From: Mesorhizobium loti
Lineage (GTDB): Bacteria; Pseudomonadota; Alphaproteobacteria; Rhizobiales; Rhizobiaceae
Reading direction: 5' to 3'
Assembly: GCA_014189435.1 (NCBI GenBank)
Contig: CP050293.1
Coordinates: forward strand, 563,001-627,000
Length of the DNA: 64,000 nucleotides
Shown: positions 1 to 64,000 of the stretch, one piece after another
Position numbering within the stretch: position 1 is the stretch's first letter
How the letters are laid out: the number at the start of each line of letters is the position of its first letter
Position numbers and translations under genes: made by a program
Notes under the pieces: generated by a model
Told to the model about the DNA's origin: nothing
The model's database searches: none
Seen by the model: only the letters and a program-made list of their open reading frames with translations

Positions 1-727
1 CTATCCCGTCGTGGTCAAGCCCGACAGCGGTTCGGGCGCCTCGAATACTTTCAAGATCTCCAACGCCACAGAGCTAGACCAGTTCTTTCGGGACAAGCCC
101 GAGGACGTGACCTTCGTCATGGAGCAGTTCATCGAGGGGCTGGTGGTGACCTTCGACGGGCTAGTCAACCGCGATGGCGAGGTGGTGCTGGCGGCCAGCC
201 ATCGCTACGACCAGAGCGTCATGGAGGTGGTCAACAAGGACCGCCACATGAGCTACATCTGCTTTCCCAGGATCAACCCGGCGGTCGAGGAGGCCGGCCG
301 CAAGATCCTCAAGGCGTTCGACGTGCGCGAGCGCTTCTTCCACATCGAGCTGTTCGAGACCAAGGACGATCGGGTCATCGCGCTGGAGGTCAACATGCGG
401 CCGCCCGGTGCCTGGATGACCGATGCCATCAACTACACCTTCGACATCGACGTCTACGCGGCATGGGCCGACATGGTGGTGAAAGATGCCGCCGGCGGGC
501 CTTACGAGGGCAAGTATTTCACCGCCTATGCCAGCCGCAAGCGGCACTTGCGGTATTTGCATGGCCATGAGGACGTGCTAGCCGCGCATCGCGACAAGAT
601 TGTCCACCATCAGGCCATCGAAGAGGTTTTCAGCCGCGCCATGGGAAATTACGCCTATCAGATGCGCTCGAAGGACGAGGCGGCGCTGCGCGAGGCGGTC
701 GCCTATATCCACGCGGAAAAGGCGTGA
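1..727 (+). CDS. ATP-grasp domain ligase (5' partial)
   Basis: The frame is already open at the window's left edge (Tyr-Pro-Val-Val-Val-Lys-Pro-Asp, the typical ATP-grasp Lys-binding strand), so the gene starts upstream. The visible part, about 240 residues, carries the ATP-grasp C-terminal half: a glutamate-rich strand (VMEQFIEG) and the metal-binding motif ALEVNMRPPG, with Glu and Asn separated by one residue. The family forms a carboxylate-amine or similar bond through an acyl phosphate. The substrate cannot be told from this fragment. Four bases separate its stop from the ATG of the esterase gene at 732, so the two are probably cotranscribed and act on related molecules (inference). Confidence 0.85.
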   Translation, partial: YPVVVKPDSGSGASNTFKISNATELDQFFRDKPEDVTFVMEQFIEGLVVTFDGLVNRDGEVVLAASHRYDQSVMEVVNKDRHMSYICFPRINPAVEEAGRKILKAFDVRERFFHIELFETKDDRVIALEVNMRPPGAWMTDAINYTFDIDVYAAWADMVVKDAAGGPYEGKYFTAYASRKRHLRYLHGHEDVLAAHRDKIVHHQAIEEVFSRAMGNYAYQMRSKDEAALREAVAYIHAEKA

Positions 728-731
728 GGCG

Positions 732-1508
732 ATGGACATTTCCTATCACAAGAATTTCTCGGGCAAGCTCGGCCGCGACATGGAATACAAGCGCTACGGC
801 CATGCCGGCCGGCCGGTGGTGGTGTTCCCGACCTCGCAGGGGCGGTTCTACCAGTTCGAGGATTCCGGCGGGGTGGGCGCACTGGCCGAATTCATCGACA
901 CCGGCCGCATCCAATTGTTCACGGTCGACGGCGTCGATTCGGAATCCTTCTTCGACAAGCATGCCGACGCTGCCCACCGCATCGCCCGCCACGAGGCCTA
1001 TTTCCGCTATGTGCGCGAGGAGGCGCTGCCGGAGTTCCTGTCCACGGCGGCGGCAGCCAATGGCGGGCGCCAGTTGAAGCCACTGTTCTCGGGCTGCTCG
1101 ATGGGCGGCTATCATTCCTCGAACTTCGTCTTCCGTTTTCCCGAACTCGCCAGCGGTGTCATCGCGCTGTCGGGCGTCTATTCGGCTCGCGACTTTTTCG
1201 GCAAGGCGCTTGAAGGCGACATTTTCTACAACTCGCCGCTCGACTATCTGCCGGGCATCGTCGATCCCAAACTGCTTGCCCGCCTCAAGGCGCTCAGGCT
1301 GATCTTCTGCTGCGGGCAGGGCGCCTGGGAAGAGCGGATGCTGGTCGAGACGCGCAGGCTGGAACAGATCCTGCGCGACAAATCGATTCCCGCCTGGGTC
1401 GACTATTGGGGCGGCGACGTCAGCCACGATTGGCCGTGGTGGCACAAGCAGCTGGGCTATTTCTTCGGCCGCTGGCTGGATGAGGATCTGATGCACAGGC
1501 TCGACTGA
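732..1508 (+). CDS. Esterase-family alpha/beta hydrolase
   Basis: A 258-residue protein of the putative esterase (esterase D/antigen 85-like) fold. The nucleophile elbow is GCSMGG with Ser at about residue 123; a His in GGDVSHDWPWW near the C-terminus is the likely catalytic base. There is no signal peptide, so it is probably cytoplasmic. An in-frame extension to position 600 exists but overlaps the ATP-grasp gene, so the ATG at 732, four bases after that gene's stop, is preferred. Pairing with an ATP-grasp ligase suggests one enzyme makes and the other trims or transfers an ester or amide (inference). Substrate unknown. Confidence 0.8.
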   Translation: MDISYHKNFSGKLGRDMEYKRYGHAGRPVVVFPTSQGRFYQFEDSGGVGALAEFIDTGRIQLFTVDGVDSESFFDKHADAAHRIARHEAYFRYVREEALPEFLSTAAAANGGRQLKPLFSGCSMGGYHSSNFVFRFPELASGVIALSGVYSARDFFGKALEGDIFYNSPLDYLPGIVDPKLLARLKALRLIFCCGQGAWEERMLVETRRLEQILRDKSIPAWVDYWGGDVSHDWPWWHKQLGYFFGRWLDEDLMHRLD

Positions 1509-1645
1509 GGTGCATTGATATTCAGGTGAGGCTGGCCTGCCAATGGCGGCTTCCCGCGCTTTAAGTACGCTCCGCTCCGGTTCTCGGTATCAACCATTTT
1601 CGACTCAGCCTGACCTGAATCTCAACGCACCTTGAGCACAGACGA

Positions 1646-1960
1646 ATGATCACACCCGACCCGATCCGCCACTTTGTCGAGGCCACCAATGCCAGCGACA
1701 CGGAAGCCTTTCTCGACACGTTTACCGCCGACGCATCCTTGACCGACTGGGGACGGTCCTTCCAGGGCCGCGAGCAGATCGCGCGCTGGAACCAGTCGGA
1801 CAATATCGGCGTGAAATCCCAGCTTCGCATCGTCCGTATCACGTCGGCGGAAGGCAGCTACCACGTCCGCATCGCCGTCACAGGCAACGGTTTCAACGGC
1901 GAGGGTGACATGAGCTTCACGCTGGACCGGAACCGCATAGCGAGCCTCGTCATCGCCTGA
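1646..1960 (+). CDS. SnoaL-like / NTF2-fold protein
   Basis: A 104-residue protein with the start typical of SnoaL-like polyketide cyclase/NTF2-fold proteins: IRHFVEATNASDTEAFLDTF, then a predicted beta sheet ending in ASLVIA. The family forms cone-shaped dimers; many members are enzymes or ligand-binding proteins of unknown substrate. No catalytic assignment is possible here. Its stop lies directly against the stop of the convergent MFS gene (1961). The 137 bases upstream hold no other gene. Confidence 0.65.
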   Translation: MITPDPIRHFVEATNASDTEAFLDTFTADASLTDWGRSFQGREQIARWNQSDNIGVKSQLRIVRITSAEGSYHVRIAVTGNGFNGEGDMSFTLDRNRIASLVIA

Positions 1961-3496
1961 CTATCCTTCCTGGCATGCCGGCAGAGCGATGGCCTCATGT
2001 TCCGACGCCGATCCGCGACGCAGGCCAAGGAAGACGACGATGGCGGTCATGACGGTGATTGCCGCCAGCACGATCAGCAACCTGTCGAACGCGGTCTCAT
2101 AGGCCTGGACAAGAACAGCGCCTCCGGCTTGCGGCAAATGTTGCGCCGTTGCACCGAGATTGCCGGTCACCAGCAACTGCGCTGCGGCCGCTGCATCCGT
2201 CGAAGACGCCATTGCCTGCGCGGCGAGCTGAGCGGCGGTGAAGCCCGACAGGGTGGCCATGACGATGGCGAGCGCCACGCCCTCGCAAGCGACGCGGGTG
2301 GTGTTGAAGATGCCGACCGCCATGCCGGCGCGCTCCCTCGGCACGACACTGACGGCAAGCCCGTCCATCAAGCCCCAGGGCAGGGCGATGCCGACGCCGA
2401 TCAGCATCAGCGGCGCCACCAGCGCACTGTCGACCGGCGGTGTCAGGCTTAGCCAGACAAGCCCGGCGGCAGCGACGAGCAGGCCGACGCCGCAGATCGT
2501 GGCCGGCGCGATCCAGCGCGCCAGCTGGCCGGCGAGCATCGGCAGGATCAGCAGCGGGCCCGAGAGGCAGATCATCAATTGCCCGGCCTTGATCTCGCTC
2601 ATCCCTTCGATGCCGATGAAGCGGATCGGCAACAGCACGAGCAGGACGACGAAGCCATAGGCGGGTGCCGCCGCCAGAAACTGGACGCCGACGAAGCGTG
2701 GAAAGCGAAACAACGTGAGATCGAGCATCGGCCGCCTCACGCGCCGCTCGACGATAACGAACGCGGCAAAGAAGAGCGCCGCCGCTGCGAGCAGCGTGAC
2801 GACAAGGGGATTGGCCCAACCGCTCTGCGGCGCCTGGAGCACGCCATAGGTTAGCGACGCCAGCGCGATCGTGAAGGTGCCGGCTCCCGCCCAGTCGACG
2901 CCCGTCGCATCCGGATCGCGCGATTCCCTGATGGTGCGCTGGCCGAGGGCTGCCGCGGCAACCGCGAGTGCCGCGACAAGCAGAAAGATCGACCGCCAGC
3001 CGAATGCATCGATGAGCAGGCCGGAGGCGATCGGGCCGAAGGCAAGGCCGATGCCGAAACTGGTGCCGAGGAAACTGAAGGCGCGCAGCCGCAATGGCCC
3101 TTCGAATTCCTGGGCGAGCGCGGACGCACCTCCGGCAAAGGCGGCGGCGCTGCCGATCCCTTGCACGGCCCTGAGGATGTCGAACCAGACGATGTCAGGC
3201 GCGAGCATCGCGCCGAGTGAGGCGAGGACATAGAGGCAGAGGCCGGCGAGGAAGAGGCGCTTGCGGCCGTGGTTGTCGGCCAGTGCGCCTGACGCCATCA
3301 GGGTGGCGCCGAAGGTCAGCATGAAGGCATTGGTAACCCAGTTGAGTTCGACCGGGCTGCCGCCAAGATCGGCCGCGATGCGGGAGAGTGCGACGGCCGG
3401 GCCGGTGAAGGTCAAGGGCATCGTCATCGCGGCGAGGCATACCGACAAGAGCACGAGCCATCGCTCGGCAGAGCCGGTTGTGGACTTCAAGGTCAT
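1961..3496 (-). CDS. MFS drug/proton antiporter, DHA2 (EmrB/QacA) type
   Basis: A 511-residue inner-membrane protein with about 14 hydrophobic segments, the number expected for the DHA2 family. The loop between segments 2 and 3 has the MFS motif ADNHGRKR. Such proteins export hydrophobic compounds using the proton gradient; the substrate is unknown. It is divergent from the LysR regulator at 3644 with 147 bases between, which contain a strong nested inverted repeat. The regulator therefore probably controls this exporter (inference). Confidence 0.85.
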   Translation of the reverse strand: MTLKSTTGSAERWLVLLSVCLAAMTMPLTFTGPAVALSRIAADLGGSPVELNWVTNAFMLTFGATLMASGALADNHGRKRLFLAGLCLYVLASLGAMLAPDIVWFDILRAVQGIGSAAAFAGGASALAQEFEGPLRLRAFSFLGTSFGIGLAFGPIASGLLIDAFGWRSIFLLVAALAVAAAALGQRTIRESRDPDATGVDWAGAGTFTIALASLTYGVLQAPQSGWANPLVVTLLAAAALFFAAFVIVERRVRRPMLDLTLFRFPRFVGVQFLAAAPAYGFVVLLVLLPIRFIGIEGMSEIKAGQLMICLSGPLLILPMLAGQLARWIAPATICGVGLLVAAAGLVWLSLTPPVDSALVAPLMLIGVGIALPWGLMDGLAVSVVPRERAGMAVGIFNTTRVACEGVALAIVMATLSGFTAAQLAAQAMASSTDAAAAAQLLVTGNLGATAQHLPQAGGAVLVQAYETAFDRLLIVLAAITVMTAIVVFLGLRRGSASEHEAIALPACQEG

Positions 3497-3574
3497 GGAT
3501 TTTCCTATCTGAAGCAGAATCTGCCGGTAGGCCGCGCGGTTGCGGAGCCGGTCGCAATGACAAGATAGGTCGGC

Positions 3575-3627
3575 AGCGTTTCAGGAAAAATGGTACTATA
3601 TCTCCTGATATACCGGACTGAAACGCT
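3575..3627. promoter_or_regulatory. Nested inverted repeat, likely LysR operator
   Basis: Between the divergent MFS and LysR genes. The outer arms AGCGTTTCAG (3575-3584) and CTGAAACGCT (3618-3627) are perfect 10-bp reverse complements. Inside them is TATATC-TCCT-GATATA (3597-3612). The position and double symmetry fit a LysR-type recognition/activation site serving both promoters; that role is inferred. Confidence 0.5.
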
Positions 3628-3643
3628 TGAATGGAAAGACGCG

Positions 3644-4537
3644 ATGGATCGCCTTAGCGGCCTCATAGCCTTTGCCCGTACCGCCGAACTCGGCAGTTTC
3701 ATCGCTGCCGGCCGGGTGCTCGGCATCTCGGCTTCCGCCGTCGGCAAGAGCGTTGCAAGGCTCGAACAGGAGCTCGGTGTGCGGCTCCTGCAGCGCAGCA
3801 CGCGGCGCATCGGCCTGACGGAAGAGGGCAGACTGTTCAACGAACGGGTGCGGCGCATCCTCGACGACATCGACGATGCCGAGGCGATGCTGTCGCGGAC
3901 GCGGGAAACGCCGCATGGGCGGCTGCGCATATCCACTCCGATCGTCACCTATCATCTGTTGTTGCCGGTGCTGTCGGAGTTCATGGCCCGCTATCCCGAG
4001 ATCGAGCTCGACATCGATTTCAACGATCGGATCGTCGACGTGATCGACGAGGGCATCGACGTTGCGATCCGCAGCGGCGAGCTGCCGGATTCACGCTTGG
4101 TGTCGAGACCCGTTGCGCCCTTTCGCATGCTGCTGTGCGCGGCGCCTTCCTACCTCGAGCGCCATGGCACACCCGGCGAGCCGGCGGATCTCATCAGGCA
4201 TTTCGGCATAAACTTCCGCTTCCTCAACAGCGGCAGGCTGCTGGAGTGGCCATTTATTACCGGAAGTGCCGAACCGCAGATACGCTCGATGCTGACCTGC
4301 AACAATATGGAAGCCTTGAAAGGCGCCACGATCGCCGGCCTCGGCATCGCCTGCATGCCGGATTTCCTGGTGCGCGAGGCGCTGCACGAAGACAGGCTGC
4401 GCACCGTCCTCGACGATCATGTCGACGGCCGTGGCCAGTTCCGGATGCTTTGGCCCTCCAATCGCCATTTGTCGCCGAAGGTGCGCGTGTTCGTCGATTT
4501 CCTTCCCGAGCGCCTTGCCGCGGGGGCAAGTACTTAG
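3644..4537 (+). CDS. LysR-family transcriptional regulator
   Basis: A 297-residue regulator. Residues 1-60 are a winged helix-turn-helix (MDRLSGLIAFARTAELGSFI, then SASAVGKSVARLEQELG), followed by the periplasmic-binding-protein-like effector domain. Its RLLQRSTRRIGLTEEG stretch places it near the CrgA/DsdC-like LysR subgroup that often controls exporters or oxidoreductases. The frame opens at 3590, but the ATG at 3644 gives the usual family N-terminus. It is divergent from the DHA2 exporter and probably regulates that gene and itself (inference). Confidence 0.88.
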   Translation: MDRLSGLIAFARTAELGSFIAAGRVLGISASAVGKSVARLEQELGVRLLQRSTRRIGLTEEGRLFNERVRRILDDIDDAEAMLSRTRETPHGRLRISTPIVTYHLLLPVLSEFMARYPEIELDIDFNDRIVDVIDEGIDVAIRSGELPDSRLVSRPVAPFRMLLCAAPSYLERHGTPGEPADLIRHFGINFRFLNSGRLLEWPFITGSAEPQIRSMLTCNNMEALKGATIAGLGIACMPDFLVREALHEDRLRTVLDDHVDGRGQFRMLWPSNRHLSPKVRVFVDFLPERLAAGAST

Positions 4538-4626
4538 GCCCTGCTGGCGCCAGGAAGCGCAGGGCAAGGATGAAGGCAGCCGAGGAACAATCCACCACGT
4601 GTGACTGGCTCCAGCGACGGCCTTGC

Positions 4627-5727
4627 CTATTGTCTGACGCTTCTCGCCACCAGGCGCGCCACGCTCGGGCCGACCAGCAGCACGATCAGGAAGCGTGCCG
4701 ACTGCAGCGCCATGACGAAGGAGATGTCGACGTTCTGCGCCGCGGCGGCGATGATGGCGATGCTGTCCATGCCGCCGGGGCTGGTCGCCAGATAGGCGGT
4801 CAGCGGATCGATGCCCAGGAGATGGCTGATCATGAAGGCAAGGCCACCGCAAAAAGCGATCAGCGCCACGATCGAGGCGACGATCTGCGGCAGTGCGCGT
4901 GCCGCATGGCGCAAGATCGCCCTTGTGAAGTTCAATCCGATCGACCAGCCGACCATCGCGTAGCTGACGGCCAGCAGCCATGGCGGCAATTGCATCTCCA
5001 CGCCAAAGCCGAGATGGACGACGGCGCCGAAGATGAAAGTGCCAAGGAAGAAGGGCGAGGGCAGCCTCAGCAGCTTCCCCAGCAGCCCGCCGACAAGCGC
5101 GATGCCGATGGTGGCGGCGAAGGCTTGGGCATCGATCGGCGGAAACCAGATGATGGCGGGGATTTCGACGCCCGACGTGTCGACCCACATCTTGGCAACC
5201 AGTGCCGCCGTCATCGAGACGAAGATGACGCGCAGATATTGCATGAAGGCGACAAGACGCTGGTCGGCGCCGAACGCACCGGCCATCAGCACCATGGCGG
5301 TGGCCGCGCCCGGCGAGGAGCCCCAGACGGCGGTGGTGCCGGGCAGGATGCGCCAGCGGCTGATCAGCCAGCCGAGCAGGCTGGAGGCCGTGACGGTGGC
5401 CACCACGACGCCGAGAAACAGCGGCCATTCCTCGGTGAAGACCGGAAAGATGTCGGCCGAGATCGACGCCGCGACGAGGCAGCCGACGATCGCCTGGGCG
5501 GCGCCGAACAGAAGGCGCGGCACGCGCACCGTGGCGCCATTGGTGCCGGCGACGATGGCCGCCAGCATCGGCCCGATCAGCAGCGCCGCTGGCAGGGCCG
5601 CCAGTTCCAGCGCGCCGGAAAACAGCAAGGAGACGATCAGCAGGGCCAGCCATTGCCAGAACTTGCGCATCCGCGCCATGCGTTCGATGGCGGGCTGGTC
5701 TGGGGGCTGCTCGGCCGAGGAATCCAT
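4627..5727 (-). CDS. AbrB-family membrane protein (PF05145-like)
   Basis: A 366-residue integral membrane protein with about ten hydrophobic segments arranged as two similar halves, the architecture of the family misleadingly called ammonia monooxygenase or AbrB membrane protein. Each half has a Gly/Pro-rich core (SSPGAATAMVLMAGAFGA in the first, TSPGGMDSIAIIAAAAQN in the second). Related proteins have been linked to putative transport or regulation, but no mechanism is established. It follows the solitary antitoxin gene on the same strand after about 90 bases. Confidence 0.75.
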   Translation of the reverse strand: MDSSAEQPPDQPAIERMARMRKFWQWLALLIVSLLFSGALELAALPAALLIGPMLAAIVAGTNGATVRVPRLLFGAAQAIVGCLVAASISADIFPVFTEEWPLFLGVVVATVTASSLLGWLISRWRILPGTTAVWGSSPGAATAMVLMAGAFGADQRLVAFMQYLRVIFVSMTAALVAKMWVDTSGVEIPAIIWFPPIDAQAFAATIGIALVGGLLGKLLRLPSPFFLGTFIFGAVVHLGFGVEMQLPPWLLAVSYAMVGWSIGLNFTRAILRHAARALPQIVASIVALIAFCGGLAFMISHLLGIDPLTAYLATSPGGMDSIAIIAAAAQNVDISFVMALQSARFLIVLLVGPSVARLVARSVRQ

Positions 5728-5818
5728 GTTTTGGTCTTAGACCCGGAAGGCGAAAAATGCGAAGCCCGGTTCGCCAAAAAAGGATGGTTTCAGGCGTCCA
5801 GGTGTCGAGTAACAGGTT

Positions 5819-6067
5819 TCATATTCCGGCGTCGAACCGTCGCTCGATCTCATTGCGACCCATGCGGTCGAAATCGTCAGGGATGGAAAACTGGCCGGCC
5901 ATAAACCCGACCCGCCGCCTTTGCGCCGAGGCAGGCTGATCGATCGGCACGATTCTGGCCAGTGGCTCGCCAGCCTTGGTGATAACAAACGACTCACCTT
6001 TGGCTGCCCGTCTGACGAGGCACGACAGACGGGTTTTCGCATCGTGAGTGTCTGCAGTTTGCGTCAA
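5819..6067 (-). CDS. Phd/YefM-type antitoxin without an adjacent toxin
   Basis: An 82-residue protein matching Phd/YefM antitoxins: HDAKTRLSCLVRRAAKGESFVITKAGEPLARIVP is the DNA-binding N-terminal fold (quoted here only as its pattern HDAKTRLS...GEPLARIVP), and the C-terminal tail IPDDFDRMG is the usual toxin-wrapping segment. The best start is the TTG at 6067, preceded by GAGGAG at good spacing; the frame opens further upstream but shows no family sequence there. In this subfamily a PIN-domain toxin normally follows at once, but the next gene is the AbrB membrane protein. It is therefore an orphan antitoxin, either a relic or acting on a toxin elsewhere. Confidence 0.7.
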   Translation of the reverse strand: MTQTADTHDAKTRLSCLVRRAAKGESFVITKAGEPLARIVPIDQPASAQRRRVGFMAGQFSIPDDFDRMGRNEIERRFDAGI

Positions 6068-6119
6068 AGTTGCTCCTCGAAGACCGAACCTCGCCTCGGC
6101 ATCAAGCCGTGTGGGCGGA

Positions 6120-6428
6120 TCAGCCCGTCTTGCCGTCGGCCAGGCCGAAGCCGCCAACAGGGTGGGTTTCGACCTGGAATTCAAAACCGGCGATGAACGG
6201 CCGCGCCTTGGCGATCGCCTCCCGGACTTCGGGAAGCTGCAGCGAGGCCTTGTGGCTTTCGGCGTCGGTCCACACTTCGGTGACCCAGATCGCATCGGCA
6301 TCCGCTGGGTCGCGGGCGATGATGTAACTCAGGCAGCCCGGCAGGGCGCCGGTGCTGGCGCGCAGCACGTCCATGACCGCGTCGCGCTGGCCGCGCGCCG
6401 CCCGCATCTTGCCGATCAGTCCATACAT
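6120..6428 (-). CDS. Antibiotic biosynthesis monooxygenase-domain protein (YgiN-like)
   Basis: A 102-residue ferredoxin-like ABM-domain protein. Diagnostic segments are GKMRAARGQRDAVMDVL, GCLSYIIARDP and IWVTEVWTDAESHKASL. Family members such as YgiN are quinol monooxygenases or small dimeric enzymes that use no prosthetic group. The ATG at 6428 has GGGAGA upstream and is preferred to the open frame back to 6464. It lies 63 bases downstream of the SDR gene on the same strand and is probably in its transcription unit. Confidence 0.75.
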   Translation of the reverse strand: MYGLIGKMRAARGQRDAVMDVLRASTGALPGCLSYIIARDPADADAIWVTEVWTDAESHKASLQLPEVREAIAKARPFIAGFEFQVETHPVGGFGLADGKTG

Positions 6429-6491
6429 TCCGTTGTCTCCCTTTGAGGTTTTCGACAAGAACATGCAGATCGCCAGTATGCCGATAGCGGC

Positions 6492-7274
6492 TCAAGGCAT
6501 CAACTGGCCGCCATTCACCTCGATCACCTGGCCGGTGATGTAGCCGCTCAGAAGATCGGAAGAGAGGAACAGATAGGCGCCGACGCAATCCTGCGCCGTG
6601 CCGGCGCGTCCCTGCGGAATGGTGGCGACCATGCCTTTGATCTGCTCGTCGGTCGAATAGCGCTCGTGGAAGGGGGTGAGAATGGTGCCGGGCGCCACCG
6701 CATTGACGCGGATGCCGAAGCCGATCAGTTCCTTGGCCATGCCGCGCGTCACATTGGAGACGAAGGCCTTGGCCGAGCCGTAAAGCCCGGCGCCGCCGCC
6801 GGCACCATTGCGCGCGGCGATCGAGGAGGTGTTGACGATGAAGCCGCCCTGTTTCTTCAGCCACGGGATCGCCTTGCGCGAAGCGGTCAGCACCGAGCGC
6901 GCATTGAGGTCCATCACCGCGTCGTAATGCGCTTCGGTCTGCTCGGCATAGGGCACGCGGCCAAGCATGCCGCCGGCATTGTTGACCAGCCCGTCGAGCC
7001 GGCCAAAATGCTGCGCGCTGTCCTCGACGACGCGTTCGACATCGGCGGCAACGGAGAAATCGCCCTGGACGAGCAACACCTCACCGCCCTTGTCGGCGAT
7101 GGTCTTGGCCAATTTCTCGGCGGCTTCGCGGCTTGAATTGTAGTGCAGGGCAACCCTGGATTTCTGCGCGGCATAGGCCAGTGCGAGGGCCGCGCCGATG
7201 CCGGTCGATGCACCGGTGACCAGCACCGCCTTGCCGGCGAGATCGGGTATGCTGAGTGTGGGGGTGGCTGGCAC
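6492..7274 (-). CDS. SDR-family NAD(P)-dependent oxidoreductase
   Basis: A 260-residue classical short-chain dehydrogenase. The cofactor motif TGASTGIG is at 20-27, NNAGG at 98-102, the catalytic Ser at about 151 and the YGSAK pair Tyr165/Lys169. The C-terminal GYITGQVIEVNGGQ is the usual family ending. The substrate cannot be assigned from sequence. It is followed on the same strand by the ABM-domain gene, suggesting a two-gene oxidoreductase unit. Confidence 0.88.
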   Translation of the reverse strand: MPATPTLSIPDLAGKAVLVTGASTGIGAALALAYAAQKSRVALHYNSSREAAEKLAKTIADKGGEVLLVQGDFSVAADVERVVEDSAQHFGRLDGLVNNAGGMLGRVPYAEQTEAHYDAVMDLNARSVLTASRKAIPWLKKQGGFIVNTSSIAARNGAGGGAGLYGSAKAFVSNVTRGMAKELIGFGIRVNAVAPGTILTPFHERYSTDEQIKGMVATIPQGRAGTAQDCVGAYLFLSSDLLSGYITGQVIEVNGGQLMP

Positions 7275-7335
7275 GATTGTTCCTCCGGATGTCGGCCCGT
7301 CCTTCGTAGGCCTTAGCCGCCCCGGTGTTCAAGTC

Positions 7336-7773
7336 TCAGGGGCGCAGATAGGCGTAGCCCTGGCCTTGCAGCTCAGCGAGCTTGACGACGCCGCCCTTGT
7401 CAGCGGCATGGAAACCGGCGAGCAGGTCGGCGAGCGAAATATCCATGCCTTGCATGGTGTTGGCGCAGGCGTGCGGTTCCAGCCCCTGCTGCACCAGGCC
7501 GGCGAAGCGCCCGGAAATGGCGGCCGATATGCCTTTCGACTTGAAGCTGGCCAAGGCCGGACCATGCACCACCAGCACGATGTCGACATTGCCGCCGGTG
7601 CCGTCATAGTGGTTCTTGATGTTGCCGAGCACGAAATTGACCTTGTCGACGTCGCTCAGATGGTAGGCGACCTTTTGCCTGGCGGGCTCCGTGGTGGCCG
7701 CCTGCGCCGCCCGCAGGCCAAGAAGCGTTCCGGTTCCGGCAAGAACCGCGCGGAACATATCGCGCCGACGCAT
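7336..7773 (-). CDS. Secreted DsrE-family protein with Tat-like signal
   Basis: A 145-residue protein starting at ATG 7773, just after GGGGAGGA. The N-terminus MRRRDMFRAVLAG followed by a hydrophobic stretch and AQAA resembles a Tat signal. The mature part has the DsrE/DsrF-like fold: VNFVLGNIKNHYDG, VDIVLVVHGPAL, then a Cys in PHACANTMQG. The DsrE superfamily includes sulfur carriers; for this periplasmic subgroup the function is unknown. It stands alone between the SDR gene and a divergent secreted protein. Confidence 0.75.
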   Translation of the reverse strand: MRRRDMFRAVLAGTGTLLGLRAAQAATTEPARQKVAYHLSDVDKVNFVLGNIKNHYDGTGGNVDIVLVVHGPALASFKSKGISAAISGRFAGLVQQGLEPHACANTMQGMDISLADLLAGFHAADKGGVVKLAELQGQGYAYLRP

Positions 7774-7875
7774 GGCATCCTCCCCCGCTTGGCGGCTCGC
7801 CGCGAATTGCGTGACTCCAGCCGCAATACTAGCATAAATTGACGCTACGTCCTGTCGATGCGGAGGAGAGGTCAC

Positions 7876-8985
7876 ATGGCGTTGAAGGAATGGGCGTTTG
7901 GGTTGGGGGAATGGAAGACAGTTGCAGGCGCCGGGTTAGGCGTTGCGCTGCTTGGCGCACTTGCCGGTTCGGCCTTCGCCGACGATGCGCTGAAGCTCAC
8001 CGAACTCAGCCCGAACGGGGCTGATGCCTGCTTCGGCCGGATCTATGACGCCGCGCACCTCAAGGCGCATCCGAAGCAGAAGGTGGCGCGGATCTTCTTC
8101 CTCTATGGGCACGACCCGGTCAGCCGCCCGAACGAGGAGCCACCGACAAACTCCGACTCGTCCTATAACGGCTTTATCGCCACCACGGTGCGCGGCGCCA
8201 AGGCGCCGGAATGGGCCGGCGGCTGGTGCAATCACGAGTCCGAGGACGGAAAGAGCGGTCCGATCCGTTGCGGCATGGACTGCGACCGCACCATGGCCTC
8301 GCTGAAGCTCGATGACAAAGGCCGTCTGATCCTCACCGATGTCTCGGCCGATCTTTATCTCGACGCAGGATCGGAAGATGAACTCGGTGAAGCCGAATAT
8401 GACAGGCAGGCGCTGGGCAGCGAGGACGACAATTTCCGCCTCGACCCGATGCCGGCCGCGACATGCCAGGCGGAGTTCGCGCGCATCGATCCGATCGATC
8501 CGGCTCTTGGAACTCCCTTGCGTGAGCGGCTGAAGCCGGACCAGCCCTTCTGCTACGGGCGCGACTATGATGCAGCCCATCTCGGTTCGCATCCCGACCA
8601 GCTGACCCAGTCGATCCGGGTTTTCCGCGGATCGGCGTCCTTCGCCTCGGGTGGCGACGTCGCCAACTGGCCCGACGGCGCCGACATTGCCGTTACGGTC
8701 ACCACACGGCAGAAGTCGGCCAAGGTCACGCAGACCTATTCCTGCCAGGGCGAGGCCGACCAGTGGCGCTGCGCGGCGAGCTCGAAGATGAGCGACTTCT
8801 CCTGCGACATCGCGCAGAAGGAGATTTTCCTCAAGCGTGGCGCCAACGGCACGATGATGCTGGCCAATCCCAACAGCGCACTCGCCATCGTCGATCTGTG
8901 TTCGAAGGCCGCCGACGGGAAGACGAAATCCGACGACAAGGTCTATCGGCTGCAGCCGATGCCGCAATCGGCCTGCGCGCCTTGA
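7876..8985 (+). CDS. Hypothetical secreted protein with internal duplication
   Basis: A 369-residue protein of no recognised family. The start at ATG 7876 follows GGAGGAGAGG. A hydrophobic stretch ending SAFADD (about residue 35) is a probable Sec signal. The mature protein is two copies of one module: CFGRIYDAAHLKAHPKQ in the first half and CYGRDYDAAHLGSHPDQ in the second, each about 160 residues and closing with RLDPMPAATC or RLQPMPQSAC. Several Cys recur at equivalent places and may form disulfides. The role is unknown; periplasmic location is inferred. Confidence 0.75.
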   Translation: MALKEWAFGLGEWKTVAGAGLGVALLGALAGSAFADDALKLTELSPNGADACFGRIYDAAHLKAHPKQKVARIFFLYGHDPVSRPNEEPPTNSDSSYNGFIATTVRGAKAPEWAGGWCNHESEDGKSGPIRCGMDCDRTMASLKLDDKGRLILTDVSADLYLDAGSEDELGEAEYDRQALGSEDDNFRLDPMPAATCQAEFARIDPIDPALGTPLRERLKPDQPFCYGRDYDAAHLGSHPDQLTQSIRVFRGSASFASGGDVANWPDGADIAVTVTTRQKSAKVTQTYSCQGEADQWRCAASSKMSDFSCDIAQKEIFLKRGANGTMMLANPNSALAIVDLCSKAADGKTKSDDKVYRLQPMPQSACAP

Positions 8986-9014
8986 ACTCGGACTTGTCTA
9001 CGTCGCCATGAAGG

Positions 9015-9033
9015 GATATATCTTTGCTATATC
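9015..9033. promoter_or_regulatory. Inverted repeat upstream of vapB, probable VapBC operator
   Basis: GATATA (9015-9020) and TATATC (9028-9033) are reverse complements with a 7-base spacer, 18 bases before the vapB start. VapBC pairs are normally autoregulated through such a palindrome; binding here is inferred. Confidence 0.5.
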
Positions 9034-9051
9034 TCATTTGAGGATAGCGTG

Positions 9052-9297
9052 ATGGACAAAGCAAAGGTGTTCTGGTCGGGCAGGTCACAAGCTGTGCGTC
9101 TACCCAAGGAGTTCCGTTTCGAAACAGACGAGGTTTCGATCCGCCGCCACGGGCAAACAGTCATTCTGGAACCGCTTGCGCAGGATTGGGCGTGGCTCGA
9201 CCAAGTGATCGGACCGCTTGATAACGATTTCGCCGAGGCAGCGCAGGAGCGTCAAGACGGGCAGGATCGGCCTGCCTTGGATGACGTTTTCAAGTGA
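9052..9297 (+). CDS. vapB: VapB-type antitoxin (AbrB/SpoVT fold)
   Basis: An 81-residue antitoxin. The N-terminal swapped-hairpin DNA-binding motif reads KVFWSGRSQAVRLPKEFRF, typical of VapB/MazE. The acidic C-terminal tail (DNDFAEAAQERQDG) would bind and neutralise VapC. A GTG lies one codon upstream, but the ATG at 9052 after GAGGAT is preferred. Its stop overlaps the vapC start by one base, so translation is coupled. The upstream palindrome suggests autoregulation. Confidence 0.88.
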   Translation: MDKAKVFWSGRSQAVRLPKEFRFETDEVSIRRHGQTVILEPLAQDWAWLDQVIGPLDNDFAEAAQERQDGQDRPALDDVFK

Positions 9298-9680
9298 TGT
9301 ACGTGCTCGACACCAATGCAGTCATCGCGGTCATCAAGGGCGACGTCAGTCTGTTGGCGCTACTGAAGCGGCACAGGCCGCAGGACTTTGCCCTCTCTGC
9401 GGTCGTCGTGCACGAACTGTACTATGGTGCTGAGAAGAGCCAGCGAAGGGCTGAAAATTTGGCACGCATCGAAGCTCTGCAGTTCCCGGTGCTCGAATTC
9501 GACCGAGAAGATGCGAGACATGCTGGAGAGATTCGGGCAACGCTTGCGACGTTGGGAACTCCGATCGGTCCCTACGATGCGTTGATCGGCGGGCAGGCGC
9601 GCGCTCGGAACCTTACGCTGATAACCCGGAATGTCCGGGAATTCGAGCGGATCAAAGATCTCTCAATCGAGACTTGGTAA
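9297..9680 (+). CDS. vapC: VapC-type PIN-domain ribonuclease toxin
   Basis: A 127-residue PIN-domain protein. Acidic active-site residues are visible: Asp5 in YVLDTN, Glu40 in VVVHELYYG and Asp95 in GPYDALIGGQA, followed by TRNVREF. Family members cleave tRNA or rRNA when not bound by VapB. The family-typical length and all key acidic residues argue that it is intact. It is overlapped by vapB upstream and convergent with the CDF gene six bases downstream. Confidence 0.9.
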   Translation: MYVLDTNAVIAVIKGDVSLLALLKRHRPQDFALSAVVVHELYYGAEKSQRRAENLARIEALQFPVLEFDREDARHAGEIRATLATLGTPIGPYDALIGGQARARNLTLITRNVREFERIKDLSIETW

Positions 9681-9686
9681 ACCGCC

Positions 9687-10634
9687 TCACGCGAACGGCA
9701 CGGCCGTCGTGCCCTTCGGCAGCTTGGCTTCGTCGTCGGGTTCGACATGGATGGTGACGCGCACCGAGGGGATTTCGGCTTTCAGCGCGTCCTCGATGCG
9801 GTCGCAGATGACATGGCTGGCGCCGACCGACATGTCTGCGTCGACGACCAGATGAAACTCGATGAAGGTGGCGCGGCCGGCGATGCGTGTCTTGAGGTCG
9901 TGAACCTCGAGCGCGCCCTTGCAACTGGCCGAGATGACGTCGCGGATGCGCATGTGTTCCGCCGTGTCGACGGCGCGGTCCATCAGGCCGTTCATCGATG
10001 AGCCGATGACGTGCCAGCCTTGCCACAGGATGTTCAGCGCCACGATGACGGCAAGCGCCGGATCGAGGATCTGCCAGCCGGTCAGGATCGCTCCGACCAG
10101 GCCGCCGAAGACGCCGATCGAGGTGACCACGTCGGTCATGATGTGGTTGCCGTCGGCGACCAGCGCCGGTGACTTCTCGGCCCTGCCGGCGCGGATCAGC
10201 GTCCAGGCCCAGAAGGCATTGATGATCGTGGCAACGCCGTTGACCGCGAGGCCGTTCCAAGGCTGTTCGATCGGTGCCGGCGCCTGCCAGGAGCGCCAGA
10301 CCTCGTTGAGGATCAAAAGGGCGGCGAGCACGATCAGCACGCCTTCCAGCACCGCCGAGAAGTACTCGGCCTTGTGATGGCCGAACGGATGATCCTGGTC
10401 GGCCGGTTTGTAGCTGACCTGGATCGCCCAGAAGGCGGCGGCCGAGGCAATGACGTTGACGATCGATTCCAGCGCATCCGAATAGAGCGCCACCGAGCCG
10501 GTGACGTACCAGGCGGCAAGTTTCAGAGCGAGCACGACAAAGGCGACAACGATCGACCAGAAGGCGAGGTTGGCGATCTTGCGCTTCGCAGCCGCCTTGG
10601 CCGCGATCGCCATCGTGTTCTCGGTTTCGGCCAT
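9687..10634 (-). CDS. Cation diffusion facilitator (CDF) metal efflux transporter
   Basis: A 315-residue inner-membrane protein with about six hydrophobic segments followed by a cytoplasmic metal-sensing domain (RDVISASCKGALEVHDLKTR to HVEPDD). The metal site residues appear as SDALESIVN and NHIMTDVV, and the loop HPFGHHKAEYF is the CDF signature. The family exports Zn2+, Fe2+ or similar ions against H+. The ATG at 10634 lies five bases after the trpE(G) stop, so the gene probably shares that transcript and its attenuation, an unusual pairing. Confidence 0.88.
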   Translation of the reverse strand: MAETENTMAIAAKAAAKRKIANLAFWSIVVAFVVLALKLAAWYVTGSVALYSDALESIVNVIASAAAFWAIQVSYKPADQDHPFGHHKAEYFSAVLEGVLIVLAALLILNEVWRSWQAPAPIEQPWNGLAVNGVATIINAFWAWTLIRAGRAEKSPALVADGNHIMTDVVTSIGVFGGLVGAILTGWQILDPALAVIVALNILWQGWHVIGSSMNGLMDRAVDTAEHMRIRDVISASCKGALEVHDLKTRIAGRATFIEFHLVVDADMSVGASHVICDRIEDALKAEIPSVRVTIHVEPDDEAKLPKGTTAVPFA

Positions 10635-10639
10635 GGCTG

Positions 10640-12829
10640 TCAGGCGGCCTTTTCCTTGGCCTTGCGCGGCAGGTGGGCGACGATGTTCTCGATGATGCGC
10701 ATGCCGGCATTGTGGCCGAGCGTCATGATCGATTCCGGATGGAACTGCACCGCGGCGATTGGCTCCTTGCGGTGCTCGAAGGCCATGATGATGCCGTCCT
10801 CGGTTTCCGCCGTGACGATGAAATCGTCGGGTAGCCGCACCGGATCGGCGAAGATCGAATGGTAGCGGCCGACGGTGACTTCCTTGGGCAGGCCGGAGAA
10901 GATGATGCCCGGCTTCGAGACGCGGATGCGCGACGGCTTGCCGTGCATCGGTATGTGCAGTTGCCTGAGCTCGCCGCCATAGGCCTCGGCCAGCGCCTGC
11001 AGGCCAAGGCAGACCCCGAAGATCGGCAGGTCGCGGGCGCGCGCCTTCTTGATGGTGGCGGCGCAGTCGAAATCCTTCGGCGTGCCGGGACCGGGCGACA
11101 GCACGACAAGGTCGGGCTTCAGCCGGTCGAACACCTCCTCCGGCACCGGCGTGCGCACGGTCGAGACATTGGCGCCGGTCTGGCGGAAGTAGTTGGCCAG
11201 CGTGTGGACGAAACTGTCCTCGTGGTCGACCAGCAGGATGTTGACGCCGTCGCCGACGCGCGCGGTGGTGCGCTCTGTGCTGGCGGAATTGCCTGTCTTG
11301 GCGTCGCGAATGGCGGAGAGCATGGCGGATGCCTTCAGTTCGGTTTCGGCTTCTTCTTCCTCGGGAATGCTGTCGAAGAGCAATGTGGCGCCGGCGCGCA
11401 CTTCGGCAATGCCGTCCTTGATGCGGATGGTGCGCAGCGTCAGGCCGGTGTTCATGTCGCCGTTGAAATTGACCATGCCGATCGCACCGCCATACCAGGC
11501 GCGCGGGCTTTTCTCGTTCTGTTCGATGAAACGCATGGCCCACAGCTTCGGCGCGCCGGTGACGGTGACCGCCCAGGCGTGCGACAGGAAGGCGTCGAAA
11601 GCATCCATGCCTTCGCGCAGGCGGCCTTCGATGTGGTCGACGGTGTGGATCAGGCGCGAATACATCTCGATCTGGCGGCGGCCGATGACGCGCACCGAAC
11701 CCGGCTCGCAGACCCGCGACTTGTCGTTGCGGTCGACGTCCGAGCACATGGTCAGCTCGGATTCGTCCTTCTTCGAATTGAGCAGTTTCAGGATCTGCTC
11801 GGAGTCGGAAATGGCATCGTCGCCGCGCTTGATGGTGCCCGAGATCGGGCAGGTCTCGACGCGGCGGCCGTTGACGCGCACGAACATTTCCGGAGAGGCG
11901 CCGATCAGGTACTCGCCTTCGCCCAGATTGATGAAGAAGGAATAGGGCGAGGGGTTGATGGCCTTCAGCTTGCGCGAAATCTCGGATGGCTGCGTCTCGC
12001 AGCGCTCGTAGAACATCTGGCCGGGCACGACCTCGAACAGGTCTCCGCGCTTGAACGAATCCATCGCCTTGCGCACCAGATTGGCATATTCGCCAGGCTC
12101 ATGGTCGCCGCGCGGCGGGATGCGGTCGGGGCTCTTGAACGGCTCGGCGATTTCGTCGCGCGGCAGCCCTTCGGTCGAAAACCCGTCGCCGGCATAGTCG
12201 TAGCGGTCGGTCCAGGCCTTGGCCGAATAATGGTCGACGACCAGGATCTCGTCGGGCAGGAACAGCACCAGGTCGCGCTGACTTTGCTTGCGCTCGAGCT
12301 TGTAGTCGACTGGGTCGAACTGGAAGGCGAGGTCGTAGCCGAAAGCGCCGTAGAGGCCAAGATTGGCGTCTTCCGCGGTCTTGAACAAAGCGGTGATGGC
12401 GCGCAGCACGGTGAACACCGAAGGAACGCGGCTGCGCTCCTCCTCGGTGAAGACACGGCCGGGCTTGGCGACGTCGAGGCGGATGAGCTTTTTCGACGCC
12501 TCGGCGATGGTGACATCGTTCAGACTGCCAAGCGCCTTGCCGATGACCGGCAGCAGCGCCTCGCCGCGGCCGTTCAGCGCCTCGATGCGCATGGCGCGGC
12601 CGCGCGCGGAGATGACCAGCGGCGGGTCGATGATGGCGGTGTCCCAGCGGGTGTAGCGGCCGGGATATTCATAGTTGGAGGAAAACACCGCGCCACGGCG
12701 CGAATTCAAGCCGTCGACGTAAGCGTCGATCGCGCCCGCATAGGGCCGGTCGTGGCGCTCGCGGGTGATGGTGATGCCACCCGCGGTCACGAAACTTTCC
12801 GCCCCGTTTTCCAGAACCTTCATCGTCAT
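10640..12829 (-). CDS. trpE(G): Anthranilate synthase, fused TrpE-TrpG
   Basis: A 729-residue fusion making anthranilate from chorismate and glutamine, the first step of tryptophan synthesis. The TrpE part spans about 1-520 (PISGTIKRG and the chorismate-binding DRNDKSRV region). The glutamine amidotransferase part follows from [15 protein letters not shown], with nucleophile Cys607 in GVCLGL and the His697/Glu699 pair in QFHPES. The length equals that of the known rhizobial TrpE(G). The ATG at 12829 has GGAG six bases upstream; ATGs at 12841 and 12823 are alternatives. A three-Trp leader peptide and terminator lie upstream, so expression falls when charged tRNA-Trp is plentiful. Confidence 0.95.
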
Positions 12830-12876
12830 TGCCGTCTCCATCAGCTTCTTGGGGCAACGGACCCGGGACTGGCTTG

Positions 12877-12915
12877 GAAAAAACAAATGGCCGCCCGGAC
12901 TTTCCGTTGCGGCCA
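12877..12915 (-). terminator. trp attenuator terminator
   Basis: On the minus strand TGGCCGC and GCGGCCA form a 7-bp stem with an inner CGG/CCG pairing, followed by a T-rich run (read as A residues at 12877-12887). A further GCGGCC at 12947-12952 on the transcript can pair with the 5' arm, giving the competing antiterminator. It lies 48 bases before the trpE(G) start and after trpL, as in classical attenuation. Confidence 0.85.
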
Positions 12916-12954
12916 CCCTCTCTTTTCACGCACGCGCGTTCGAACAGGCCGCTG

Positions 12955-12999
12955 TCAGCAGGCCCACCACCAAATGGTCTTGGTCGAACGCATGTTCAT
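12955..12999 (-). CDS. trpL: trp leader peptide
   Basis: A 14-codon reading frame, MNMRSTKTIWWWAC then TGA, with three consecutive Trp codons (12964-12972). Stalling at these codons when tryptophan is scarce would favour the antiterminator and transcription of trpE(G). The peptide has the same length and WWW placement as the Sinorhizobium meliloti leader (recalled: IWWWAR ending). No Shine-Dalgarno sequence precedes the ATG, while a promoter-like element lies at the right distance for transcription to begin at the ATG itself, as reported in S. meliloti. It is too short for ordinary gene finders. Confidence 0.88.
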   Translation of the reverse strand: MNMRSTKTIWWWAC

Positions 13000-13007
13000 G
13001 GCGAAAT

Positions 13008-13035
13008 CCATAGCCGCGAAAAACCGGATGCGCAA
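13008..13035 (-). promoter_or_regulatory. Predicted trpL-trpE(G) promoter
   Basis: On the minus strand TTGCGC (13030-13035) and CTATGG (13008-13013) are separated by 16 bases and end 8 bases before the trpL ATG. This places the expected transcription start at or near the A of that ATG, consistent with a leaderless leader-peptide mRNA. The hexamers match the alphaproteobacterial consensus only partly. Confidence 0.5.
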
Positions 13036-13148
13036 CTGATTTGAAAGCCTGTCCGGTGGCCGCCGCTTCTGCATCTCATGGCACATCGCCAGAGTTGGCA
13101 GTGCCGCCTAGACTGTACATCCAACAGCAGGAAGACGGGAAAAGACCA

Positions 13149-13919
13149 ATGACCGAGCAGATCGAGCGCGCGCGGACGTTCCATTCCCTCCACGTCAGGG
13201 GAAACCCGATCGTTCTCTACAATGCCTGGGATCCGGGCTCGGCCAAGATCGTCGAGAAGGCGGGCGCCAAGGCGATCGCCACCGGAAGCTGGCCGGTGGC
13301 TGCCGCGTTCGGCTACGCCGATGGCGAGAAAATCCCGCTGGAACTGGCACTCGACAACATCAAGCGCATCGTCGGGTCGGTCGACCTGCCGGTGACCATG
13401 GACCTCGAGGGCGGTTACGGCGTCGATCCGGAAATCGTTGCTCGCACGGTAACGTTGGCGCTGCGGGCCGGCGCTATTGGTTTCAATTTCGAAGACCAGA
13501 TTGTTGGTGGCAGCGGCCTGCATGACATTGCTGTCCAGGTAAAACGCATCGAAGCCGCTGGTGCGGCCGTCAAGGCCTCCGGCATACCGGCGTTCATCAA
13601 CGCCCGAACCGACATCTTCCTCAAGGCGAAACCGGATGCGCATGATGACGTCCTGCTCGACCAGGCCATCGAGCGCGCACAGGCCTTCGAAAAAGCCGGT
13701 GCGCACGGCTTCTTTGCGCCGGGTCTCGGCGATGAGGGCCTGATCGAGACGCTCTGCAAGGCAATTGCGTTGCCGGTCAACATCATTGCGCTGGCGCACG
13801 TGCCGCCGCGCCAGCGGCTGGCGGAACTGGGTGTCGCCCGCATCAGCCACGGTCCCGTGCCTTACCGGCAGATGGCGGAGTGGCTGGAGGCCAAGGCGCG
13901 GCTGGCGATTTCGGGATAG
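13149..13919 (+). CDS. Isocitrate lyase/PEP mutase-family protein
   Basis: A 256-residue TIM-barrel protein of the PEP mutase/isocitrate lyase superfamily. Visible motifs are NPIVLYNAWDPGSAKIVEKA, VTMDLEGGYG (metal-binding acidic strand), GFNFEDQIVGG and FINARTDIFL. The superfamily makes or breaks C-C or P-C bonds next to a carboxylate; this short subgroup (often called carboxyvinyl-carboxyphosphonate phosphorylmutase-like) has no firmly known substrate. The ATG at 13149 follows a purine-rich GGAAGACGGGAAAAG. It is divergent from the trp unit. Confidence 0.82.
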   Translation: MTEQIERARTFHSLHVRGNPIVLYNAWDPGSAKIVEKAGAKAIATGSWPVAAAFGYADGEKIPLELALDNIKRIVGSVDLPVTMDLEGGYGVDPEIVARTVTLALRAGAIGFNFEDQIVGGSGLHDIAVQVKRIEAAGAAVKASGIPAFINARTDIFLKAKPDAHDDVLLDQAIERAQAFEKAGAHGFFAPGLGDEGLIETLCKAIALPVNIIALAHVPPRQRLAELGVARISHGPVPYRQMAEWLEAKARLAISG

Positions 13920-13968
13920 TGGTGCTGCATGGGCAGCCAGTAGGGGGTGAGGCGGAGACCTCCCAATT

Positions 13969-14150
13969 CGTCATCCTAGGGCGAAGCAGGAGCGAAGCTC
14001 CGTCGCGGAGACCCTGGGATCCATGCCGCGACCTTGGACGTGGAGTGCAACAGCGCAGAATTCTGCATCGTTGTGGTGCACAGATGTAACGGCATGGATT
14101 CTAGGGTCTGCGCCGCGTCGCTTCGCTCCTTGCTCCGCCCTAGAATGACG
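13969..14150. repeat. Inverted pair of a dispersed repeat, about 60-bp arms
   Basis: Arm 1 (13969-14028) begins CGTCATCCTAGGGCGAAGCA and ends GGGATCCATGCCG. Arm 2 (14090-14150), read in reverse complement, begins CGTCATTCTAGGGCGGAGCA and ends AGAATCCATGCCG, so the arms are diverged copies of one sequence facing each other across about 60 bases. The intervals up to the neighbouring genes hold no reading frame with coding character. It resembles the many palindromic dispersed repeats of rhizobia. Confidence 0.75.
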
Positions 14151-14181
14151 AAGCTATGGGACGCCTACCAGACAAGCTTCC

Positions 14182-15237
14182 TCAATCCTCCAGCGTCCCC
14201 GACCTGGCGTCGGTGCTCTTCCCGTCGCCGACCAGTTTCAGGAGATCCTCGCCGGCGCGGATGATGCGGCGCGAGCGGCGGGTCAGGATGATGCCGTCCT
14301 GGGGTGCGAAGACTTCGGTGCGGCCATCGGCTTCGCCCGGCGCATGGACGATGGTGGCGAGGCGAGCGCCCTTGGCGACGCGGTCGCCGGGTTTCACGTC
14401 GTAGAGCACAGCACCCGCCCGAGGCGCCGGCATCATGTCGATGTTCTCCAATGGGGCCACGACGCCGGCGAAGGGGCCAGGTGCGGGCAGGGCGCTATCG
14501 GCGATCACGCCGCGTGCCACCAGCAGCCGGTAGAGGCCTTCGGCGTCGGCGGCGGCCAAGGCGCCGTCGACATCGAGGATGCCGCGATATTCGACCGTGG
14601 TGGCGACACGGCGGTCGAGCTTTGCCACATCGGCGGGGACGTTCTGATAGGGCATGATCGAGGCGCCCTCGAAGGTGCCGTCGGTGTCCTCGCTCCACAG
14701 CACGACTGCGTCGACGCCCATGGCGGCGGCGCAATCGGCCATACCAGGCCATAAGCTGGTGTGGACGTAGAGATAGGCGAGGCCCTCGTCGTCGCAGTGC
14801 AGGTCGAGCACGATGTCATGGCCGAGCGACAACTGGACCAGCCGGGTCTTCAGCCGCTGGTCAACCGTGCCAAGGCTGGTGTCGGGCAAGAGGGCTGCGT
14901 CGGGCGCGGCGAGCAGCGGGAAGCCTCGGTTGAAATTGGTGCGTGTGCCCAGATGGAAGCGGCCCTGATGCTCGCCGAAATGATATTGCGCCCGGCCGAT
15001 CGGGTTCGCCCAGGGCACGATGGTGAGGTTGCCCTTGATGTGGCCTTCGACTTCGGCCTTGCTGAGCATCGGCATCAGCGCGTCGATGGCGACAACGCCC
15101 GGCAATTCACCGGCATGCAGCGCTGCCTGCAGATAGGCCGAAGGGGCGGCCATGTCCGCACCCGCGAAGCGGAACAGCGGGAATTCGTAGAAAACGCCTT
15201 CGCTTTCGCCAGCGATGCGCTCGATCGATTTCTGCAT
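14182..15237 (-). CDS. Succinylglutamate desuccinylase/aspartoacylase-family protein
   Basis: A 351-residue protein of the zinc carboxypeptidase-like AstE/AspA family. The metal-binding region is ALHAGELPGVVAIDAL (H and E of the HxxE motif), followed by VPWANPIGRAQ and the second His in IVLDLHCDDEG. A C-terminal beta-rich domain (about 270-351, GAVLYDVKPGDRVAKGARLA) is typical of this subgroup. The family removes acyl groups from amino acids; the substrate here is unknown. The ATG at 15237 has GGAGGA just upstream and is preferred over the ATG four codons earlier. Confidence 0.85.
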   Translation of the reverse strand: MQKSIERIAGESEGVFYEFPLFRFAGADMAAPSAYLQAALHAGELPGVVAIDALMPMLSKAEVEGHIKGNLTIVPWANPIGRAQYHFGEHQGRFHLGTRTNFNRGFPLLAAPDAALLPDTSLGTVDQRLKTRLVQLSLGHDIVLDLHCDDEGLAYLYVHTSLWPGMADCAAAMGVDAVVLWSEDTDGTFEGASIMPYQNVPADVAKLDRRVATTVEYRGILDVDGALAAADAEGLYRLLVARGVIADSALPAPGPFAGVVAPLENIDMMPAPRAGAVLYDVKPGDRVAKGARLATIVHAPGEADGRTEVFAPQDGIILTRRSRRIIRAGEDLLKLVGDGKSTDARSGTLED

Positions 15238-15250
15238 GACTTCCTCCATT

Positions 15251-15353
15251 AGAGCAGTTCACCGTTTCGTGGAAACGCCGAACTGCTCTATCTCTTTGTC
15301 TTAACGCAATTCCGGACGGAAAAACCGTTTTACACTTTTCCTGGAATTGCTCT
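15251..15353. repeat. Dispersed two-stem repeat, copy 1
   Basis: Two adjacent hairpins. The first has arms AGAGCAGTTC and GAACTGCTCT with an inner GTTTC/GAAAC; the second has arms GCAATTCC and GGAATTGC. A second copy at 41566-41666 is about 90 percent identical over its whole length, and a shorter relative lies at 33864-33905. It ends about 75 bases from the MFS gene stop. No coding capacity. Confidence 0.85.
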
Positions 15354-15427
15354 GGAACGAGAAGACATGCCCATTTGAAAGCGCTGATGTCGATTGGTCC
15401 AGCCTACTGCGCTATGGGCGCAAGAGA

Positions 15428-16606
15428 CTATTCAGCCGGAGCCTGAAGCGGGATGACGGGCGCGCGCCGGTCCAGCGCCTGCGACAGCACCGCGACGGTG
15501 ACCGCCAACAGGGCAAGTGCCGCGCCGACCAGCGGCAGATTGGCATAGGAAACGCCGGCCGAAAGGGCCACGCCGCCGATCCAGGCGCCGCTGGCATTGC
15601 CGACATTGAAGGCGCCCTGGTTCAGCGTGGCGGCGAGGTTCGGCCCTTCCGAGGCCGCCTCGACGACGCGGATCTGCAGCGGCGGGACGACGACGAAGAT
15701 CAGCAGGCCCCAGAGGAAGACGATGCCGATAGCGACATTCGCGATGGCGCCGAACTGCATGAAACCGACGAACAGGAACGCCATCAAGATCAGCGTGCCG
15801 ATCACCGTCGGCATCAGCTTCCAGTCGGCCAGCCTGCCGCCAATGATGTTGCCGATGGTCATGCCGGCGCCGAACAGCAGCAGGACCCAGGTGACGGCGG
15901 AGGTGGACAGGCCGGAGACGTCGGTCAAATAGGGTTTGATGTAGGTGAAGACGGCAAACAGGCTGGCCGAGGCAAGGGCTGCGATCAGCATCGCCAGCCA
16001 CACCTGCAGTTTGCCCAGCACGCGCAGTTCGCCGCGCAGGCCGCCGCTGCTCGGTTCAGCGACGTCGGACGGCACCAGCCAGGCGATGGCCGCGACCGAG
16101 ATCAGGCCGATGCCGACCACGGCGATGAATGTGGAGCGCCAGCCGAAAGCTTCGCCAAGCGCGGTGCCGGCGGGAACGCCCAGAATGTTTGAAAGCGTCA
16201 GGCCGGCGAACATCATCGCCATGGCGCTGGCGCGCTTGTTGCGTGGCACCAGGCTCGCGGCAACAACCGAGCCGATGCCGAAAAAGGCGCCGTGGCCAAA
16301 GGCGGTGAAGACGCGCGCCGCCATCAAGAGCCAGTAGTTGGGGGCGATGGCGCAGAACAGATTGCCGACGACGAACAGCGCGGCGAGACCAACCAGTACG
16401 GGCTTGCGCGGCAAATGCGCGGTGGCCATCGCCACGATCGGGGCGCCGAAGACGACGCCCAGCGCATAGCCGGTGACCAGCAAGCCGGCTGAAGGGATCG
16501 ATACGCCGAGATCGGCGGCGACCTCCGGCAGCAGGCCCATGATGACAAATTCGGTGGTGCCAATGCAGAAGGACGCAATGGCAAGCGCAAGGATCGGCAA
16601 GGGCAT
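15428..16606 (-). CDS. MFS transporter, AraJ/YdhP-like (12 TM)
   Basis: A 392-residue inner-membrane protein with about 12 hydrophobic segments. The start MPLPILALAIASFCIGTTEF and the following segment VIMGLLPEVAADLGVS are characteristic of the AraJ/SotB/YdhP sugar-efflux-like group of the DHA1 family. The frame opens at 16681, but the ATG at 16606 gives the conserved N-terminus. Substrate not assignable; arabinose or drug efflux relatives are known. The disulfide oxidoreductase gene lies upstream on the same strand about 125 bases away. Confidence 0.85.
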   Translation of the reverse strand: MPLPILALAIASFCIGTTEFVIMGLLPEVAADLGVSIPSAGLLVTGYALGVVFGAPIVAMATAHLPRKPVLVGLAALFVVGNLFCAIAPNYWLLMAARVFTAFGHGAFFGIGSVVAASLVPRNKRASAMAMMFAGLTLSNILGVPAGTALGEAFGWRSTFIAVVGIGLISVAAIAWLVPSDVAEPSSGGLRGELRVLGKLQVWLAMLIAALASASLFAVFTYIKPYLTDVSGLSTSAVTWVLLLFGAGMTIGNIIGGRLADWKLMPTVIGTLILMAFLFVGFMQFGAIANVAIGIVFLWGLLIFVVVPPLQIRVVEAASEGPNLAATLNQGAFNVGNASGAWIGGVALSAGVSYANLPLVGAALALLAVTVAVLSQALDRRAPVIPLQAPAE

Positions 16607-16730
16607 GGGGCGTCCAGACTGAATCGGTTCAAATTGAGACTGAACGAAGGACGGCGCCATACGCAAGCTGCATTGCTGCATTGCAGCGATGCAGAAAAGG
16701 AAGGGCTTTGAAATGGGTCGCCACAGGCTG

Positions 16731-18107
16731 TCAGACCAGCGGCTTCAGCTCCTGGGCGATGGTGGGCAGCAGCTCCGAGACATTGGGGTGGATGTGCACG
16801 GCACGCGCCAGCGTGTCGACGGGCGCCTTGGCGTACATCAGGTCGAGCACGCAATGCACCGCCTCGTCGCCGCCGGGGCCGAGCACCGAGCAGCCGAGGA
16901 TCTCCCTGGTGTCGGCGTCGACCAGGATCTTCATGAAGCCTTGCGTCTCGCCCTTTTCGACGGCGCGGCCGACGCGGGTCATCGGCCGCTGGCCAACCAG
17001 GGCGCGACGGCCGGATTTCTTCACCGCGGCCTCGGTCATGCCGCAACGGCCGAGCGGCGGGTCGATGTAGAGCGCATAGGCCTCGATGCGATCGCTGACT
17101 TTGCGCGGATCGTTGTCGAGCAGATTGGCGGCGACGATCTCATAGTCATTGTAGGAGGTGTGGGTGAAGGCGCCCTTGCCGTTGCAATCGCCCATCGCCC
17201 AGATGCCGGGCACGTTGGTGCGCAACTGGTCGTCGACAGTGACGAAGCCGCGACTGTCGACCGCGACACCGGCTCTGTCGAGGCCGAGATCGTCGGTGTT
17301 GGGGTTGCGGCCGAGCGCCAGCAGCACGTGCGAACCGACGGCCGGCGGCTTGCCGGCCGAGAAGGTCACGGCAACATCCCCGCCCTGCTTGGCGAAGCCG
17401 ATGTCGTCGGCGCCGACATGGACCGCGATGCCTTCGTTTTCGAGGATCGACAGGATGGCGGCTGAGACATCCTCATCCTCGCGGCCGGTCAGGCGCGGGC
17501 TCTTTTCGATGACGGTGACTTCGCTGCCGAAGCGGCGGAACATCTGCGCGAATTCGAGCGAGATATAGCTGCCGCCGACGACGATGAGGTGGCGCGGCAA
17601 AACATCGAGATCCATCATCGAGGAATTGGTCAGGTAGTCGATGTCGTGGATGCCGGGCAGGTCGGGCACCGAAGCGCGGCCGCCGGTGTTGAGGAAGATT
17701 TTTTCGGCGGTCAGCAAATCGTCGCCGACGCGCACCGTGTTGGCGGATTCGAAGCGCGCATGACCGCGGTAAAGCGTGCATTTGTCCATGCTGGCGATCC
17801 AGCTTTCCAGTCCGGTGCGGGAGGCGCCCGACACCTTGTCCTTGCGCGCCTTGATCGCCTTATAATCGACACCGACGGGGCCGGAGATCGTCACGCCATA
17901 GTCGGCGCCGCGCCGCGCCAGATGCGCGGCATAGGCGCTCGCCACCATCGTCTTGGTCGGGATGCAGCCGGTGTTGACGCAGGTACCGCCGACCAGCTTG
18001 CGCTCGATCAGCGCTACGCTCATGCCGGTTGCGTTCAGCCTGCCGGCGAGCGGTGTGCCGGCCTGTCCAGCGCCGATGATGATGGCGTCGAAGCTTTTTG
18101 CCGTCAT
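16731..18107 (-). CDS. FAD-containing pyridine nucleotide-disulfide oxidoreductase (mercuric reductase-like)
   Basis: A 458-residue flavoprotein of the class I disulfide oxidoreductase family. Motifs: FAD-binding GAGQAG (about 12-17), the redox-active disulfide in GGTCVNTGCIPTK, the NAD(P)-binding VVGGSYISLEFAQ, and GDCNGKGAFTH near the second FAD contact. The C-terminal dimerisation domain carries HPNVSELLPT with the active-site His. The N-terminal heavy-metal domain of true MerA is absent, so mercury reduction should not be assumed. It overlaps the DUF4126 gene by four bases, indicating a shared transcript. Confidence 0.88.
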   Translation of the reverse strand: MTAKSFDAIIIGAGQAGTPLAGRLNATGMSVALIERKLVGGTCVNTGCIPTKTMVASAYAAHLARRGADYGVTISGPVGVDYKAIKARKDKVSGASRTGLESWIASMDKCTLYRGHARFESANTVRVGDDLLTAEKIFLNTGGRASVPDLPGIHDIDYLTNSSMMDLDVLPRHLIVVGGSYISLEFAQMFRRFGSEVTVIEKSPRLTGREDEDVSAAILSILENEGIAVHVGADDIGFAKQGGDVAVTFSAGKPPAVGSHVLLALGRNPNTDDLGLDRAGVAVDSRGFVTVDDQLRTNVPGIWAMGDCNGKGAFTHTSYNDYEIVAANLLDNDPRKVSDRIEAYALYIDPPLGRCGMTEAAVKKSGRRALVGQRPMTRVGRAVEKGETQGFMKILVDADTREILGCSVLGPGGDEAVHCVLDLMYAKAPVDTLARAVHIHPNVSELLPTIAQELKPLV

Positions 18108-18565
18108 GCCACCGCCGCCACGATCAGCAGGCCGCCGATGATTGCCACCGCGTCCTCGATGAAGGCGGCGGGCGGATCCTTGCCGAAAGCGGCTGCCAGC
18201 CGGCCGCGTGCTTCGGCGCCGCCCAGCGTGCCGATGACAGCGCCGATGGCGCCGGCGATCAGGCCGCCGATGGTGGCGCCGCCTGTAGCGCCGATCACCG
18301 CGCCGGTGAAAGCGCCCATGATGATGCGGGCACCGAATTGCTGCGGTACCTTACGGCTCGGCGTCGACGGCAGTTGGTCGGTGACCAGCTCGACAATGGC
18401 CAGGATGGTGAAGATGCCGACAGCCGCCCAGTGGCTCATGAAGCTCGCCCAGGTGCCGGCAACCGGCAGCCAGCCGAGATAAGCGCCCCAGGCGACGGCG
18501 GCCGGCGCGGTCATGGCGCGAAGACCGGCAATGACGCCGATCAGAAGTGCGAGAATATACAGCAT
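18104..18565 (-). CDS. DUF4126-family membrane protein
   Basis: A 153-residue protein with about four hydrophobic segments and many Gly/Ala residues (GAFTGAVIGATGGATIGGLI). The start MLYILALLIGVIAGLRAMTAPAAVAWGAY is typical for DUF4126 (only the pattern LLIGVIAGLRAMTAPA matters). Function unknown; inner membrane. Its stop overlaps the start of the disulfide oxidoreductase gene by four bases. Confidence 0.8.
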   Translation of the reverse strand: MLYILALLIGVIAGLRAMTAPAAVAWGAYLGWLPVAGTWASFMSHWAAVGIFTILAIVELVTDQLPSTPSRKVPQQFGARIIMGAFTGAVIGATGGATIGGLIAGAIGAVIGTLGGAEARGRLAAAFGKDPPAAFIEDAVAIIGGLLIVAAVA

Positions 18566-18698
18566 GGTTGATCCCCCTCGATCACCGGGCCAGGGCAGTC
18601 CGGCAAGAGCAGGCTAGCATAGGCCGGGCATTTGACCAGCACGTGACTTCGAAGAATCCGAATGGATTTTGCGCCGGTGCTGCCGGGGCGCCGGCACT

Positions 18699-18842
18699 TT
18701 CCCGTTCACCGCAATTATCCTGGTGCTGGTCGGGCTTCATGTTGGTGGCGTGATGCTGGCCAGTCTGCGCCACGGCGAGAATCTTGTTCGCGCGATGCTC
18801 ACCGGCCGCAAACGCGCGCCATCGCCGGAAGATGTCGCCTGA
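18699..18842 (+). pseudogene. Remnant of a cytochrome b561-like gene (C-terminus only)
   Basis: A frame ending in TGA at 18840-18842 reads [20 protein letters not shown], then [20 protein letters not shown] and PSPEDVA. This matches the last transmembrane helix and C-terminus of the Ni/Fe-hydrogenase/cytochrome b561-type family, including the heme-ligand His in LHVGG and the NLVRAMxTGxKRAP tail. Nothing upstream in this frame looks like the family; codons before about 18699 turn into unrelated sequence without a start. The first roughly 130-150 residues are gone, so this is a truncated relic. Confidence 0.65.
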
Positions 18843-18865
18843 ACCATGGAGACTGGAGATCCCAG

Positions 18866-18889
18866 GGGCGCCGCATCGATGCGGCGCCC
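18866..18889. terminator. Perfect 24-bp GC-rich palindrome, possible terminator
   Basis: GGGCGCCGCATC followed by its exact reverse complement, five bases beyond the stop of the GlxA-type regulator. There is no T run on either strand, so termination would be weak or Rho-assisted. The stem resembles the terminator at 20679-20708 (GGGCGCCGCA). Confidence 0.45.
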
Positions 18890-18893
18890 TATC

Positions 18894-19889
18894 TCAGTGC
18901 GAAAGGCCGTGCGCTATTGGTTCGTCCTGATCGGCCCGCCGGGAGAATTCCCGCCGGTACTGCGCCGGCGATGTCTTGAGCTTTGCGGCGAAGTGCTGAC
19001 GCAGTGACGTGGCGCTGCCGAAGCCGGCTTCGAATGCCACCATGTCCATCGACTTTTCCGTCGCCTCCAGCAGCCGTTGCGCCAGTTCGATCCGCTGGCT
19101 GGTCAGCCATTCGCCGAAACTGGTGCCGATCGATTTCTGAAAGCGGCGGGTGAAGGTGCGCCGGGTCAGGCCGGCGGCCTCGGCGACGCTGTCCAGGCTA
19201 TGCGTCTCGCTGAGCGTCGCGCGAACCGCGTCGAGGGCCTGGGTGAAGCGGTCGGCGTCCGCGCTTCTCGCCACCGGATGCTCGATGAATTGCGCCTGCC
19301 CGCCCTGCCGATGCGGAGAAAGCACGATCTGGCGGGCGAGCCGGAGTGCTGCTTCCGCGCCATAGCGGGCGCGCACGATGTGGAGACAGCAGTCGAGGCC
19401 GGCGGCGACGCCGGCCGAGGTCACGACATCGCCATTGTCGACATAGAGCACCGAGGCATCGACAGCGATGTCGGGATGGAGTGTTTGCAACTGTTCTGAA
19501 TAGGCCCAGTGCGTGGCGGCACGGCGGCCCGAAAGCAGCCCGGCCGCGGCGATGGCAAAGGTTCCCAGACACAGACCGACGATCAACGCGCCGCGTTGGT
19601 GGGCCCGGCGCAGCGCCTTCATCAGCAGCGGCGACGCCGGCTCGCCAAGATGATGCCAGCTTGGGATGATGACGATGTCGGCGCCGTCGAGCCCTTCGAG
19701 CCCATGCGGCGCGGCAACGGTCAAGCCGGCCTCGGTGTGGATCGGGCCGGCCTTGGCCGCGCAGATGCGGAAGTCGAAGCGCGGCAGGCCAAGCGCCGTC
19801 CTGTCTTCGCCGAACACCAGGCACGGCACCGAAAGATGGAACGGGCTGATGCCGTCGAAGGCGAGAACGGCAATGATCGGGTCGGTCAT
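18894..19889 (-). CDS. GlxA-family AraC-type transcriptional regulator
   Basis: A 331-residue regulator. Residues 1-170 form a DJ-1/PfpI-like class I amidotransferase-like domain (IVGLCLGTFAIAAAGLLSG holds the elbow Cys). Residues about 225-325 form the AraC double helix-turn-helix (LDSVAEAAGLTRRTFTRRFQ and MVAFEAGFGSATSLRQHF). The ATG at 19889 follows GGAAG; an in-frame extension to 19994 lacks family similarity. It is divergent from the cysteine hydrolase gene at 20017, its likely target (inference). Confidence 0.88.
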   Translation of the reverse strand: MTDPIIAVLAFDGISPFHLSVPCLVFGEDRTALGLPRFDFRICAAKAGPIHTEAGLTVAAPHGLEGLDGADIVIIPSWHHLGEPASPLLMKALRRAHQRGALIVGLCLGTFAIAAAGLLSGRRAATHWAYSEQLQTLHPDIAVDASVLYVDNGDVVTSAGVAAGLDCCLHIVRARYGAEAALRLARQIVLSPHRQGGQAQFIEHPVARSADADRFTQALDAVRATLSETHSLDSVAEAAGLTRRTFTRRFQKSIGTSFGEWLTSQRIELAQRLLEATEKSMDMVAFEAGFGSATSLRQHFAAKLKTSPAQYRREFSRRADQDEPIAHGLSH

Positions 19890-20016
19890 GGGTGCTTCCG
19901 GCAGGTGAAAGCGGATTGTCCCAATTCTTTCGATTGATGTCAATCGGGCCACTTTCGGCAGCCCGGCAGCCCGCCTATTTTCGGCCCATCGCATTCAAGC
20001 CGGAAAGGAAAAAACC

Positions 20017-20661
20017 ATGTCTGACCCAGCCAACACCACGCCGCGCCGGGCGCTGATCGTCGTCGATGTGCAGAACGACTATGACGGCGGCAATCTCGCC
20101 ATCCAGCATCCGCCATTCCGCGACAGCGTCATCCATGTGGCGCAGGCGATGGACGCGGCGACTGCTGCCGGCATCAAGGTTGTGGTCGTCAAGCAGATGG
20201 CGCCCGAGACATCGCCGATCTTCGCCAGGGGCAGTCACGGCGGCGAACTGCATCCCGAGATCGCCAGGCGTGAGCGCGACCATTATGTCGAAAAGAACCT
20301 GCCCTCCGCCTTCACCGGCACCGATCTGGAGGACTGGCTGCGCGCCAATGCCATCGATACGATCACCGTGGTCGGCTACATGACGCATAATTGCGACCTG
20401 TCGACCATCATCCACGCCGTGCATATGGGTTTTGCCGTCGAGTTCCTGTCGGATGCGACCGGCTCGGTGCCTTATGCCAACAGCGCCGGCTACGCTTCGG
20501 CCGAGGAGATCCACCGCGTGGTGACGATCATCCTGCAGTCGCGCTTCGCCGCCGTGCTCAAGACCGCCGAATGGGTCGAGTGCCTGAGGACAGGCGCGCT
20601 GCCGGAACGCGACACGATCTTCGGCTCCAACCAGCGGGCGCTGTCGCGCAACGCCGCGTAG
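20017..20661 (+). CDS. Cysteine hydrolase, isochorismatase family
   Basis: A 214-residue enzyme of the isochorismatase/nicotinamidase superfamily. The catalytic triad is visible as Asp in ALIVVDVQNDY, a Lys in HYVEKNLPSAF and the nucleophile Cys in GYMTHNCDLST. Members hydrolyse amides or vinyl ethers; the bulkier active-site loops here do not allow a substrate call. Divergent GlxA-type regulators are commonly paired with such hydrolases. A strong hairpin terminator follows at 20679. Confidence 0.88.
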   Translation: MSDPANTTPRRALIVVDVQNDYDGGNLAIQHPPFRDSVIHVAQAMDAATAAGIKVVVVKQMAPETSPIFARGSHGGELHPEIARRERDHYVEKNLPSAFTGTDLEDWLRANAIDTITVVGYMTHNCDLSTIIHAVHMGFAVEFLSDATGSVPYANSAGYASAEEIHRVVTIILQSRFAAVLKTAEWVECLRTGALPERDTIFGSNQRALSRNAA

Positions 20662-20678
20662 GACTATCCGAAAAACAG

Positions 20679-20708
20679 AAAGGGCGCCGCATCGCTGCGG
20701 CGCCCTTT
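20679..20708. terminator. Strong bidirectional hairpin terminator
   Basis: Arms AAAGGGCGCCGCA and TGCGGCGCCCTTT with a TCGC loop. The A and T flanks make it work in both directions. Before the IS630 insertion at 20729 it would have served the cysteine hydrolase gene and the convergent fhs. Confidence 0.85.
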
Positions 20709-20728
20709 GCGATTTTGAATTGCTCTTA

Positions 20729-21775
20729 GAGCCTTTCACGTTTTGACGGAAGCGTAGCCTGCGTTTTCGAAGTAGTTCTTGCATTCGGCTGCCTCGATGG
20801 TTTCGACGAGGTGGCCGATGTGGCGCCACGTGTCCTCGACGGTGCGTTTCTGAGCCTGGCGCATCCAGTGTTTGATCTTGGCGAAGGCCTGCTCGATCGG
20901 ATTGAGATCCGGAGAGTAGGGCGGCAGGTACCAAAGCCTGGCGCCGGCAGCCTTGATCATCTGCCTGATCGCCGCCGACTTATGACTTCCCAGATTATCC
21001 ATGATGACGATGTCGCCGGGCTTCAGAACGGTGACGAGCTGCTGCTCGACATAAGCGCGGAAGCATTGGCCGTTGATCGGTCCGTCGAAGACGCAAGGTG
21101 CCGCGAGCCGATCCCAGCGCAGTGCGCCGAGGAAGGTCAGCGTGCGCCAATGACCATGCGGAGCCAAGCCGCGCAGCCGCTTGCCCTTCGGTCCCCAACC
21201 GCGCAGCGGAGCCATGTTGGTCTTGATCCACGTCTCATCGATGAAGACCAGGCACTGCGGGTCGAGGCCGGTCTGCCAGGATCGCCATCGCTGACGCCTA
21301 CGGGCAATATCAGCGCGTGCCTGTTCGAGGGCGAACAGCGTTTTTTTTGAAGCTCAGGCCCTCGCGGCGCAAGAACAGCCACACTGCGTTGTGCGAGACT
21401 TTAACCCCGCGCGCGGCCAACTCATCCTTCAGACCGTGTAGCGTCAGATGCGGTGTCTCACGGACACGCGCCTCGATGAAGGCACGGTGCGGCTCCAGTA
21501 CCCTCTTGCGATGTCCACCCATCTTGCCCGGCGCCACCGAGCCGGTCGTCCCATGGCGCTGCAACAGCTTCACCGCGGCCGAAATCGAAATGCCGAACCG
21601 TTTCGCAGCAGACCGCCGGCTCTCGCCGCTCAAAACCGCAGCCACAACCCGCTCGCGAAGATCATTGGAAAGAGGTCGGGTCATCAGATGCTGGCCTCCA
21701 CTCCAGCCAGCATCTTGAATCACAAAACCGACAAATCGGGAATCCCCTTCGATTCCATCAAGCCGTGAACCGCTC
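20729..21775 (-). mobile_element. Insertion sequence, IS630 family
   Basis: A 1047-bp element bounded by imperfect inverted repeats of roughly 28 bp: GAGCCTTTCACGTTTTGACG at the left end, GAGCGGTTCACGGCTTGATG at the right end read inward. Both ends are flanked by TA (20727-20728 and 21776-21777), the TA duplication expected of IS630. It encodes one DDE transposase in two overlapping frames on the minus strand. It lies between the terminator of the cysteine hydrolase gene and fhs, with its right end inside the fhs stop codon. Confidence 0.93.
20736..21684 (-). CDS. IS630 transposase in two frames
   Basis: OrfA (21684 to 21310, 124 residues) has the helix-turn-helix and winged region (LRERVVAAVLSGESRRSAAK). 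OrfB, open from about 21353 to 20736, has the DDE domain: Asp in VFIDETW, Asp in IVIMDNLGSHKS and Glu in YSPDLNPIEQAF. The frames join at a run of eight A residues (T8 at 21341-21348), after the codons for SFKK. The orfB frame is +1 relative to orfA, so loss of one A by slippage, or a +1 frameshift, gives a standard 315-residue transposase. It is either programmed or a disabling insertion. Confidence 0.85.
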
Positions 21776-23454
21776 TAGAACAGGCCTTCGATCTGGCCGG
21801 CCTCGTTGAGGAAGATCTTTTCCGACGACGGCGCCTTGGGCAGGCCGGGCATGGTCATGACCTCGCCGCAGATGATGACGACGAAGCCGGCACCGGCCGA
21901 AAGCCTGACCTCGCGCACCGGCACGGTGTGGCCGGTCGGCGCGCCGCGCAGGTTCGGGTCGGTCGAGAAGGAATACTGGGTCTTGGCCATGCAGACCGGC
22001 AGATGGCCATAGCCGGCCTGCTCCCAGGCGTGCAGCTGGTCGCGCACCGACTTGTCGGCGATCGCTTCGGAGCCGCGATAGATGCGCTGGACGATGGTGT
22101 TGATCTTCTCGAACAGCGGCATGGCATCGGGATAGAGCGGCGCGAACTGCGATGCGCCGGATTCGGCCAGCGCCACCACCTTGTTGGCAAGCTCCTCGAT
22201 GCCGGCCGAGCCGTGGGCCCAGTGCTTGCACAGGATCGCTTCTTCGCCCATCGAGGCGACGTAGTCCTTCATCGCCTGGATCTCGGCGTCGGTGTCGGAA
22301 TAAAAATGGTTGATGGCGACAACCGCCGGGACGCCGAACTGCCTGATATTCTCGATGTGGCGGCCGAGGTTGGCGCAGCCCTTCTTCACCGCTTCGACGT
22401 TTTCCTTGCCGAGGTCTTCCTTCTTGACGCCGCCATTCATCTTCATGGCGCGCACGGTGGCAACGATGACGGCCGCCGCCGGCTTCAGACCCGCCTTGCG
22501 GCACTTGATGTCGAAGAACTTTTCAGCACCCAGGTCGGCGCCGAAGCCGGCTTCGGTGACGACATAGTCTGCAAGCTTGAGCGCCGTCGTGGTGGCGACG
22601 ACCGAATTGCAGCCATGCGCGATGTTGGCGAACGGGCCGCCATGGACGAAAGCCGGGTTGTTCTCCAGCGTCTGCACCAGATTGGGCTGCATGGCGTCCT
22701 TGAGCAGCACGGCCATGGCGCCGTCGGCCTTGAGGTCGCGGGCATAAACCGCCGACTTGTCGCGGCGGTAGGCGACGATGATGTCGCCAAGGCGCTTTTC
22801 AAGGTCCTTCAGGTCGGTGGACAGGCACAGAATGGCCATGACTTCGGAGGCGACGGTGATGTCGAAGCCGCCCTCGCGCGGAAAGCCGTTGGCGACGCCG
22901 CCGAGCGAACAGATCATCTCGCGCAGCGCACGGTCGTTCATGTCCATGACGCGACGCCAGACGACGCGGCGGGTGTCGATGCCGAGCTCATTGCCCCAGT
23001 AGATGTGGTTGTCGATCAGCGCCGAAAGCAGATTGTGCGCCGTGGTGATGGCGTGGAAGTCGCCGGTGAAGTGGAGGTTCATGTCCTCCATCGGCACGAC
23101 CTGCGCGTAGCCGCCGCCGGCGGCACCGCCCTTGACGCCAAAATTCGGGCCAAGCGAGGCCTCGCGGATGCAGACGATCGCCTTCTTGCCGATGCGGTTC
23201 AGGCCGTCGCCGAGGCCGACCGTGGTCGTGGTCTTGCCTTCGCCGGCCGGCGTCGGGTTGATGGCGGTGACAAGGATCAGCTTGCCGTCCTTGTTGCCCT
23301 TCACCGACTTGATGAATTCGGCTGATATTTTGGCCTTGTCGTGGCCGTAGGGCAGCAGGTGTTCGGTTGGGATGCCGATCTTCTGGCCGATCTCCTGGAT
23401 CTGCTTTTTCTTGGCGCCGCGCGCGATCTCGATGTCGGACTTCACTTCGGCCAT
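21775..23454 (-). CDS. fhs: Formate-tetrahydrofolate ligase
   Basis: A 559-residue enzyme forming 10-formyl-tetrahydrofolate from formate, THF and ATP, feeding one-carbon units to purine and formyl-Met-tRNA synthesis. The P-loop-like [18 protein letters not shown] lies at about 68-85. Other family landmarks are [17 protein letters not shown] and [19 protein letters not shown]. Length matches bacterial FTHFS. The stop codon TAG spans the IS630 junction: TA is the target copy and G is the first base of the element. A good promoter lies at 23536-23564. Confidence 0.97.
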
Positions 23455-23535
23455 GACGGCTTTCCTCTGGATTGGACGGTGGAGGGGACGGGTTTGATCT
23501 TACTGGCAAGCAGGTTGGAACCGGGCGCGGGCATG

Positions 23536-23564
23536 TTCTAACCCTGTCGCGACCGCGGCGTCAA
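23536..23564 (-). promoter_or_regulatory. Predicted fhs promoter
   Basis: On the minus strand TTGACG (23559-23564) and TTAGAA (23536-23541) are separated by 17 bases, about 80 bases before the fhs ATG. This is close to the housekeeping alphaproteobacterial consensus. Confidence 0.55.
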
Positions 23565-23753
23565 CTTGCATGCAACTATGTTTCCTATAGAGAAAATTCC
23601 TCTGCGGACCGGCCGACCTGTCATCGGTTCTTCCTGGCTCCGTTGCCGCGCCGTATAGAAGCCAGAGGACGCGTCGCTTCGCCGTCTCAAAACAGCCGCG
23701 CAATGCACGGAATGCGACAGAGGCGACGGCGCAAATTCGCCATCGCATGCCTA

Positions 23754-23820
23754 AAGCGCCTTGCGCTTCAGGCTTTTGTTTTACACATGTCGTTCTCCCA
23801 AACCGGAGAACGACATGTAT
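23754..23820. repeat. Intergenic palindromic repeat (REP-like)
   Basis: The 380-base gap between fhs and the DUF2333 gene holds AAGCGC-CTT-GCGCTT (about 23754-23768) followed by perfect 14-bp arms ACATGTCGTTCTCC (23785-23798) and GGAGAACGACATGT (23805-23818). It resembles the short palindromes spread through Mesorhizobium genomes and lies 16 bases from the DUF2333 stop, where it may end that transcript. The rest of the gap, apart from the fhs promoter, shows no gene. Confidence 0.6.
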
Positions 23821-23834
23821 TGGGCCGGAGAGCT

Positions 23835-24959
23835 TTACTGCGTCAGCACGTTGCTGATTTCGACCATGTTGGAGCGCACCCTGAGCACGTAGAAGCCCAT
23901 CGTCGTCAGATGCGTCGGCAACAGCCAGCCATCCTCGCGGCCATTGGCGATGATGAAGGGCTGGATGCGCAGCGCCGAGACGAATTGCGCGTCCATCGTG
24001 TCCCACAGGCTCTGCAGATGCTTTTCCTTGATGACGTCCTCGAAGTCGGCCTGGGCGCCCTTCATCAGGCCGTAATAGGCATAGAGCTGGCCATAGGCGA
24101 ACCAGTAGCGATCGTCGGCGCGGAAATCGAACCAGCCATTGTTGTGGTTTTCAGCGCGCTCCTTGAGGATGGCCGAGGTCGAGCCGATGTCCGAAGCGAT
24201 ACGGTCGATGTACTGTTTCAGATTGTCAGCGCGGGCATCGAAGGTCGCCTGGCAGGTGGCCAGGCGGGCGTTGAAGGAGCGCAGCTTGCGCACGGCGTCG
24301 CGGTAGTAGCTCGGCGTCGGCGTCTTGGGGCCGAACGGGCTGACGCCGAAATACCAGGTGTATTCGTCGAACTGCAGATTGCCGCGCGCGTCCTGCAGAT
24401 CGGCATCGATCTGCGATGTGGTGCGCACCCGGCCGAGATTGTCGGCGAGTTCGGTCGCGGTGCGCCGCACCGCCTGGTTGATGCCGCGTTGGAACGAGGC
24501 CTTGTTGTCCATCCACGGCGTGTTGTCCCAATCGACGCCGAACAGGCCCAGCTTGTAGAGGATCATCGACGAGATCCAGGCATTCTGGTTGACGTTGAAG
24601 TCTGTCAGGTCGGCGGCGATCTGGGCAATGCCGGAGTTGCCGCAGGTCTTGGCAGTGTCCGTGCCGGCGCCGGCGGCAACCTGTTCGCCGGCGGAGACAT
24701 TGCGCTTCTCGAACGTGTAGGTGTCGGGATAGTTCGGGTTGAAGTTGTTCCACCACTGGGTGGCGTAGAAGAAGTTGGCGTAGAGGCCGATCAGCACCAG
24801 CAGGGCGACGCCGACCGCCGCCTTGAGGATCCAGCCGCGCTGCGTATACCAGCGCCCGGCCCATAGGAACGGCCGCAGGATCACGCCGATCAAAAGCCCG
24901 ATGCCGCGGCCGATCCACTGGAAAATCCGGGTGAAGAAGTTCACGATCGGATCGAGCAT
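23835..24959 (-). CDS. DUF2333-family membrane-anchored protein
   Basis: A 374-residue protein. The N-terminus has an amphipathic stretch and a clear membrane span (about 44-66, ILKAAVGVALLVLIGLYANF), then about 300 residues with motifs QWWNNFNPNYPDTY, NQNAWISSMILYKLG and NNGWFDFRADDRYWFAYGQ; most of it is probably periplasmic. This is DUF2333, of unknown function. It is the last gene of the same-strand module that includes DUF6638, an AAA+ ATPase and two further unknown proteins. Confidence 0.8.
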   Translation of the reverse strand: MLDPIVNFFTRIFQWIGRGIGLLIGVILRPFLWAGRWYTQRGWILKAAVGVALLVLIGLYANFFYATQWWNNFNPNYPDTYTFEKRNVSAGEQVAAGAGTDTAKTCGNSGIAQIAADLTDFNVNQNAWISSMILYKLGLFGVDWDNTPWMDNKASFQRGINQAVRRTATELADNLGRVRTTSQIDADLQDARGNLQFDEYTWYFGVSPFGPKTPTPSYYRDAVRKLRSFNARLATCQATFDARADNLKQYIDRIASDIGSTSAILKERAENHNNGWFDFRADDRYWFAYGQLYAYYGLMKGAQADFEDVIKEKHLQSLWDTMDAQFVSALRIQPFIIANGREDGWLLPTHLTTMGFYVLRVRSNMVEISNVLTQ

Positions 24960-24979
24960 GGCGATGTCACCCCCTCAAA

Positions 24980-25066
24980 GCATGATGCCAAAAAGTTGCA
25001 GACTTTTTGGATAACATCATGCGCCAAAACAGTAGGTTAGAACGAAATGACGGTTCATTTCGTTCT
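24980..25066. repeat. Two palindromes between module genes
   Basis: The first (24980-25022) has arms GCATGAT and ATCATGC with inner CCAAAAAGT/ACTTTTTGG. The second (25039-25066) has perfect arms AGAACGAAATGA and TCATTTCGTTCT and overlaps the DUF6638 stop codon. Both look like rhizobial dispersed palindromes and could modulate expression of the downstream DUF2333 gene. Confidence 0.6.
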
Positions 25067-26366
25067 AGTCAGTCAGGCCGTAGAGGCGTGTGCGAAACGC
25101 CACCTTGTCCTTCAAATATGTGGTTTTGAGAACGTCCACAACATGCGATCGCCAGGCGTCGCTGAAGCCGTCATAGTCCTTGTAGAAGCCCTGCTTGTTG
25201 AAGATGTAGCGCGAAACGAAGTCCGACGGCACGAAATCCGAGATCAGCCGGTTGGTCAGCCAGGCGTCGGGGTGGTCGGGTTTGGCGCGGATCACCAGGA
25301 AGCGCTGCTGCGGGAAGACATCCTCGATCTTGAGGTGGCCGAGCTGGGCGATCTCGCGCTTGGCGGCGTTGAGGAAGGGAAAATTGCCGTCCTTGGTGAT
25401 CAGGTCGGCGTGGCTCTGGATCCAGGTCTGCAGCCAGACCTTGTCGACATCGGTCAAATTGCGGTTCGGCTCGGCATCGCGGATCAGCGCGCGCACCACC
25501 ATCTCGGCGCGGTGCTCGAGATAGCCCGAGGCCTCGACCCAGGAGGCACGCGGCAGCTCGATGCGGCCGGTGGTGGCGAGGAACTTGAACACCTTGTCGG
25601 CGTCGTTGATGGAGAGATAGCTGACCTGCCACGGCCGCGAACGGCGGAAACCGGGTGCGGCCGGATCGCCGATCACCGTCGTCATATCGGGGTCGACGAA
25701 CACATAGAGACCACCGAAATGGCTGGTCCAGTAGGCATTGTGGCGGAAGATCACCTGGTCGGGCACCAGCGCGTTCTCGCGGATATCGCCGCAGATCTTG
25801 GCAAGCTCGACCATGCGGGTCAGCATGGCGTTGTCGCGCCAGGCGTCAGGCTCCTGCTTCAGCCGGTCGACGAGCTTGCCGAGTTCGGCGGCCTTGCCCA
25901 GCACATCCTCGGCCGACAGCACCTTGAACTCGACCTGGCTGATCGACAGCAGGTCTTCGATGTCGTTGACCTTTGGAACGGAATCCTCGATCTCGCCGTA
26001 GATCACGTCCTTGATCGTCAGCGCGTCGATGGCGCGCTGGTTCTTGGACATGAACTCGAACATCAGCTGCGAGGTGTTGGAGAAGGCGGTGTGCACCACC
26101 GGCAGGTCGATCTGCGATGGCGTCAGGATGATGAAGCGGCGGTTGACCTCGTTGGGATCGAGATAATCGTAATCGCCGCATTCCTCGGCCACTTCGGGCG
26201 AGAAGCCGGTGCGGTCGATCTGGAAGCTTTTCAGTTTCGTGGGCTTCAAGCCGAATGCGGCCAGCGCCTTGTTGTAGCGCTGGATCAGATGCGGCTCGTC
26301 GACAGTGAGCAAACGGCCGTAGATCAGCTCGTTGTCACGCAGAAGATCGGGTTTCTTGGCGGTCAT
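25065..26366 (-). CDS. DUF6638-family protein
   Basis: A 433-residue soluble protein matching, from memory, DUF6638 of alphaproteobacteria. Recognisable stretches are LLRDNELIYGRLLTVDEPHL, GDYDYLDPNEVNRRFIIL and WLTNRLISDFVPSDFVSRYI. It has no signal peptide or membrane segment and no catalytic motif that I can name. It belongs to the AAA+ module; the DUF559 cassette separates it from the ATPase gene. Without the cassette the gap would be about 72 bases, consistent with an original operon. Confidence 0.75.
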   Translation of the reverse strand: MTAKKPDLLRDNELIYGRLLTVDEPHLIQRYNKALAAFGLKPTKLKSFQIDRTGFSPEVAEECGDYDYLDPNEVNRRFIILTPSQIDLPVVHTAFSNTSQLMFEFMSKNQRAIDALTIKDVIYGEIEDSVPKVNDIEDLLSISQVEFKVLSAEDVLGKAAELGKLVDRLKQEPDAWRDNAMLTRMVELAKICGDIRENALVPDQVIFRHNAYWTSHFGGLYVFVDPDMTTVIGDPAAPGFRRSRPWQVSYLSINDADKVFKFLATTGRIELPRASWVEASGYLEHRAEMVVRALIRDAEPNRNLTDVDKVWLQTWIQSHADLITKDGNFPFLNAAKREIAQLGHLKIEDVFPQQRFLVIRAKPDHPDAWLTNRLISDFVPSDFVSRYIFNKQGFYKDYDGFSDAWRSHVVDVLKTTYLKDKVAFRTRLYGLTD

Positions 26367-26403
26367 GTGGAAGGCTCCGAGGAGCTTTGGTTAAAGGAAC
26401 CAA

Positions 26404-26464
26404 GCGCCAACGCTGACGTCCCCCTCTCCCCGTTCTTCACGGGGAGAGGGTAAGGGTGAGGGGC
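26404..26464. repeat. Left 61-bp inverted repeat of the DUF559 cassette
   Basis: Reads GCGCCAACGCTGACG, then CCCCCTCTCCCCG, a hairpin, and ends GGGTAAGGGTGAGGGGC. It begins 11 bases after the DUF559 stop. Its inverted partner is at 26898-26958. Confidence 0.85.
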
Positions 26465-26475
26465 GGCGCTAACGG

Positions 26476-26892
26476 TCAAGAACATGCCTCCCCATAGCCT
26501 TTGGCGGCAACAAATCGAAGCTCATGCGTTTCGATACGGCGTTCAAGACGTCCCTTGATCGCGGCCAATATGGTTTCGAGTACAGCTTCCCGATCTTTCA
26601 ACACGTCGACATTCCAGAGGCGGAGGACCGACCAATCATTTGAAACCATGAAGCGATCTCTGGCCTCGTCATACTTGTTGCTGGCATGCTGACTGCCATC
26701 GATTTCGACAACCAGCTGGCATTCCCTACAGGCAAAATCGGCAAGGTAGCGGCCTATCGGAAACTGCCGCACGAACTTATGGCCGTTCAGTCTGCGGTCA
26801 CGCAATTCGAGCCAAAGTGCGTTCTCGGCGTCATTGTCCGACTGACGCAGACGTCTCGCTCGCCCCGTTGTCTCGATTTCTGGTCCACGCAT
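26476..26892 (-). CDS. DUF559 (Vsr/PD-(D/E)XK-like) endonuclease-domain protein
   Basis: A 138-residue protein of the DUF559 family, related to very-short-patch-repair endonucleases. Key features are Glu in DNDAENALWLELR, the core KFVRQFPIGRYLADFAC with Asp, and the second acidic strand VVEIDGSQH. The frame continues upstream through the repeat, but that part is only translated repeat, so the ATG at 26892 is chosen. The likely ribosome-binding GAGGGG lies in the inverted repeat itself. Nuclease activity has not been shown for most DUF559 proteins; a role in moving the cassette is inference. Confidence 0.82.
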   Translation of the reverse strand: MRGPEIETTGRARRLRQSDNDAENALWLELRDRRLNGHKFVRQFPIGRYLADFACRECQLVVEIDGSQHASNKYDEARDRFMVSNDWSVLRLWNVDVLKDREAVLETILAAIKGRLERRIETHELRFVAAKGYGEACS

Positions 26893-26897
26893 GCGCT

Positions 26898-26958
26898 GCC
26901 CCTCACCCTTACCCTCTCCCCGTGAAGGACGGGGAGAGGGGGGCGTCGGCGTTGGCGC
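26898..26958. repeat. Right 61-bp inverted repeat of the DUF559 cassette
   Basis: The reverse complement of 26404-26464 with three substitutions. It begins GCCCCTCACCCTTACC and ends GCGTTGGCGC. It lies five bases upstream of the DUF559 ATG and supplies that gene's ribosome-binding site. Confidence 0.85.
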
Positions 26959-26993
26959 CAAGCCTTTCAGCACCTATGGGCTGCAAAGGAGGA

Positions 26994-28904
26994 CTACGCA
27001 TTCCACAGCCCCTTCTTCTTCATCTCCTCCATCTCGCGCGCGGCGCGTTCGCGCAGGCGGGCGTCGCGCAGCAACTTTTGCACCGCGGAGTCGTCGGACT
27101 TGTCGGAATAGCGGAATTCCGAGTCGGCGTAGCGGTTGATCTCCTGCATGACCATGTCCATCGAGAAGGGGCCGCGCAGTTCCTCGATCATCGCTTTCTT
27201 TTCGTCGTAGCCCTTGTGCATGAAGACTTCCGGCTTCTCGAACCAATCGTCGGGAAGCTCGATGTCCATGGCGCGCATCTTGATGGCGTCGGTGACGTTC
27301 TTGACGGCGCGGCCGGTGAAGCGCGGCTCGGCATCCTTGATCAGGTGCAGATAGGTGCCGATGTCGGCCATCGATTTCGGCGCGCCGTTCTCCTTCATGT
27401 AGCGCTCGTAGATCTTGATCAGCCCATCTTCCTGCGGCTTCTCGTGTTCCTCATAGGCCTCGGTCACGGCGCGCTGGATTTCCTGCGCGGCATAGAGATC
27501 GTGGTCGCCGAGCGGGATCTTGTGGTTCTTGCCGGCAAGCAGCACGAAGATGTCGATGTAGTCGTCGCGCGACTGCGGCCCGTCGACCAGCCAGCGGGCG
27601 CCGGCGCGCTGGCGCAGCGCGTCGTCGACATTTTCGGGATAGTTGGAGAACATGCCGAACGAACAGTTGCCGCGTACCACGGTGGCGGCGCCGGCGAAGG
27701 CGTCCATCAAAACGCCGGTTATTTCCTGCTGGCCGGCCGAGGCGCGGTCGTCGGAGCGGCGCGCCGCCACCTGGTCGATGTCGTCGATGGTGCCGAAGCC
27801 GATGACGCGCGGGTTCAGCACATTGTTGATGAACTGGCGGCAGTTCTGGCCCGACTTGCCCTGGTAGGACGAGATCTGGTCGACGCCGAAATTCTCATAG
27901 GCGAAGGGATAGCCGGCGACCTGGCAATAGCCGTTGACGAGACCGGCGATCATCTGGATCAGCGTCGTCTTGCCGGTGCCGGGCGCGCCGTCGCCGATGA
28001 AGGTGAACAGGAAGCCGCCGAGTTCGACGAACGGGTTCATCTCGCGCTCGAAATCATAGGCCATCAGCATCTTGGCGAGCTTGACCGACTGGTATTTGGC
28101 GATGTGGTTGCCGACGACCTCTTCCGGCTTCTTGAAGGTCATCACCAGCGGTTTTGAGCGCTTGCCCGGCGCGACGTCGAAACCATCGAGGGTGAAGTCA
28201 TCGGCATCGATGCGGATATGGGCGTTCTCGAACGGGCCGATGCCGTCGAAGCGACCCTTGCGCGCCAGAAGCCCGTCGATGGCGACGCGGGCAAAGGCAC
28301 GTGCCCTTGTCATCAGGTCGGCGTCGTCGGACGATCCCGAGATCGCCTTGTCGAGGCCGGCCAGGATCGACTTCACCGCATCCTGCGGCGTGTCGAACAG
28401 GAAGTCCGGCTCGGGGATGTCGTTGGGCGCCTCGCCGTCGCTGTCGATCAGCTGGAAGAGATAGGAGGCGAGGCTGAAGGCTGAAATGTAAGCCGAGGCC
28501 GACAGAAGCTTCTTGAAGGTGGACGCCTCGTCGCCTTCGAGCGGGGCGCGGGTGTTTTTGGCCTGCAGGCTTTCAAGGTCCGAACCTTCTGCAAAGACAT
28601 CCGATACTGCGAGCGCGATGGCCGTGCCGCGCCGGGCGCGGAAGAGCAGAGTATGCTGCGGGATGGTCAGCAGTTGGTCGTCGGGATGGACGGCGCCGAC
28701 GGTCTTCGACAGCTCGACCTCGCGCGTGCGGCGCACCGAGCCGACCGAGACGGTCGAGACGAAGCGGCGGTTGGTGCCGGCAAGTGCGGTGCCGGACTCG
28801 CGTGACGGATCCTCCAGCACGACAATGCGGGTGATGAAGCTTTGCGCGGTGGCGCGGTGTTTCTCGATGGCGGCTTCCGGGATGGTGGTCAGGCCGGTAT
28901 CCAT
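26994..28904 (-). CDS. AAA+ family ATPase of an uncharacterised module
   Basis: A 636-residue protein. An N-terminal region of about 290 residues of unknown fold precedes one AAA+ domain: Walker A GDGAPGTGKTT (304-314), a Walker B variant GTIDDIDQVA (about 371-380), a sensor-like MFSNYPENVDDALRQRAG with probable arginine finger, and a lid rich in helices. The C-terminus (about 560-636) is charged and helical. The AAA core resembles CDC48/FtsH-type remodelers more than MoxR. No protease site is present. It is flanked by the 381-residue unknown gene 24 bases upstream and, past the cassette, by DUF6638. Confidence 0.8.
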   Translation of the reverse strand: MDTGLTTIPEAAIEKHRATAQSFITRIVVLEDPSRESGTALAGTNRRFVSTVSVGSVRRTREVELSKTVGAVHPDDQLLTIPQHTLLFRARRGTAIALAVSDVFAEGSDLESLQAKNTRAPLEGDEASTFKKLLSASAYISAFSLASYLFQLIDSDGEAPNDIPEPDFLFDTPQDAVKSILAGLDKAISGSSDDADLMTRARAFARVAIDGLLARKGRFDGIGPFENAHIRIDADDFTLDGFDVAPGKRSKPLVMTFKKPEEVVGNHIAKYQSVKLAKMLMAYDFEREMNPFVELGGFLFTFIGDGAPGTGKTTLIQMIAGLVNGYCQVAGYPFAYENFGVDQISSYQGKSGQNCRQFINNVLNPRVIGFGTIDDIDQVAARRSDDRASAGQQEITGVLMDAFAGAATVVRGNCSFGMFSNYPENVDDALRQRAGARWLVDGPQSRDDYIDIFVLLAGKNHKIPLGDHDLYAAQEIQRAVTEAYEEHEKPQEDGLIKIYERYMKENGAPKSMADIGTYLHLIKDAEPRFTGRAVKNVTDAIKMRAMDIELPDDWFEKPEVFMHKGYDEKKAMIEELRGPFSMDMVMQEINRYADSEFRYSDKSDDSAVQKLLRDARLRERAAREMEEMKKKGLWNA

Positions 28905-28928
28905 GAAGGGTGCTCCGTGGTGTGACGG

Positions 28929-30074
28929 TCAGACGTCTGAAATGACCTGTCCATTGGACAGGATGTGAACCTTGTAGCCGGCAAAGATCTTCTGCGCCTC
29001 GCCGGCGGCGTAGAGCGCCTGGTAGGCCTCATGCGGGATCAGCGCGTGGTTTTCGTAGCTCGACACGCCCTGGCGCGCGGCTTCCAGATCGTCGGTGTTG
29101 ATGAAGAATTCCTGCGTCGTCTTCTCGCTCGAAAACAGGCCCTTGCGGCCGGGTTTCTCGCTCTTGGAATAGACCTCCTGGATGGTCCAGGTCAGCAGCC
29201 AGGCATTTTCCGGCTTGCGCACCTTGGCCAGGACTTCGGTCACCGTCGAATTGTTGTCGGTAATCCCCGCGGAATAGAACGGGCCGAGCACGACGCGGCG
29301 CAGCTGCTTGGGGTGCAGCGGTTCGAAATCCTTGTCGAGGTTGACCGCGATGGTCGCCGGCGACAGCGTGTAGGCCGAATTCTTCTCGGTGAAATCGTCG
29401 AAACGGTGGGCAAGCTCGGGATTGAGCAGGCCGTCGACCGGCAGCGGAATGTCGATCGTCTCGTTCAGCTTGCCGTTTCTGTCGACAAGCTGGCGGATCA
29501 TCGCTTCGGAAGAATCCTCCACAGTCACCATGTAGACCAGAGGCAGGTTGGCGCTGCCGTCGAACGTCGCCCAGTGGACGAGATAATAGGGCCGCGCCGT
29601 CTTCGGGTTGACCGAGACCTTGGCCGTTTGCGCCAGGGTGAACGGGCCGAACGTGTTCTCGCTTTTCACGTCCTCGAGATAGAGCCGCTCGGCCATCGAC
29701 TTCTGCAGCGCTTCCGGGAATTCCTTGTGGCGCAGGATGAAGTCGGCCATTTCCTCGCGCAACTCGCCAGCCAGCGGAATGTTGGCAAGCCGCGCGTCGG
29801 CCTGGCGGCGGTCGTTCTCCAGCTCAAGCAGGTTCTGGAACACCGGGAAGCCGCTTTCGGCGCGCGAAATGCGGAACGTGTCCATGAAGCCCAGCCGGTT
29901 GCGCCAGCAGGAAAACGACTTGTCGAGCCGGGCGATGTATTCGGCGACGATCTTGGCGACGATGCCATGCCGGTAGAGCGGCGAGCGATCGTCGCGCATG
30001 AACACTTCAAGGCCGCTGAGCGCGGCCGTGATGGCGGAGAAATACCGTGTCGCCGCTTCGTTTTCGGGGGTCAT
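28929..30074 (-). CDS. Hypothetical protein of the AAA+ module
   Basis: A 381-residue protein not recognised as a named family. It has no signal peptide or membrane segment. The N-terminal 120 residues look helical (RLDKSFSCWRNRLGFMDTFR), followed by a mixed region (PYYLVHWATFDGSANLPLVY, RRVVLGPFYSAGITDNNSTV). No enzyme motif is visible. It lies 31 bases after the coiled-coil gene and 24 before the ATPase gene, so it is almost certainly cotranscribed with them and may be an adaptor or substrate of the ATPase (inference). Confidence 0.7.
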   Translation of the reverse strand: MTPENEAATRYFSAITAALSGLEVFMRDDRSPLYRHGIVAKIVAEYIARLDKSFSCWRNRLGFMDTFRISRAESGFPVFQNLLELENDRRQADARLANIPLAGELREEMADFILRHKEFPEALQKSMAERLYLEDVKSENTFGPFTLAQTAKVSVNPKTARPYYLVHWATFDGSANLPLVYMVTVEDSSEAMIRQLVDRNGKLNETIDIPLPVDGLLNPELAHRFDDFTEKNSAYTLSPATIAVNLDKDFEPLHPKQLRRVVLGPFYSAGITDNNSTVTEVLAKVRKPENAWLLTWTIQEVYSKSEKPGRKGLFSSEKTTQEFFINTDDLEAARQGVSSYENHALIPHEAYQALYAAGEAQKIFAGYKVHILSNGQVISDV

Positions 30075-30105
30075 GCCTGTGCGCTCGCGGGCAGTGCTGT
30101 CACCC

Positions 30106-31194
30106 TTACGACTGCACGTAGTTTGCCGAATTGTGCTTCTTCAGCACCTCGTCGAAGCGGCGGGCGAAGGCATCGTCGGCCAGCTTCTTGCGGCGCTGGA
30201 TGTCGGCGCTGGCGACCATGTTCTTCTCGTGCATTTCGAGCAGGTCGCCGATGTGCTTTTGCGACGCGGCACCGATGCCGGCCATGGTTTCCTCTGCGGT
30301 GTTGTCGACCTGGCTGCCCAGCGTGTTGATCTTGTGGGCGACGTCCTGCTGGGCGGCGGTCTTCAGCGAATCTTCCAGCGCCTTGTAGAGCACGATGCGC
30401 TGCTCGGTATCGATGGTCAGCTTGTTGATCAGCGTCGATTGCGCGGCGATCTGGTTGTTGAGCGAATCGACGAAGGTCTGGAACATCGAGGTGTAGCGCT
30501 CGAGCGTCTGGCTTTCGGCCAGCAGTTCCTGCTCCTTGGCCTGCTTTTCGTTGTATTCCGTCGCCAGCTTGGAGCGTTCGCCTTCAAGCTGTGTGCGGTC
30601 CTTCTGGCTGGTCGAGGCGGCGATCTTGTTTTCGATGTCGAGCAGCATCGGATTGAGTTCCTCGATGCGCTTCTGCACGGCTTCGAGGTTGGTCATGGTG
30701 GTCTTGCGGCGCTCGATCACCTGCGACAGGCTGGTCTCGGAGGTCTTGTAGCGCTGGTCGAGGACCTCTTTCTGCGCCTTCAGGATGCCGACGATGGTGT
30801 CGGACTTGACCAGCAGTTCCTGCAGATTGCCGGCCAGCGACATGTTGCGGACGCGGTCGGTGCGCATGCGCTGCTTGCTCTGGCTGGAGAAGACGCCGAT
30901 GAATTTTTCCCAGCCGGTGTAGTTCTTCATGCTCTCGAACTCGGCGCCGAAGACGTTGGTGGCGTCCTCCAGCCCGATGATCAGGTCGGCGATGTTGCCT
31001 TCCATCACCTTCTGCTGCTTCAGCACATCCTCGATGCGGGCGTTCTCGATGTCGAAATTGGCGTCGCCGATCTTCTTGTCGGCGGTGGCGAGCGTATCAA
31101 GCACGGTGCCGGACTGCTCGATCTTGCTGCGCATGTCCTGCACGACTTGCTTGGTTTTGGCAATTTCGGCGTCGAAATTCTGCAATGTCGCCAT
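30106..31194 (-). CDS. Coiled-coil protein of the AAA+ module
   Basis: A 362-residue soluble protein, almost wholly helical. Long heptad-rich stretches run from about residue 115 to 260 (VIERRKTTMTNLEAVQKRIE, EGERSKLATEYNEKQAKEQE). The segment ESMKNYTGWEKFIGVFSSQS and the C-terminal HNSANYVQS look conserved. There is a loose overall likeness to TelA-type toxic anion resistance proteins, which I cannot confirm. The ATG at 31194 follows GGGAGG; an extension to 31257 lacks support. It is the first gene of the module. Confidence 0.7.
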   Translation of the reverse strand: MATLQNFDAEIAKTKQVVQDMRSKIEQSGTVLDTLATADKKIGDANFDIENARIEDVLKQQKVMEGNIADLIIGLEDATNVFGAEFESMKNYTGWEKFIGVFSSQSKQRMRTDRVRNMSLAGNLQELLVKSDTIVGILKAQKEVLDQRYKTSETSLSQVIERRKTTMTNLEAVQKRIEELNPMLLDIENKIAASTSQKDRTQLEGERSKLATEYNEKQAKEQELLAESQTLERYTSMFQTFVDSLNNQIAAQSTLINKLTIDTEQRIVLYKALEDSLKTAAQQDVAHKINTLGSQVDNTAEETMAGIGAASQKHIGDLLEMHEKNMVASADIQRRKKLADDAFARRFDEVLKKHNSANYVQS

Positions 31195-31506
31195 TGGGGC
31201 CTCCCGCTTCGGCATCACGTCGCTGGTCGCGAACAGCGGCGAATATATGTGGGGCATCCGGGGATTGAAAGACGTGAAGACAAGGGCGGCGTGAAAACAA
31301 AAGAATCCGTCACGGTCTTGAAAGCCAGTGAAGGCGGGGTCATGGCGTGATTAGCTTGCCGGCCAGGCATAGTTCAGCTGTCATTGAACTTTCACGCGGC
31401 AAAGCGACGGCGCACGGATGCCTTTGTATTCGGCAAACCACTGAAGCAATCGCGGCCGCGATATGCGAAGCGAAAGCCGGCTTTACAGAGGCGGACGAAC
31501 AGCGGA
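31195..31506. other. Intergenic region with no gene seen
   Basis: A 312-base stretch between the coiled-coil gene (promoter side) and the stop of the cytochrome c gene. Reading frames here lack start signals and family character. It should contain the promoter of the AAA+ module, but no convincing -35/-10 pair or palindrome was found. Confidence 0.5.
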
Positions 31507-31896
31507 TCAGGGTTTGGGATCGGCCTTCAGATAGGCGATGACATTGGCGATGTCGTCGTCATTGGTCAGGCCGGCAAACGCCATCCTGTTGCCGGGCACT
31601 TTCAGCTTGGGGGCCTTGAGATACTCGGCGAGATTGGCTTCATTCCAGACCAGGCCGCCGGAACCTGCACTCTTCATCGCCTCGGAATAGTGGCCAAGGA
31701 AACTCTCGGCGCTGCCGGCAGTGCGGCCGACGACGCCCATCAAATGCGGGCCGACCTTGTCGCGGTCGGTGGCTGCTTCATGGCAGGCGATGCACCGGTT
31801 GAAGACCTTCTTGCCCAGGGCCGGATCTCCGCCGGCATGGGCGGCAAGGGAGGTGGCAAGGAGAAGAATGCTGGCGGACGAAGCGGCTCGAAACAT
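31507..31896 (-). CDS. Periplasmic class I cytochrome c
   Basis: A 129-residue protein. A Sec signal (MFRAASSASILLLATSLAAHA) precedes mature GGDPALGKKVFNRCIACHEA, with heme attachment CIACH. The Met axial ligand is in GNRMAFAGL, and the tail DDIANVIAYLK is typical of cytochrome c2/c550-like electron carriers. It may pass electrons from the bc1 complex to an oxidase (inference). The start at 31896 is chosen because the open frame to 31992 would bury the signal. Confidence 0.88.
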   Translation of the reverse strand: MFRAASSASILLLATSLAAHAGGDPALGKKVFNRCIACHEAATDRDKVGPHLMGVVGRTAGSAESFLGHYSEAMKSAGSGGLVWNEANLAEYLKAPKLKVPGNRMAFAGLTNDDDIANVIAYLKADPKP

Positions 31897-32004
31897 GGCT
31901 GACCCCGGAGAGTTCTGGCTGGCGGCCTTATAGGACCGAGGCCTTAACAAACGCTGCATCATGGCGGGATTGCGGAAGACGGGCCATGACAATGGTATTG
32001 CAAA

Positions 32005-32862
32005 TCAGGCTTGCTGGGCCAGGTCGCGGCGCAGGAAATCACTCAGCCGCTCGACCGCAGGCGTCGTCGACAGCGGGTTGCGCAGGATGCCGATTTCGAG
32101 GTCCGGCAGCACGGGAAACCCTTCATTGCCGCCGATGATGCGCAGCGACGGCGGCACGCTGCGCTGGGCGAGGCCAGCCACAGCGAGCCCGGCCTGGACG
32201 ACCGCGATCAGGCCAAGCAGCGAGGCGCTGGAGTAGGTGCAGCGGTAGGAGCGGTCCACATCGCCAAGCGCCTGCAGGACATTCATCCTGGCTGCACAGC
32301 CGGGTTCGAACAGAGCGACTGGAAGCGGGTCGGTCTGCCAGGCGACATGATTGGGTGAGGCGACCCAGACGAAGCGTTCCAGCCGGATCACCTCGAGCGG
32401 CTGCTCCGGCAAGCGGGTGACGATGGCGAGATCCAGCCGTCCCTCCGCCAGCGTCTTCACCAGCGCGGTCGACTGTTCGCAGATCAACTCCACCGTCACC
32501 AGGGGGTGCTCCGCCGCAAAGCGCGACAGCACGGGCGGCAGGAGGAAGGCGGCATAGTCGTCCGGCACACCCAGACGGACGCTGCCGGTCTCCTTCGGCC
32601 GGGTGACGCTTGCCCATGCTTCATCCGACAGCTTCAACAACCGGCGCGCATAGATCAGGAAATCCTCGCCGATGGCATTGGGGATGACGGTTCTCGGACC
32701 ACGCACCAGAAGCTGGTTGCCGACCATCTCCTCCAGCCGCTGCATCTGCATGCTGACGGCTGACTGGCTGCGGCCGACCCGAGGTGCTGCATTGGAAAGG
32801 CTGCCGCTCTCGACGACGGCGACGAAGGTTTTCAGCAGGTTGAGATCGAGTGGCGCGGGCAT
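32005..32862 (-). CDS. LysR-family transcriptional regulator
   Basis: A 285-residue regulator. The N-terminal winged helix begins LDLNLLKTFVAVVESGSLSN with recognition region RSQSAVSMQMQRLEE, followed by the effector domain (GSVRLGVPDDYAAFLLPPVL). It is divergent from the EamA-type exporter at 32960; about 97 bases separate them and hold an inverted repeat at 32880-32903. Control of that exporter is inferred. Confidence 0.88.
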   Translation of the reverse strand: MPAPLDLNLLKTFVAVVESGSLSNAAPRVGRSQSAVSMQMQRLEEMVGNQLLVRGPRTVIPNAIGEDFLIYARRLLKLSDEAWASVTRPKETGSVRLGVPDDYAAFLLPPVLSRFAAEHPLVTVELICEQSTALVKTLAEGRLDLAIVTRLPEQPLEVIRLERFVWVASPNHVAWQTDPLPVALFEPGCAARMNVLQALGDVDRSYRCTYSSASLLGLIAVVQAGLAVAGLAQRSVPPSLRIIGGNEGFPVLPDLEIGILRNPLSTTPAVERLSDFLRRDLAQQA

Positions 32863-32879
32863 GGTGCTATCAGCATATC

Positions 32880-32903
32880 GAATAGCCTATCCCAAATCTA
32901 TTC
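32880..32903. promoter_or_regulatory. Inverted repeat in LysR/EamA intergenic region
   Basis: GAATAG (32880-32885) and CTATTC (32898-32903) are reverse complements separated by 12 bases, close to the T-N11-A spacing of LysR sites and between the two divergent genes. Confidence 0.45.
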
Positions 32904-32959
32904 ACTCGTTTGAAACCGCAGCCAGTGACCACATGCGTCGCACCAACTGGACGACCTCC

Positions 32960-33856
32960 ATGACAGACGCCTCGACAGCCCGCTTTCCGGCCGCGAGCCT
33001 TGCTCTGGCAATGGTGATCGCCGGCACGGTCGGCGCCTTCGCCACGGAATCGGGGCTGCATCCCGTCGCCGTCGTCTTCTGGCGGTGCGTGTTCGGCGCG
33101 CTGTTCCTTTTCGCATGGTGCCTGTTGCGCGGCTATCTGCCGGATCGGACGCTGTCGCCGTCCCGGCTTGCCCTCGCGGCACTTGCCGGCGTCTGCATGG
33201 TGCTGAGCTGGACAGCCTTCTTCGCCGGCTTTGCCATGACGTCGATCGCCACGACGACGATTATCTACCACATCCAGCCGTTCTTCGTGGTCCTGATCGG
33301 TGTCGTCTTCCTCAAGGAGCGCATCTCGCCTGACCAACTGCTGTGGATGCTCGGTGCGTTTCTCGGCGTCGTGCTGGCCAGCGGCCTCGTCTTCGCGCGC
33401 GGCCATGCCGATGCCAACTGGGCGCCGGGTATTGCGCTGACGCTGGGCGGTGCAATGCTCTATGCCGTTACAACGATCCTCGCCAAGGGCCTTGGTCAGC
33501 AGCGCGCCGAAATTACGGTACTCTGCCAGACGGTGGTGGGGGTCGTCATGCTCGCCCCGTTCGCCGGCGTCGGCCAACATATTGCGCTTGCGTCATGGGG
33601 CTGGCTGCTCGGCATCGGCGTGCTGCACACCGGCATTGCCTATGTGCTGATGAATTCGGCCTTTCCGCGCCTGACGACACCGGTGATCGGCGTCATCACC
33701 TTCATCTATCCCGTCGTCGCCATCATCGTCGACTGGGCGATCTATGGGCATCCGCTCGGGCTGGCGCAGGCTGCCGGCATGGCGCTGATTGCAGTGGCGA
33801 CGCTGGGTGTGCGGCTGGGTTGGCGGTTTCCGAAGTGGCGTGTCTCGACCGTATGA
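32960..33856 (+). CDS. EamA/DMT-family transporter
   Basis: A 298-residue inner-membrane protein with ten hydrophobic segments in two EamA repeats (about 10-135 and 150-285). Segment TTTIIYHIQPFFVVLIGVVF and the second-repeat GIAYVLMNSAFPRLTTPVIG are typical of RhaT/EamA drug/metabolite exporters. The ATG at 32960 gives the usual length; an ATG at 32933 is an alternative adding nine residues. Substrate unknown. It is divergent from a LysR gene that probably controls it. Confidence 0.85.
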   Translation: MTDASTARFPAASLALAMVIAGTVGAFATESGLHPVAVVFWRCVFGALFLFAWCLLRGYLPDRTLSPSRLALAALAGVCMVLSWTAFFAGFAMTSIATTTIIYHIQPFFVVLIGVVFLKERISPDQLLWMLGAFLGVVLASGLVFARGHADANWAPGIALTLGGAMLYAVTTILAKGLGQQRAEITVLCQTVVGVVMLAPFAGVGQHIALASWGWLLGIGVLHTGIAYVLMNSAFPRLTTPVIGVITFIYPVVAIIVDWAIYGHPLGLAQAAGMALIAVATLGVRLGWRFPKWRVSTV

Positions 33857-33863
33857 GCCCGGT

Positions 33864-33905
33864 GCAATTCCAGGGAAAGCACATAGCGCTTCCCCTGGGA
33901 ATTGC
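33864..33905. repeat. Short relative of the two-stem dispersed repeat
   Basis: Arms GCAATTCC-AGGGAAAG and CTTCCCCTGGGAATTGC pair with one bulge. The GCAATTCC/GGAATTGC ends match the second stem of the repeats at 15251 and 41566. It sits between convergent EamA and tdk stops and may act as a terminator. Confidence 0.6.
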
Positions 33906-33926
33906 TCCAAAAACCAAGAGACAGAG

Positions 33927-34538
33927 TCAGCCCTTGATAAAACCGATGAAGTCGTCGGGTGCGGCGCGGCCCATTTCTTCTTCCCAATGGCGGCGGCAGA
34001 GCGAGACATAGACGTCCTTGCCGATCGCCACCTGCTCGCCCTGGCGCGCCACCTTGCCATCGGGGCCGAGGCGCACGACCATCGTCGCCTTGCGGCCGCA
34101 GCGGCAGATGGTGCGTACTTCGCGCAAATCGTCGGCGATGGCCAGCAGCGCGCGCGAGCCGGAAAACAGCTTGCCCTGGAAATCGGTGCGCAGGCCGTAG
34201 CACATGACCGGAATGTTCAGGCGATCGGCGATACGGGCGAGCTGCCAGACCTGCGCTTCCTCGAGGAACTGCGCCTCGTCGACGAAGACGCAATGCACTG
34301 ATGTATGCGCGTGGTGATCGGCGACGCGGGCGAACAGATCGTCACCGTCGCGGAACATCTCGGCTTCCGTCTCCAGGCCGATGCGCGACGAGATCAGGCC
34401 GGTATCGCCCTTGCGGTAGTGGCCGGCGACGAACAGCATCGTGCCCATGCCGCGCTCGCGATAATTATACGACGCTTGCAACAGCATCGTCGTCTTGCCG
34501 GCATTCATCGTTGCATAGTGGAAGTAAAGCTTGGCCAT
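33927..34538 (-). CDS. tdk: Thymidine kinase
   Basis: A 203-residue type II thymidine kinase, which phosphorylates thymidine with ATP in pyrimidine salvage. The P-loop is YATMNAGKTT near the N-terminus, the Walker B-like acidic strand VHCVFVDEAQFL carries the catalytic Glu, and the CRCGRKATMV segment plus the later SLCRRH supply zinc-binding Cys. Length is typical. It is convergent with the EamA gene. Confidence 0.95.
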   Translation of the reverse strand: MAKLYFHYATMNAGKTTMLLQASYNYRERGMGTMLFVAGHYRKGDTGLISSRIGLETEAEMFRDGDDLFARVADHHAHTSVHCVFVDEAQFLEEAQVWQLARIADRLNIPVMCYGLRTDFQGKLFSGSRALLAIADDLREVRTICRCGRKATMVVRLGPDGKVARQGEQVAIGKDVYVSLCRRHWEEEMGRAAPDDFIGFIKG

Positions 34539-34688
34539 GCCGCTCTTTTAAGCCGACTTCGACGGGCACGGGGAGGGGCCGCCGCCCGCATTCCCCTGAA
34601 AAAGCCGTATCGCAAGACAAAAGCGTCAGCCGTGTCGCTGATTGGCCAGCCCGCGCCGTTGATCGTGATTGCCTTAATGCTTGAAACC

Positions 34689-34703
34689 ACACCAGAATGG
34701 TGT
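34689..34703. promoter_or_regulatory. Inverted repeat upstream of choX
   Basis: ACACCA-GAA-TGGTGT, about 75 bases before choX and inside a 238-base gap without genes. It could be a regulator site for the choline operon; no factor can be named. Confidence 0.3.
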
Positions 34704-34776
34704 TTGGCTGACGAAACAAGGCGGGCTGAGAAACCGTAACTACGCTTCGCCAAAGAATCACAATGGGAGACTGTCT

Positions 34777-35712
34777 ATGTCGCGTATGAACTCTTTCGTC
34801 GCCGGCCTCGGTCTGGCGGCTTTTTTGTCCACCAGCGCTGCCTTCGCCGGTGATCCGGCGAGCTGCAAGGCGGTGCGTCTTTCCGATGTCGGCTGGACCG
34901 ACATCCAGGCGACGACCGGCGTCGCCTCCGTGCTGCTGACCGCGCTCGGCTATGAGCCGCAGACGATCCAGCTGTCGGTGCCGGTGACCATGGCTTCGCT
35001 GAAGAACAAGGATCTCGATGTCTTCCTCGGCAACTGGATGCCGTCGATGACCAACGACATCAAGGACTACACCGCCGACGGCTCGGTCGAGACGATCAGC
35101 ACGAACCTGACCGGCGCCGGCTACGGCATCGTCGTGCCGACCTATGTCGCGGACGCCGGCGTCAAGTCGCTGACCGATATCGGCAAGTTCAAGGACAAGT
35201 TCAACGGCAAGATCTATGGCATCGAGGCCGGCAATGACGGCAACCGCATCATCCTCGACATGATCAAGAACCCGAAGGACAATCTCGAAGGCTTCGAGCT
35301 GGTCGAATCCTCGGAGGCCGGCATGCTGACGCAGGCCGAGCAGTCGATGAAGAACAATGAGTGGATCGCCTTCCTCGGCTGGACGCCGCATCCGGTGATG
35401 GGCGCCATGAAGATCACCTATCTCGATGGCATGGGCGACAGCGGCTTCGGCGCCGCCACCGTCTTTACCAATGTGCGCAAGGGCTACACCACCGAGTGCC
35501 CGAATGCCGGCAAGTTCATCGCCAACCTCAAGTTCAATCTGGACATGGAAGGCCAGATGATGGACGCGATCCTCAAGGGCGGCGACGCCAACACGGTGGC
35601 GACCGACTGGCTGAAGAAGAATCCCGGCGCGGTCGCTCCGTGGATCGCCGGCGTGACCACCTTCGACGGTGGCGACGCCGCGGCTGCCATCAAGACCGCT
35701 CTCGGAAGCTGA
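34777..35712 (+). CDS. choX: Choline ABC transporter substrate-binding protein
   Basis: A 311-residue periplasmic protein of the OpuAC/ProX family. The signal peptide ends at about residue 24 (STSAAFAG). Mature features match ChoX of rhizobia: DVGWTDIQATTG, FLGNWMPSM and AFLGWTPHPVM provide the aromatic cage for the quaternary ammonium group. It binds choline with high affinity and delivers it to ChoW/ChoV. Choline then serves for glycine betaine or phosphatidylcholine synthesis. The ATG at 34777 follows GGGAGA. A hairpin terminator follows before choW. Confidence 0.92.
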   Translation: MSRMNSFVAGLGLAAFLSTSAAFAGDPASCKAVRLSDVGWTDIQATTGVASVLLTALGYEPQTIQLSVPVTMASLKNKDLDVFLGNWMPSMTNDIKDYTADGSVETISTNLTGAGYGIVVPTYVADAGVKSLTDIGKFKDKFNGKIYGIEAGNDGNRIILDMIKNPKDNLEGFELVESSEAGMLTQAEQSMKNNEWIAFLGWTPHPVMGAMKITYLDGMGDSGFGAATVFTNVRKGYTTECPNAGKFIANLKFNLDMEGQMMDAILKGGDANTVATDWLKKNPGAVAPWIAGVTTFDGGDAAAAIKTALGS

Positions 35713-35744
35713 GCCGACTGAATTCGGCAAAGCCGAACCAGGAA

Positions 35745-35776
35745 GGGCAGCCATCTTAGAAAAGGCTGCCCTTTTT
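35745..35776 (+). terminator. Intercistronic terminator between choX and choW
   Basis: GGGCAGCC, an 11-base loop, GGCTGCCC, then TTTTT. Placement between the binding-protein gene and the permease gene would let choX be made in excess over choWV, a common arrangement. Confidence 0.85.
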
Positions 35777-35844
35777 CATATCCTGTGACAAGATGACGTT
35801 GCGCGAGCCGAGAGCAGGCCGGCTCCTGGACGAAGAGGGGTGAG

Positions 35845-36699
35845 ATGGATCCGATTTCGAAATTCATGGTCGATCACAAGATTCCGATCGGCGCCTGGGG
35901 AAAGGCGTTTTTCGGTTTCCTCACCGACAATTTCGACACTGTGTTCAGGGCCTTTTCGAACGGCCTCAATTTCCTGCTCGACGGGCTGGTCGGCATTCTG
36001 CTGATGGTGCCGCCGGTGCTGCTGGCGCTGATCATCGCCGTTGTCGCCTGGCTGCTGCAGCGCTCGAGGCCGCTCGCCATCGGCGTCTTTCTCGGCCTGA
36101 TCTTCATCATCAACCAGAATTTGTGGAAGCAGACGGTGCAGACGCTGGTGCTGGTCGTCGCGGCCGCTGCCATGGCGATGGCCATCGGCGTGCCGCTCGG
36201 CATCTGGGCGGCGCACAAGCCGAAGGTCTATCGCGTCATGCTGCCGGTGCTCGACCTGATGCAGACGCTGCCGACCTTCGTCTACCTGATCCCGGTGCTG
36301 ACGCTGTTCGGTCTCGGCAACGCGCCCGGCCTCATCGTCACCATCATCTTCGTCATCCCGACCGCGGTCCGGCTCACCCATCTCGGCGTCGTCTCGGTGC
36401 CGAAGTCGATCGTCGAGGCCGGCGAGGCTTTCGGCGCCACCAAGAGCCAGCTGCTGTGGAAGGTGGAGCTGCCCTCGGCGCTGCCCACCATCATGGCCGG
36501 CCTGACGCAATCGATCATGCTGTCGCTGTCGATGGTGGTGTTCGCCGCACTCATCGGCGCCGGCGGTCTCGGCACCGAGATCAACCGGGCGCTCGGCTCG
36601 CGCCGCATCGATCTCGGGCTTGAGGCTGGCCTGGCAATCGTCGTGCTGGCCATCGTGCTCGACCGGATGACCCGCATCGCCGTTGGAGGCAAGAAATGA
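35845..36699 (+). CDS. choW: Choline ABC transporter permease
   Basis: A 284-residue inner-membrane permease with about seven spans, ProW family. The EAA loop is EAGEAFGATKSQLLWKVELP (about 190-210), which contacts the ATPase. The start MDPISKFMVDHKIPIG and IGAWGKAFFGFLT match rhizobial ChoW. It overlaps choV by four bases. Confidence 0.92.
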   Translation: MDPISKFMVDHKIPIGAWGKAFFGFLTDNFDTVFRAFSNGLNFLLDGLVGILLMVPPVLLALIIAVVAWLLQRSRPLAIGVFLGLIFIINQNLWKQTVQTLVLVVAAAAMAMAIGVPLGIWAAHKPKVYRVMLPVLDLMQTLPTFVYLIPVLTLFGLGNAPGLIVTIIFVIPTAVRLTHLGVVSVPKSIVEAGEAFGATKSQLLWKVELPSALPTIMAGLTQSIMLSLSMVVFAALIGAGGLGTEINRALGSRRIDLGLEAGLAIVVLAIVLDRMTRIAVGGKK

Positions 36700-37877
36700 C
36701 CGTCGCCGTCGACTTCAGGAACGTCGATATCGTCTTCGGCGCCGACCAGGCCGGATCGCTGAAAATGATCGACGCCGGCGCCAGCCGCGCCGAGATCCTC
36801 GAAAAGACCGGCAATGTTCTCGGCTGCGCCGGCGCCAGCCTGACCGTGAACGAGGGCGAAATCTCCGTTCTGATGGGCCTCTCCGGTTCGGGCAAGTCGA
36901 CATTGCTGCGGGCGGTCAACCGGCTGAACGTGGTGTCGCGCGGCCAGGTGCTGGTCAAGGATGGCGACAAGACCGTCGATGTCGTCACATGCGACGAGGC
37001 GACTTTGCGGCGCCTGCGCCAGAAACAGGTGGCGATGGTGTTCCAGCAATTCGGCCTGCTGCCCTGGCGTACGGTGGAGGAGAATGTCGGCCTCGGTCTT
37101 GAACTCGCCGGCGTGCCGGAAGCCGAGCGCAAGGAGCGCGTGCAACGTCAGCTCAAGCTGGTCAATCTCGACCAGTGGTCGAAGAAATACGCGCATGAGC
37201 TGTCGGGCGGCATGCAGCAGCGTGTCGGCCTGGCCCGTGCCTTCGCCACCGAGGCGCCGATCCTGTTGATGGACGAGCCGTTCTCGGCGCTCGACCCGCT
37301 GATCCGCACCAAGCTGCAGGACGAGTTGCTGCAGCTGCAGGCCGAGCTGAAGAAGACCATCATCTTCGTCAGCCACGACCTCGAGGAGGCGCTGAAGATC
37401 GGCAGCCACATCACCATCATGGAGGGTGGCCGCATCGTGCAGACCGGCGCGCCGGAAGACATCGTGCTGCGGCCCGCCAACGACTATGTCCGTGACTTCA
37501 TCGCCAATGTGAACCCGCTGTCGGTGCTGACCGCCTGGAACGTGATGCGCGACCGCCGCGACCTCGATCACGGCAAGGATGGCTGGGTGTGGCTCGACCG
37601 GCGCAAGACGACGCGCTTCAAGATCGACGATCACGGGCTGGTGGCGGCGGCCGAACGCGACGGCAAGCCGGCGGTGTGGGTGTCGTGCGCTGATGTCGAG
37701 GCCCAGTCGGAGGAAGCCGCGCAAGTGTTTTGGGCCAATCCCGGCACCTCGCTGAAAACCGTGATGCTCGCCATGCACCGGTCGCAGACCGCACCGGTGG
37801 CGCTGTTCGACGACCAGTCGCGCTTTGTCGGCGCGATCGGCATCCGCGACGTGTTGAGCGCGGTGCTGCGGCGGTAA
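36696..37877 (+). CDS. choV: Choline ABC transporter ATP-binding protein
   Basis: A 393-residue ATPase of the ProV family. Walker A is GLSGSGKSTLL, the Q loop MVFQQFGLLPWRTVEEN, the signature LSGGMQQRVGLARAF and Walker B ILLMDEPFSALDP. The C-terminal 110 residues form a CBS-like regulatory extension (VPFALF-type end GAIGIRDVLSAVLRR). It powers ChoXWV uptake. A bidirectional terminator follows at 37900. Confidence 0.92.
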   Translation: MTVAVDFRNVDIVFGADQAGSLKMIDAGASRAEILEKTGNVLGCAGASLTVNEGEISVLMGLSGSGKSTLLRAVNRLNVVSRGQVLVKDGDKTVDVVTCDEATLRRLRQKQVAMVFQQFGLLPWRTVEENVGLGLELAGVPEAERKERVQRQLKLVNLDQWSKKYAHELSGGMQQRVGLARAFATEAPILLMDEPFSALDPLIRTKLQDELLQLQAELKKTIIFVSHDLEEALKIGSHITIMEGGRIVQTGAPEDIVLRPANDYVRDFIANVNPLSVLTAWNVMRDRRDLDHGKDGWVWLDRRKTTRFKIDDHGLVAAAERDGKPAVWVSCADVEAQSEEAAQVFWANPGTSLKTVMLAMHRSQTAPVALFDDQSRFVGAIGIRDVLSAVLRR

Positions 37878-37899
37878 TTTCTTCGGAACCGGAAGTCGA

Positions 37900-37925
37900 C
37901 GAGGCGCTGAGCGCGCCTCGTTTTT
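37900..37925. terminator. Bidirectional terminator choV / sensor kinase
   Basis: CGAGGCGC-TGAGC-GCGCCTCG followed by TTTTT, located between two convergent genes and touching the kinase stop codon. Confidence 0.8.
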
Positions 37926-39330
37926 ATGCCGCCAGCGGCAGGCGCAGCTGCGTCAGCAGGCCACCGCCCGGGTTGTTGGACAGGCTGATCTCGCCGCCGG
38001 CGGCGCGCGCGATGTTGCGGGCGATGGTCAGGCCGAGCCCGAGACCGCCGGTCTGGCGGTTGCGCGATTGTTCGAGGCGCACGAAAGAGCCGAACACGGC
38101 GTCGATCTGGGCCTGTGGTATCCCTGGTCCTTCATCGCGGATGGTGAGTAGGATCATGTTTTCCGACCGGCGCAGGCTGAGATGCGCTTTCTTGCCGTAG
38201 GTGACCGCGTTCTGCACCAAATTGGTGACGCAGCGCTTGAGCGCGACCGGCCGCGCCATGCAGATCAGGCCGCGTGATCTTGTATCGTCGTCGAACGAGA
38301 CGTCGTCATAGCTGTCGGCGATCGATTCCACGAGCGACCAGAAGTCGATGCGTTCGTTCTTTTCCTCGGTTACCTCGAAGGTGGCGAAGTCGATCACCGA
38401 GCTGGCAATGCTTTCGACATCGGCGAGATCGTGCGCCAGCGCTTCGCGAACCGCCGACTTGCGCAACAGCTCCAGGCGCAGGCGCATCCTGGTCATCGGC
38501 GTGCGCAGATCATGCGCCAGCGCCGCCGCCAGATGTTCGCGGTCCTCGACATATTCGCGCAGCCGGGCCTGCATGGCGTTGATCGCCTTGGCGGCGGCAC
38601 GCACCTCGCGGCTGCCGCCTTCCGCGATTGGCGGGCTCTTCAGATCCTTGCCGATCCGGTTCACGGCGGTTTCCATCATCCTGTAGGGGGCCGTCAGCCG
38701 GCGCAGCGACCAGATCGACATGATCACCACCAGGCCTGCGATCAGCGAATAGAGCGGCAAGCTGTCGAAGCTCAGGATCGGGCCAACGGGCGTGATCGGC
38801 TCGGTGAAGTTCAGCCATTGGCCGTCGGCGAAGCGCAGCGATGCCGTCAGCTTGTCGCTCTGGGCGAAGTCGGCGGCCAGCACCAGAAGGTCGCGCTCCA
38901 CCTGGCCAATGTCGGGCCCCGGCGCCATGCCGGTAGCGTCGTCGGCCTCGCGCGTCGCCGGATCGCGGCGCACGCGTGCATCGGTGATGCCGAATTTCGA
39001 CAGCCGGCCGACGAGGATGTCTTCGAGCTCGGCCAGCTCGTCGTCGCCGGCGATCGACGAGGTGACCGCCGGCGTGTCCGAAACGGTGAGCGCGTAGGTC
39101 GAGTTGAACAGGCCGGTCGCCGTCGCCTTGCGCTCGTCCGGGCTGGCGTCATGCATGAGCTGCACCAGCGAGAAGGCACGGTCGTTGAGCCGGTAGAGGT
39201 CGACGACGTCGTTGGCGGCGGCGCGATCTCGCGACACGATGTAGAGGGTCGCGACCTGGCTGATCAGCAGGCCGGCAATGACGATCAGCAGCACCCAGAC
39301 AGGCAAGGTCTGCGGCAGGAAACGTCTCAT
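37924..39330 (-). CDS. Sensor histidine kinase
   Basis: A 468-residue inner-membrane kinase. Spans at about 11-33 and 191-209 enclose a periplasmic sensing domain of about 155 residues. A HAMP region follows, then the phospho-acceptor His273 in ALAHDLRTPMTRM, the N box with Asn374 (NLVQNAVTYG), the G1 box DEGPGIP and the G2 region GGLGLGLTIARN. It phosphorylates the response regulator encoded just upstream (four-base overlap). The signal sensed is unknown. Confidence 0.9.
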   Translation of the reverse strand: MRRFLPQTLPVWVLLIVIAGLLISQVATLYIVSRDRAAANDVVDLYRLNDRAFSLVQLMHDASPDERKATATGLFNSTYALTVSDTPAVTSSIAGDDELAELEDILVGRLSKFGITDARVRRDPATREADDATGMAPGPDIGQVERDLLVLAADFAQSDKLTASLRFADGQWLNFTEPITPVGPILSFDSLPLYSLIAGLVVIMSIWSLRRLTAPYRMMETAVNRIGKDLKSPPIAEGGSREVRAAAKAINAMQARLREYVEDREHLAAALAHDLRTPMTRMRLRLELLRKSAVREALAHDLADVESIASSVIDFATFEVTEEKNERIDFWSLVESIADSYDDVSFDDDTRSRGLICMARPVALKRCVTNLVQNAVTYGKKAHLSLRRSENMILLTIRDEGPGIPQAQIDAVFGSFVRLEQSRNRQTGGLGLGLTIARNIARAAGGEISLSNNPGGGLLTQLRLPLAA

Positions 39331-40043
39331 TCGGAGGTCGTCTCGGGCAGGAACTGATAGCCGCCGCTGCGCACGGTCAGGATCAGTTTTGGCGTTTTCG
39401 GGTCATCCTCCATCTTGCGCCGCAACCGGCTGACCAGGATGTCGATGCTGCGGTCGAAGGAGTAGTCGCTGTCGCCGCCGGACAGTTCGATGAGCTGGTC
39501 GCGCGTCAGCACGCGCTGCGCGCTCTTGACGAAGGTCTGCAGCAGGTTGAATTCGGCCATGGTCAGCTCGACCCTGACATCGTCGGGCGCGATCAGCCGG
39601 CGGCGCGAACAGTCCATCGTCCAGCCGGCGAAGCGGTAGATCTGCTTGGTGGTGGCGCGCTTGGGCTCGGCGGCGCCATTGCGCCTCAGCACGGCGCGGA
39701 TGCGCGCCAAAAGCTCGCGCGGGTCGAAGGGTTTGGGCACATAATCGTCGGCGCCCATCTCCAGGCCAACGACGCGGTCGGTCGTCTCGGTGACGGCGGT
39801 CAGCATGATGATCGGCGTCGAATACTGGGCGCGCAGGTCGCGGCACAGCTCCAGCCCGCTCTTGCCGGGCAGCATCACGTCGAGGACGATGAGATCCACC
39901 TGCGTGCGGCGCAGGATGGTCTCCATCTCGATGCCGTCGGCGGCAACCGAGGTGTGCAGGCCCCGCTTCTGGAAGAATTCCTGCAGCAGGTCGCGGATGC
40001 CCTTGTCGTCGTCGACGATCAGTATGTGCGCGTCTGATTTCAC
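39327..40043 (-). CDS. OmpR-family response regulator
   Basis: A 238-residue regulator: receiver domain with acidic pocket VDDD, phospho-acceptor Asp55 in LIVLDVMLPG, Thr82 and Lys104, then a winged-helix DNA-binding domain (about 140-235; SYDFDRSIDILVSRLRRKM-like end, here DRSIDILVSRLRRKM). The GTG at 40043 after AGGG is preferred; an in-frame TTG at 40085 has no ribosome-binding site. It overlaps the kinase start by four bases. Small secreted protein genes lie divergently and may be targets (inference). Confidence 0.9.
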   Translation of the reverse strand: MKSDAHILIVDDDKGIRDLLQEFFQKRGLHTSVAADGIEMETILRRTQVDLIVLDVMLPGKSGLELCRDLRAQYSTPIIMLTAVTETTDRVVGLEMGADDYVPKPFDPRELLARIRAVLRRNGAAEPKRATTKQIYRFAGWTMDCSRRRLIAPDDVRVELTMAEFNLLQTFVKSAQRVLTRDQLIELSGGDSDYSFDRSIDILVSRLRRKMEDDPKTPKLILTVRSGGYQFLPETTSE

Positions 40044-40276
40044 AGCAGCCCTGTCATTGTTGATTGCCAAGCCGTTCTGTCGCAACCCACACGATAGAAT
40101 TCAGGCCATATGTTGGCCAGTGGTGATGATGGGTTCACACCGGCTTTCTCAGACACAATCCAGAAACAAAATTCTACAGTTCAGAAAAACTCCTGAAAAA
40201 TTTCAAAGGCATAACTGATCTCGTGGCGGTCAGGTCATCGGCTGCGACGCTAGTCTCCGGGTTTACGGATAAACCG

Positions 40277-40579
40277 ATGCCAAGGTTGTCGATCAGTTTG
40301 TTGGGTGCGTTGCTGGGCCTTGGCCTGGTCACTGCCGCTGTCGGACAATCGGACGCAAAGGTGACGCCCACGACCCGGAGCGAACGGTGCGCCAATCTCA
40401 GCCACCAATTCGATGAAGCCCTCGAAACCCATGCCACGGCAACGCAGGTCACCGCGGCAAAGGCACTTCAGAGAAAGGGCAACCGGTACTGCGCCGCCAA
40501 GAAACAGGCGCAGGGCATCCGGATGCTCGCCAACGCTTTGAAGCTCCTTGGAGTGACACCGAACGACCCGGTTCAGTGA
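40277..40579 (+). CDS. Small secreted hypothetical protein
   Basis: A 100-residue protein with a signal peptide (MPRLSISLLGALLGLGLVTA, cleaved near VGQSDA). The mature 75 residues are helical and contain two Cys (ERCANLSHQ and NRYCAAKKQ), which could form one disulfide. No family recognised. The frame also opens at 40223, but the ATG at 40277 gives a proper signal. It is divergent from the response regulator and followed 40 bases later by the Lys/Ala-rich peptide gene. Confidence 0.6.
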   Translation: MPRLSISLLGALLGLGLVTAAVGQSDAKVTPTTRSERCANLSHQFDEALETHATATQVTAAKALQRKGNRYCAAKKQAQGIRMLANALKLLGVTPNDPVQ

Positions 40580-40619
40580 CATTAGAAAACTCGACCCGCA
40601 TAAAGAAGGAAATGAAGCC

Positions 40620-40856
40620 ATGAAGAAGTCCATCCTCTCCGCCACCGGTCTCGCCGTCGCTCTCGCTTTCGCGATGCCGGCTCTCGGCAACGCCGCTGCC
40701 ACCACGACCGCTGCTCCGGCTGCCACCACCACGACCACCGCTCCGGCGGCGACCACGCCTGCCAAGCCGGTCGTGAAAAAGGTCGTCGCCAAGAAGCCCG
40801 TCAAGAAGCACAAGAAGGCGAAGAAGGTTGCCCCGAAGGCAGCTCCGAAGGCCTAA
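40620..40856 (+). CDS. Small secreted Lys/Ala-rich protein
   Basis: A 78-residue protein. A signal peptide (about 1-25, ending LGNAAA) precedes a Thr/Ala/Pro stretch (TTTAAPAATTTTTAPAATTP) and a strongly basic tail of Lys-Lys-Val and Lys-Ala units (KKHKKAKKVAPKAAPKA). The low-complexity histone-H1-like tail would bind anionic polymers such as LPS or DNA in the periplasm (inference). GGAAATGAAGCC precedes the ATG. A strong terminator follows at 40891. Confidence 0.7.
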   Translation: MKKSILSATGLAVALAFAMPALGNAAATTTAAPAATTTTTAPAATTPAKPVVKKVVAKKPVKKHKKAKKVAPKAAPKA

Positions 40857-40890
40857 TCCAGGCTCGGCATAACATGCCGGCCTTTTGACC

Positions 40891-40926
40891 AAGGCCGCTC
40901 CAGCTGGTTTCGGCTGGAGCGGCCTT
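40891..40926 (+). terminator. Strong hairpin terminator
   Basis: Arms AAGGCCGCTCCAGC and GCTGGAGCGGCCTT form a 14-bp stem with an 8-base loop, 34 bases after the Lys/Ala-rich gene. T content downstream is modest. Confidence 0.75.
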
Positions 40927-41074
40927 CCTCCTGTCCGAACCGTGGAAAAGCCCCTGATATCGGCGATGAAGCGGATTGGTAGGCCCTATGTTTGGCCGAA
41001 GCCTGGTGCCGGCAACTTCCGCCTCGACTGACGCTTAACCCGTTTGCAACGCCCGGCTGTGTAGGACAACCCGC

Positions 41075-41440
41075 ATGAAGAAGCGGCTTTCGTCCATTTT
41101 GCGCTCGATGGTGCTCGGCGGCCTGGTGGCCACCGGCGTCGCCAGGGTGCTGATCCTGTTCACCGCCAGCCCGGTGCCCGATCCGGCCAGCGGGCGCACC
41201 GAGCCTTCGCTGTTTGCGCCGGCGATCTCCACCAATTGGGACTACATCACGCCGGCACAGACCTGGCTACTGATCGTGCTGACCGGCGCAACGCTGATCA
41301 GCGCCGCCGCGTGGCCGATCGCGGCATGGCTGGAACGCCGGGCCGATGCGGGTGGAACCCGCCTTCGTCACGATATGCCGTCCGCCACGGCCATGCGGGC
41401 GATCCAGGGCCGTCGCATGTTCGGCCGTCAGGACCGTTGA
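41075..41440 (+). CDS. Hypothetical membrane protein
   Basis: A 121-residue protein with two hydrophobic segments (about 10-30 and 62-86, WLLIVLTGATLISAAAWPIA) and a basic C-terminus (RAIQGRRMFGRQDR). No family recognised. It is plausible from its length, membrane pattern and lack of any competing frame, but there is no strong ribosome-binding site. Confidence 0.5.
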   Translation: MKKRLSSILRSMVLGGLVATGVARVLILFTASPVPDPASGRTEPSLFAPAISTNWDYITPAQTWLLIVLTGATLISAAAWPIAAWLERRADAGGTRLRHDMPSATAMRAIQGRRMFGRQDR

Positions 41441-41565
41441 ACGGCAACCGACGCTTTCCCACATGATTGTGAATGGCCGCGCCCGCCGGACATCGGCTTT
41501 GCGCGTCAATCAAAATGGACGGCCGCAGTCGCCGATGCCAGAATGGCGGTCACGTCGCTTACGCC

Positions 41566-41666
41566 AGAGCAATTCACCGTTTCGTGGAAACGGCGAACCG
41601 CTCTGATCCTTGTTTTGACGCAATTCCGGACGGAAAACCGTTTTACACTTTTCCTGGAATTGCTCT
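41566..41666. repeat. Dispersed two-stem repeat, copy 2
   Basis: The same structure as 15251-15353, with about 90 percent identity: stem AGAGC...GCTCT with inner GTTTC/GAAAC, then GCAATTCC...GGAATTGC. It ends 15 bases before the clpS ATG, so it replaces the usual upstream region of that gene and may carry or disturb its promoter. Confidence 0.85.
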
Positions 41667-41680
41667 AATTGTCGGTTCCG

Positions 41681-41986
41681 ATGCCTGAAATCACCACAAA
41701 ACCGCGTACCCAGGTCAAGCCGCAGGTCGAACGGCCGAAGCTCTACAAGGTCATCCTCGTCAATGACGATTTCACGCCGCGCGAATTCGTGGTGACGGTG
41801 CTGAAGGGCGAGTTCAAGCTCAGCGAAGACCAGGCGCACCGGGTCATGATCACCGCGCACCGGCGCGGCGTCTGCGTCGTCGCCGTCTTCACCAAGGATG
41901 TCGCCGAGACCAAGGCGACGCGCGCCACCGATGCCGGCAAGGCCAAGGGCTATCCGCTGATGTTCACGACGGAGCCGGAAGAGTAG
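41681..41986 (+). CDS. clpS: ATP-dependent Clp protease adaptor ClpS (ClpS2 type)
   Basis: A 101-residue adaptor that binds N-degron proteins and hands them to ClpAP. The core begins LYKVILVNDDFTPREFVVTVL, has the MITAHRRGVCVV strand, and ends AETKATRATDAGKAKGYPLM. The LVNDDFTPREFV core and the FTTEPEE end match the rhizobial ClpS2 paralogue rather than ClpS1. The ATG at 41681 is preferred; a TTG four codons earlier is possible. No good ribosome-binding site is visible because a dispersed repeat ends just upstream. Confidence 0.88.
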   Translation: MPEITTKPRTQVKPQVERPKLYKVILVNDDFTPREFVVTVLKGEFKLSEDQAHRVMITAHRRGVCVVAVFTKDVAETKATRATDAGKAKGYPLMFTTEPEE

Positions 41987-41988
41987 TC

Positions 41989-44067
41989 CTACCGCCCCTC
42001 GCGGTACCACATCGAACCCATCGCCAGCAGCAAAAGGCCGAGACCGAGGAAGCCGCCGAACAGCGGCACGCGCGAGACGGCCTTGAGCACGCTGTCATCC
42101 GTCGTGCGCAGGCCGATCCAGTCGCTGCCGGACGCAGCACCGGCCGAGCGCACGGGCACGATGGAAGGCAGCGTCACGTCGCTGCCAAGGGCTGTGGATG
42201 ACGCCAGCCGGCGCACGCTGCCGCCGGTGGCTTCCGCCGGCGCCTTCAGCCGGTTTTCGGTGGAAATGACATCGGCGAATTCCGGCGCGTTGACAGGTCC
42301 GACATGGGCGAGCGCCGTCAGGTCGCCATTGGCGACCTGGTAGAGGCCGATCTCGCTGGTCTCGACGCTGCCGAGGAAGACGCCGGGTTCGGATTTCTCG
42401 AGCTTGACGGTCAAGGTCTTGCCGGTCGGGGTGATGATCTGCGCGGGGCCGGGATCGTCGGCCATCGTCTGGCGGCGGATCTCCAGCACCATGCCGCGGC
42501 CGTCGGCGGTCAGCCGCTCTTCCTCGAGCTCGGGCTCCTTCATCAGCCAGTGCGCGATGCGCCGGTAGAGCTGGACATGCGGGCCGCCGCCCTCGAAGCC
42601 GCGCGCCCACAGCCAGCCCTGATCGGACAGAAGCATGCCGACGCGGCCTTCGCCCTTGCGGTCGAGCAACAGCAGGGGCCGGTTGTCGGCGCCCTTCATC
42701 ACCACTTCGCCTTCAGGATTCTGCACGCCGATGGTGCGGAACCAGCGGCTCCAGTGCGGCGGCTCGGTGGCCGAGCCGTCGAGCCCACGCGTCACCGGGT
42801 GGCGCTGGCCGAGTTCGGTGAGGCGCGGATAGAAAGCCTTGTCGACAACCTCGCCGGTCGGCATTGCCGGCAGGGCCGCCATCAGCGGTGTGCGCGCGAT
42901 CGAGCTCTCGCCGGCGTATTCGGGGCCGGCGGCGATCAGCAGCGCGCCGCCCTTTTCGACATATTCGGAGATGTAGTCGTAGTAGAGTATCGGCAGCACG
43001 TCGCGGTGCTGGTAGCGATCGAAGATGATGAGGTCGAAATCCTTGATCTTCTCGACGAACAGCTCGCGGGTCGGGAAGGCGATCAGCGACAATTCGTTGA
43101 TTGGCGTGCCGTCCTGCTTTTCCGGCGGCCGCAGGATGGTGAAATGGACGAGATCGACCGAGGCGTCGGATTTCAACAGGTTGCGCCAGGTGCGCTCGCC
43201 GGCATGCGGTTCGCCGGAGACGAGTAGCACGCGCAAATTCTCGCGGATGCCGTCGATCAGCGCGATGGCGCGGTTGTTGGTGTCGGTCAGCTCGCCCGGT
43301 TCGCGATCGATGGCGAGCTCGACGATGTTGCGGCCGGCGCCTGGAATGGTCACCTGCAGCGGCATGGCCTGGCCGACCGTGGCGTGCTCGACCGCGACCT
43401 GCTCGCCATTGACCGAGACGCGCACATCGACCGGGCCAGTCTCTTTTTCGGTCGAGATGACGCGGTAGGTCATGTCGAGCGGCTTGCCGACAAGGCCGAA
43501 GCGCGGCGCATTCTCGAAGCGAATGCGGCGATCCTTCTCGTGGTCGTTGCCGGTGATCAAGGCATGCAGCGGGGCGTTGAAATCGGGCGCGCCCGGCGGC
43601 GCGTCATGCACCTCGCCATCGGTGATCATGATGGCGCCGCCGATGCGCGATGGCGGCACGTCGCGGAAGGCGCCCTCGAGCGCGCCGAACAGCCGTGTCT
43701 CGGTGCGCTCCTCGGCGGCCTCGGATTTGCCGGCCTCGACGACGCGCACGTCGAACTGCTTGAAGCGGCCGAGACGCTGCTGCATCCCGGCCAGCGCCTC
43801 GTCGGTCTGCTTGGTGCGGTCGCCGATATCCTGGCTCTGGCTGCGGTCGACAACCAGCGCGACGACGCTTTTCAGCGGCTCGCGCTCCTCGTTGAGGAAC
43901 ACCGGGTTGAACAGGGCGGCGGCGAGCGCCAAAAGGGCGATGAAGCGGAAGACCGAGCCGCGCTGGCGAAACCACAGGCCTACAAGCGCTAGCAGCGCCA
44001 GCGGCACCAGCGCCAAGGCCAGCAAGGGCCAGGAGATCAGCGGTTCGAAGGAGATCGACCAGTTCAT
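41989..44067 (-). CDS. Large membrane protein with VWA-like/glutamine amidotransferase-like region
   Basis: A 692-residue protein. Two N-terminal spans (about 12-31 and 40-58) precede a VWA-like region (SVVALVVDRSQSQ, GAIMITDGEVHD), a middle beta-sandwich region, then a class I amidotransferase-like fold (LRVLLVSGEPHAGERTWRNL, GGALLIAAGPEY), and a C-terminal span (about 667-685). It belongs to the MoxR-associated cluster of alphaproteobacteria; the biochemical role is unknown, and the VWA metal site DxSxS is only partly kept (DRSQS). It ends two bases from the clpS stop. Confidence 0.75.
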   Translation of the reverse strand: MNWSISFEPLISWPLLALALVPLALLALVGLWFRQRGSVFRFIALLALAAALFNPVFLNEEREPLKSVVALVVDRSQSQDIGDRTKQTDEALAGMQQRLGRFKQFDVRVVEAGKSEAAEERTETRLFGALEGAFRDVPPSRIGGAIMITDGEVHDAPPGAPDFNAPLHALITGNDHEKDRRIRFENAPRFGLVGKPLDMTYRVISTEKETGPVDVRVSVNGEQVAVEHATVGQAMPLQVTIPGAGRNIVELAIDREPGELTDTNNRAIALIDGIRENLRVLLVSGEPHAGERTWRNLLKSDASVDLVHFTILRPPEKQDGTPINELSLIAFPTRELFVEKIKDFDLIIFDRYQHRDVLPILYYDYISEYVEKGGALLIAAGPEYAGESSIARTPLMAALPAMPTGEVVDKAFYPRLTELGQRHPVTRGLDGSATEPPHWSRWFRTIGVQNPEGEVVMKGADNRPLLLLDRKGEGRVGMLLSDQGWLWARGFEGGGPHVQLYRRIAHWLMKEPELEEERLTADGRGMVLEIRRQTMADDPGPAQIITPTGKTLTVKLEKSEPGVFLGSVETSEIGLYQVANGDLTALAHVGPVNAPEFADVISTENRLKAPAEATGGSVRRLASSTALGSDVTLPSIVPVRSAGAASGSDWIGLRTTDDSVLKAVSRVPLFGGFLGLGLLLLAMGSMWYREGR

Positions 44068-44073
44068 CCCTTA

Positions 44074-44094
44074 CCCTCCCCTTTGTGGGGAGGG
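44074..44094. repeat. Short GC-rich hairpin between cluster genes
   Basis: CCCTCCCC-TTTGT-GGGGAGGG, preceded by TTA and followed by CTTATCCG. It resembles the core hairpin of the repeats flanking the DUF559 cassette (CTCTCCCCG...CGGGGAGAG), without a gene. Confidence 0.45.
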
Positions 44095-44130
44095 CTTATC
44101 CGTGACCGGAGGGCACCAAACAAACTCATC

Positions 44131-46953
44131 TTACTGCCCCAGCCGCTCGAGCAGGATGGGCACGTGCACCTGGTCGGATTTGTAGTTGCCGGTCAGCATG
44201 TACATCATGATGTTGACGCCGGCGCGCAACGCGTAGATGCGCTGCATCGGGTCCGCCGGCACGGTCGGCAGCAGCGGGTCGCCATTCTCGTCGACCGCCC
44301 AGGCGCCGGCGAAATCATTGGCGGTGATCATGATCGGCGAGACGCCGTCGCCGGTTCGCACCGGCCGGTTTTCGGCGTTGCTGGCGTCGAGCGACGCCTC
44401 GACCCACAGTGGGCTGCCGGCGAATCGGCCGGGAAATTCGGGCAAAATGAAGAAGGATTTGGTCAGCACGTGGTCGGACGGCACCGGCTCCAGAGGTGGC
44501 ACGTTGAGGTTGCCGAGGATGTCACGCAGCCGCTCCGTCGCCGGGCTGGTCGAATCGGCGCCGATGCCGTTGGCGAACTGGTCGCGGGTGTCGAACAGCA
44601 CTGTGCCGCCCTGCTGCATATAGGCGTCGATGCGGGCGATCGCGGCCTGACTCGGCATCGATGCGGCCGGATCGATCGGCCAGTAGATCAGCGGATAGAA
44701 CGACAGCTCGTCCTTCGAGATGTCGACGCCGGCCGGCGCGCCCGGTTCAAGTGCCGTCTTCTCGACCAGGAAGCGGGTCAGGCCCTCGAGCCCGGCGCGG
44801 CTGATCGAATCGTCGCCCGGCACGCCGGTTAGCACATAGGCGATGCGGGTCTTCGAAATCGCCTCTATGGCAACCTCGTCGCCCGGCTTGGCGTCGTCGG
44901 CGCGCGCCAGATCGGCATGGCCGAACAAGGCGCCGAGCGCAATCAGGACCGCGGCGGTGGTTGCCACGGCACCTGCGCGGCGCGGCCGGCGCGAAAACAG
45001 GCCGCCCATCCAGAATACCGCCAGCGTGTCGAGCAGCATCAGCACCAGCGCAGCCGCAACCAGCGCGCCCTTCAAATTGCGCGATTCGTCAAAGGCATAT
45101 TGGATCGATGTGACCGGGACAGTGATTTGCGGGCGTGCCAGCGGGGCCAGCGTGCTGTCGGCTTCAAGCAGATTGTGGGCAAACACACCCGTCTCGGAAC
45201 CATAGAGGCCGGGTGGGTTTTCGAAGGTCACGGGCAGGGCGCCGGGGCCTGGCACCAGCGGCCGCGCGTCCGGCGTCGGCGGCACCAGCGTGCCGTCGGC
45301 TGCAATCATTCGGTAGGGCGCCAGCGAGGTGGCGGCGGCTTCGGCATTGGCGATCGCCGCGCCCTGGTTGCGCGACAGCTGCACGATGCGGCGCAGCATC
45401 TCGACGAAGCTGCCCGAGATCGGCAGGTTCGACCAGGTCGCCTCGGGCGTGACGTGGAACAGCACCAGCGTGCCCTTGCCTTTCTTCAGTCCGGTGACCA
45501 GCGGCGTGCCATCGGCAAGGGCCGCCCAGGTGCGCTCGACGATGTCGGGCGTCGGCTCGGCCAGGACCTGCCTGCTGACAGTGACCTCGGTCGGCGGCGC
45601 AAGATCGGCGAACGGGCCGGCCTTGGGGAATTCGGTGACCGGCTGCGGCGACGTCCATGACAGCGCGCCGCCGAGCGAACGCTCGCCGGTGCGCAGGCGG
45701 ACAGGCAGCAGGTCGTCGTCATTGCCGGCGGCGGCCAGCCGCGAGCCGGCGAAACGCACCAGCGTGCCGCCATTGTCGACCCAGTCGACCAGCCTCTGCC
45801 GGACCTGTGCGGGAATGGTGCCGATGTCGGCCATGATGATCATTGCCGGCTTCTGGTCGAGGATCTGCGGGATGGCGTCGGCGAGGTCGGCGCTGGAGGG
45901 TTCGACGAGATCGGCGAAGGGCTGCAGCGCGCGCCGGATGTAATAGAGCGGCGACAGTAGCGGCTGCGCCTGGTCGGCCTCGGCCTGCGACAACAGCCCG
46001 ACGCGGCGGCGCTTGGAGCTTTCGTCGAGGACGCGGACCGCGCCGGCCTGGCGCTCGCCGTCGAGCGCGATCGAAGCGAAGTCGTTGCGCAGCTCGAACG
46101 GCACCGCCATGGTGCCGGTGGCGGTGGTTTCGCCAGGCGAAAAGGTCAGCGTCGCATCGGCGATGCGGCGGCCCTTGTCGTCGAAGGCGCCGGCGGTGAC
46201 CTGCGCCGGGGCAGGGTCGCCCGGCGCGCGGATGGCGGTCAGGGCAAAGCCGTCGACCTGGTTGTCGGCGGTGGTCAGGCCGGTCAGCGACAGCCTGTCG
46301 GCGGTTGCCCAGACGACGCGGGCGGCATTTTTCGACAACAGCGTGTTGAAGGCGGCTTCGTCGCCCTTTGCCGCCAAGCCGTCGGCAAGCACGGCGACGC
46401 TGGCGCCGGGCAAGGTCTCCAGAACGCCGGCGACGCGGGCATAGACGGCGGGCCGGTCGGTCGGGATCGGCCGTGGCTTTGCGGCGCGCAGCCGATCGAG
46501 GGCCGCCGCGGCGTCGAACGGGCCGATCTCTGCATTGGCCTTTTCGGCGGTGAAGGCGATGATGACAGGCACGCCGTTGGAGCCGGCATCGTTGATCAGC
46601 CGCTCGGCGGTGGCGACGCGCTTGCCCCAGTCGGCGGCACTGGCCCAATCATTGTCGATAACCAAGGCCAGGGCAGCGCCCTCGGCCGGCAACTTTTCGC
46701 GCGGGTTGAAGACCGGGTCGGCCAATGCGGCGACGATGAGCGCCGCCATCAAGAGCCTGAGCAGCGTCAGCCACCACGGGCTCTGCTGCGGCGTCTCCTC
46801 GCGCTTCAGCACGCGGGCGAGGATCTTCAACGGCGGGAAGATTTCGGTCTGCGGCTTGGGCGGCGTCAGCCTGAGCAGCCACCAGATCACCGGCAGCGCC
46901 AGCAGGCCCCACAGCACCATGGGAGCGCCAAAAGAGAGCGGCAGCCAGCTCAT
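44131..46953 (-). CDS. BatA-like/DUF4159-domain membrane protein
   Basis: A 940-residue protein. The N-terminal BatA-type segment (PMVLWGLLALPVIWWLLRLTP) has two spans, followed by a VWA-like region (ALALVIDNDWASAADW), an amidotransferase-like region (KPAMIIMADIGTIPAQVRQR) and two spans near 660-720. The C-terminal 210 residues form DUF4159 (RIDAYMQQGGTVLFDTRDQF). Such proteins cluster with MoxR and DUF58; by analogy with Bat operons they may help assemble or protect envelope complexes (inference). The ATG at 46953 overlaps the DUF58 gene by four bases. Confidence 0.82.
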   Translation of the reverse strand: MSWLPLSFGAPMVLWGLLALPVIWWLLRLTPPKPQTEIFPPLKILARVLKREETPQQSPWWLTLLRLLMAALIVAALADPVFNPREKLPAEGAALALVIDNDWASAADWGKRVATAERLINDAGSNGVPVIIAFTAEKANAEIGPFDAAAALDRLRAAKPRPIPTDRPAVYARVAGVLETLPGASVAVLADGLAAKGDEAAFNTLLSKNAARVVWATADRLSLTGLTTADNQVDGFALTAIRAPGDPAPAQVTAGAFDDKGRRIADATLTFSPGETTATGTMAVPFELRNDFASIALDGERQAGAVRVLDESSKRRRVGLLSQAEADQAQPLLSPLYYIRRALQPFADLVEPSSADLADAIPQILDQKPAMIIMADIGTIPAQVRQRLVDWVDNGGTLVRFAGSRLAAAGNDDDLLPVRLRTGERSLGGALSWTSPQPVTEFPKAGPFADLAPPTEVTVSRQVLAEPTPDIVERTWAALADGTPLVTGLKKGKGTLVLFHVTPEATWSNLPISGSFVEMLRRIVQLSRNQGAAIANAEAAATSLAPYRMIAADGTLVPPTPDARPLVPGPGALPVTFENPPGLYGSETGVFAHNLLEADSTLAPLARPQITVPVTSIQYAFDESRNLKGALVAAALVLMLLDTLAVFWMGGLFSRRPRRAGAVATTAAVLIALGALFGHADLARADDAKPGDEVAIEAISKTRIAYVLTGVPGDDSISRAGLEGLTRFLVEKTALEPGAPAGVDISKDELSFYPLIYWPIDPAASMPSQAAIARIDAYMQQGGTVLFDTRDQFANGIGADSTSPATERLRDILGNLNVPPLEPVPSDHVLTKSFFILPEFPGRFAGSPLWVEASLDASNAENRPVRTGDGVSPIMITANDFAGAWAVDENGDPLLPTVPADPMQRIYALRAGVNIMMYMLTGNYKSDQVHVPILLERLGQ

Positions 46954-47914
46954 GCGACAGCCTTTCCTGGCTGATCGCCACTGGCGATCATGCCGGCACG
47001 ACCGCCAGCGGTCGGCCCGGAGTAAGAGCCATCGGCGGTCATCGCCATGTGCAGGCGCACCAGCGCATCCGAAGCCAGCCGGTCGGTGTGGTTGACGGTA
47101 AAGCTCCAGCCGAGGCGCTTGCACCAGGCGGCCAGTTCCTGGCGGCGGGCGGTGTAGAGCAGGCGATACTCGTCACCCAGCATTTCGGCGCGGCCGGCGG
47201 TCAGCTTGTCGCCGGTCTCGGGATCGGTGAATTCGGTGCGGCCGGCATAGGGGAAGGTTTCCTCGGCCGGGTCGGCGACCTCGATCAGGTGGGCGCGCAC
47301 GCCGTGGCGGGCAAGCACGTCGAGCCAGGCCATCGTCTCTTCGACAGGATCGAGGAAATCGCTGACGACAACGATGTCGCAGAAGCGCCTGATATCGGAC
47401 AAATCGGGTTTTGCCGGCAAATCGCCGGCATGCATGAGCTGGGCGGCGATGCGCTCGGCACCGTTGCGGGCGGTGAACGGATCGGTGAGGCCGGGCCAGG
47501 CGATGCGCTCGCCGCTGCGCGACAACAATTCGGCCATGGCCAGCGCCAGCACCAGCGCGCGCGATTGCTTGGAAACGCTGGCGCCGGTTGATTTGTAGAG
47601 CATCGACGGCGAGGGGTCGGCCCATAGCCAGACCGTATGGGCGGCTTCCCATTCGCGGTCGCGCACATAGGTGTGGTCGTCGCGGGCCGAGCGCCGCCAG
47701 TCGATGCGCGAGGAATCGCCTTCGACATAGGGCCGGAACTGCCAGAAATTCTCGCCGATGCCGCGCTTGCGGCGGCCGTGCCAGCCGGCGATCACCGTGT
47801 TGACGATGCGCCGTGCCTCGACCAGCAGGTCGGGAACCAGCGAGGCCCGCAACCGGCCACGGGCGAGCGCGTCGCGCGTCGCTGCCGGTGCCTGGACCTC
47901 GCCAATACGCGCCA

Positions 47915-47915
<1 letters not shown>
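46950..47915 (-). CDS. DUF58-domain protein
   Basis: A 321-residue soluble protein. The DUF58 signature spans GRRKRGIGENFWQFRPYVEG and IDWRRSARDDHTYVRDREWE, then the VWA-like VWLWADPSPSM and FCDIVVVSDFLDP. It starts at 47915, overlapping the MoxR stop by one base, and ends overlapping the BatA/DUF4159 gene. DUF58 proteins are conserved partners of MoxR ATPases. Confidence 0.88.
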
Positions 47916-48919
<1,004 letters not shown>

Positions 48920-49060
48920 GCCGCATCGATCCTCGTGGTTGGAAATACCAGCCTGCAGCATAACATGACTGCCGCGATTCGGCCTCGCCCAGCATCTGCA
49001 TTTGAACTTAAATCCCAGACTTAGGCTGACAAGCGCAACAACAGTGACTATTTCGTGACC

Positions 49061-49690
49061 ATGACGAGACCCTTGGAACATCGTGAAGAAAGCCTGACGG
49101 CCGCCACCGAAGCGCGCGGTCTCGAGGCGCTGATCTCGCGCGCGGCCCGCGCCGGCAAGGGCGCGGCACCCGTCGAACGCTGGAATCCGGATTTCTGCGG
49201 CGATCTCGACATGGAGATCAAGGCCGACGGCACCTGGTTCTATCTGGGCACGCCGATCGGCCGCATGCCGCTGGTGCAGCTTTTCTCCTCGGTGCTGCGC
49301 AAGGACGAGGACGGCAAGACCTATCTGGTGACGCCGGTGGAGCGGGTCGGCATCCGTGTCGCCGATGCGCCCTTCATCGCCGTCGAAATGGATGTTTCGG
49401 GCAGCGGCGACGGGCAGATCATCACCTTCCGCACCAATGTCGGCGACGTCGTCGAGGCCGGGCCGGAGCGGCCGCTGCGTTTCGTCGACGAGAACGAGAC
49501 CGGCGGCCTGAAGCCCTATGTGCTGGTGCGCGGCCGGCTGGAGGCGCTGGTGGCGCGGCCAGTGATGTATGAGTTGGTCGGGCATGGCGAGGAGGTCGAG
49601 ATCGACGGCAAGACGATGTTTGCCGTGCGCTCGAAGGGCGCGGTGTTCCCGATCATGCCGGCGGACCAGTTGAAGCGGCTGAGCGCGTGA
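49061..49690 (+). CDS. DUF1285-family protein
   Basis: A 209-residue soluble protein. The family pattern is clear: GDLDMEIKADGTWFYLGTPI, RMPLVQLFSSVLRKDEDG and YLVTPVERVGIRVADAPF. Function unknown, though the fold is known to be a compact beta/alpha structure. It starts a tight three-gene unit (DUF1285, CoA pyrophosphatase, CCA transferase) widespread in Rhizobiales. A GTG two codons earlier is an alternative start. Confidence 0.85.
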   Translation: MTRPLEHREESLTAATEARGLEALISRAARAGKGAAPVERWNPDFCGDLDMEIKADGTWFYLGTPIGRMPLVQLFSSVLRKDEDGKTYLVTPVERVGIRVADAPFIAVEMDVSGSGDGQIITFRTNVGDVVEAGPERPLRFVDENETGGLKPYVLVRGRLEALVARPVMYELVGHGEEVEIDGKTMFAVRSKGAVFPIMPADQLKRLSA

Positions 49691-50322
49691 TGGACCAGGT
49701 GTCGCCGTCGCCGTTTTCATCAGCGGATTTTCGCGCGCGCTTTGCCGTGCAGCCGGATGCGCATGCCGGGGACGACTATGGCGACCATCGCTTCAACCCC
49801 GGTCATCCGCGCCTCAACCAGGGCAAGGCGCTGCGCGATGCGGCCGTGTTGATCCCGATGGTCGATCATGAGGGCGATGCGACGGTTCTCTTGACCAAGC
49901 GGGCCGAAAAGCTGCGCAGCCATTCGGGGCAGGTCGCCTTTCCCGGCGGCACCATCGATCCGACCGATGCCAGTCCGGAAGCGGCGGCGCTGCGCGAGAC
50001 GTTCGAGGAGATCGGCCTTGCCCCGGATCGCATCGAGGTGATCGGCCGTATGCCCGACTATGTCGCCGGCAGCGGCTACCGCATCGCACCGGTGCTGGGC
50101 ATCGTGCGGCCAGGTTTTGAGCTGACCCTCAACGCCGACGAGGTCGACGCCGCCTTCGAAGTGCCGCTGCGCTTTCTGATGGACCCGGCCAACCACAAGC
50201 GCGACAGCCGCATGTGGAACGATCTCGAATGGTTCTTCTACGACATGCCTTATGGCGACCGGCGCATCTGGGGCGTCACCGCCGGCATCATCCGTACGCT
50301 GTATGAAAGGCTCTATGCGTGA
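49690..50322 (+). CDS. CoA pyrophosphatase (Nudix hydrolase)
   Basis: A 210-residue Nudix enzyme of the NudL/CoAse group that cleaves coenzyme A into phosphopantetheine and 3',5'-ADP. The CoAse pattern LLTKRAEKLRSHSGQVAFPG precedes the Nudix box GGTIDPTDASPEAAALRETF-EEIGL with the REXXEE glutamates. The start overlaps the DUF1285 stop by one base; the end overlaps the next gene by four bases. Confidence 0.9.
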   Translation: MDQVSPSPFSSADFRARFAVQPDAHAGDDYGDHRFNPGHPRLNQGKALRDAAVLIPMVDHEGDATVLLTKRAEKLRSHSGQVAFPGGTIDPTDASPEAAALRETFEEIGLAPDRIEVIGRMPDYVAGSGYRIAPVLGIVRPGFELTLNADEVDAAFEVPLRFLMDPANHKRDSRMWNDLEWFFYDMPYGDRRIWGVTAGIIRTLYERLYA

Positions 50323-51584
50323 GTGTCTCGATCGCGAGCAGGGCCGAGTGGCTCACCGAGAAGCATCTGCAGCGCCTGCTGGCCGCATTGGCCGAGGGCG
50401 GCGAAGAGGCGCGTGTCGCAGGCGGTGCGGTGCGCAACACGCTGATGGGCCAGCCGGTCGCCGACATCGACATCGCCACCACGTGTTTGCCTGGAGAAAC
50501 CATCCACCGCGCCGAGGCGGAAGGCTTCAAGGCCATACCGACCGGCATCGAGCATGGCACGATCACGGTTGTCGCCGGCGGCAAGCCCTATGAGATCACC
50601 ACCTTGCGCGCCGACATCGAGACCGACGGGCGGCGCGCCAAGGTGTCATTCGGGCGCGACTGGAAGCTAGACGCCGATCGGCGCGACTTCACCATCAACG
50701 CGCTCTATGCCGAGGCCGATGGCAGGATTGTCGACCTGGTCGGCGGCATCGCCGACATCGAGGCGCGCCGGCTGCGCTTCATCGGTGACCCGGAAGCGCG
50801 CATCCGCGAAGATTATCTACGCATCCTGAGGTTCTTCCGCTTCTTCGCCTGGTATGGCGATGGCCGGCCCGACGCCGAGGGGCTGAAGGCCTGTGCCCGG
50901 CTGAAGGAGGGGCTCGCCCAGCTTTCGGCCGAGCGCATCTGGTCGGAACTGAAGAAGCTTCTGTCGGCGCCCGATCCCTCACGGGCGCTGCTCTGGATGC
51001 GGCAGGCCAGTGTCTTGAGCACTGCCCTGCCGGAAAGCGAGAAATGGGGCATCGACGCGATTCATGGGCTGACCAAGGCCGAGAAGGACTTGGGCTGGAC
51101 CGTTGATCCGTTGTTAAGGCTGGAAGCGATCGTGCCGCCGGATGCGGCGCGCATGAAGACGCTCGCCGAGCGGCTCAAATTTTCGACCGCTGAAGCGGAT
51201 CGCCTGCGCCACTGGGCGCTTGCCACCGCCGTCGAGCCGAAGACGACCGAAAGCGAACTGGCAAAAAGGCTCTATCGCGGCGACCGGCAGGGATTTGTCG
51301 ACCGTCTGCGGCTGTCGCTTGCTGCAGCCAGGGTGCGCGCTGTCGAGGACAATGCGGCGTTGCTCGAAGCCGGTGGCTTTTCGCGCCTGCTTGCCTTCGC
51401 CGCCAAATGGGAAAAGCCGTTGTTTCCGCTGAAAGGGACCGATCTGACGGCGCTCGGCGCAACTCCAGGGCCGAAACTTGGTGAAATTCTCAGGAATCTC
51501 GAGGCGGAATGGGTCGAAGCCGGGTTTGCCCCTGATCGCGACGCGCTGGTCAAGCGCGCCGCCGAAGCCTTGAAGGCCGGGTAG
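50319..51584 (+). CDS. CCA tRNA nucleotidyltransferase
   Basis: A 421-residue class II nucleotidyltransferase adding or repairing tRNA 3' CCA. The head has GGAVRNTLMGQPVADIDIAT with the catalytic DxD, followed by RRDFTINALYAEADG and the neck RIREDYLRILRFFRF. The C-terminal helical body is longer than in poly(A) polymerase. The GTG at 50319 overlaps the nudix stop by four bases, indicating coupled translation. In some bacteria two such enzymes split C and A addition; which type this is cannot be told. Confidence 0.92.
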   Translation: MSVSIASRAEWLTEKHLQRLLAALAEGGEEARVAGGAVRNTLMGQPVADIDIATTCLPGETIHRAEAEGFKAIPTGIEHGTITVVAGGKPYEITTLRADIETDGRRAKVSFGRDWKLDADRRDFTINALYAEADGRIVDLVGGIADIEARRLRFIGDPEARIREDYLRILRFFRFFAWYGDGRPDAEGLKACARLKEGLAQLSAERIWSELKKLLSAPDPSRALLWMRQASVLSTALPESEKWGIDAIHGLTKAEKDLGWTVDPLLRLEAIVPPDAARMKTLAERLKFSTAEADRLRHWALATAVEPKTTESELAKRLYRGDRQGFVDRLRLSLAAARVRAVEDNAALLEAGGFSRLLAFAAKWEKPLFPLKGTDLTALGATPGPKLGEILRNLEAEWVEAGFAPDRDALVKRAAEALKAG

Positions 51585-51585
51585 A

Positions 51586-51771
51586 TCAGGCCGCGTCGCG
51601 GGTCTTCTCGATGCGCGAGCGGATCGCCTCGATCATCGTCTCGCGGATGACCGTTTCGCCATGCGTCTCGCGCATGTGCTCGACGGCACGGCGCATGACC
51701 TCGGCCTCCTCATCGGCACGCGTGTGCCAGTCACAGCCGGGCACGAGCGACCCGCAGTGAAATTCCTTCAT
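51586..51771 (-). CDS. DUF1059-family small protein
   Basis: A 61-residue protein with the pattern MKEFHCGSLVPGCDWHTRAD and a helical second half (EVMRRAVEHMRETHGE). The two Cys and following His suggest a small metal-binding knuckle (inference). DUF1059 proteins are common in soil bacteria and of unknown function. It is convergent with the CCA transferase gene (one-base gap). Confidence 0.82.
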   Translation of the reverse strand: MKEFHCGSLVPGCDWHTRADEEAEVMRRAVEHMRETHGETVIRETMIEAIRSRIEKTRDAA

Positions 51772-51942
51772 GGGATTCTCCTTTTTCCTCCGTGGAGCCT
51801 CATCGAGGCTCCGGCACTTTCTTGGCTCACGGGTCCGATTCCAGGGTTGAATCCGCGGATCCGCGAGCGGGGCTGAGACCATAACACGGCAGGGGCGGTC
51901 TGGTTGCATCAAAGTGCCGTGCGCCTTCCGCTCACCGGAAGC

Positions 51943-52857
51943 CTACGGCCAGCGAACCTCGGGCGGCAGGCTGGAGAGAATGGACGCGACATTGCCGCCG
52001 GTCTTCAGGCCGAAGATGGTGCCGCGATCGTGAAGCAGGTTGAATTCGACATAGCGGCCGCGGCGAATGAGCTGTTCGTCGCGATCGCCGTCGGTCCAGT
52101 TCTCGTTGAAGTTGGCGCGCACGAGGTGGCCGTAGACGACGAGAAAGGAACGGCCGACATCCTGGACGAAGTTGAAATCGGCATTCCAGCCGCCTCTGTC
52201 CTCGCCCGAATGCAGCCAGTCGAAGAAGATGCCGCCGGTGCCGCGCGGCTCGTTGCGGTGCGACAGATAGAAATACTCGTCGCACCAGGCCTTGTATTTC
52301 GGGTAGTCGGCCACCGCCACGTTCTTCTCGCAAGCGAACTGCATGGCGCGGTGGAAGGCGACCGTATCAGGATCGTCCTGGGTGCGGCGGCGGTCGAGCA
52401 CCGGCGTCAAATCGGCGCCGCCGCCGAACCATTGGCGCGATGTGACCACCATGCGCGTGTTCATGTGCACGGCCGGAACGTTTGGGTTCCAGGGGTGCGC
52501 GATCAGCGAAATGCCGGATGCCCAGAAACGCGGATCTTCCTCGGCGCCGGGCATCTGCTTCCTGAATTCGGGTGAGAACTCGCCATGGACGGTCGAGGTG
52601 TGGACGCCGACCTTCTCGAAGACGCGGCCGTGCATCATCGACATGGTGCCGCCGCCGCCCCGGCCCTCGTCACGTTCCCATGGCGTCTTTTCGAAGCGGC
52701 CGGGCGACCACGAGGCCAGCGGCCCGCCAAGATCCTGCTCGATCTGCTCGAAGGTGGTGCAGATGCGTTCGCGCAGCGCCTCGAACCAGAGGCGCGCCTT
52801 CATCTTCTTCTGTTCGATGTCGGCGGGCAGGCCTGCCGGTATTTCAGGTCGTTCCAA
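51943..52857 (-). CDS. hemF: Oxygen-dependent coproporphyrinogen III oxidase
   Basis: A 304-residue enzyme oxidatively decarboxylating coproporphyrinogen III to protoporphyrinogen IX in heme synthesis. Family landmarks are [31 protein letters not shown] and [16 protein letters not shown], and the ending [18 protein letters not shown]. Length is normal. It depends on O2, so it fits aerobic growth. Confidence 0.95.
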
Positions 52858-52971
52858 GTGCCGTCTCCGGTTGGGGTGGCGAGTCCTACAAATGACTCGT
52901 CTTTTGCCGGCGCGATCCCTAATCTCTTAGAGGCAAGGGTCAAGTGTCATTACGGTGCAAGGAGCGGTTTC

Positions 52972-53229
52972 GTGCGCACCCCGGCAAGACCGCCGCTGGA
53001 TGGCTTGAAGAAAAGGCTCGACCAAAGCCGGGCCGAGCGCGCGCGCATGCCGCGCGACGGCTTCCTGCGCGAGACCTTCGTGCTGCCGCGCTCCGATGCG
53101 CGGCTCAAGGCCAAGGAATGGTTCGAGCGCTTTCCCAAGCAGGCCTACTGGACCGAGATCGAAAGCTGGTTCGAGCGGCCAGGCGACCTGATCGAGTTCA
53201 CCATCAGGCGGTTGCCGGTGGCTGACTGA
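52972..53229 (+). CDS. Small hypothetical protein conserved in Mesorhizobium
   Basis: An 85-residue basic protein starting with GTG at 52972 after AGGAG. Conserved-looking core: ARMPRDGFLRETFVLPRSDA and AKEWFERFPKQAYWTEIESW. No domain named. It lies between hemF (divergent) and soxR (convergent, 12 bases). Confidence 0.65.
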   Translation: MRTPARPPLDGLKKRLDQSRAERARMPRDGFLRETFVLPRSDARLKAKEWFERFPKQAYWTEIESWFERPGDLIEFTIRRLPVAD

Positions 53230-53241
53230 GGCGCGGCTTGC

Positions 53242-53685
53242 CTAGCCGGCCACCAACCTTCTCGCGCCCGTGCCTTCCCTTGCCAACCGGTCGCCCTTGT
53301 TGCGCAGCGGGCATTTGTCGATGGACATGCAGCCGCAGCCGATGCAATCGGTCAGCCCGTCGCGCAGTTTCTTCAACTGGGCGATCTTGTGGTCGAGCCC
53401 ATCGCGCCAGGCGGTCGACAAAAGGTTCCAGTCATCGCGCGTCGGCGTGCGACCCTCGGGCAGCGACGCCAGGGCTTCACCGATCTCGGCCAGTGAGATG
53501 CCGACCTCCTGCGCGACCTTGATGATCGCCACGCGCCGCAGCACGTCGCGGCCGTAGCGGCGCTGGTTGCCTGATGTGCGGTGGCTGCGGATCAGGCCGC
53601 GGGCCTCATAGAAATGCAGCGCCGACACCGCCACCCCGCTGCGCATGGCCACCTGGCCGACCGTCAACTCCGTAACCGGTGCCAT
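53242..53685 (-). CDS. soxR: Redox-sensitive transcriptional activator SoxR
   Basis: A 147-residue MerR-family regulator. Residues 5-75 are the winged helix ([20 protein letters not shown]), followed by the dimer helix and the [2Fe-2S] cluster ligands Cys114, Cys117, Cys119 and Cys125 ([12 protein letters not shown]). Oxidation of the cluster by redox-cycling compounds activates the target promoter. The ATG at 53685 is preferred over the open frame to 53796. A near-perfect SoxR box lies at 53719-53736. Confidence 0.95.
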
Positions 53686-53714
53686 TCCTGATTCTCCGCC
53701 CGCGATTTTTCCAC

Positions 53715-53745
53715 TTGACCTCAAGTTAAGTTGAGCTTGTAGCGA
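53715..53745 (+). promoter_or_regulatory. SoxR box within a plus-strand promoter
   Basis: TTGACC (-35, 53715-53720) overlaps CCTCAAGTTAAGTTGAGC (53719-53736), which differs from the SoxR consensus palindrome CCTCAAGTTAACTTGAGG at two positions. A weak TAGCGA follows with the long 19-base spacing typical of MerR-type promoters. The promoter faces away from soxR, toward 53780. Confidence 0.75.
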
Positions 53746-53815
53746 AGAAACCCTGGATGTGCAAACGAAGGAGAAGGCGATGTGCGCCTGGGTCAAGATG
53801 ACGGGAGACGGCGAG

Positions 53816-54277
53816 CTACTGTCTAAGCTGCCGGATGGCTTCGCCCGCCACCATGGCGACGGAAAGCGCGACGTTGATGCTGCGCGCCGCGCCCTGCATG
53901 GGGATGGTCAGGCGCGCATCCGCCGCCTGATGGACAGGATCCGGAACGCCTGCGGATTCGCGGCCGAACAGCAGGATGTCGCCATCGGCGAAGGTGAAGC
54001 CGGTGTAAGGGGTGGTGGCCTTGGTCGACAGCAGCACCACTCGGTTCGCGCGGGCTTTGCGCCAGTCCTCGAAGGCGTGCCAGTCGACATGCCGGGTCAG
54101 GGCAGCCATTTCGAGGTAGTCCATGCCGGCTCGCTTGAGCGCTTTGTCGGAGAGCGGAAAGCCGGCCGGTTCGATGATGTCGACGCCGAGCCCGAGGCAC
54201 GCGGCGAAGCGCAGGATTGTCCCGGTGTTGCCGGCAATGTCCGGCTGGTAGAGCGCGATGCGGAGACGACAGTTCAT
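53816..54277 (-). CDS. trmL: tRNA (cytidine(34)-2'-O)-methyltransferase
   Basis: A 153-residue SPOUT methyltransferase modifying the wobble base of certain tRNA-Leu. Family motifs: [38 protein letters not shown] and the knot region [20 protein letters not shown]. Length typical. It is convergent with the SoxR-box promoter. Confidence 0.92.
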
Positions 54278-54561
54278 TTCCGCGTCCTTCTAATAAGTGG
54301 CAGATCGGCCACAGCGCATCAGCGGTTTTGGAAATTGCTGGACCTGCGGGTGGCCATTTTCTGCGAAGTCGGGTATGTCAGCTCCATTGTCAACCCGAAC
54401 CGATGGAGGGGTAATTCATGATGACCATGCACATCCAGCGCCCCTCTCGTGGGCTTACCTGCCTCCCGGCGGTTTCGGTACGACGATTCTCCTGACTCTC
54501 TAAGACTTGATCGCACCGATTCCCGCCGAAACGATTTTTCGGCTCTCGAAGGAATCCTGCG

Positions 54562-55158
54562 ATGTTTTTCAAAAAGTCAAAAGGGCTGAACGCCCCACCT
54601 GAACCTGTCCAGACTGACACTCGTCATGTCCGGACCGATGCTTATCGTGTCCAGACCGACACCAGTCGTGTCCGGACTGACGCAATGCGTGCCTCCGGCC
54701 GAATGCCGGCGGACGAGATTGCTTCGCCTTTTTATCTCGATTTTCACACGGAGGACGGACCGATGTTCGATCCCTATAGAATACCGGGCTCAAGGAGCCT
54801 GCATATCCACCGACCGCCGACCTGGGCGCTGCTGATCGGCGACACCTACTCGTCGGCCGTTCACGCCGAGATCCGCCGCCGGCCGCATCGCGGCATGCTG
54901 CCGGATGTCGATTTCTCGCGCGCGGTTCCCGACCCGGGCCGGCCGTCTCTGGTGCGCCGGATCATCCGTTTGATCCGACCCGGCGCGAGAATCCGGATCG
55001 TGAACAGTGCGCCGTCAGGATCGTCAGGCGCGCCTGTCGGCGAAAAGCCCGCGAGCCCCTATATTGCGCGAAGCAGGGCCGACGGTCCGGATGATTCCGG
55101 ACCGTCGGCCCTCGACGCCAAGGGTTCCGAAGACTTCGTACGCTCCCGTGCCGCGTAA
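54562..55158 (+). CDS. Hypothetical protein with four tandem 7-residue repeats
   Basis: A 198-residue frame. Residues 16-43 are four 7-residue units (VQTDTRH, VRTDAYR, VQTDTSR, VRTDAMR) encoded by four 21-base repeats at 54607-54690. The remainder has DPYRIPGSRSLHIHRPPTWA and a basic helical stretch (LVRRIIRLIRPGARIRIV). A second start at ATG 54763, preceded by GGAGGAC, would give a 131-residue protein without the repeats and has the better ribosome-binding site. No family recognised; reality of the N-terminal part is uncertain. Confidence 0.45.
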   Translation: MFFKKSKGLNAPPEPVQTDTRHVRTDAYRVQTDTSRVRTDAMRASGRMPADEIASPFYLDFHTEDGPMFDPYRIPGSRSLHIHRPPTWALLIGDTYSSAVHAEIRRRPHRGMLPDVDFSRAVPDPGRPSLVRRIIRLIRPGARIRIVNSAPSGSSGAPVGEKPASPYIARSRADGPDDSGPSALDAKGSEDFVRSRAA

Positions 55159-55187
55159 GCGGAAAACAGATTTCATGAGCATGACCC

Positions 55188-57070
55188 ATGTTGTTGTTTA
55201 GCTGGTTTGAAAGACGGCTCGATCCGTTCCCCGCGGCGGAACCGGTCGAGCCGCCCAGGACGCTTGTTGCCTTCTGCGTGCATTATACGCGCGGCGCGTG
55301 GCCCTATATCCTTCTCGACGCGGTGCTGGTGACGGCCATCGCGATCGCGGAAGTGTGGATGTTCGGCTTCCTCGGCCGCATCGTCGACTGGCTGTCGGGG
55401 CAGAATCGCGAAACCTTCCTGCAGACGGAAGCCTGGAAGCTCGCCGGCATGGCCTTCATCGTGCTGTTCGCGCTGCCGGGCACGGTATGGCTGCATTCGC
55501 TGCTCAACCAGCAGACGCTGATGGGCAACTATCCCATGCGCATCCGCTGGCAGGTGCACCGCTATTTGCTCAAGCAGTCGATGAGCTTCTATCAGGACGA
55601 GTTCGCCGGCCGCATCGCCACCAAGCTGATGCAGACGGCGCTCGCCGTGCGCGAATGCGTCATCAAGCTGATCGATGTCCTGAACTACGTCATCGTCTAT
55701 TTCCTTGGCATGCTGGTCATCGTCGGGTCGGCCGACTGGCGGCTGGCGGCGCCACTCGGCGTCTGGCTGGTCGGCTACATCCTGCTGCTGCGCTATTTCA
55801 TCCCGAAACTGGGCAAGGTCGGCGAGGAGCAGGCCAATGCGCGCTCGACCATGACCGGCCGCGTCGTCGACAGCTACTCCAACATCCAGACGGTCAAGCT
55901 GTTCAGCCACGCACGCCGCGAAGCGTCGTTTGCGCGAGAAGGCATGGCCGGCTTCCTGCAGACCGTCTACCGGTCGATGCGGCTGGTGACGGTGCTTTTC
56001 GGCCTGCTCTACATCATGAATTCGCTGCTGCTGTTCTCGGTCACGGCGATGGCGCTGTGGCTGTGGCTCGGCCAGTCGGTGACGATCGGCGCGGTCGCCG
56101 TGGTCATCGGGCTGGTGCTCCGGCTGTGGGGCATGTCGCAATGGATCATGTGGGAAATGTCCGGGCTGTTCGAGAATATCGGCACGGTGCAGGACGGCAT
56201 CGCCTCGATCTCGTTGCCACGCCTGGTCGAGGACCGGCCGGGGGCGAAGGACATCGCCGTTTCCAGAGGTGAGATCCGCTTCGAGGACATCCGCTTCCAC
56301 TATGGCAAGCAGAAGGGGGTGATCGAGAACCTGTCGCTGGCGGTGAAACCGGGCGAGAAGGTCGGTATCGTCGGCCGCTCCGGCGCTGGCAAGTCGACGC
56401 TGGTCAATCTCCTGCTGCGTTTCTACGATCTGGAGAGCGGAAAGATCCTGATCGACGGCCAGGAAATCGCTGACGTGACGCAGGATTCGCTGCGCGCCCA
56501 GATCGGCATGGTCACGCAGGACACCTCGCTGCTGCATCGTTCGGTGCGCGAGAACATCCTCTATGGCCGGCCCGATGCCTCGGAAGAGCTGCTTGTCGAG
56601 GCAGCGGGGCGTGCCGAGGCGCTGGACTTCATATCGGGGCTTTCGGACGCCAAGGAGCGCAAGGGCTTCGACGCCCATGTCGGCGACCGCGGCGTCAAAT
56701 TGTCCGGCGGCCAGCGGCAACGCATCGCCATTGCTCGCGTTATGTTGAAGGACGCACCTATACTTATCCTTGACGAAGCGACCTCGGCGCTTGATTCCGA
56801 AGCCGAGGCGGCGATCCAGGAGAACCTCTACAAGCTCATGCAAGGCAAGACCGTCATCGCCATCGCGCACCGGCTGTCCACCATCGCGGCGATGGACAGG
56901 CTGGTGGTGATGGACAAGGGTCGTGTCATCGAGGAAGGTTCGCACGAGGAACTCGTGGCCAAGGGCGGGCTCTACGCGCAGCTCTGGCAGCGCCAGTCGG
57001 GCGGGTTCCTGCTCGAGGACGGTCCCGCCGACGCCGCCAATGATGCGCTTGCAAAGGGCCAAGCCGCCGA

Positions 57071-57074
<4 letters not shown>
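55188..57074 (+). CDS. ABC half-exporter (TM-NBD), first of a pair
   Basis: A 628-residue protein: about six spans (about 30-330), then a nucleotide-binding domain with Walker A GRSGAGKSTLV, signature LSGGQRQRIAIAR and Walker B ILILDEATSALD. It overlaps the next half-exporter by four bases, so a heterodimer is likely. Such pairs export lipids, peptides or drugs; the substrate is unknown. No good ribosome-binding site precedes the ATG. Confidence 0.88.
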
Positions 57075-58954
<1,880 letters not shown>

Positions 58955-58956
58955 CC

Positions 58957-59430
58957 ATGGGTGGGGCGCCAGAGGTCAGCCCAGAGGTCGTGCTCAAGCG
59001 GCTCCGACCAACCATGCCGGCTTTCGACACGCTGAAGGAAGAGAGCCGGCTGGAAGGCTACTGGATGCTGGTGCGCCTGGCGGATGGCTGGGCAAGCGGC
59101 CGCAACAAATTCCTGAAGCGCGGCGAGGCGCTCTATGCGGCCTGGCATGGAAGGGAACTCGCCGGCGTGTGCGGGCTGAACATCGATCCTTATTTCGAGG
59201 GCAGGGATCACGGCCGGGTCCGGCACCTGTTCGTCAGTGCGCGCCACCGTCGCACCGGCCTTGGCCGGATGCTGGTCGAGACCGTTATCGACAGGGCACG
59301 TCACCATTTCGCCGTGCTGAACACCCGCGCGCCGCAGGAAGCCTTCGGTTTCTATGAACGGCTTGGCTTTCAGCGCGTGGAAGGCGAAGATTTCGTCACA
59401 CACCGCATGATTTTCGGGAAAGGGGGCTGA
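58957..59430 (+). CDS. GNAT-family N-acetyltransferase
   Basis: A 157-residue acyltransferase. Motif A with the acetyl-CoA loop is VRHLFVSARHRRTGLGRMLV (Q/RxxGxG/A pattern), followed by LNTRAPQEAFGFYERLGFQR. The ATG at 58957 lies two bases after the ABC stop. Acceptor substrate unknown. Confidence 0.85.
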   Translation: MGGAPEVSPEVVLKRLRPTMPAFDTLKEESRLEGYWMLVRLADGWASGRNKFLKRGEALYAAWHGRELAGVCGLNIDPYFEGRDHGRVRHLFVSARHRRTGLGRMLVETVIDRARHHFAVLNTRAPQEAFGFYERLGFQRVEGEDFVTHRMIFGKGG

Positions 59431-59431
59431 A

Positions 59432-59743
59432 ATGTCCTTGCGTCCGCCATCTCATCTTGCCGGCGCCTCTGCCGCCGAAGCCGCCTTCGACGCGCTCGGC
59501 CATGAAATCCTGGCGGAGAAGGCGGCCGCACTTGGCCGCGCCGGCCAGCGGGTCGAGGAAACGCTGGCCAGGCTGCGCGACAATGCCGACGAACAACAGC
59601 GCCCCCGGCTGCTCAAGGACGCCGCCGAGGCTGTGCATGGCTATTTCATCCAGCGCGAGCTGTGCGGCTTGCGCAAGCATGACGCCGTCATTCGCGAGTA
59701 CAACATCCCAAAGGCGGTGCTGGCCAGGCTCGGCGCGAAATAG
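59432..59743 (+). CDS. DUF6665-family small protein
   Basis: A 103-residue helical protein recalled as DUF6665: GHEILAEKAAALGRAGQRVE, LLKDAAEAVHGYFIQRELCG and KAVLARLGAK. No signal or membrane segment. It starts one base after the GNAT stop and is probably cotranscribed. Function unknown. Confidence 0.7.
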   Translation: MSLRPPSHLAGASAAEAAFDALGHEILAEKAAALGRAGQRVEETLARLRDNADEQQRPRLLKDAAEAVHGYFIQRELCGLRKHDAVIREYNIPKAVLARLGAK

Positions 59744-59746
59744 GGG

Positions 59747-60091
59747 TCACTCCAGCCATTCGGTGATGAAACTACCGTTTTCGTGAATGTCGGTCGTTTC
59801 CAGCGGACCAGGGCCGAGATTGGTGAATTTGTGCGGCGTGTTGGGTGGCACGATCAGGATCTGGCCGGCGGAGGCCTCGATCTCCTTGTCGCCGACCGTG
59901 AACAGGCCGGTGCCCTGGCGAATGATGAAAATCTCCGCGTAGGGATGCGTGTGCAGCCGGGGACCGCCGCCGACATCGGGCAGGTAGTTGAAGATCAGGC
60001 AGGAGTTGGAGCTGTAGGCGCCGCATTGCAGCTCGCCCTTCCAGCCGTCGGAGCGAACAGCCCAGATGTCGCGGTCTATGACATGTGCCAT
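59747..60091 (-). CDS. Cupin-domain protein
   Basis: A 114-residue single-domain cupin. Motif 1 reads GGGPRLHTHPYAEIFIIRQG with metal-binding His-His-Glu, motif 2 PPNTPHKFTNLGPG with the last His. Small cupins may be isomerases, dioxygenases or sensors; no substrate is evident. It is convergent with DUF6665 and divergent from petA. Confidence 0.85.
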   Translation of the reverse strand: MAHVIDRDIWAVRSDGWKGELQCGAYSSNSCLIFNYLPDVGGGPRLHTHPYAEIFIIRQGTGLFTVGDKEIEASAGQILIVPPNTPHKFTNLGPGPLETTDIHENGSFITEWLE

Positions 60092-60405
60092 GATGGCAAG
60101 GATAGACCCGGCCGACGCCTTGTGTCGAGGCGAACAAGGGCGTCGGATTCGCGGTTATTTCCCGGTTGTTTAGCGATGTTTGGCGGCTATCCGGCGTCGT
60201 GTTGACCGGCGGCGGATTTTGTCCCCGCGACAATCTGCCCTTGTGCCTTCACCCGTCTGGACAAAAACGGGCTTCACGCATAAACCGAAGTCCAAATGCC
60301 GGAGGAATTCGCAAGCCTGTTCGCCATGCGCTGTCGGGTTGGCGTAATTGAGCGGGGAACAAGGCTCAGCCACCGGCACGGAAGAGGCGAAAGGATCAGG
60401 CACCC
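60092..60405. other. Upstream region of petABC, no gene
   Basis: A 314-base gap between cupin and petA starts. No reading frame with coding character; it must hold the petABC promoter, but I see no consensus -35/-10 pair that I would defend. Confidence 0.5.
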
Positions 60406-60966
60406 GTGAGCGCAACCGACACCCAGGATCCCAACCGTCGTGATTTTCTCTACGTCGCCACCGGCATGGCCGCAGTGGTCGGCGCGGGTGCCTTCGCGTG
60501 GCCGTTCATCGACCAGATGCGCCCCGATGCCTCGACGCTGGCGCTCGCCTCGGTCGAGGTCGACGTCGCCTCGCTGACGCCGGGCATGTCGCTGATCGTC
60601 AAGTGGCGCGGCAAGCCGGTCGTGGTGCGCAACCGCACCGAACAGGAAATGAAGGACGGCGAGGCGGTCAAGCTGGCCGATCTCAAGGATCCGATCGCGC
60701 GCAACGCCAATCTGCCGGCCGACGCACCGGCGACCGATGCCAACCGCACCACGCCCGGCAAGGAAGCCTGGATGGTGATGGTTCAGGTCTGCACGCATCT
60801 GGGTTGCATTCCGCTCGGTCAGGAAGGCGATTTCGGCGGCTGGTTCTGCCCGTGCCACGGTTCGCAATACGATACCGCCGGCCGCATCCGCAAAGGCCCG
60901 GCGCCCGAGAACATGGCGGTTCCGGTATTCAAGTTCATTTCCGATACCAAGATCCTTATCGGTTGA
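60406..60966 (+). CDS. petA: Ubiquinol-cytochrome c reductase Rieske iron-sulfur subunit
   Basis: A 186-residue subunit of the bc1 complex. A Tat-like N-terminus ([20 protein letters not shown]) anchors it in the membrane. The [2Fe-2S] ligands are Cys129/His131 (CTHLGC) and Cys148/His151 (CPCHGS), with Cys134 and Cys150 forming the disulfide. It moves electrons from ubiquinol to cytochrome c1. The start codon is GTG at 60406. Confidence 0.95.
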
Positions 60967-60982
60967 GGCAGGGGATATTTCG

Positions 60983-62284
60983 ATGAGCGAGGGACACTCG
61001 ACCTATACGCCCAAGACCGGTATCGAGCGCTGGTTCGACGCCCGCATGCCGCTGCCGCGGCTGATCTATGACAGCTTCGTCGCCTATCCGGTGCCGCGCA
61101 ACCTCAATTACGCGTGGACCTTCGGCGGCATCCTGTCGATCATGCTGGTGGCGCAGATCCTGACCGGCATCGTGCTGGCCATGCACTACACGGCCGACAC
61201 CAATCTCGCCTTCGGCTCGGTCGAGAAGATCATGCGCGACGTGAATTCGGGCTGGCTGCTGCGCTACATGCACTCGAACGGCGCCTCGTTCTTCTTCGTC
61301 GCGGTCTACATCCACATCTTCCGCGGTCTCTATTACGGCTCCTACAAGGCGCCGCGCGAACTGCTGTGGATCCTCGGCTGCATCATCTACCTCTTGATGA
61401 TGGCGACCGGCTTCATGGGCTACGTGCTGCCATGGGGGCAGATGAGCTTCTGGGGCGCCACCGTCATCACCGGCTTCTTCAGCGCCATTCCGCTGGTCGG
61501 CGACTGGATCCAGCAGCTGCTGCTCGGCGGCTTTGCCGTCGACAATCCGACGCTGAACCGCTTCTTTGCCCTGCACTACCTGCTGCCGTTCATGATTGCT
61601 GGCGTCGTCGTGCTGCACATCTGGGCGCTGCATGTCGTCGGTCAGTCGAACCCGACCGGCATCGAGATCAAATCGAAGACCGACACCGTCGCCTTCACCC
61701 CCTACGCGACCATCAAGGACGCGTTCGGCATGATCGTGTTCCTGTTCTTCTTCGCCTATTTCGTCTTCTACCTGCCGAACTATCTCGGTCACCCAGACAA
61801 CTACATCGTCGCCAACCCGCTGAAGACGCCGGCTCATATCGTGCCCGAATGGTACTTCCTGCCGTTCTACGCGATCCTGCGCGCCATCACCTTCAATGTC
61901 GGGCCGATCAACTCCAAGCTCGGCGGCGTGCTGTGCATGTTCGGCGCCATCGTCATGCTGTTCCTGGTGCCGTGGCTCGACACCTCGAAGGTGCGCTCGG
62001 CGGTTTATCGGCCCTGGTACAAGCTGTTCTTCTGGCTGTTCGTGGCCGATGCCATCCTGCTTGGCTGGCTGGGCTCGCAGCCGGCCGAAGGCAGCTATGT
62101 GTTCATGGCGCAGATGGCGACGCTGGTCTACTTCGCCTTCTTCCTGATCGCCCTTCCGGTGCTCGGCCTGATCGAGACGCCGCGCAGGCTGCCGAACTCG
62201 ATCACCGAGGCGGTGCTCGAGAAGAACAAGGGCGGCGGCGGTCATCCGACAGGCGCCACGGCCGCGCCAGAGACCAAGGGCTGA
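60983..62284 (+). CDS. petB: Cytochrome b of the bc1 complex
   Basis: A 433-residue membrane subunit with about eight spans carrying hemes bL and bH and the Qo/Qi sites. The Qo motif [14 protein letters not shown], heme-ligand helices [20 protein letters not shown] and [20 protein letters not shown], and [20 protein letters not shown] are clear. It is separate from petC, unlike the fused fbcH of Bradyrhizobium. Confidence 0.96.
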
Positions 62285-62311
62285 GCGGTAGAGAATCTAA
62301 GGGGATTTGGC

Positions 62312-63184
62312 ATGAAAAAGATTCTCACCTCGCTGGCGCTGGTCGGCCTTGTGGCCGCCGGCATTGGGGCAGCAGGCACTGGGGCGATCGCCGCCGAAGA
62401 GGCACACAATGCGGCCGCGCCGACGCATTTCCCGATCGACGAGCCGAAGGAAATGAGCTGGAGCTTCACCGGCCCTTTCGGCACCTATGACAAGGCGCAG
62501 CTGCAGCGCGGCCTGAAAGTCTACAAGGAAGTCTGCTCGGCTTGCCATTCGATGAACCTGGTGGCGTTCCGCACGCTGTCGGACCTCGGCTATTCCGATG
62601 CGCAGATCAAGACGCTGTCGGCCGAGTACACGATCCATGACGGCCCCAACGATGCCGGCGACATGTTCGACCGTCCCGGCAAGCCATCCGACTATTTCCC
62701 GGCGCCATTCGCCAACGAAGCCGCCGCCGCTGCCTCCAATGGGGGTGCTGCTCCGCCCGACATGTCGCTGCTGGCCAAGGCACGCGGCGTCGAGCGTGGC
62801 TTTCCGCAATTTGTCTTCGACATCTTCACCCAGTATGACGCGGGCGGCCCCGATTACATCCACTCGCTGCTGACCGGTTACGACCAGACGCCGCCTGCCG
62901 GCATGGTCATCCCGGAAGGCACCCACTACAACCCGTACTTCATGTCGGGCGTGTCGCTGAAGATGCCGAAGCCGCTGTCCGACGGCCAGGTGACCTATGA
63001 TGACGGCGCGCCGCAGACGGTCGACCAGTATTCCCGCGACGTCTCCGCCTTCCTGGCGTGGGCGGCCGAGCCGCATATGGAAGACCGCAAGAAGACGGGT
63101 TTTCGCGTGCTGGTGTTCCTGCTTTTGTTCGGCGCGCTGGTCTATCTTACCAAGCGCAAGGTGTGGGAAGGCGTGGCGCATTGA
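62312..63184 (+). CDS. petC: Cytochrome c1
   Basis: A 290-residue subunit. Signal peptide about 1-28 (ending AIAAEE); heme attachment Cys75-Cys78-His79 (CSACHSM); Met axial ligand region near PEGTHYNPYFMSG; C-terminal anchor FRVLVFLLLFGALVYLTKRK. It passes electrons from the Rieske centre to soluble cytochrome c. A strong terminator follows. Confidence 0.96.
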   Translation: MKKILTSLALVGLVAAGIGAAGTGAIAAEEAHNAAAPTHFPIDEPKEMSWSFTGPFGTYDKAQLQRGLKVYKEVCSACHSMNLVAFRTLSDLGYSDAQIKTLSAEYTIHDGPNDAGDMFDRPGKPSDYFPAPFANEAAAAASNGGAAPPDMSLLAKARGVERGFPQFVFDIFTQYDAGGPDYIHSLLTGYDQTPPAGMVIPEGTHYNPYFMSGVSLKMPKPLSDGQVTYDDGAPQTVDQYSRDVSAFLAWAAEPHMEDRKKTGFRVLVFLLLFGALVYLTKRKVWEGVAH

Positions 63185-63205
63185 GCCACACAGCCAAGTG
63201 ATCAA

Positions 63206-63231
63206 AAAAGGGCGCCGAGAGGCGCCCTTTT
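63206..63231 (+). terminator. petABC terminator
   Basis: AAAAGGGCGCC-GAGA-GGCGCCCTTTT, 22 bases after the petC stop; a textbook intrinsic terminator. Confidence 0.92.
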
Positions 63232-63312
63232 GCATTTCCAGAGGCCGGTCGTGTCACATGGCCGTCACCGCATCCGGCGATCCTGTGCTGCTCTCATCAA
63301 AGGATCGCCCCC

Positions 63313-64000
63313 ATGAAAAGATATGCATCGCTCGCGGCAGGCTTGCTGCTGCTCATCGTCGGCTCGGCCGCGCAAGCGGAGGACGCCCAGCCCTTCGTCA
63401 CCAACAAGGATGTCGACCTGACGATGATCCTGCCGCCGCCGCCGGCAAATGATTCGGCGCAGACCAAGGCCGAACTCGGCGAGGTGCTGGCGCTGCAGGT
63501 AACGCGCACGCCGGAGATGGTAGCCAGCGCCGTCGCCGACGCCGAGGAGAATGTCTGGCGCTTCGCCAACGTCATGGGGCCGAAATTCAACAAAGAGACG
63601 CTGCCGAAATTCAGTGCCTTCTTCGATCGCGTGGTGGCCACCGAAGGCGCCGTCGTCGATCCGGCCAAGGATGTCTGGAAGCGCCCGCGTCCGCATCAGC
63701 TCAGCGACCTCGTCAAGCCGGCGGTCAAGCTGTCGAGCTCCGGTTCCTGGCCGTCGGGCCACGCCACCGTCGGCACCATGATGGGCATCATCCTGTCCGA
63801 CATGGTCCCGGAAAAGCGCGCCGAGATCATGGCGCGTGCGGCTGAATACGCCCACAATCGTGAGGTTGGCGGTATCCACTATGCGTCCGATGTCGAGATG
63901 GGCAAGATTTCCGGCAGCGTCATTGCCGCGGTCCTGCTCAACCGGGACGATTTCAAGGCCGAATATGAAGTGGCCAGGGCCGAGCTTCGTTCCGATCTCG
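63313..64000 (+). CDS. Class A non-specific acid phosphatase (PAP2 family), 3' partial
   Basis: Open from ATG 63313 to the window end (about 229 codons seen). A signal peptide (MKRYASLAAGLLLLIVGSAA, cleaved near AQAED) directs it to the periplasm. The PAP2 motifs are KRPRPHQL, the central SGSWPSGHAT and NREVGGIHYASD, together giving the phosphatase active site. Such enzymes release phosphate from organic monoesters. Stop codon lies beyond the window. Confidence 0.88.
   Translation, partial: MKRYASLAAGLLLLIVGSAAQAEDAQPFVTNKDVDLTMILPPPPANDSAQTKAELGEVLALQVTRTPEMVASAVADAEENVWRFANVMGPKFNKETLPKFSAFFDRVVATEGAVVDPAKDVWKRPRPHQLSDLVKPAVKLSSSGSWPSGHATVGTMMGIILSDMVPEKRAEIMARAAEYAHNREVGGIHYASDVEMGKISGSVIAAVLLNRDDFKAEYEVARAELRSDL

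Follow-up and report, generated by a model that had tools for sequence, protein, structure and literature searches.

A DUF559 nuclease gene between inverted hairpin repeats in Mesorhizobium: a probable REPIN-like system with a Vsr-like enzyme

The 64-kb stretch of Mesorhizobium loti DNA analyzed here (the window; G000:C1:563001-627000 of an 8.33-Mb genome) contains a gene for a DUF559 nuclease enclosed by two inverted hairpin repeats. We consider this cassette, with a probability of roughly 0.6, to be a REPtron/REPIN-like system of the selfish or semi-domesticated REP type, in which the DUF559 nuclease stands in place of the HUH RAYT transposase. DUF559 genes are statistically linked to inverted repeats of this kind, clades of the nuclease have their cognate arm types, the unit occurs at two unrelated sites, and dispersed units are polymorphic among relatives. 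The gene moves along with its own repeat type, suggesting DNA that spreads by itself, and a REPIN/RAYT-like model describes it better than a simple insertion element does.

The inverted arms are 66 nt long, complementary at 62 of 66 positions (94%), and separated by 423 nt. The initial annotation had described them as near-perfect 61-bp repeats, and a recount reproduced its 58 identities of 61. Among the 13 inverted pairs listed for the window (at least 25 nt long and at most 3 kb apart), the arm pair was both the longest and the best. Each arm is itself a hairpin, folding better than shuffled sequence (z of -3.8 and -3.2), and consists of a perfect 12-bp stem (CCCTCTCCCCGT/ACGGGGAGAGGG) followed by the tag TAAGGGTGAGGGGC towards the gene. 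There are exactly two occurrences of the hairpin core TCTCCCN4-12GGGAGA in the window, one per arm; in 100 shuffles of the window its mean count was 0.06, and two were reached in none. As first described, the DUF559 gene fills the interior, and its ribosome-binding site had been placed within one of the repeats. The upstream arm terminates at the ATG of the gene, and GAGGGG in the tag of this arm, six bases from the ATG, fits a putative ribosome-binding site by its spacing.

Table 1. Features of the DUF559 cassette and its neighbors (window coordinates).
Feature	Position	Strand	Basis
DUF559 (PF04480) Vsr-like nuclease gene, 138 codons, type A	26476..26892	-	PF04480 E 3.8e-35; invariant residues; predicted fold
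Upstream arm, type A hairpin repeat	26893..26958	-	sequence, inverted-repeat search
Downstream arm, type A hairpin repeat, inverted relative to upstream arm	26404..26469	+	sequence, inverted-repeat search
Upstream-arm hairpin core, 12-bp perfect stem CCCTCTCCCCGT/ACGGGGAGAGGG	26912..26940	.	inverted-repeat search, folding
Downstream-arm hairpin core, 12-bp perfect stem	26422..26450	.	inverted-repeat search, folding
Upstream-arm tag TAAGGGTGAGGGGC, GAGGGG placed as putative DUF559 RBS	26898..26911	-	sequence; RBS role suggested by spacing
Downstream-arm tag TAAGGGTGAGGGGC, gene-facing	26451..26464	+	sequence
AAA ATPase gene, upstream neighbor in coding order, stop codon adjoins site	26994..28904	-	PF00004; same neighbor in relatives
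DUF6638 gene, downstream neighbor in coding order	25065..26366	-	PF20343

Inverted flanks are a regular feature of DUF559 genes. An inverted-repeat score of at least 18 was reached at 60 of 76 DUF559 loci (those with enough flank among the best 80 of 206 confirmed relatives), versus 2 of 446 control ORFs (≥100 aa) from those contigs, which bears out the proposed link between nuclease and repeat. More distant alphaproteobacterial DUF559 loci passed in 14 of 29 cases, versus 0 of 91 control windows; a scored inverted repeat was missing at 16 of the 76 relatives' loci and at 15 of the 29 more distant ones. Plasmid carriage is rare, since the window protein used as query matched 25 of 72,556 records of a plasmid collection at E ≤ 1e-15. 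Six of these 25 records were read and four passed the score: Azospirillum lipoferum, Sphingomonas, S. meliloti, and Deinococcus psychrotolerans. The last of these lies outside the phylum, and its DUF559 gene sits within long inverted repeats (score 53) between paaD and paaZ. The records of A. brasilense (12) and E. coli (9) failed, with one-sided repeats in each.

The DUF559 gene ycjD of E. coli, which lies between sapF and fabI (L323, L326, and L327), runs into a CCCTCACCCCAACCCTCTCCC repeat, relatives of which occupy a median of 18 places per E. coli genome at a lenient cut-off. A perfect 18-bp inverted repeat (CACCTCATTCTGACAAGA...TCTTGTCAGAATGAGGTG; 2937-2979 of L323) has its end directly 5' of ycjD. 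No single place covering 80% of sapF-ycjD-fabI was found in 2,013 of the 5,375 E. coli genomes with a match, and in one such genome that was read, fabI is adjoined by other genes.

The window's own genome carries four DUF559 loci (five matches, one gene being split in two frames). The window locus has type A repeats, two others (L009 and L011) lie between inverted repeats of other types, C and D, and the split gene (L012) carries a repeat of type E upstream. We read the flanks of 30 best DUF559 loci of other Mesorhizobium genomes and scored them with 250-bp flanks. Early contig ends led to the misplacement of five, and 10 of the remaining 25 passed a score of 18. Fourteen of the 15 misses are type C loci that have the repeat upstream only in the stretches shown and share the same downstream gene, which by eye we take to be glyoxalase-like. 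The type C loci with an upstream-only repeat (L071, L078-L086, L088, L090, L091, L093, and L094) are perhaps a domesticated form.

Arms from 42 rows of the genus were classed by pattern, four of them being unclassable. On the DUF559 tree, arm classes A to F plus the unclassed seventh group require 9 changes (minimum 6), versus a mean of 22.2 for shuffled classes, and 0 of 200 shuffles came as low as 9. Classes A, B, and C each form one side of a branch, and class F needs four changes because the unclassed rows fall among the F rows. Among proteins less than 70% identical, the arms within a cassette were more alike than orthologous upstream arms in 985 of 1178 ordered pairs (39 loci; the pairs are not independent). 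Orthologous arms were more alike among proteins above 70% identity, which indicates that homogenization is slow; concerted evolution of the arms was rejected on this ground. Same-strand pairs of type F DUF559 genes with a spacing of about 1.1 kb occur at L069 and, as listed pairs, in G026, G040, and G057. The L069 pair is 91% identical with a small unrelated gene between, and reads as a recent local duplication.

The 61-bp repeat was sought in the rest of the genome, and dispersed type A copies were found. A 70-nt type A query gave 23 matches at E ≤ 0.01, of which 10 were 92-100% identical over at least 59 nt; 12 matches reached E ≤ 1e-6, and the two arms are included in both of these smaller counts. 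About 10 near copies of the arm repeat lie elsewhere in the genome. The eleven dispersed loci displayed correspond to ten places, as L004 and L018 are the same place, and two of the places (L024 and L025) lie outside the pattern used for orienting. At six of the ten places (L004, L006, L007, L008, L017, and L020) there is a two-hairpin unit of about 140 bp, in which a B' half (CCCCTCATCCGCCTGCCGGCACCTTCTCCCC...) and a type A half are inverted to each other, tags pointing outward, A and B' being related types. These units are REPIN-like in design. At L003 and L005, a type A copy has a B'-type repeat farther along on the tag side. The dispersed type A units occupy unrelated sites, and four of eight dispersed-unit sites (L004, L006, L017, and L020) are about 130-190 nt shorter in at least three of up to five close relatives compared. 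Among relatives, presence also varies for the genome's three further DUF559 cassettes; the exact ends of the empty sites, both for these loci and for the dispersed units, are unreadable because the intergenic sequence has diverged. In the whole genome the broader hairpin TCTCCCN4-12GGGAGA has 339 occurrences, versus four of the reversed pattern.

Distribution of this hairpin, of DUF559, and of the RAYT domain (PF01797) was searched in 144 alphaproteobacterial genomes, mostly one per family. Counts are given for 143 genomes, with the window's own genome left out, and a strong DUF559 match is one at E ≤ 1e-20. A hairpin excess of at least 8 over the reversed pattern was present in 21 of 37 genomes with strong DUF559, versus 3 of 106 without (Fisher 2e-12). 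Among genomes of at least 2.5 Mb these counts were 19/32 and 0/46. With genomes of all sizes and after deduction of two arms per DUF559 gene, they were 19/37 and 3/106. The excess was missing in 16 of the 37 strong-DUF559 genomes, in a count that covers this hairpin type alone. RAYT domains were found in 5 of 24 hairpin-rich genomes versus 31 of 119 others (p 0.80), and RAYT is no predictor of hairpins across the class.

Within the genus, 61 Mesorhizobium genomes gave RAYT-domain matches in 7, DUF559 in 59, and type A repeats (E ≤ 1e-6) in 50. The type A nuclease is present in 10 of the 61 (at least 79% identity; one gene in two pieces). The type A repeat count less two had a median of 10 in these 10 genomes versus 2 in the other 51 (p 4e-4), high counts being compressed because few candidates were scored per genome (15 in most). 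Genomes without the type A nuclease can also contain type A repeats, with up to 18 copies in G041, a genome that has an A-armed relative at 59% identity.

These distributions bear on the idea that the repeats are ordinary REPs moved by another enzyme, such as a RAYT, and that a DUF559 gene became trapped between two of them and hitch-hikes by recombination. The majority of repeat copies are indeed gene-less, the own genome has one weak RAYT-like match, and RAYTs are held to move REPs elsewhere (PMC2817692; PMC8049555). We nevertheless regard such hitch-hiking as unlikely, given that RAYT domains occur in so few of the Mesorhizobium genomes with respect to type A repeats and have no link to the hairpins across the class, that the RAYT-like gene of the own genome is flanked by a different inverted repeat in the stretch read, and that a clade-matched arm type would be unexpected of a trapped gene. 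RAYT as the driver of the repeats is accordingly unsupported. The inverted GTGCACTGTCACCGTAATTC at the sides of the own RAYT-like gene (L100, at about 1177-1200 and 1901-1926) is unrelated to the DUF559 arms.

The cassette site between the AAA ATPase and DUF6638 genes has had many occupants. Forty-three of 80 loci (the best 80 of 206 relatives) cluster by shared neighbor family, in Mesorhizobium, Aminobacter, Shinella, and Ensifer, and DUF6638 was matched in 60 of 61 Mesorhizobium genomes, one match being a mere fragment. The AAA/DUF559/DUF6638 arrangement is old, with repeated loss and replacement. A recent insertion in the window's own lineage was rejected because the same arrangement is found in several genera. 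The minimal mobile element proposed in the initial annotation is supported as to linkage, dispersal, absence at the site in some relatives, and occurrence at an unrelated site, but not as a simple recent insertion here.

The junction was compared across 71 loci, of which 68 are distinct. The truncated L061 had been excluded at the outset, and of the 73 loci then tried, two had no flank match. Of the 71, DUF559 was present in 51, the site was empty or nearly so in 10, and 10 had gene-less repeats. In the window, the intergenic gap between the AAA and DUF6638 genes is 627 nt, so that removal of 555 nt leaves the 72 nt calculated earlier. The arithmetic is correct, but eight of the ten empty sites have just 9 nt from stop to start, e.g., TAG-AGGTAGGCA-ATG. 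The majority of type B units begin no more than about 15 nt past the AAA stop and extend to a few nucleotides short of the DUF6638 start, and GGAGAAGG of the type B arm sits at the position of the former ribosome-binding site, whose function it may have taken over. L206 and L167 have about 600 nt extra in between.

Arms of 48 cassettes at this site were assigned to type A (38) or B (10), three being excluded as mixed or unclassed. Arm type changes once on the DUF559 tree (support 99/96; 0/500 shuffles). On the host tree, built from about 1.4 kb of flanking-gene DNA, it changes 10 times, with at least seven changes forced by well-supported branches, which does not improve on shuffled labels (mean 9.2). 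One change on the nuclease tree against 10 on the flanking tree indicates that nuclease and arms are exchanged as a unit. Presence or absence of DUF559 requires 11 changes on the flanking-gene tree, at least nine of them forced; because shuffled labels need more (mean 17.6), plain descent explains part of the history. The same-site swaps may reflect homologous recombination carrying the cassette with short flanks.

Elsewhere in the window, two ORFs on the minus strand (20736-21723) lie beside another gene. By their motifs we take the ORFs to be an IS630-type transposase split in two frames, and the adjoining gene is presumably a formate-tetrahydrofolate ligase.

Type A genes are also found elsewhere, behind a 28-codon ORF identified by eye, in two lineages (L146 = L297, M. 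prunaredense; L197 = L302). In the tree, the M. prunaredense gene of this second site nests (97/94) with L143, the copy that M. ventifaucium carries at the window site. DNA homology between L146 and L143 runs from the left hairpin to the end of the right-arm linker (527 columns, 93%), with no match outside the arms between the two loci, the remaining matches being arm versus arm. The expectation of a unit bounded by its repeats is borne out by this arm-to-arm homology; as in an insertion sequence, terminal inverted repeats bound a moved unit. A constant target duplication was found at none of the junctions compared, and relatives are too diverged at the other junctions. The CAAG noted at both ends and proposed as a constant 4-bp duplication did not hold up: the left CAAG runs one base into the arm, and it is not conserved among relatives. 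It varies among the junctions compared, and a constant CAAG target duplication was rejected.

By its predicted nuclease fold and by the repeated occupation of one locus, the DUF559 gene resembles the EDxHD homing endonucleases (I-Bth0305I). It might be a homing cassette, in which a free-standing DUF559 protein cuts a recipient's cassette-less allele of this gene junction and is copied into it by double-strand-break repair, the arms serving just as landing pads or insulation. Homing of this kind seems improbable to us, as it leaves unexplained why gene-less dispersed repeats go with DUF559 from genome to genome, why a copy lies at an unrelated site, and why each nuclease clade has an arm type of its own. 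Unlike homing endonucleases, DUF559 lies, as far as can be told from the sequence, in no intron or intein, and it is bounded by hairpin repeats that spread also without the gene.

DUF559 is a common family, annotated as 'endonuclease domain-containing protein', with little functional knowledge attached to it. The window protein has its best named matches in Mesorhizobium. It matches PF04480, with PF18741 below the cut-off; no further Pfam family was found in it at E ≤ 0.001, including the HUH tyrosine transposase PF01797, and the Pfam scan of the cassette gene gave no recognized transposase. D52, D65, and H69 are among the residues invariant across 12 homologs, and the predicted fold matches 3hrl, I-Bth0305I, and Vsr. 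The reading as an anti-phage system was discarded, DUF559 having no match in PADLOC, as was that of a known RNA element, for which there were just two sub-gathering matches that we regard as chance.

The protein shares its fold with Vsr and VsrA, and Caulobacter VsrA also carries a DUF559 domain (PMC12907096). Unlike these enzymes, the window gene is part of a repeat-bounded unit, and no methyltransferase was present among the five neighbors scanned, although a distant partner is possible. An ordinary repair gene encoding a Vsr-like mismatch-repair nickase, with the arms as terminators or messenger-stabilizing hairpins, is highly improbable, since neighboring ORFs hardly ever have such inverted flanks, the scanned neighbors include no methyltransferase, arm type tracks nuclease clade, and the unit occurs at two unrelated sites.

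Our preferred reading, the REPIN-like one, draws on RAYTs, which, according to PMC2817692 and PMC8049555, have an inverted REP on either side, show covariation with these REPs, occur as single copies, and are passed on vertically. The same papers support several likenesses to the DUF559 cassette: a small gene for a nuclease between two hairpin repeats in inverted orientation, repeats that are dispersed and also form two-repeat units (in the DUF559 case with halves A and B'), covariation of enzyme type with repeat type, and long persistence by descent with rare occurrence on plasmids. The systems differ in the enzyme, DUF559 being a PD-(D/E)XK Vsr-like nuclease and RAYT an HUH tyrosine transposase (TnpA-REP), and in the tag, which here is GAGGGGC (within TAAGGGTGAGGGGC) and not GTAG or CGTC. 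They differ also in that a DUF559 cassette was found at a changed site, whereas a change of chromosomal location was not found for RAYTs (PMC2817692). A classical insertion sequence has similar terminal inverted repeats, but the DUF559 unit lacks a recognized transposase.

By analogy with RAYTs, the DUF559 nuclease would recognize its cognate hairpin, make a nick or cut at it, and thereby mobilize DNA. Cutting might lead to the copying or transfer of its own cassette and of gene-less two-hairpin, REPIN-like units, with landing places such as those just after stop codons or near ribosome-binding sites. The gene with its two inward-facing arms would be a long-inherited unit that is sometimes lost, or replaced at the same site by another nuclease and arm type, and that now and then appears at a new site.

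More tentatively, and with somewhat less than even confidence, we suggest that DUF559 proteins could be the dedicated mobilizing nucleases of a second, unrelated REP class with a wide bacterial distribution that includes Deinococcus and perhaps E. coli. This class would use PD-(D/E)XK cleavage, not HUH tyrosine chemistry, and could be the source of many short palindromic families in RAYT-less genomes. In the open literature, which leaves most subscription journals and bioRxiv preprints outside, we found no report linking DUF559 to palindromic repeats and no paper in which DUF559 appears together with 'inverted repeat'; within that scope, the enzyme was not previously linked to such repeats. 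If DUF559 is the partner enzyme, a large repeat class gains a mechanism and a protein family a role, and a PD-(D/E)XK nuclease runs a REP system.

CGTC-tagged REPs are, according to PMC3733652, a palindromic family without a known transposase partner; in this they resemble the repeats described here, and they differ in their tag. A second palindromic dimer in the window, CGTCATCCTAGGGC...GCCCTAGAATGACG (13969-14150), has ends like those of CGTC-tagged REPs, a naming that follows our reading of that paper.
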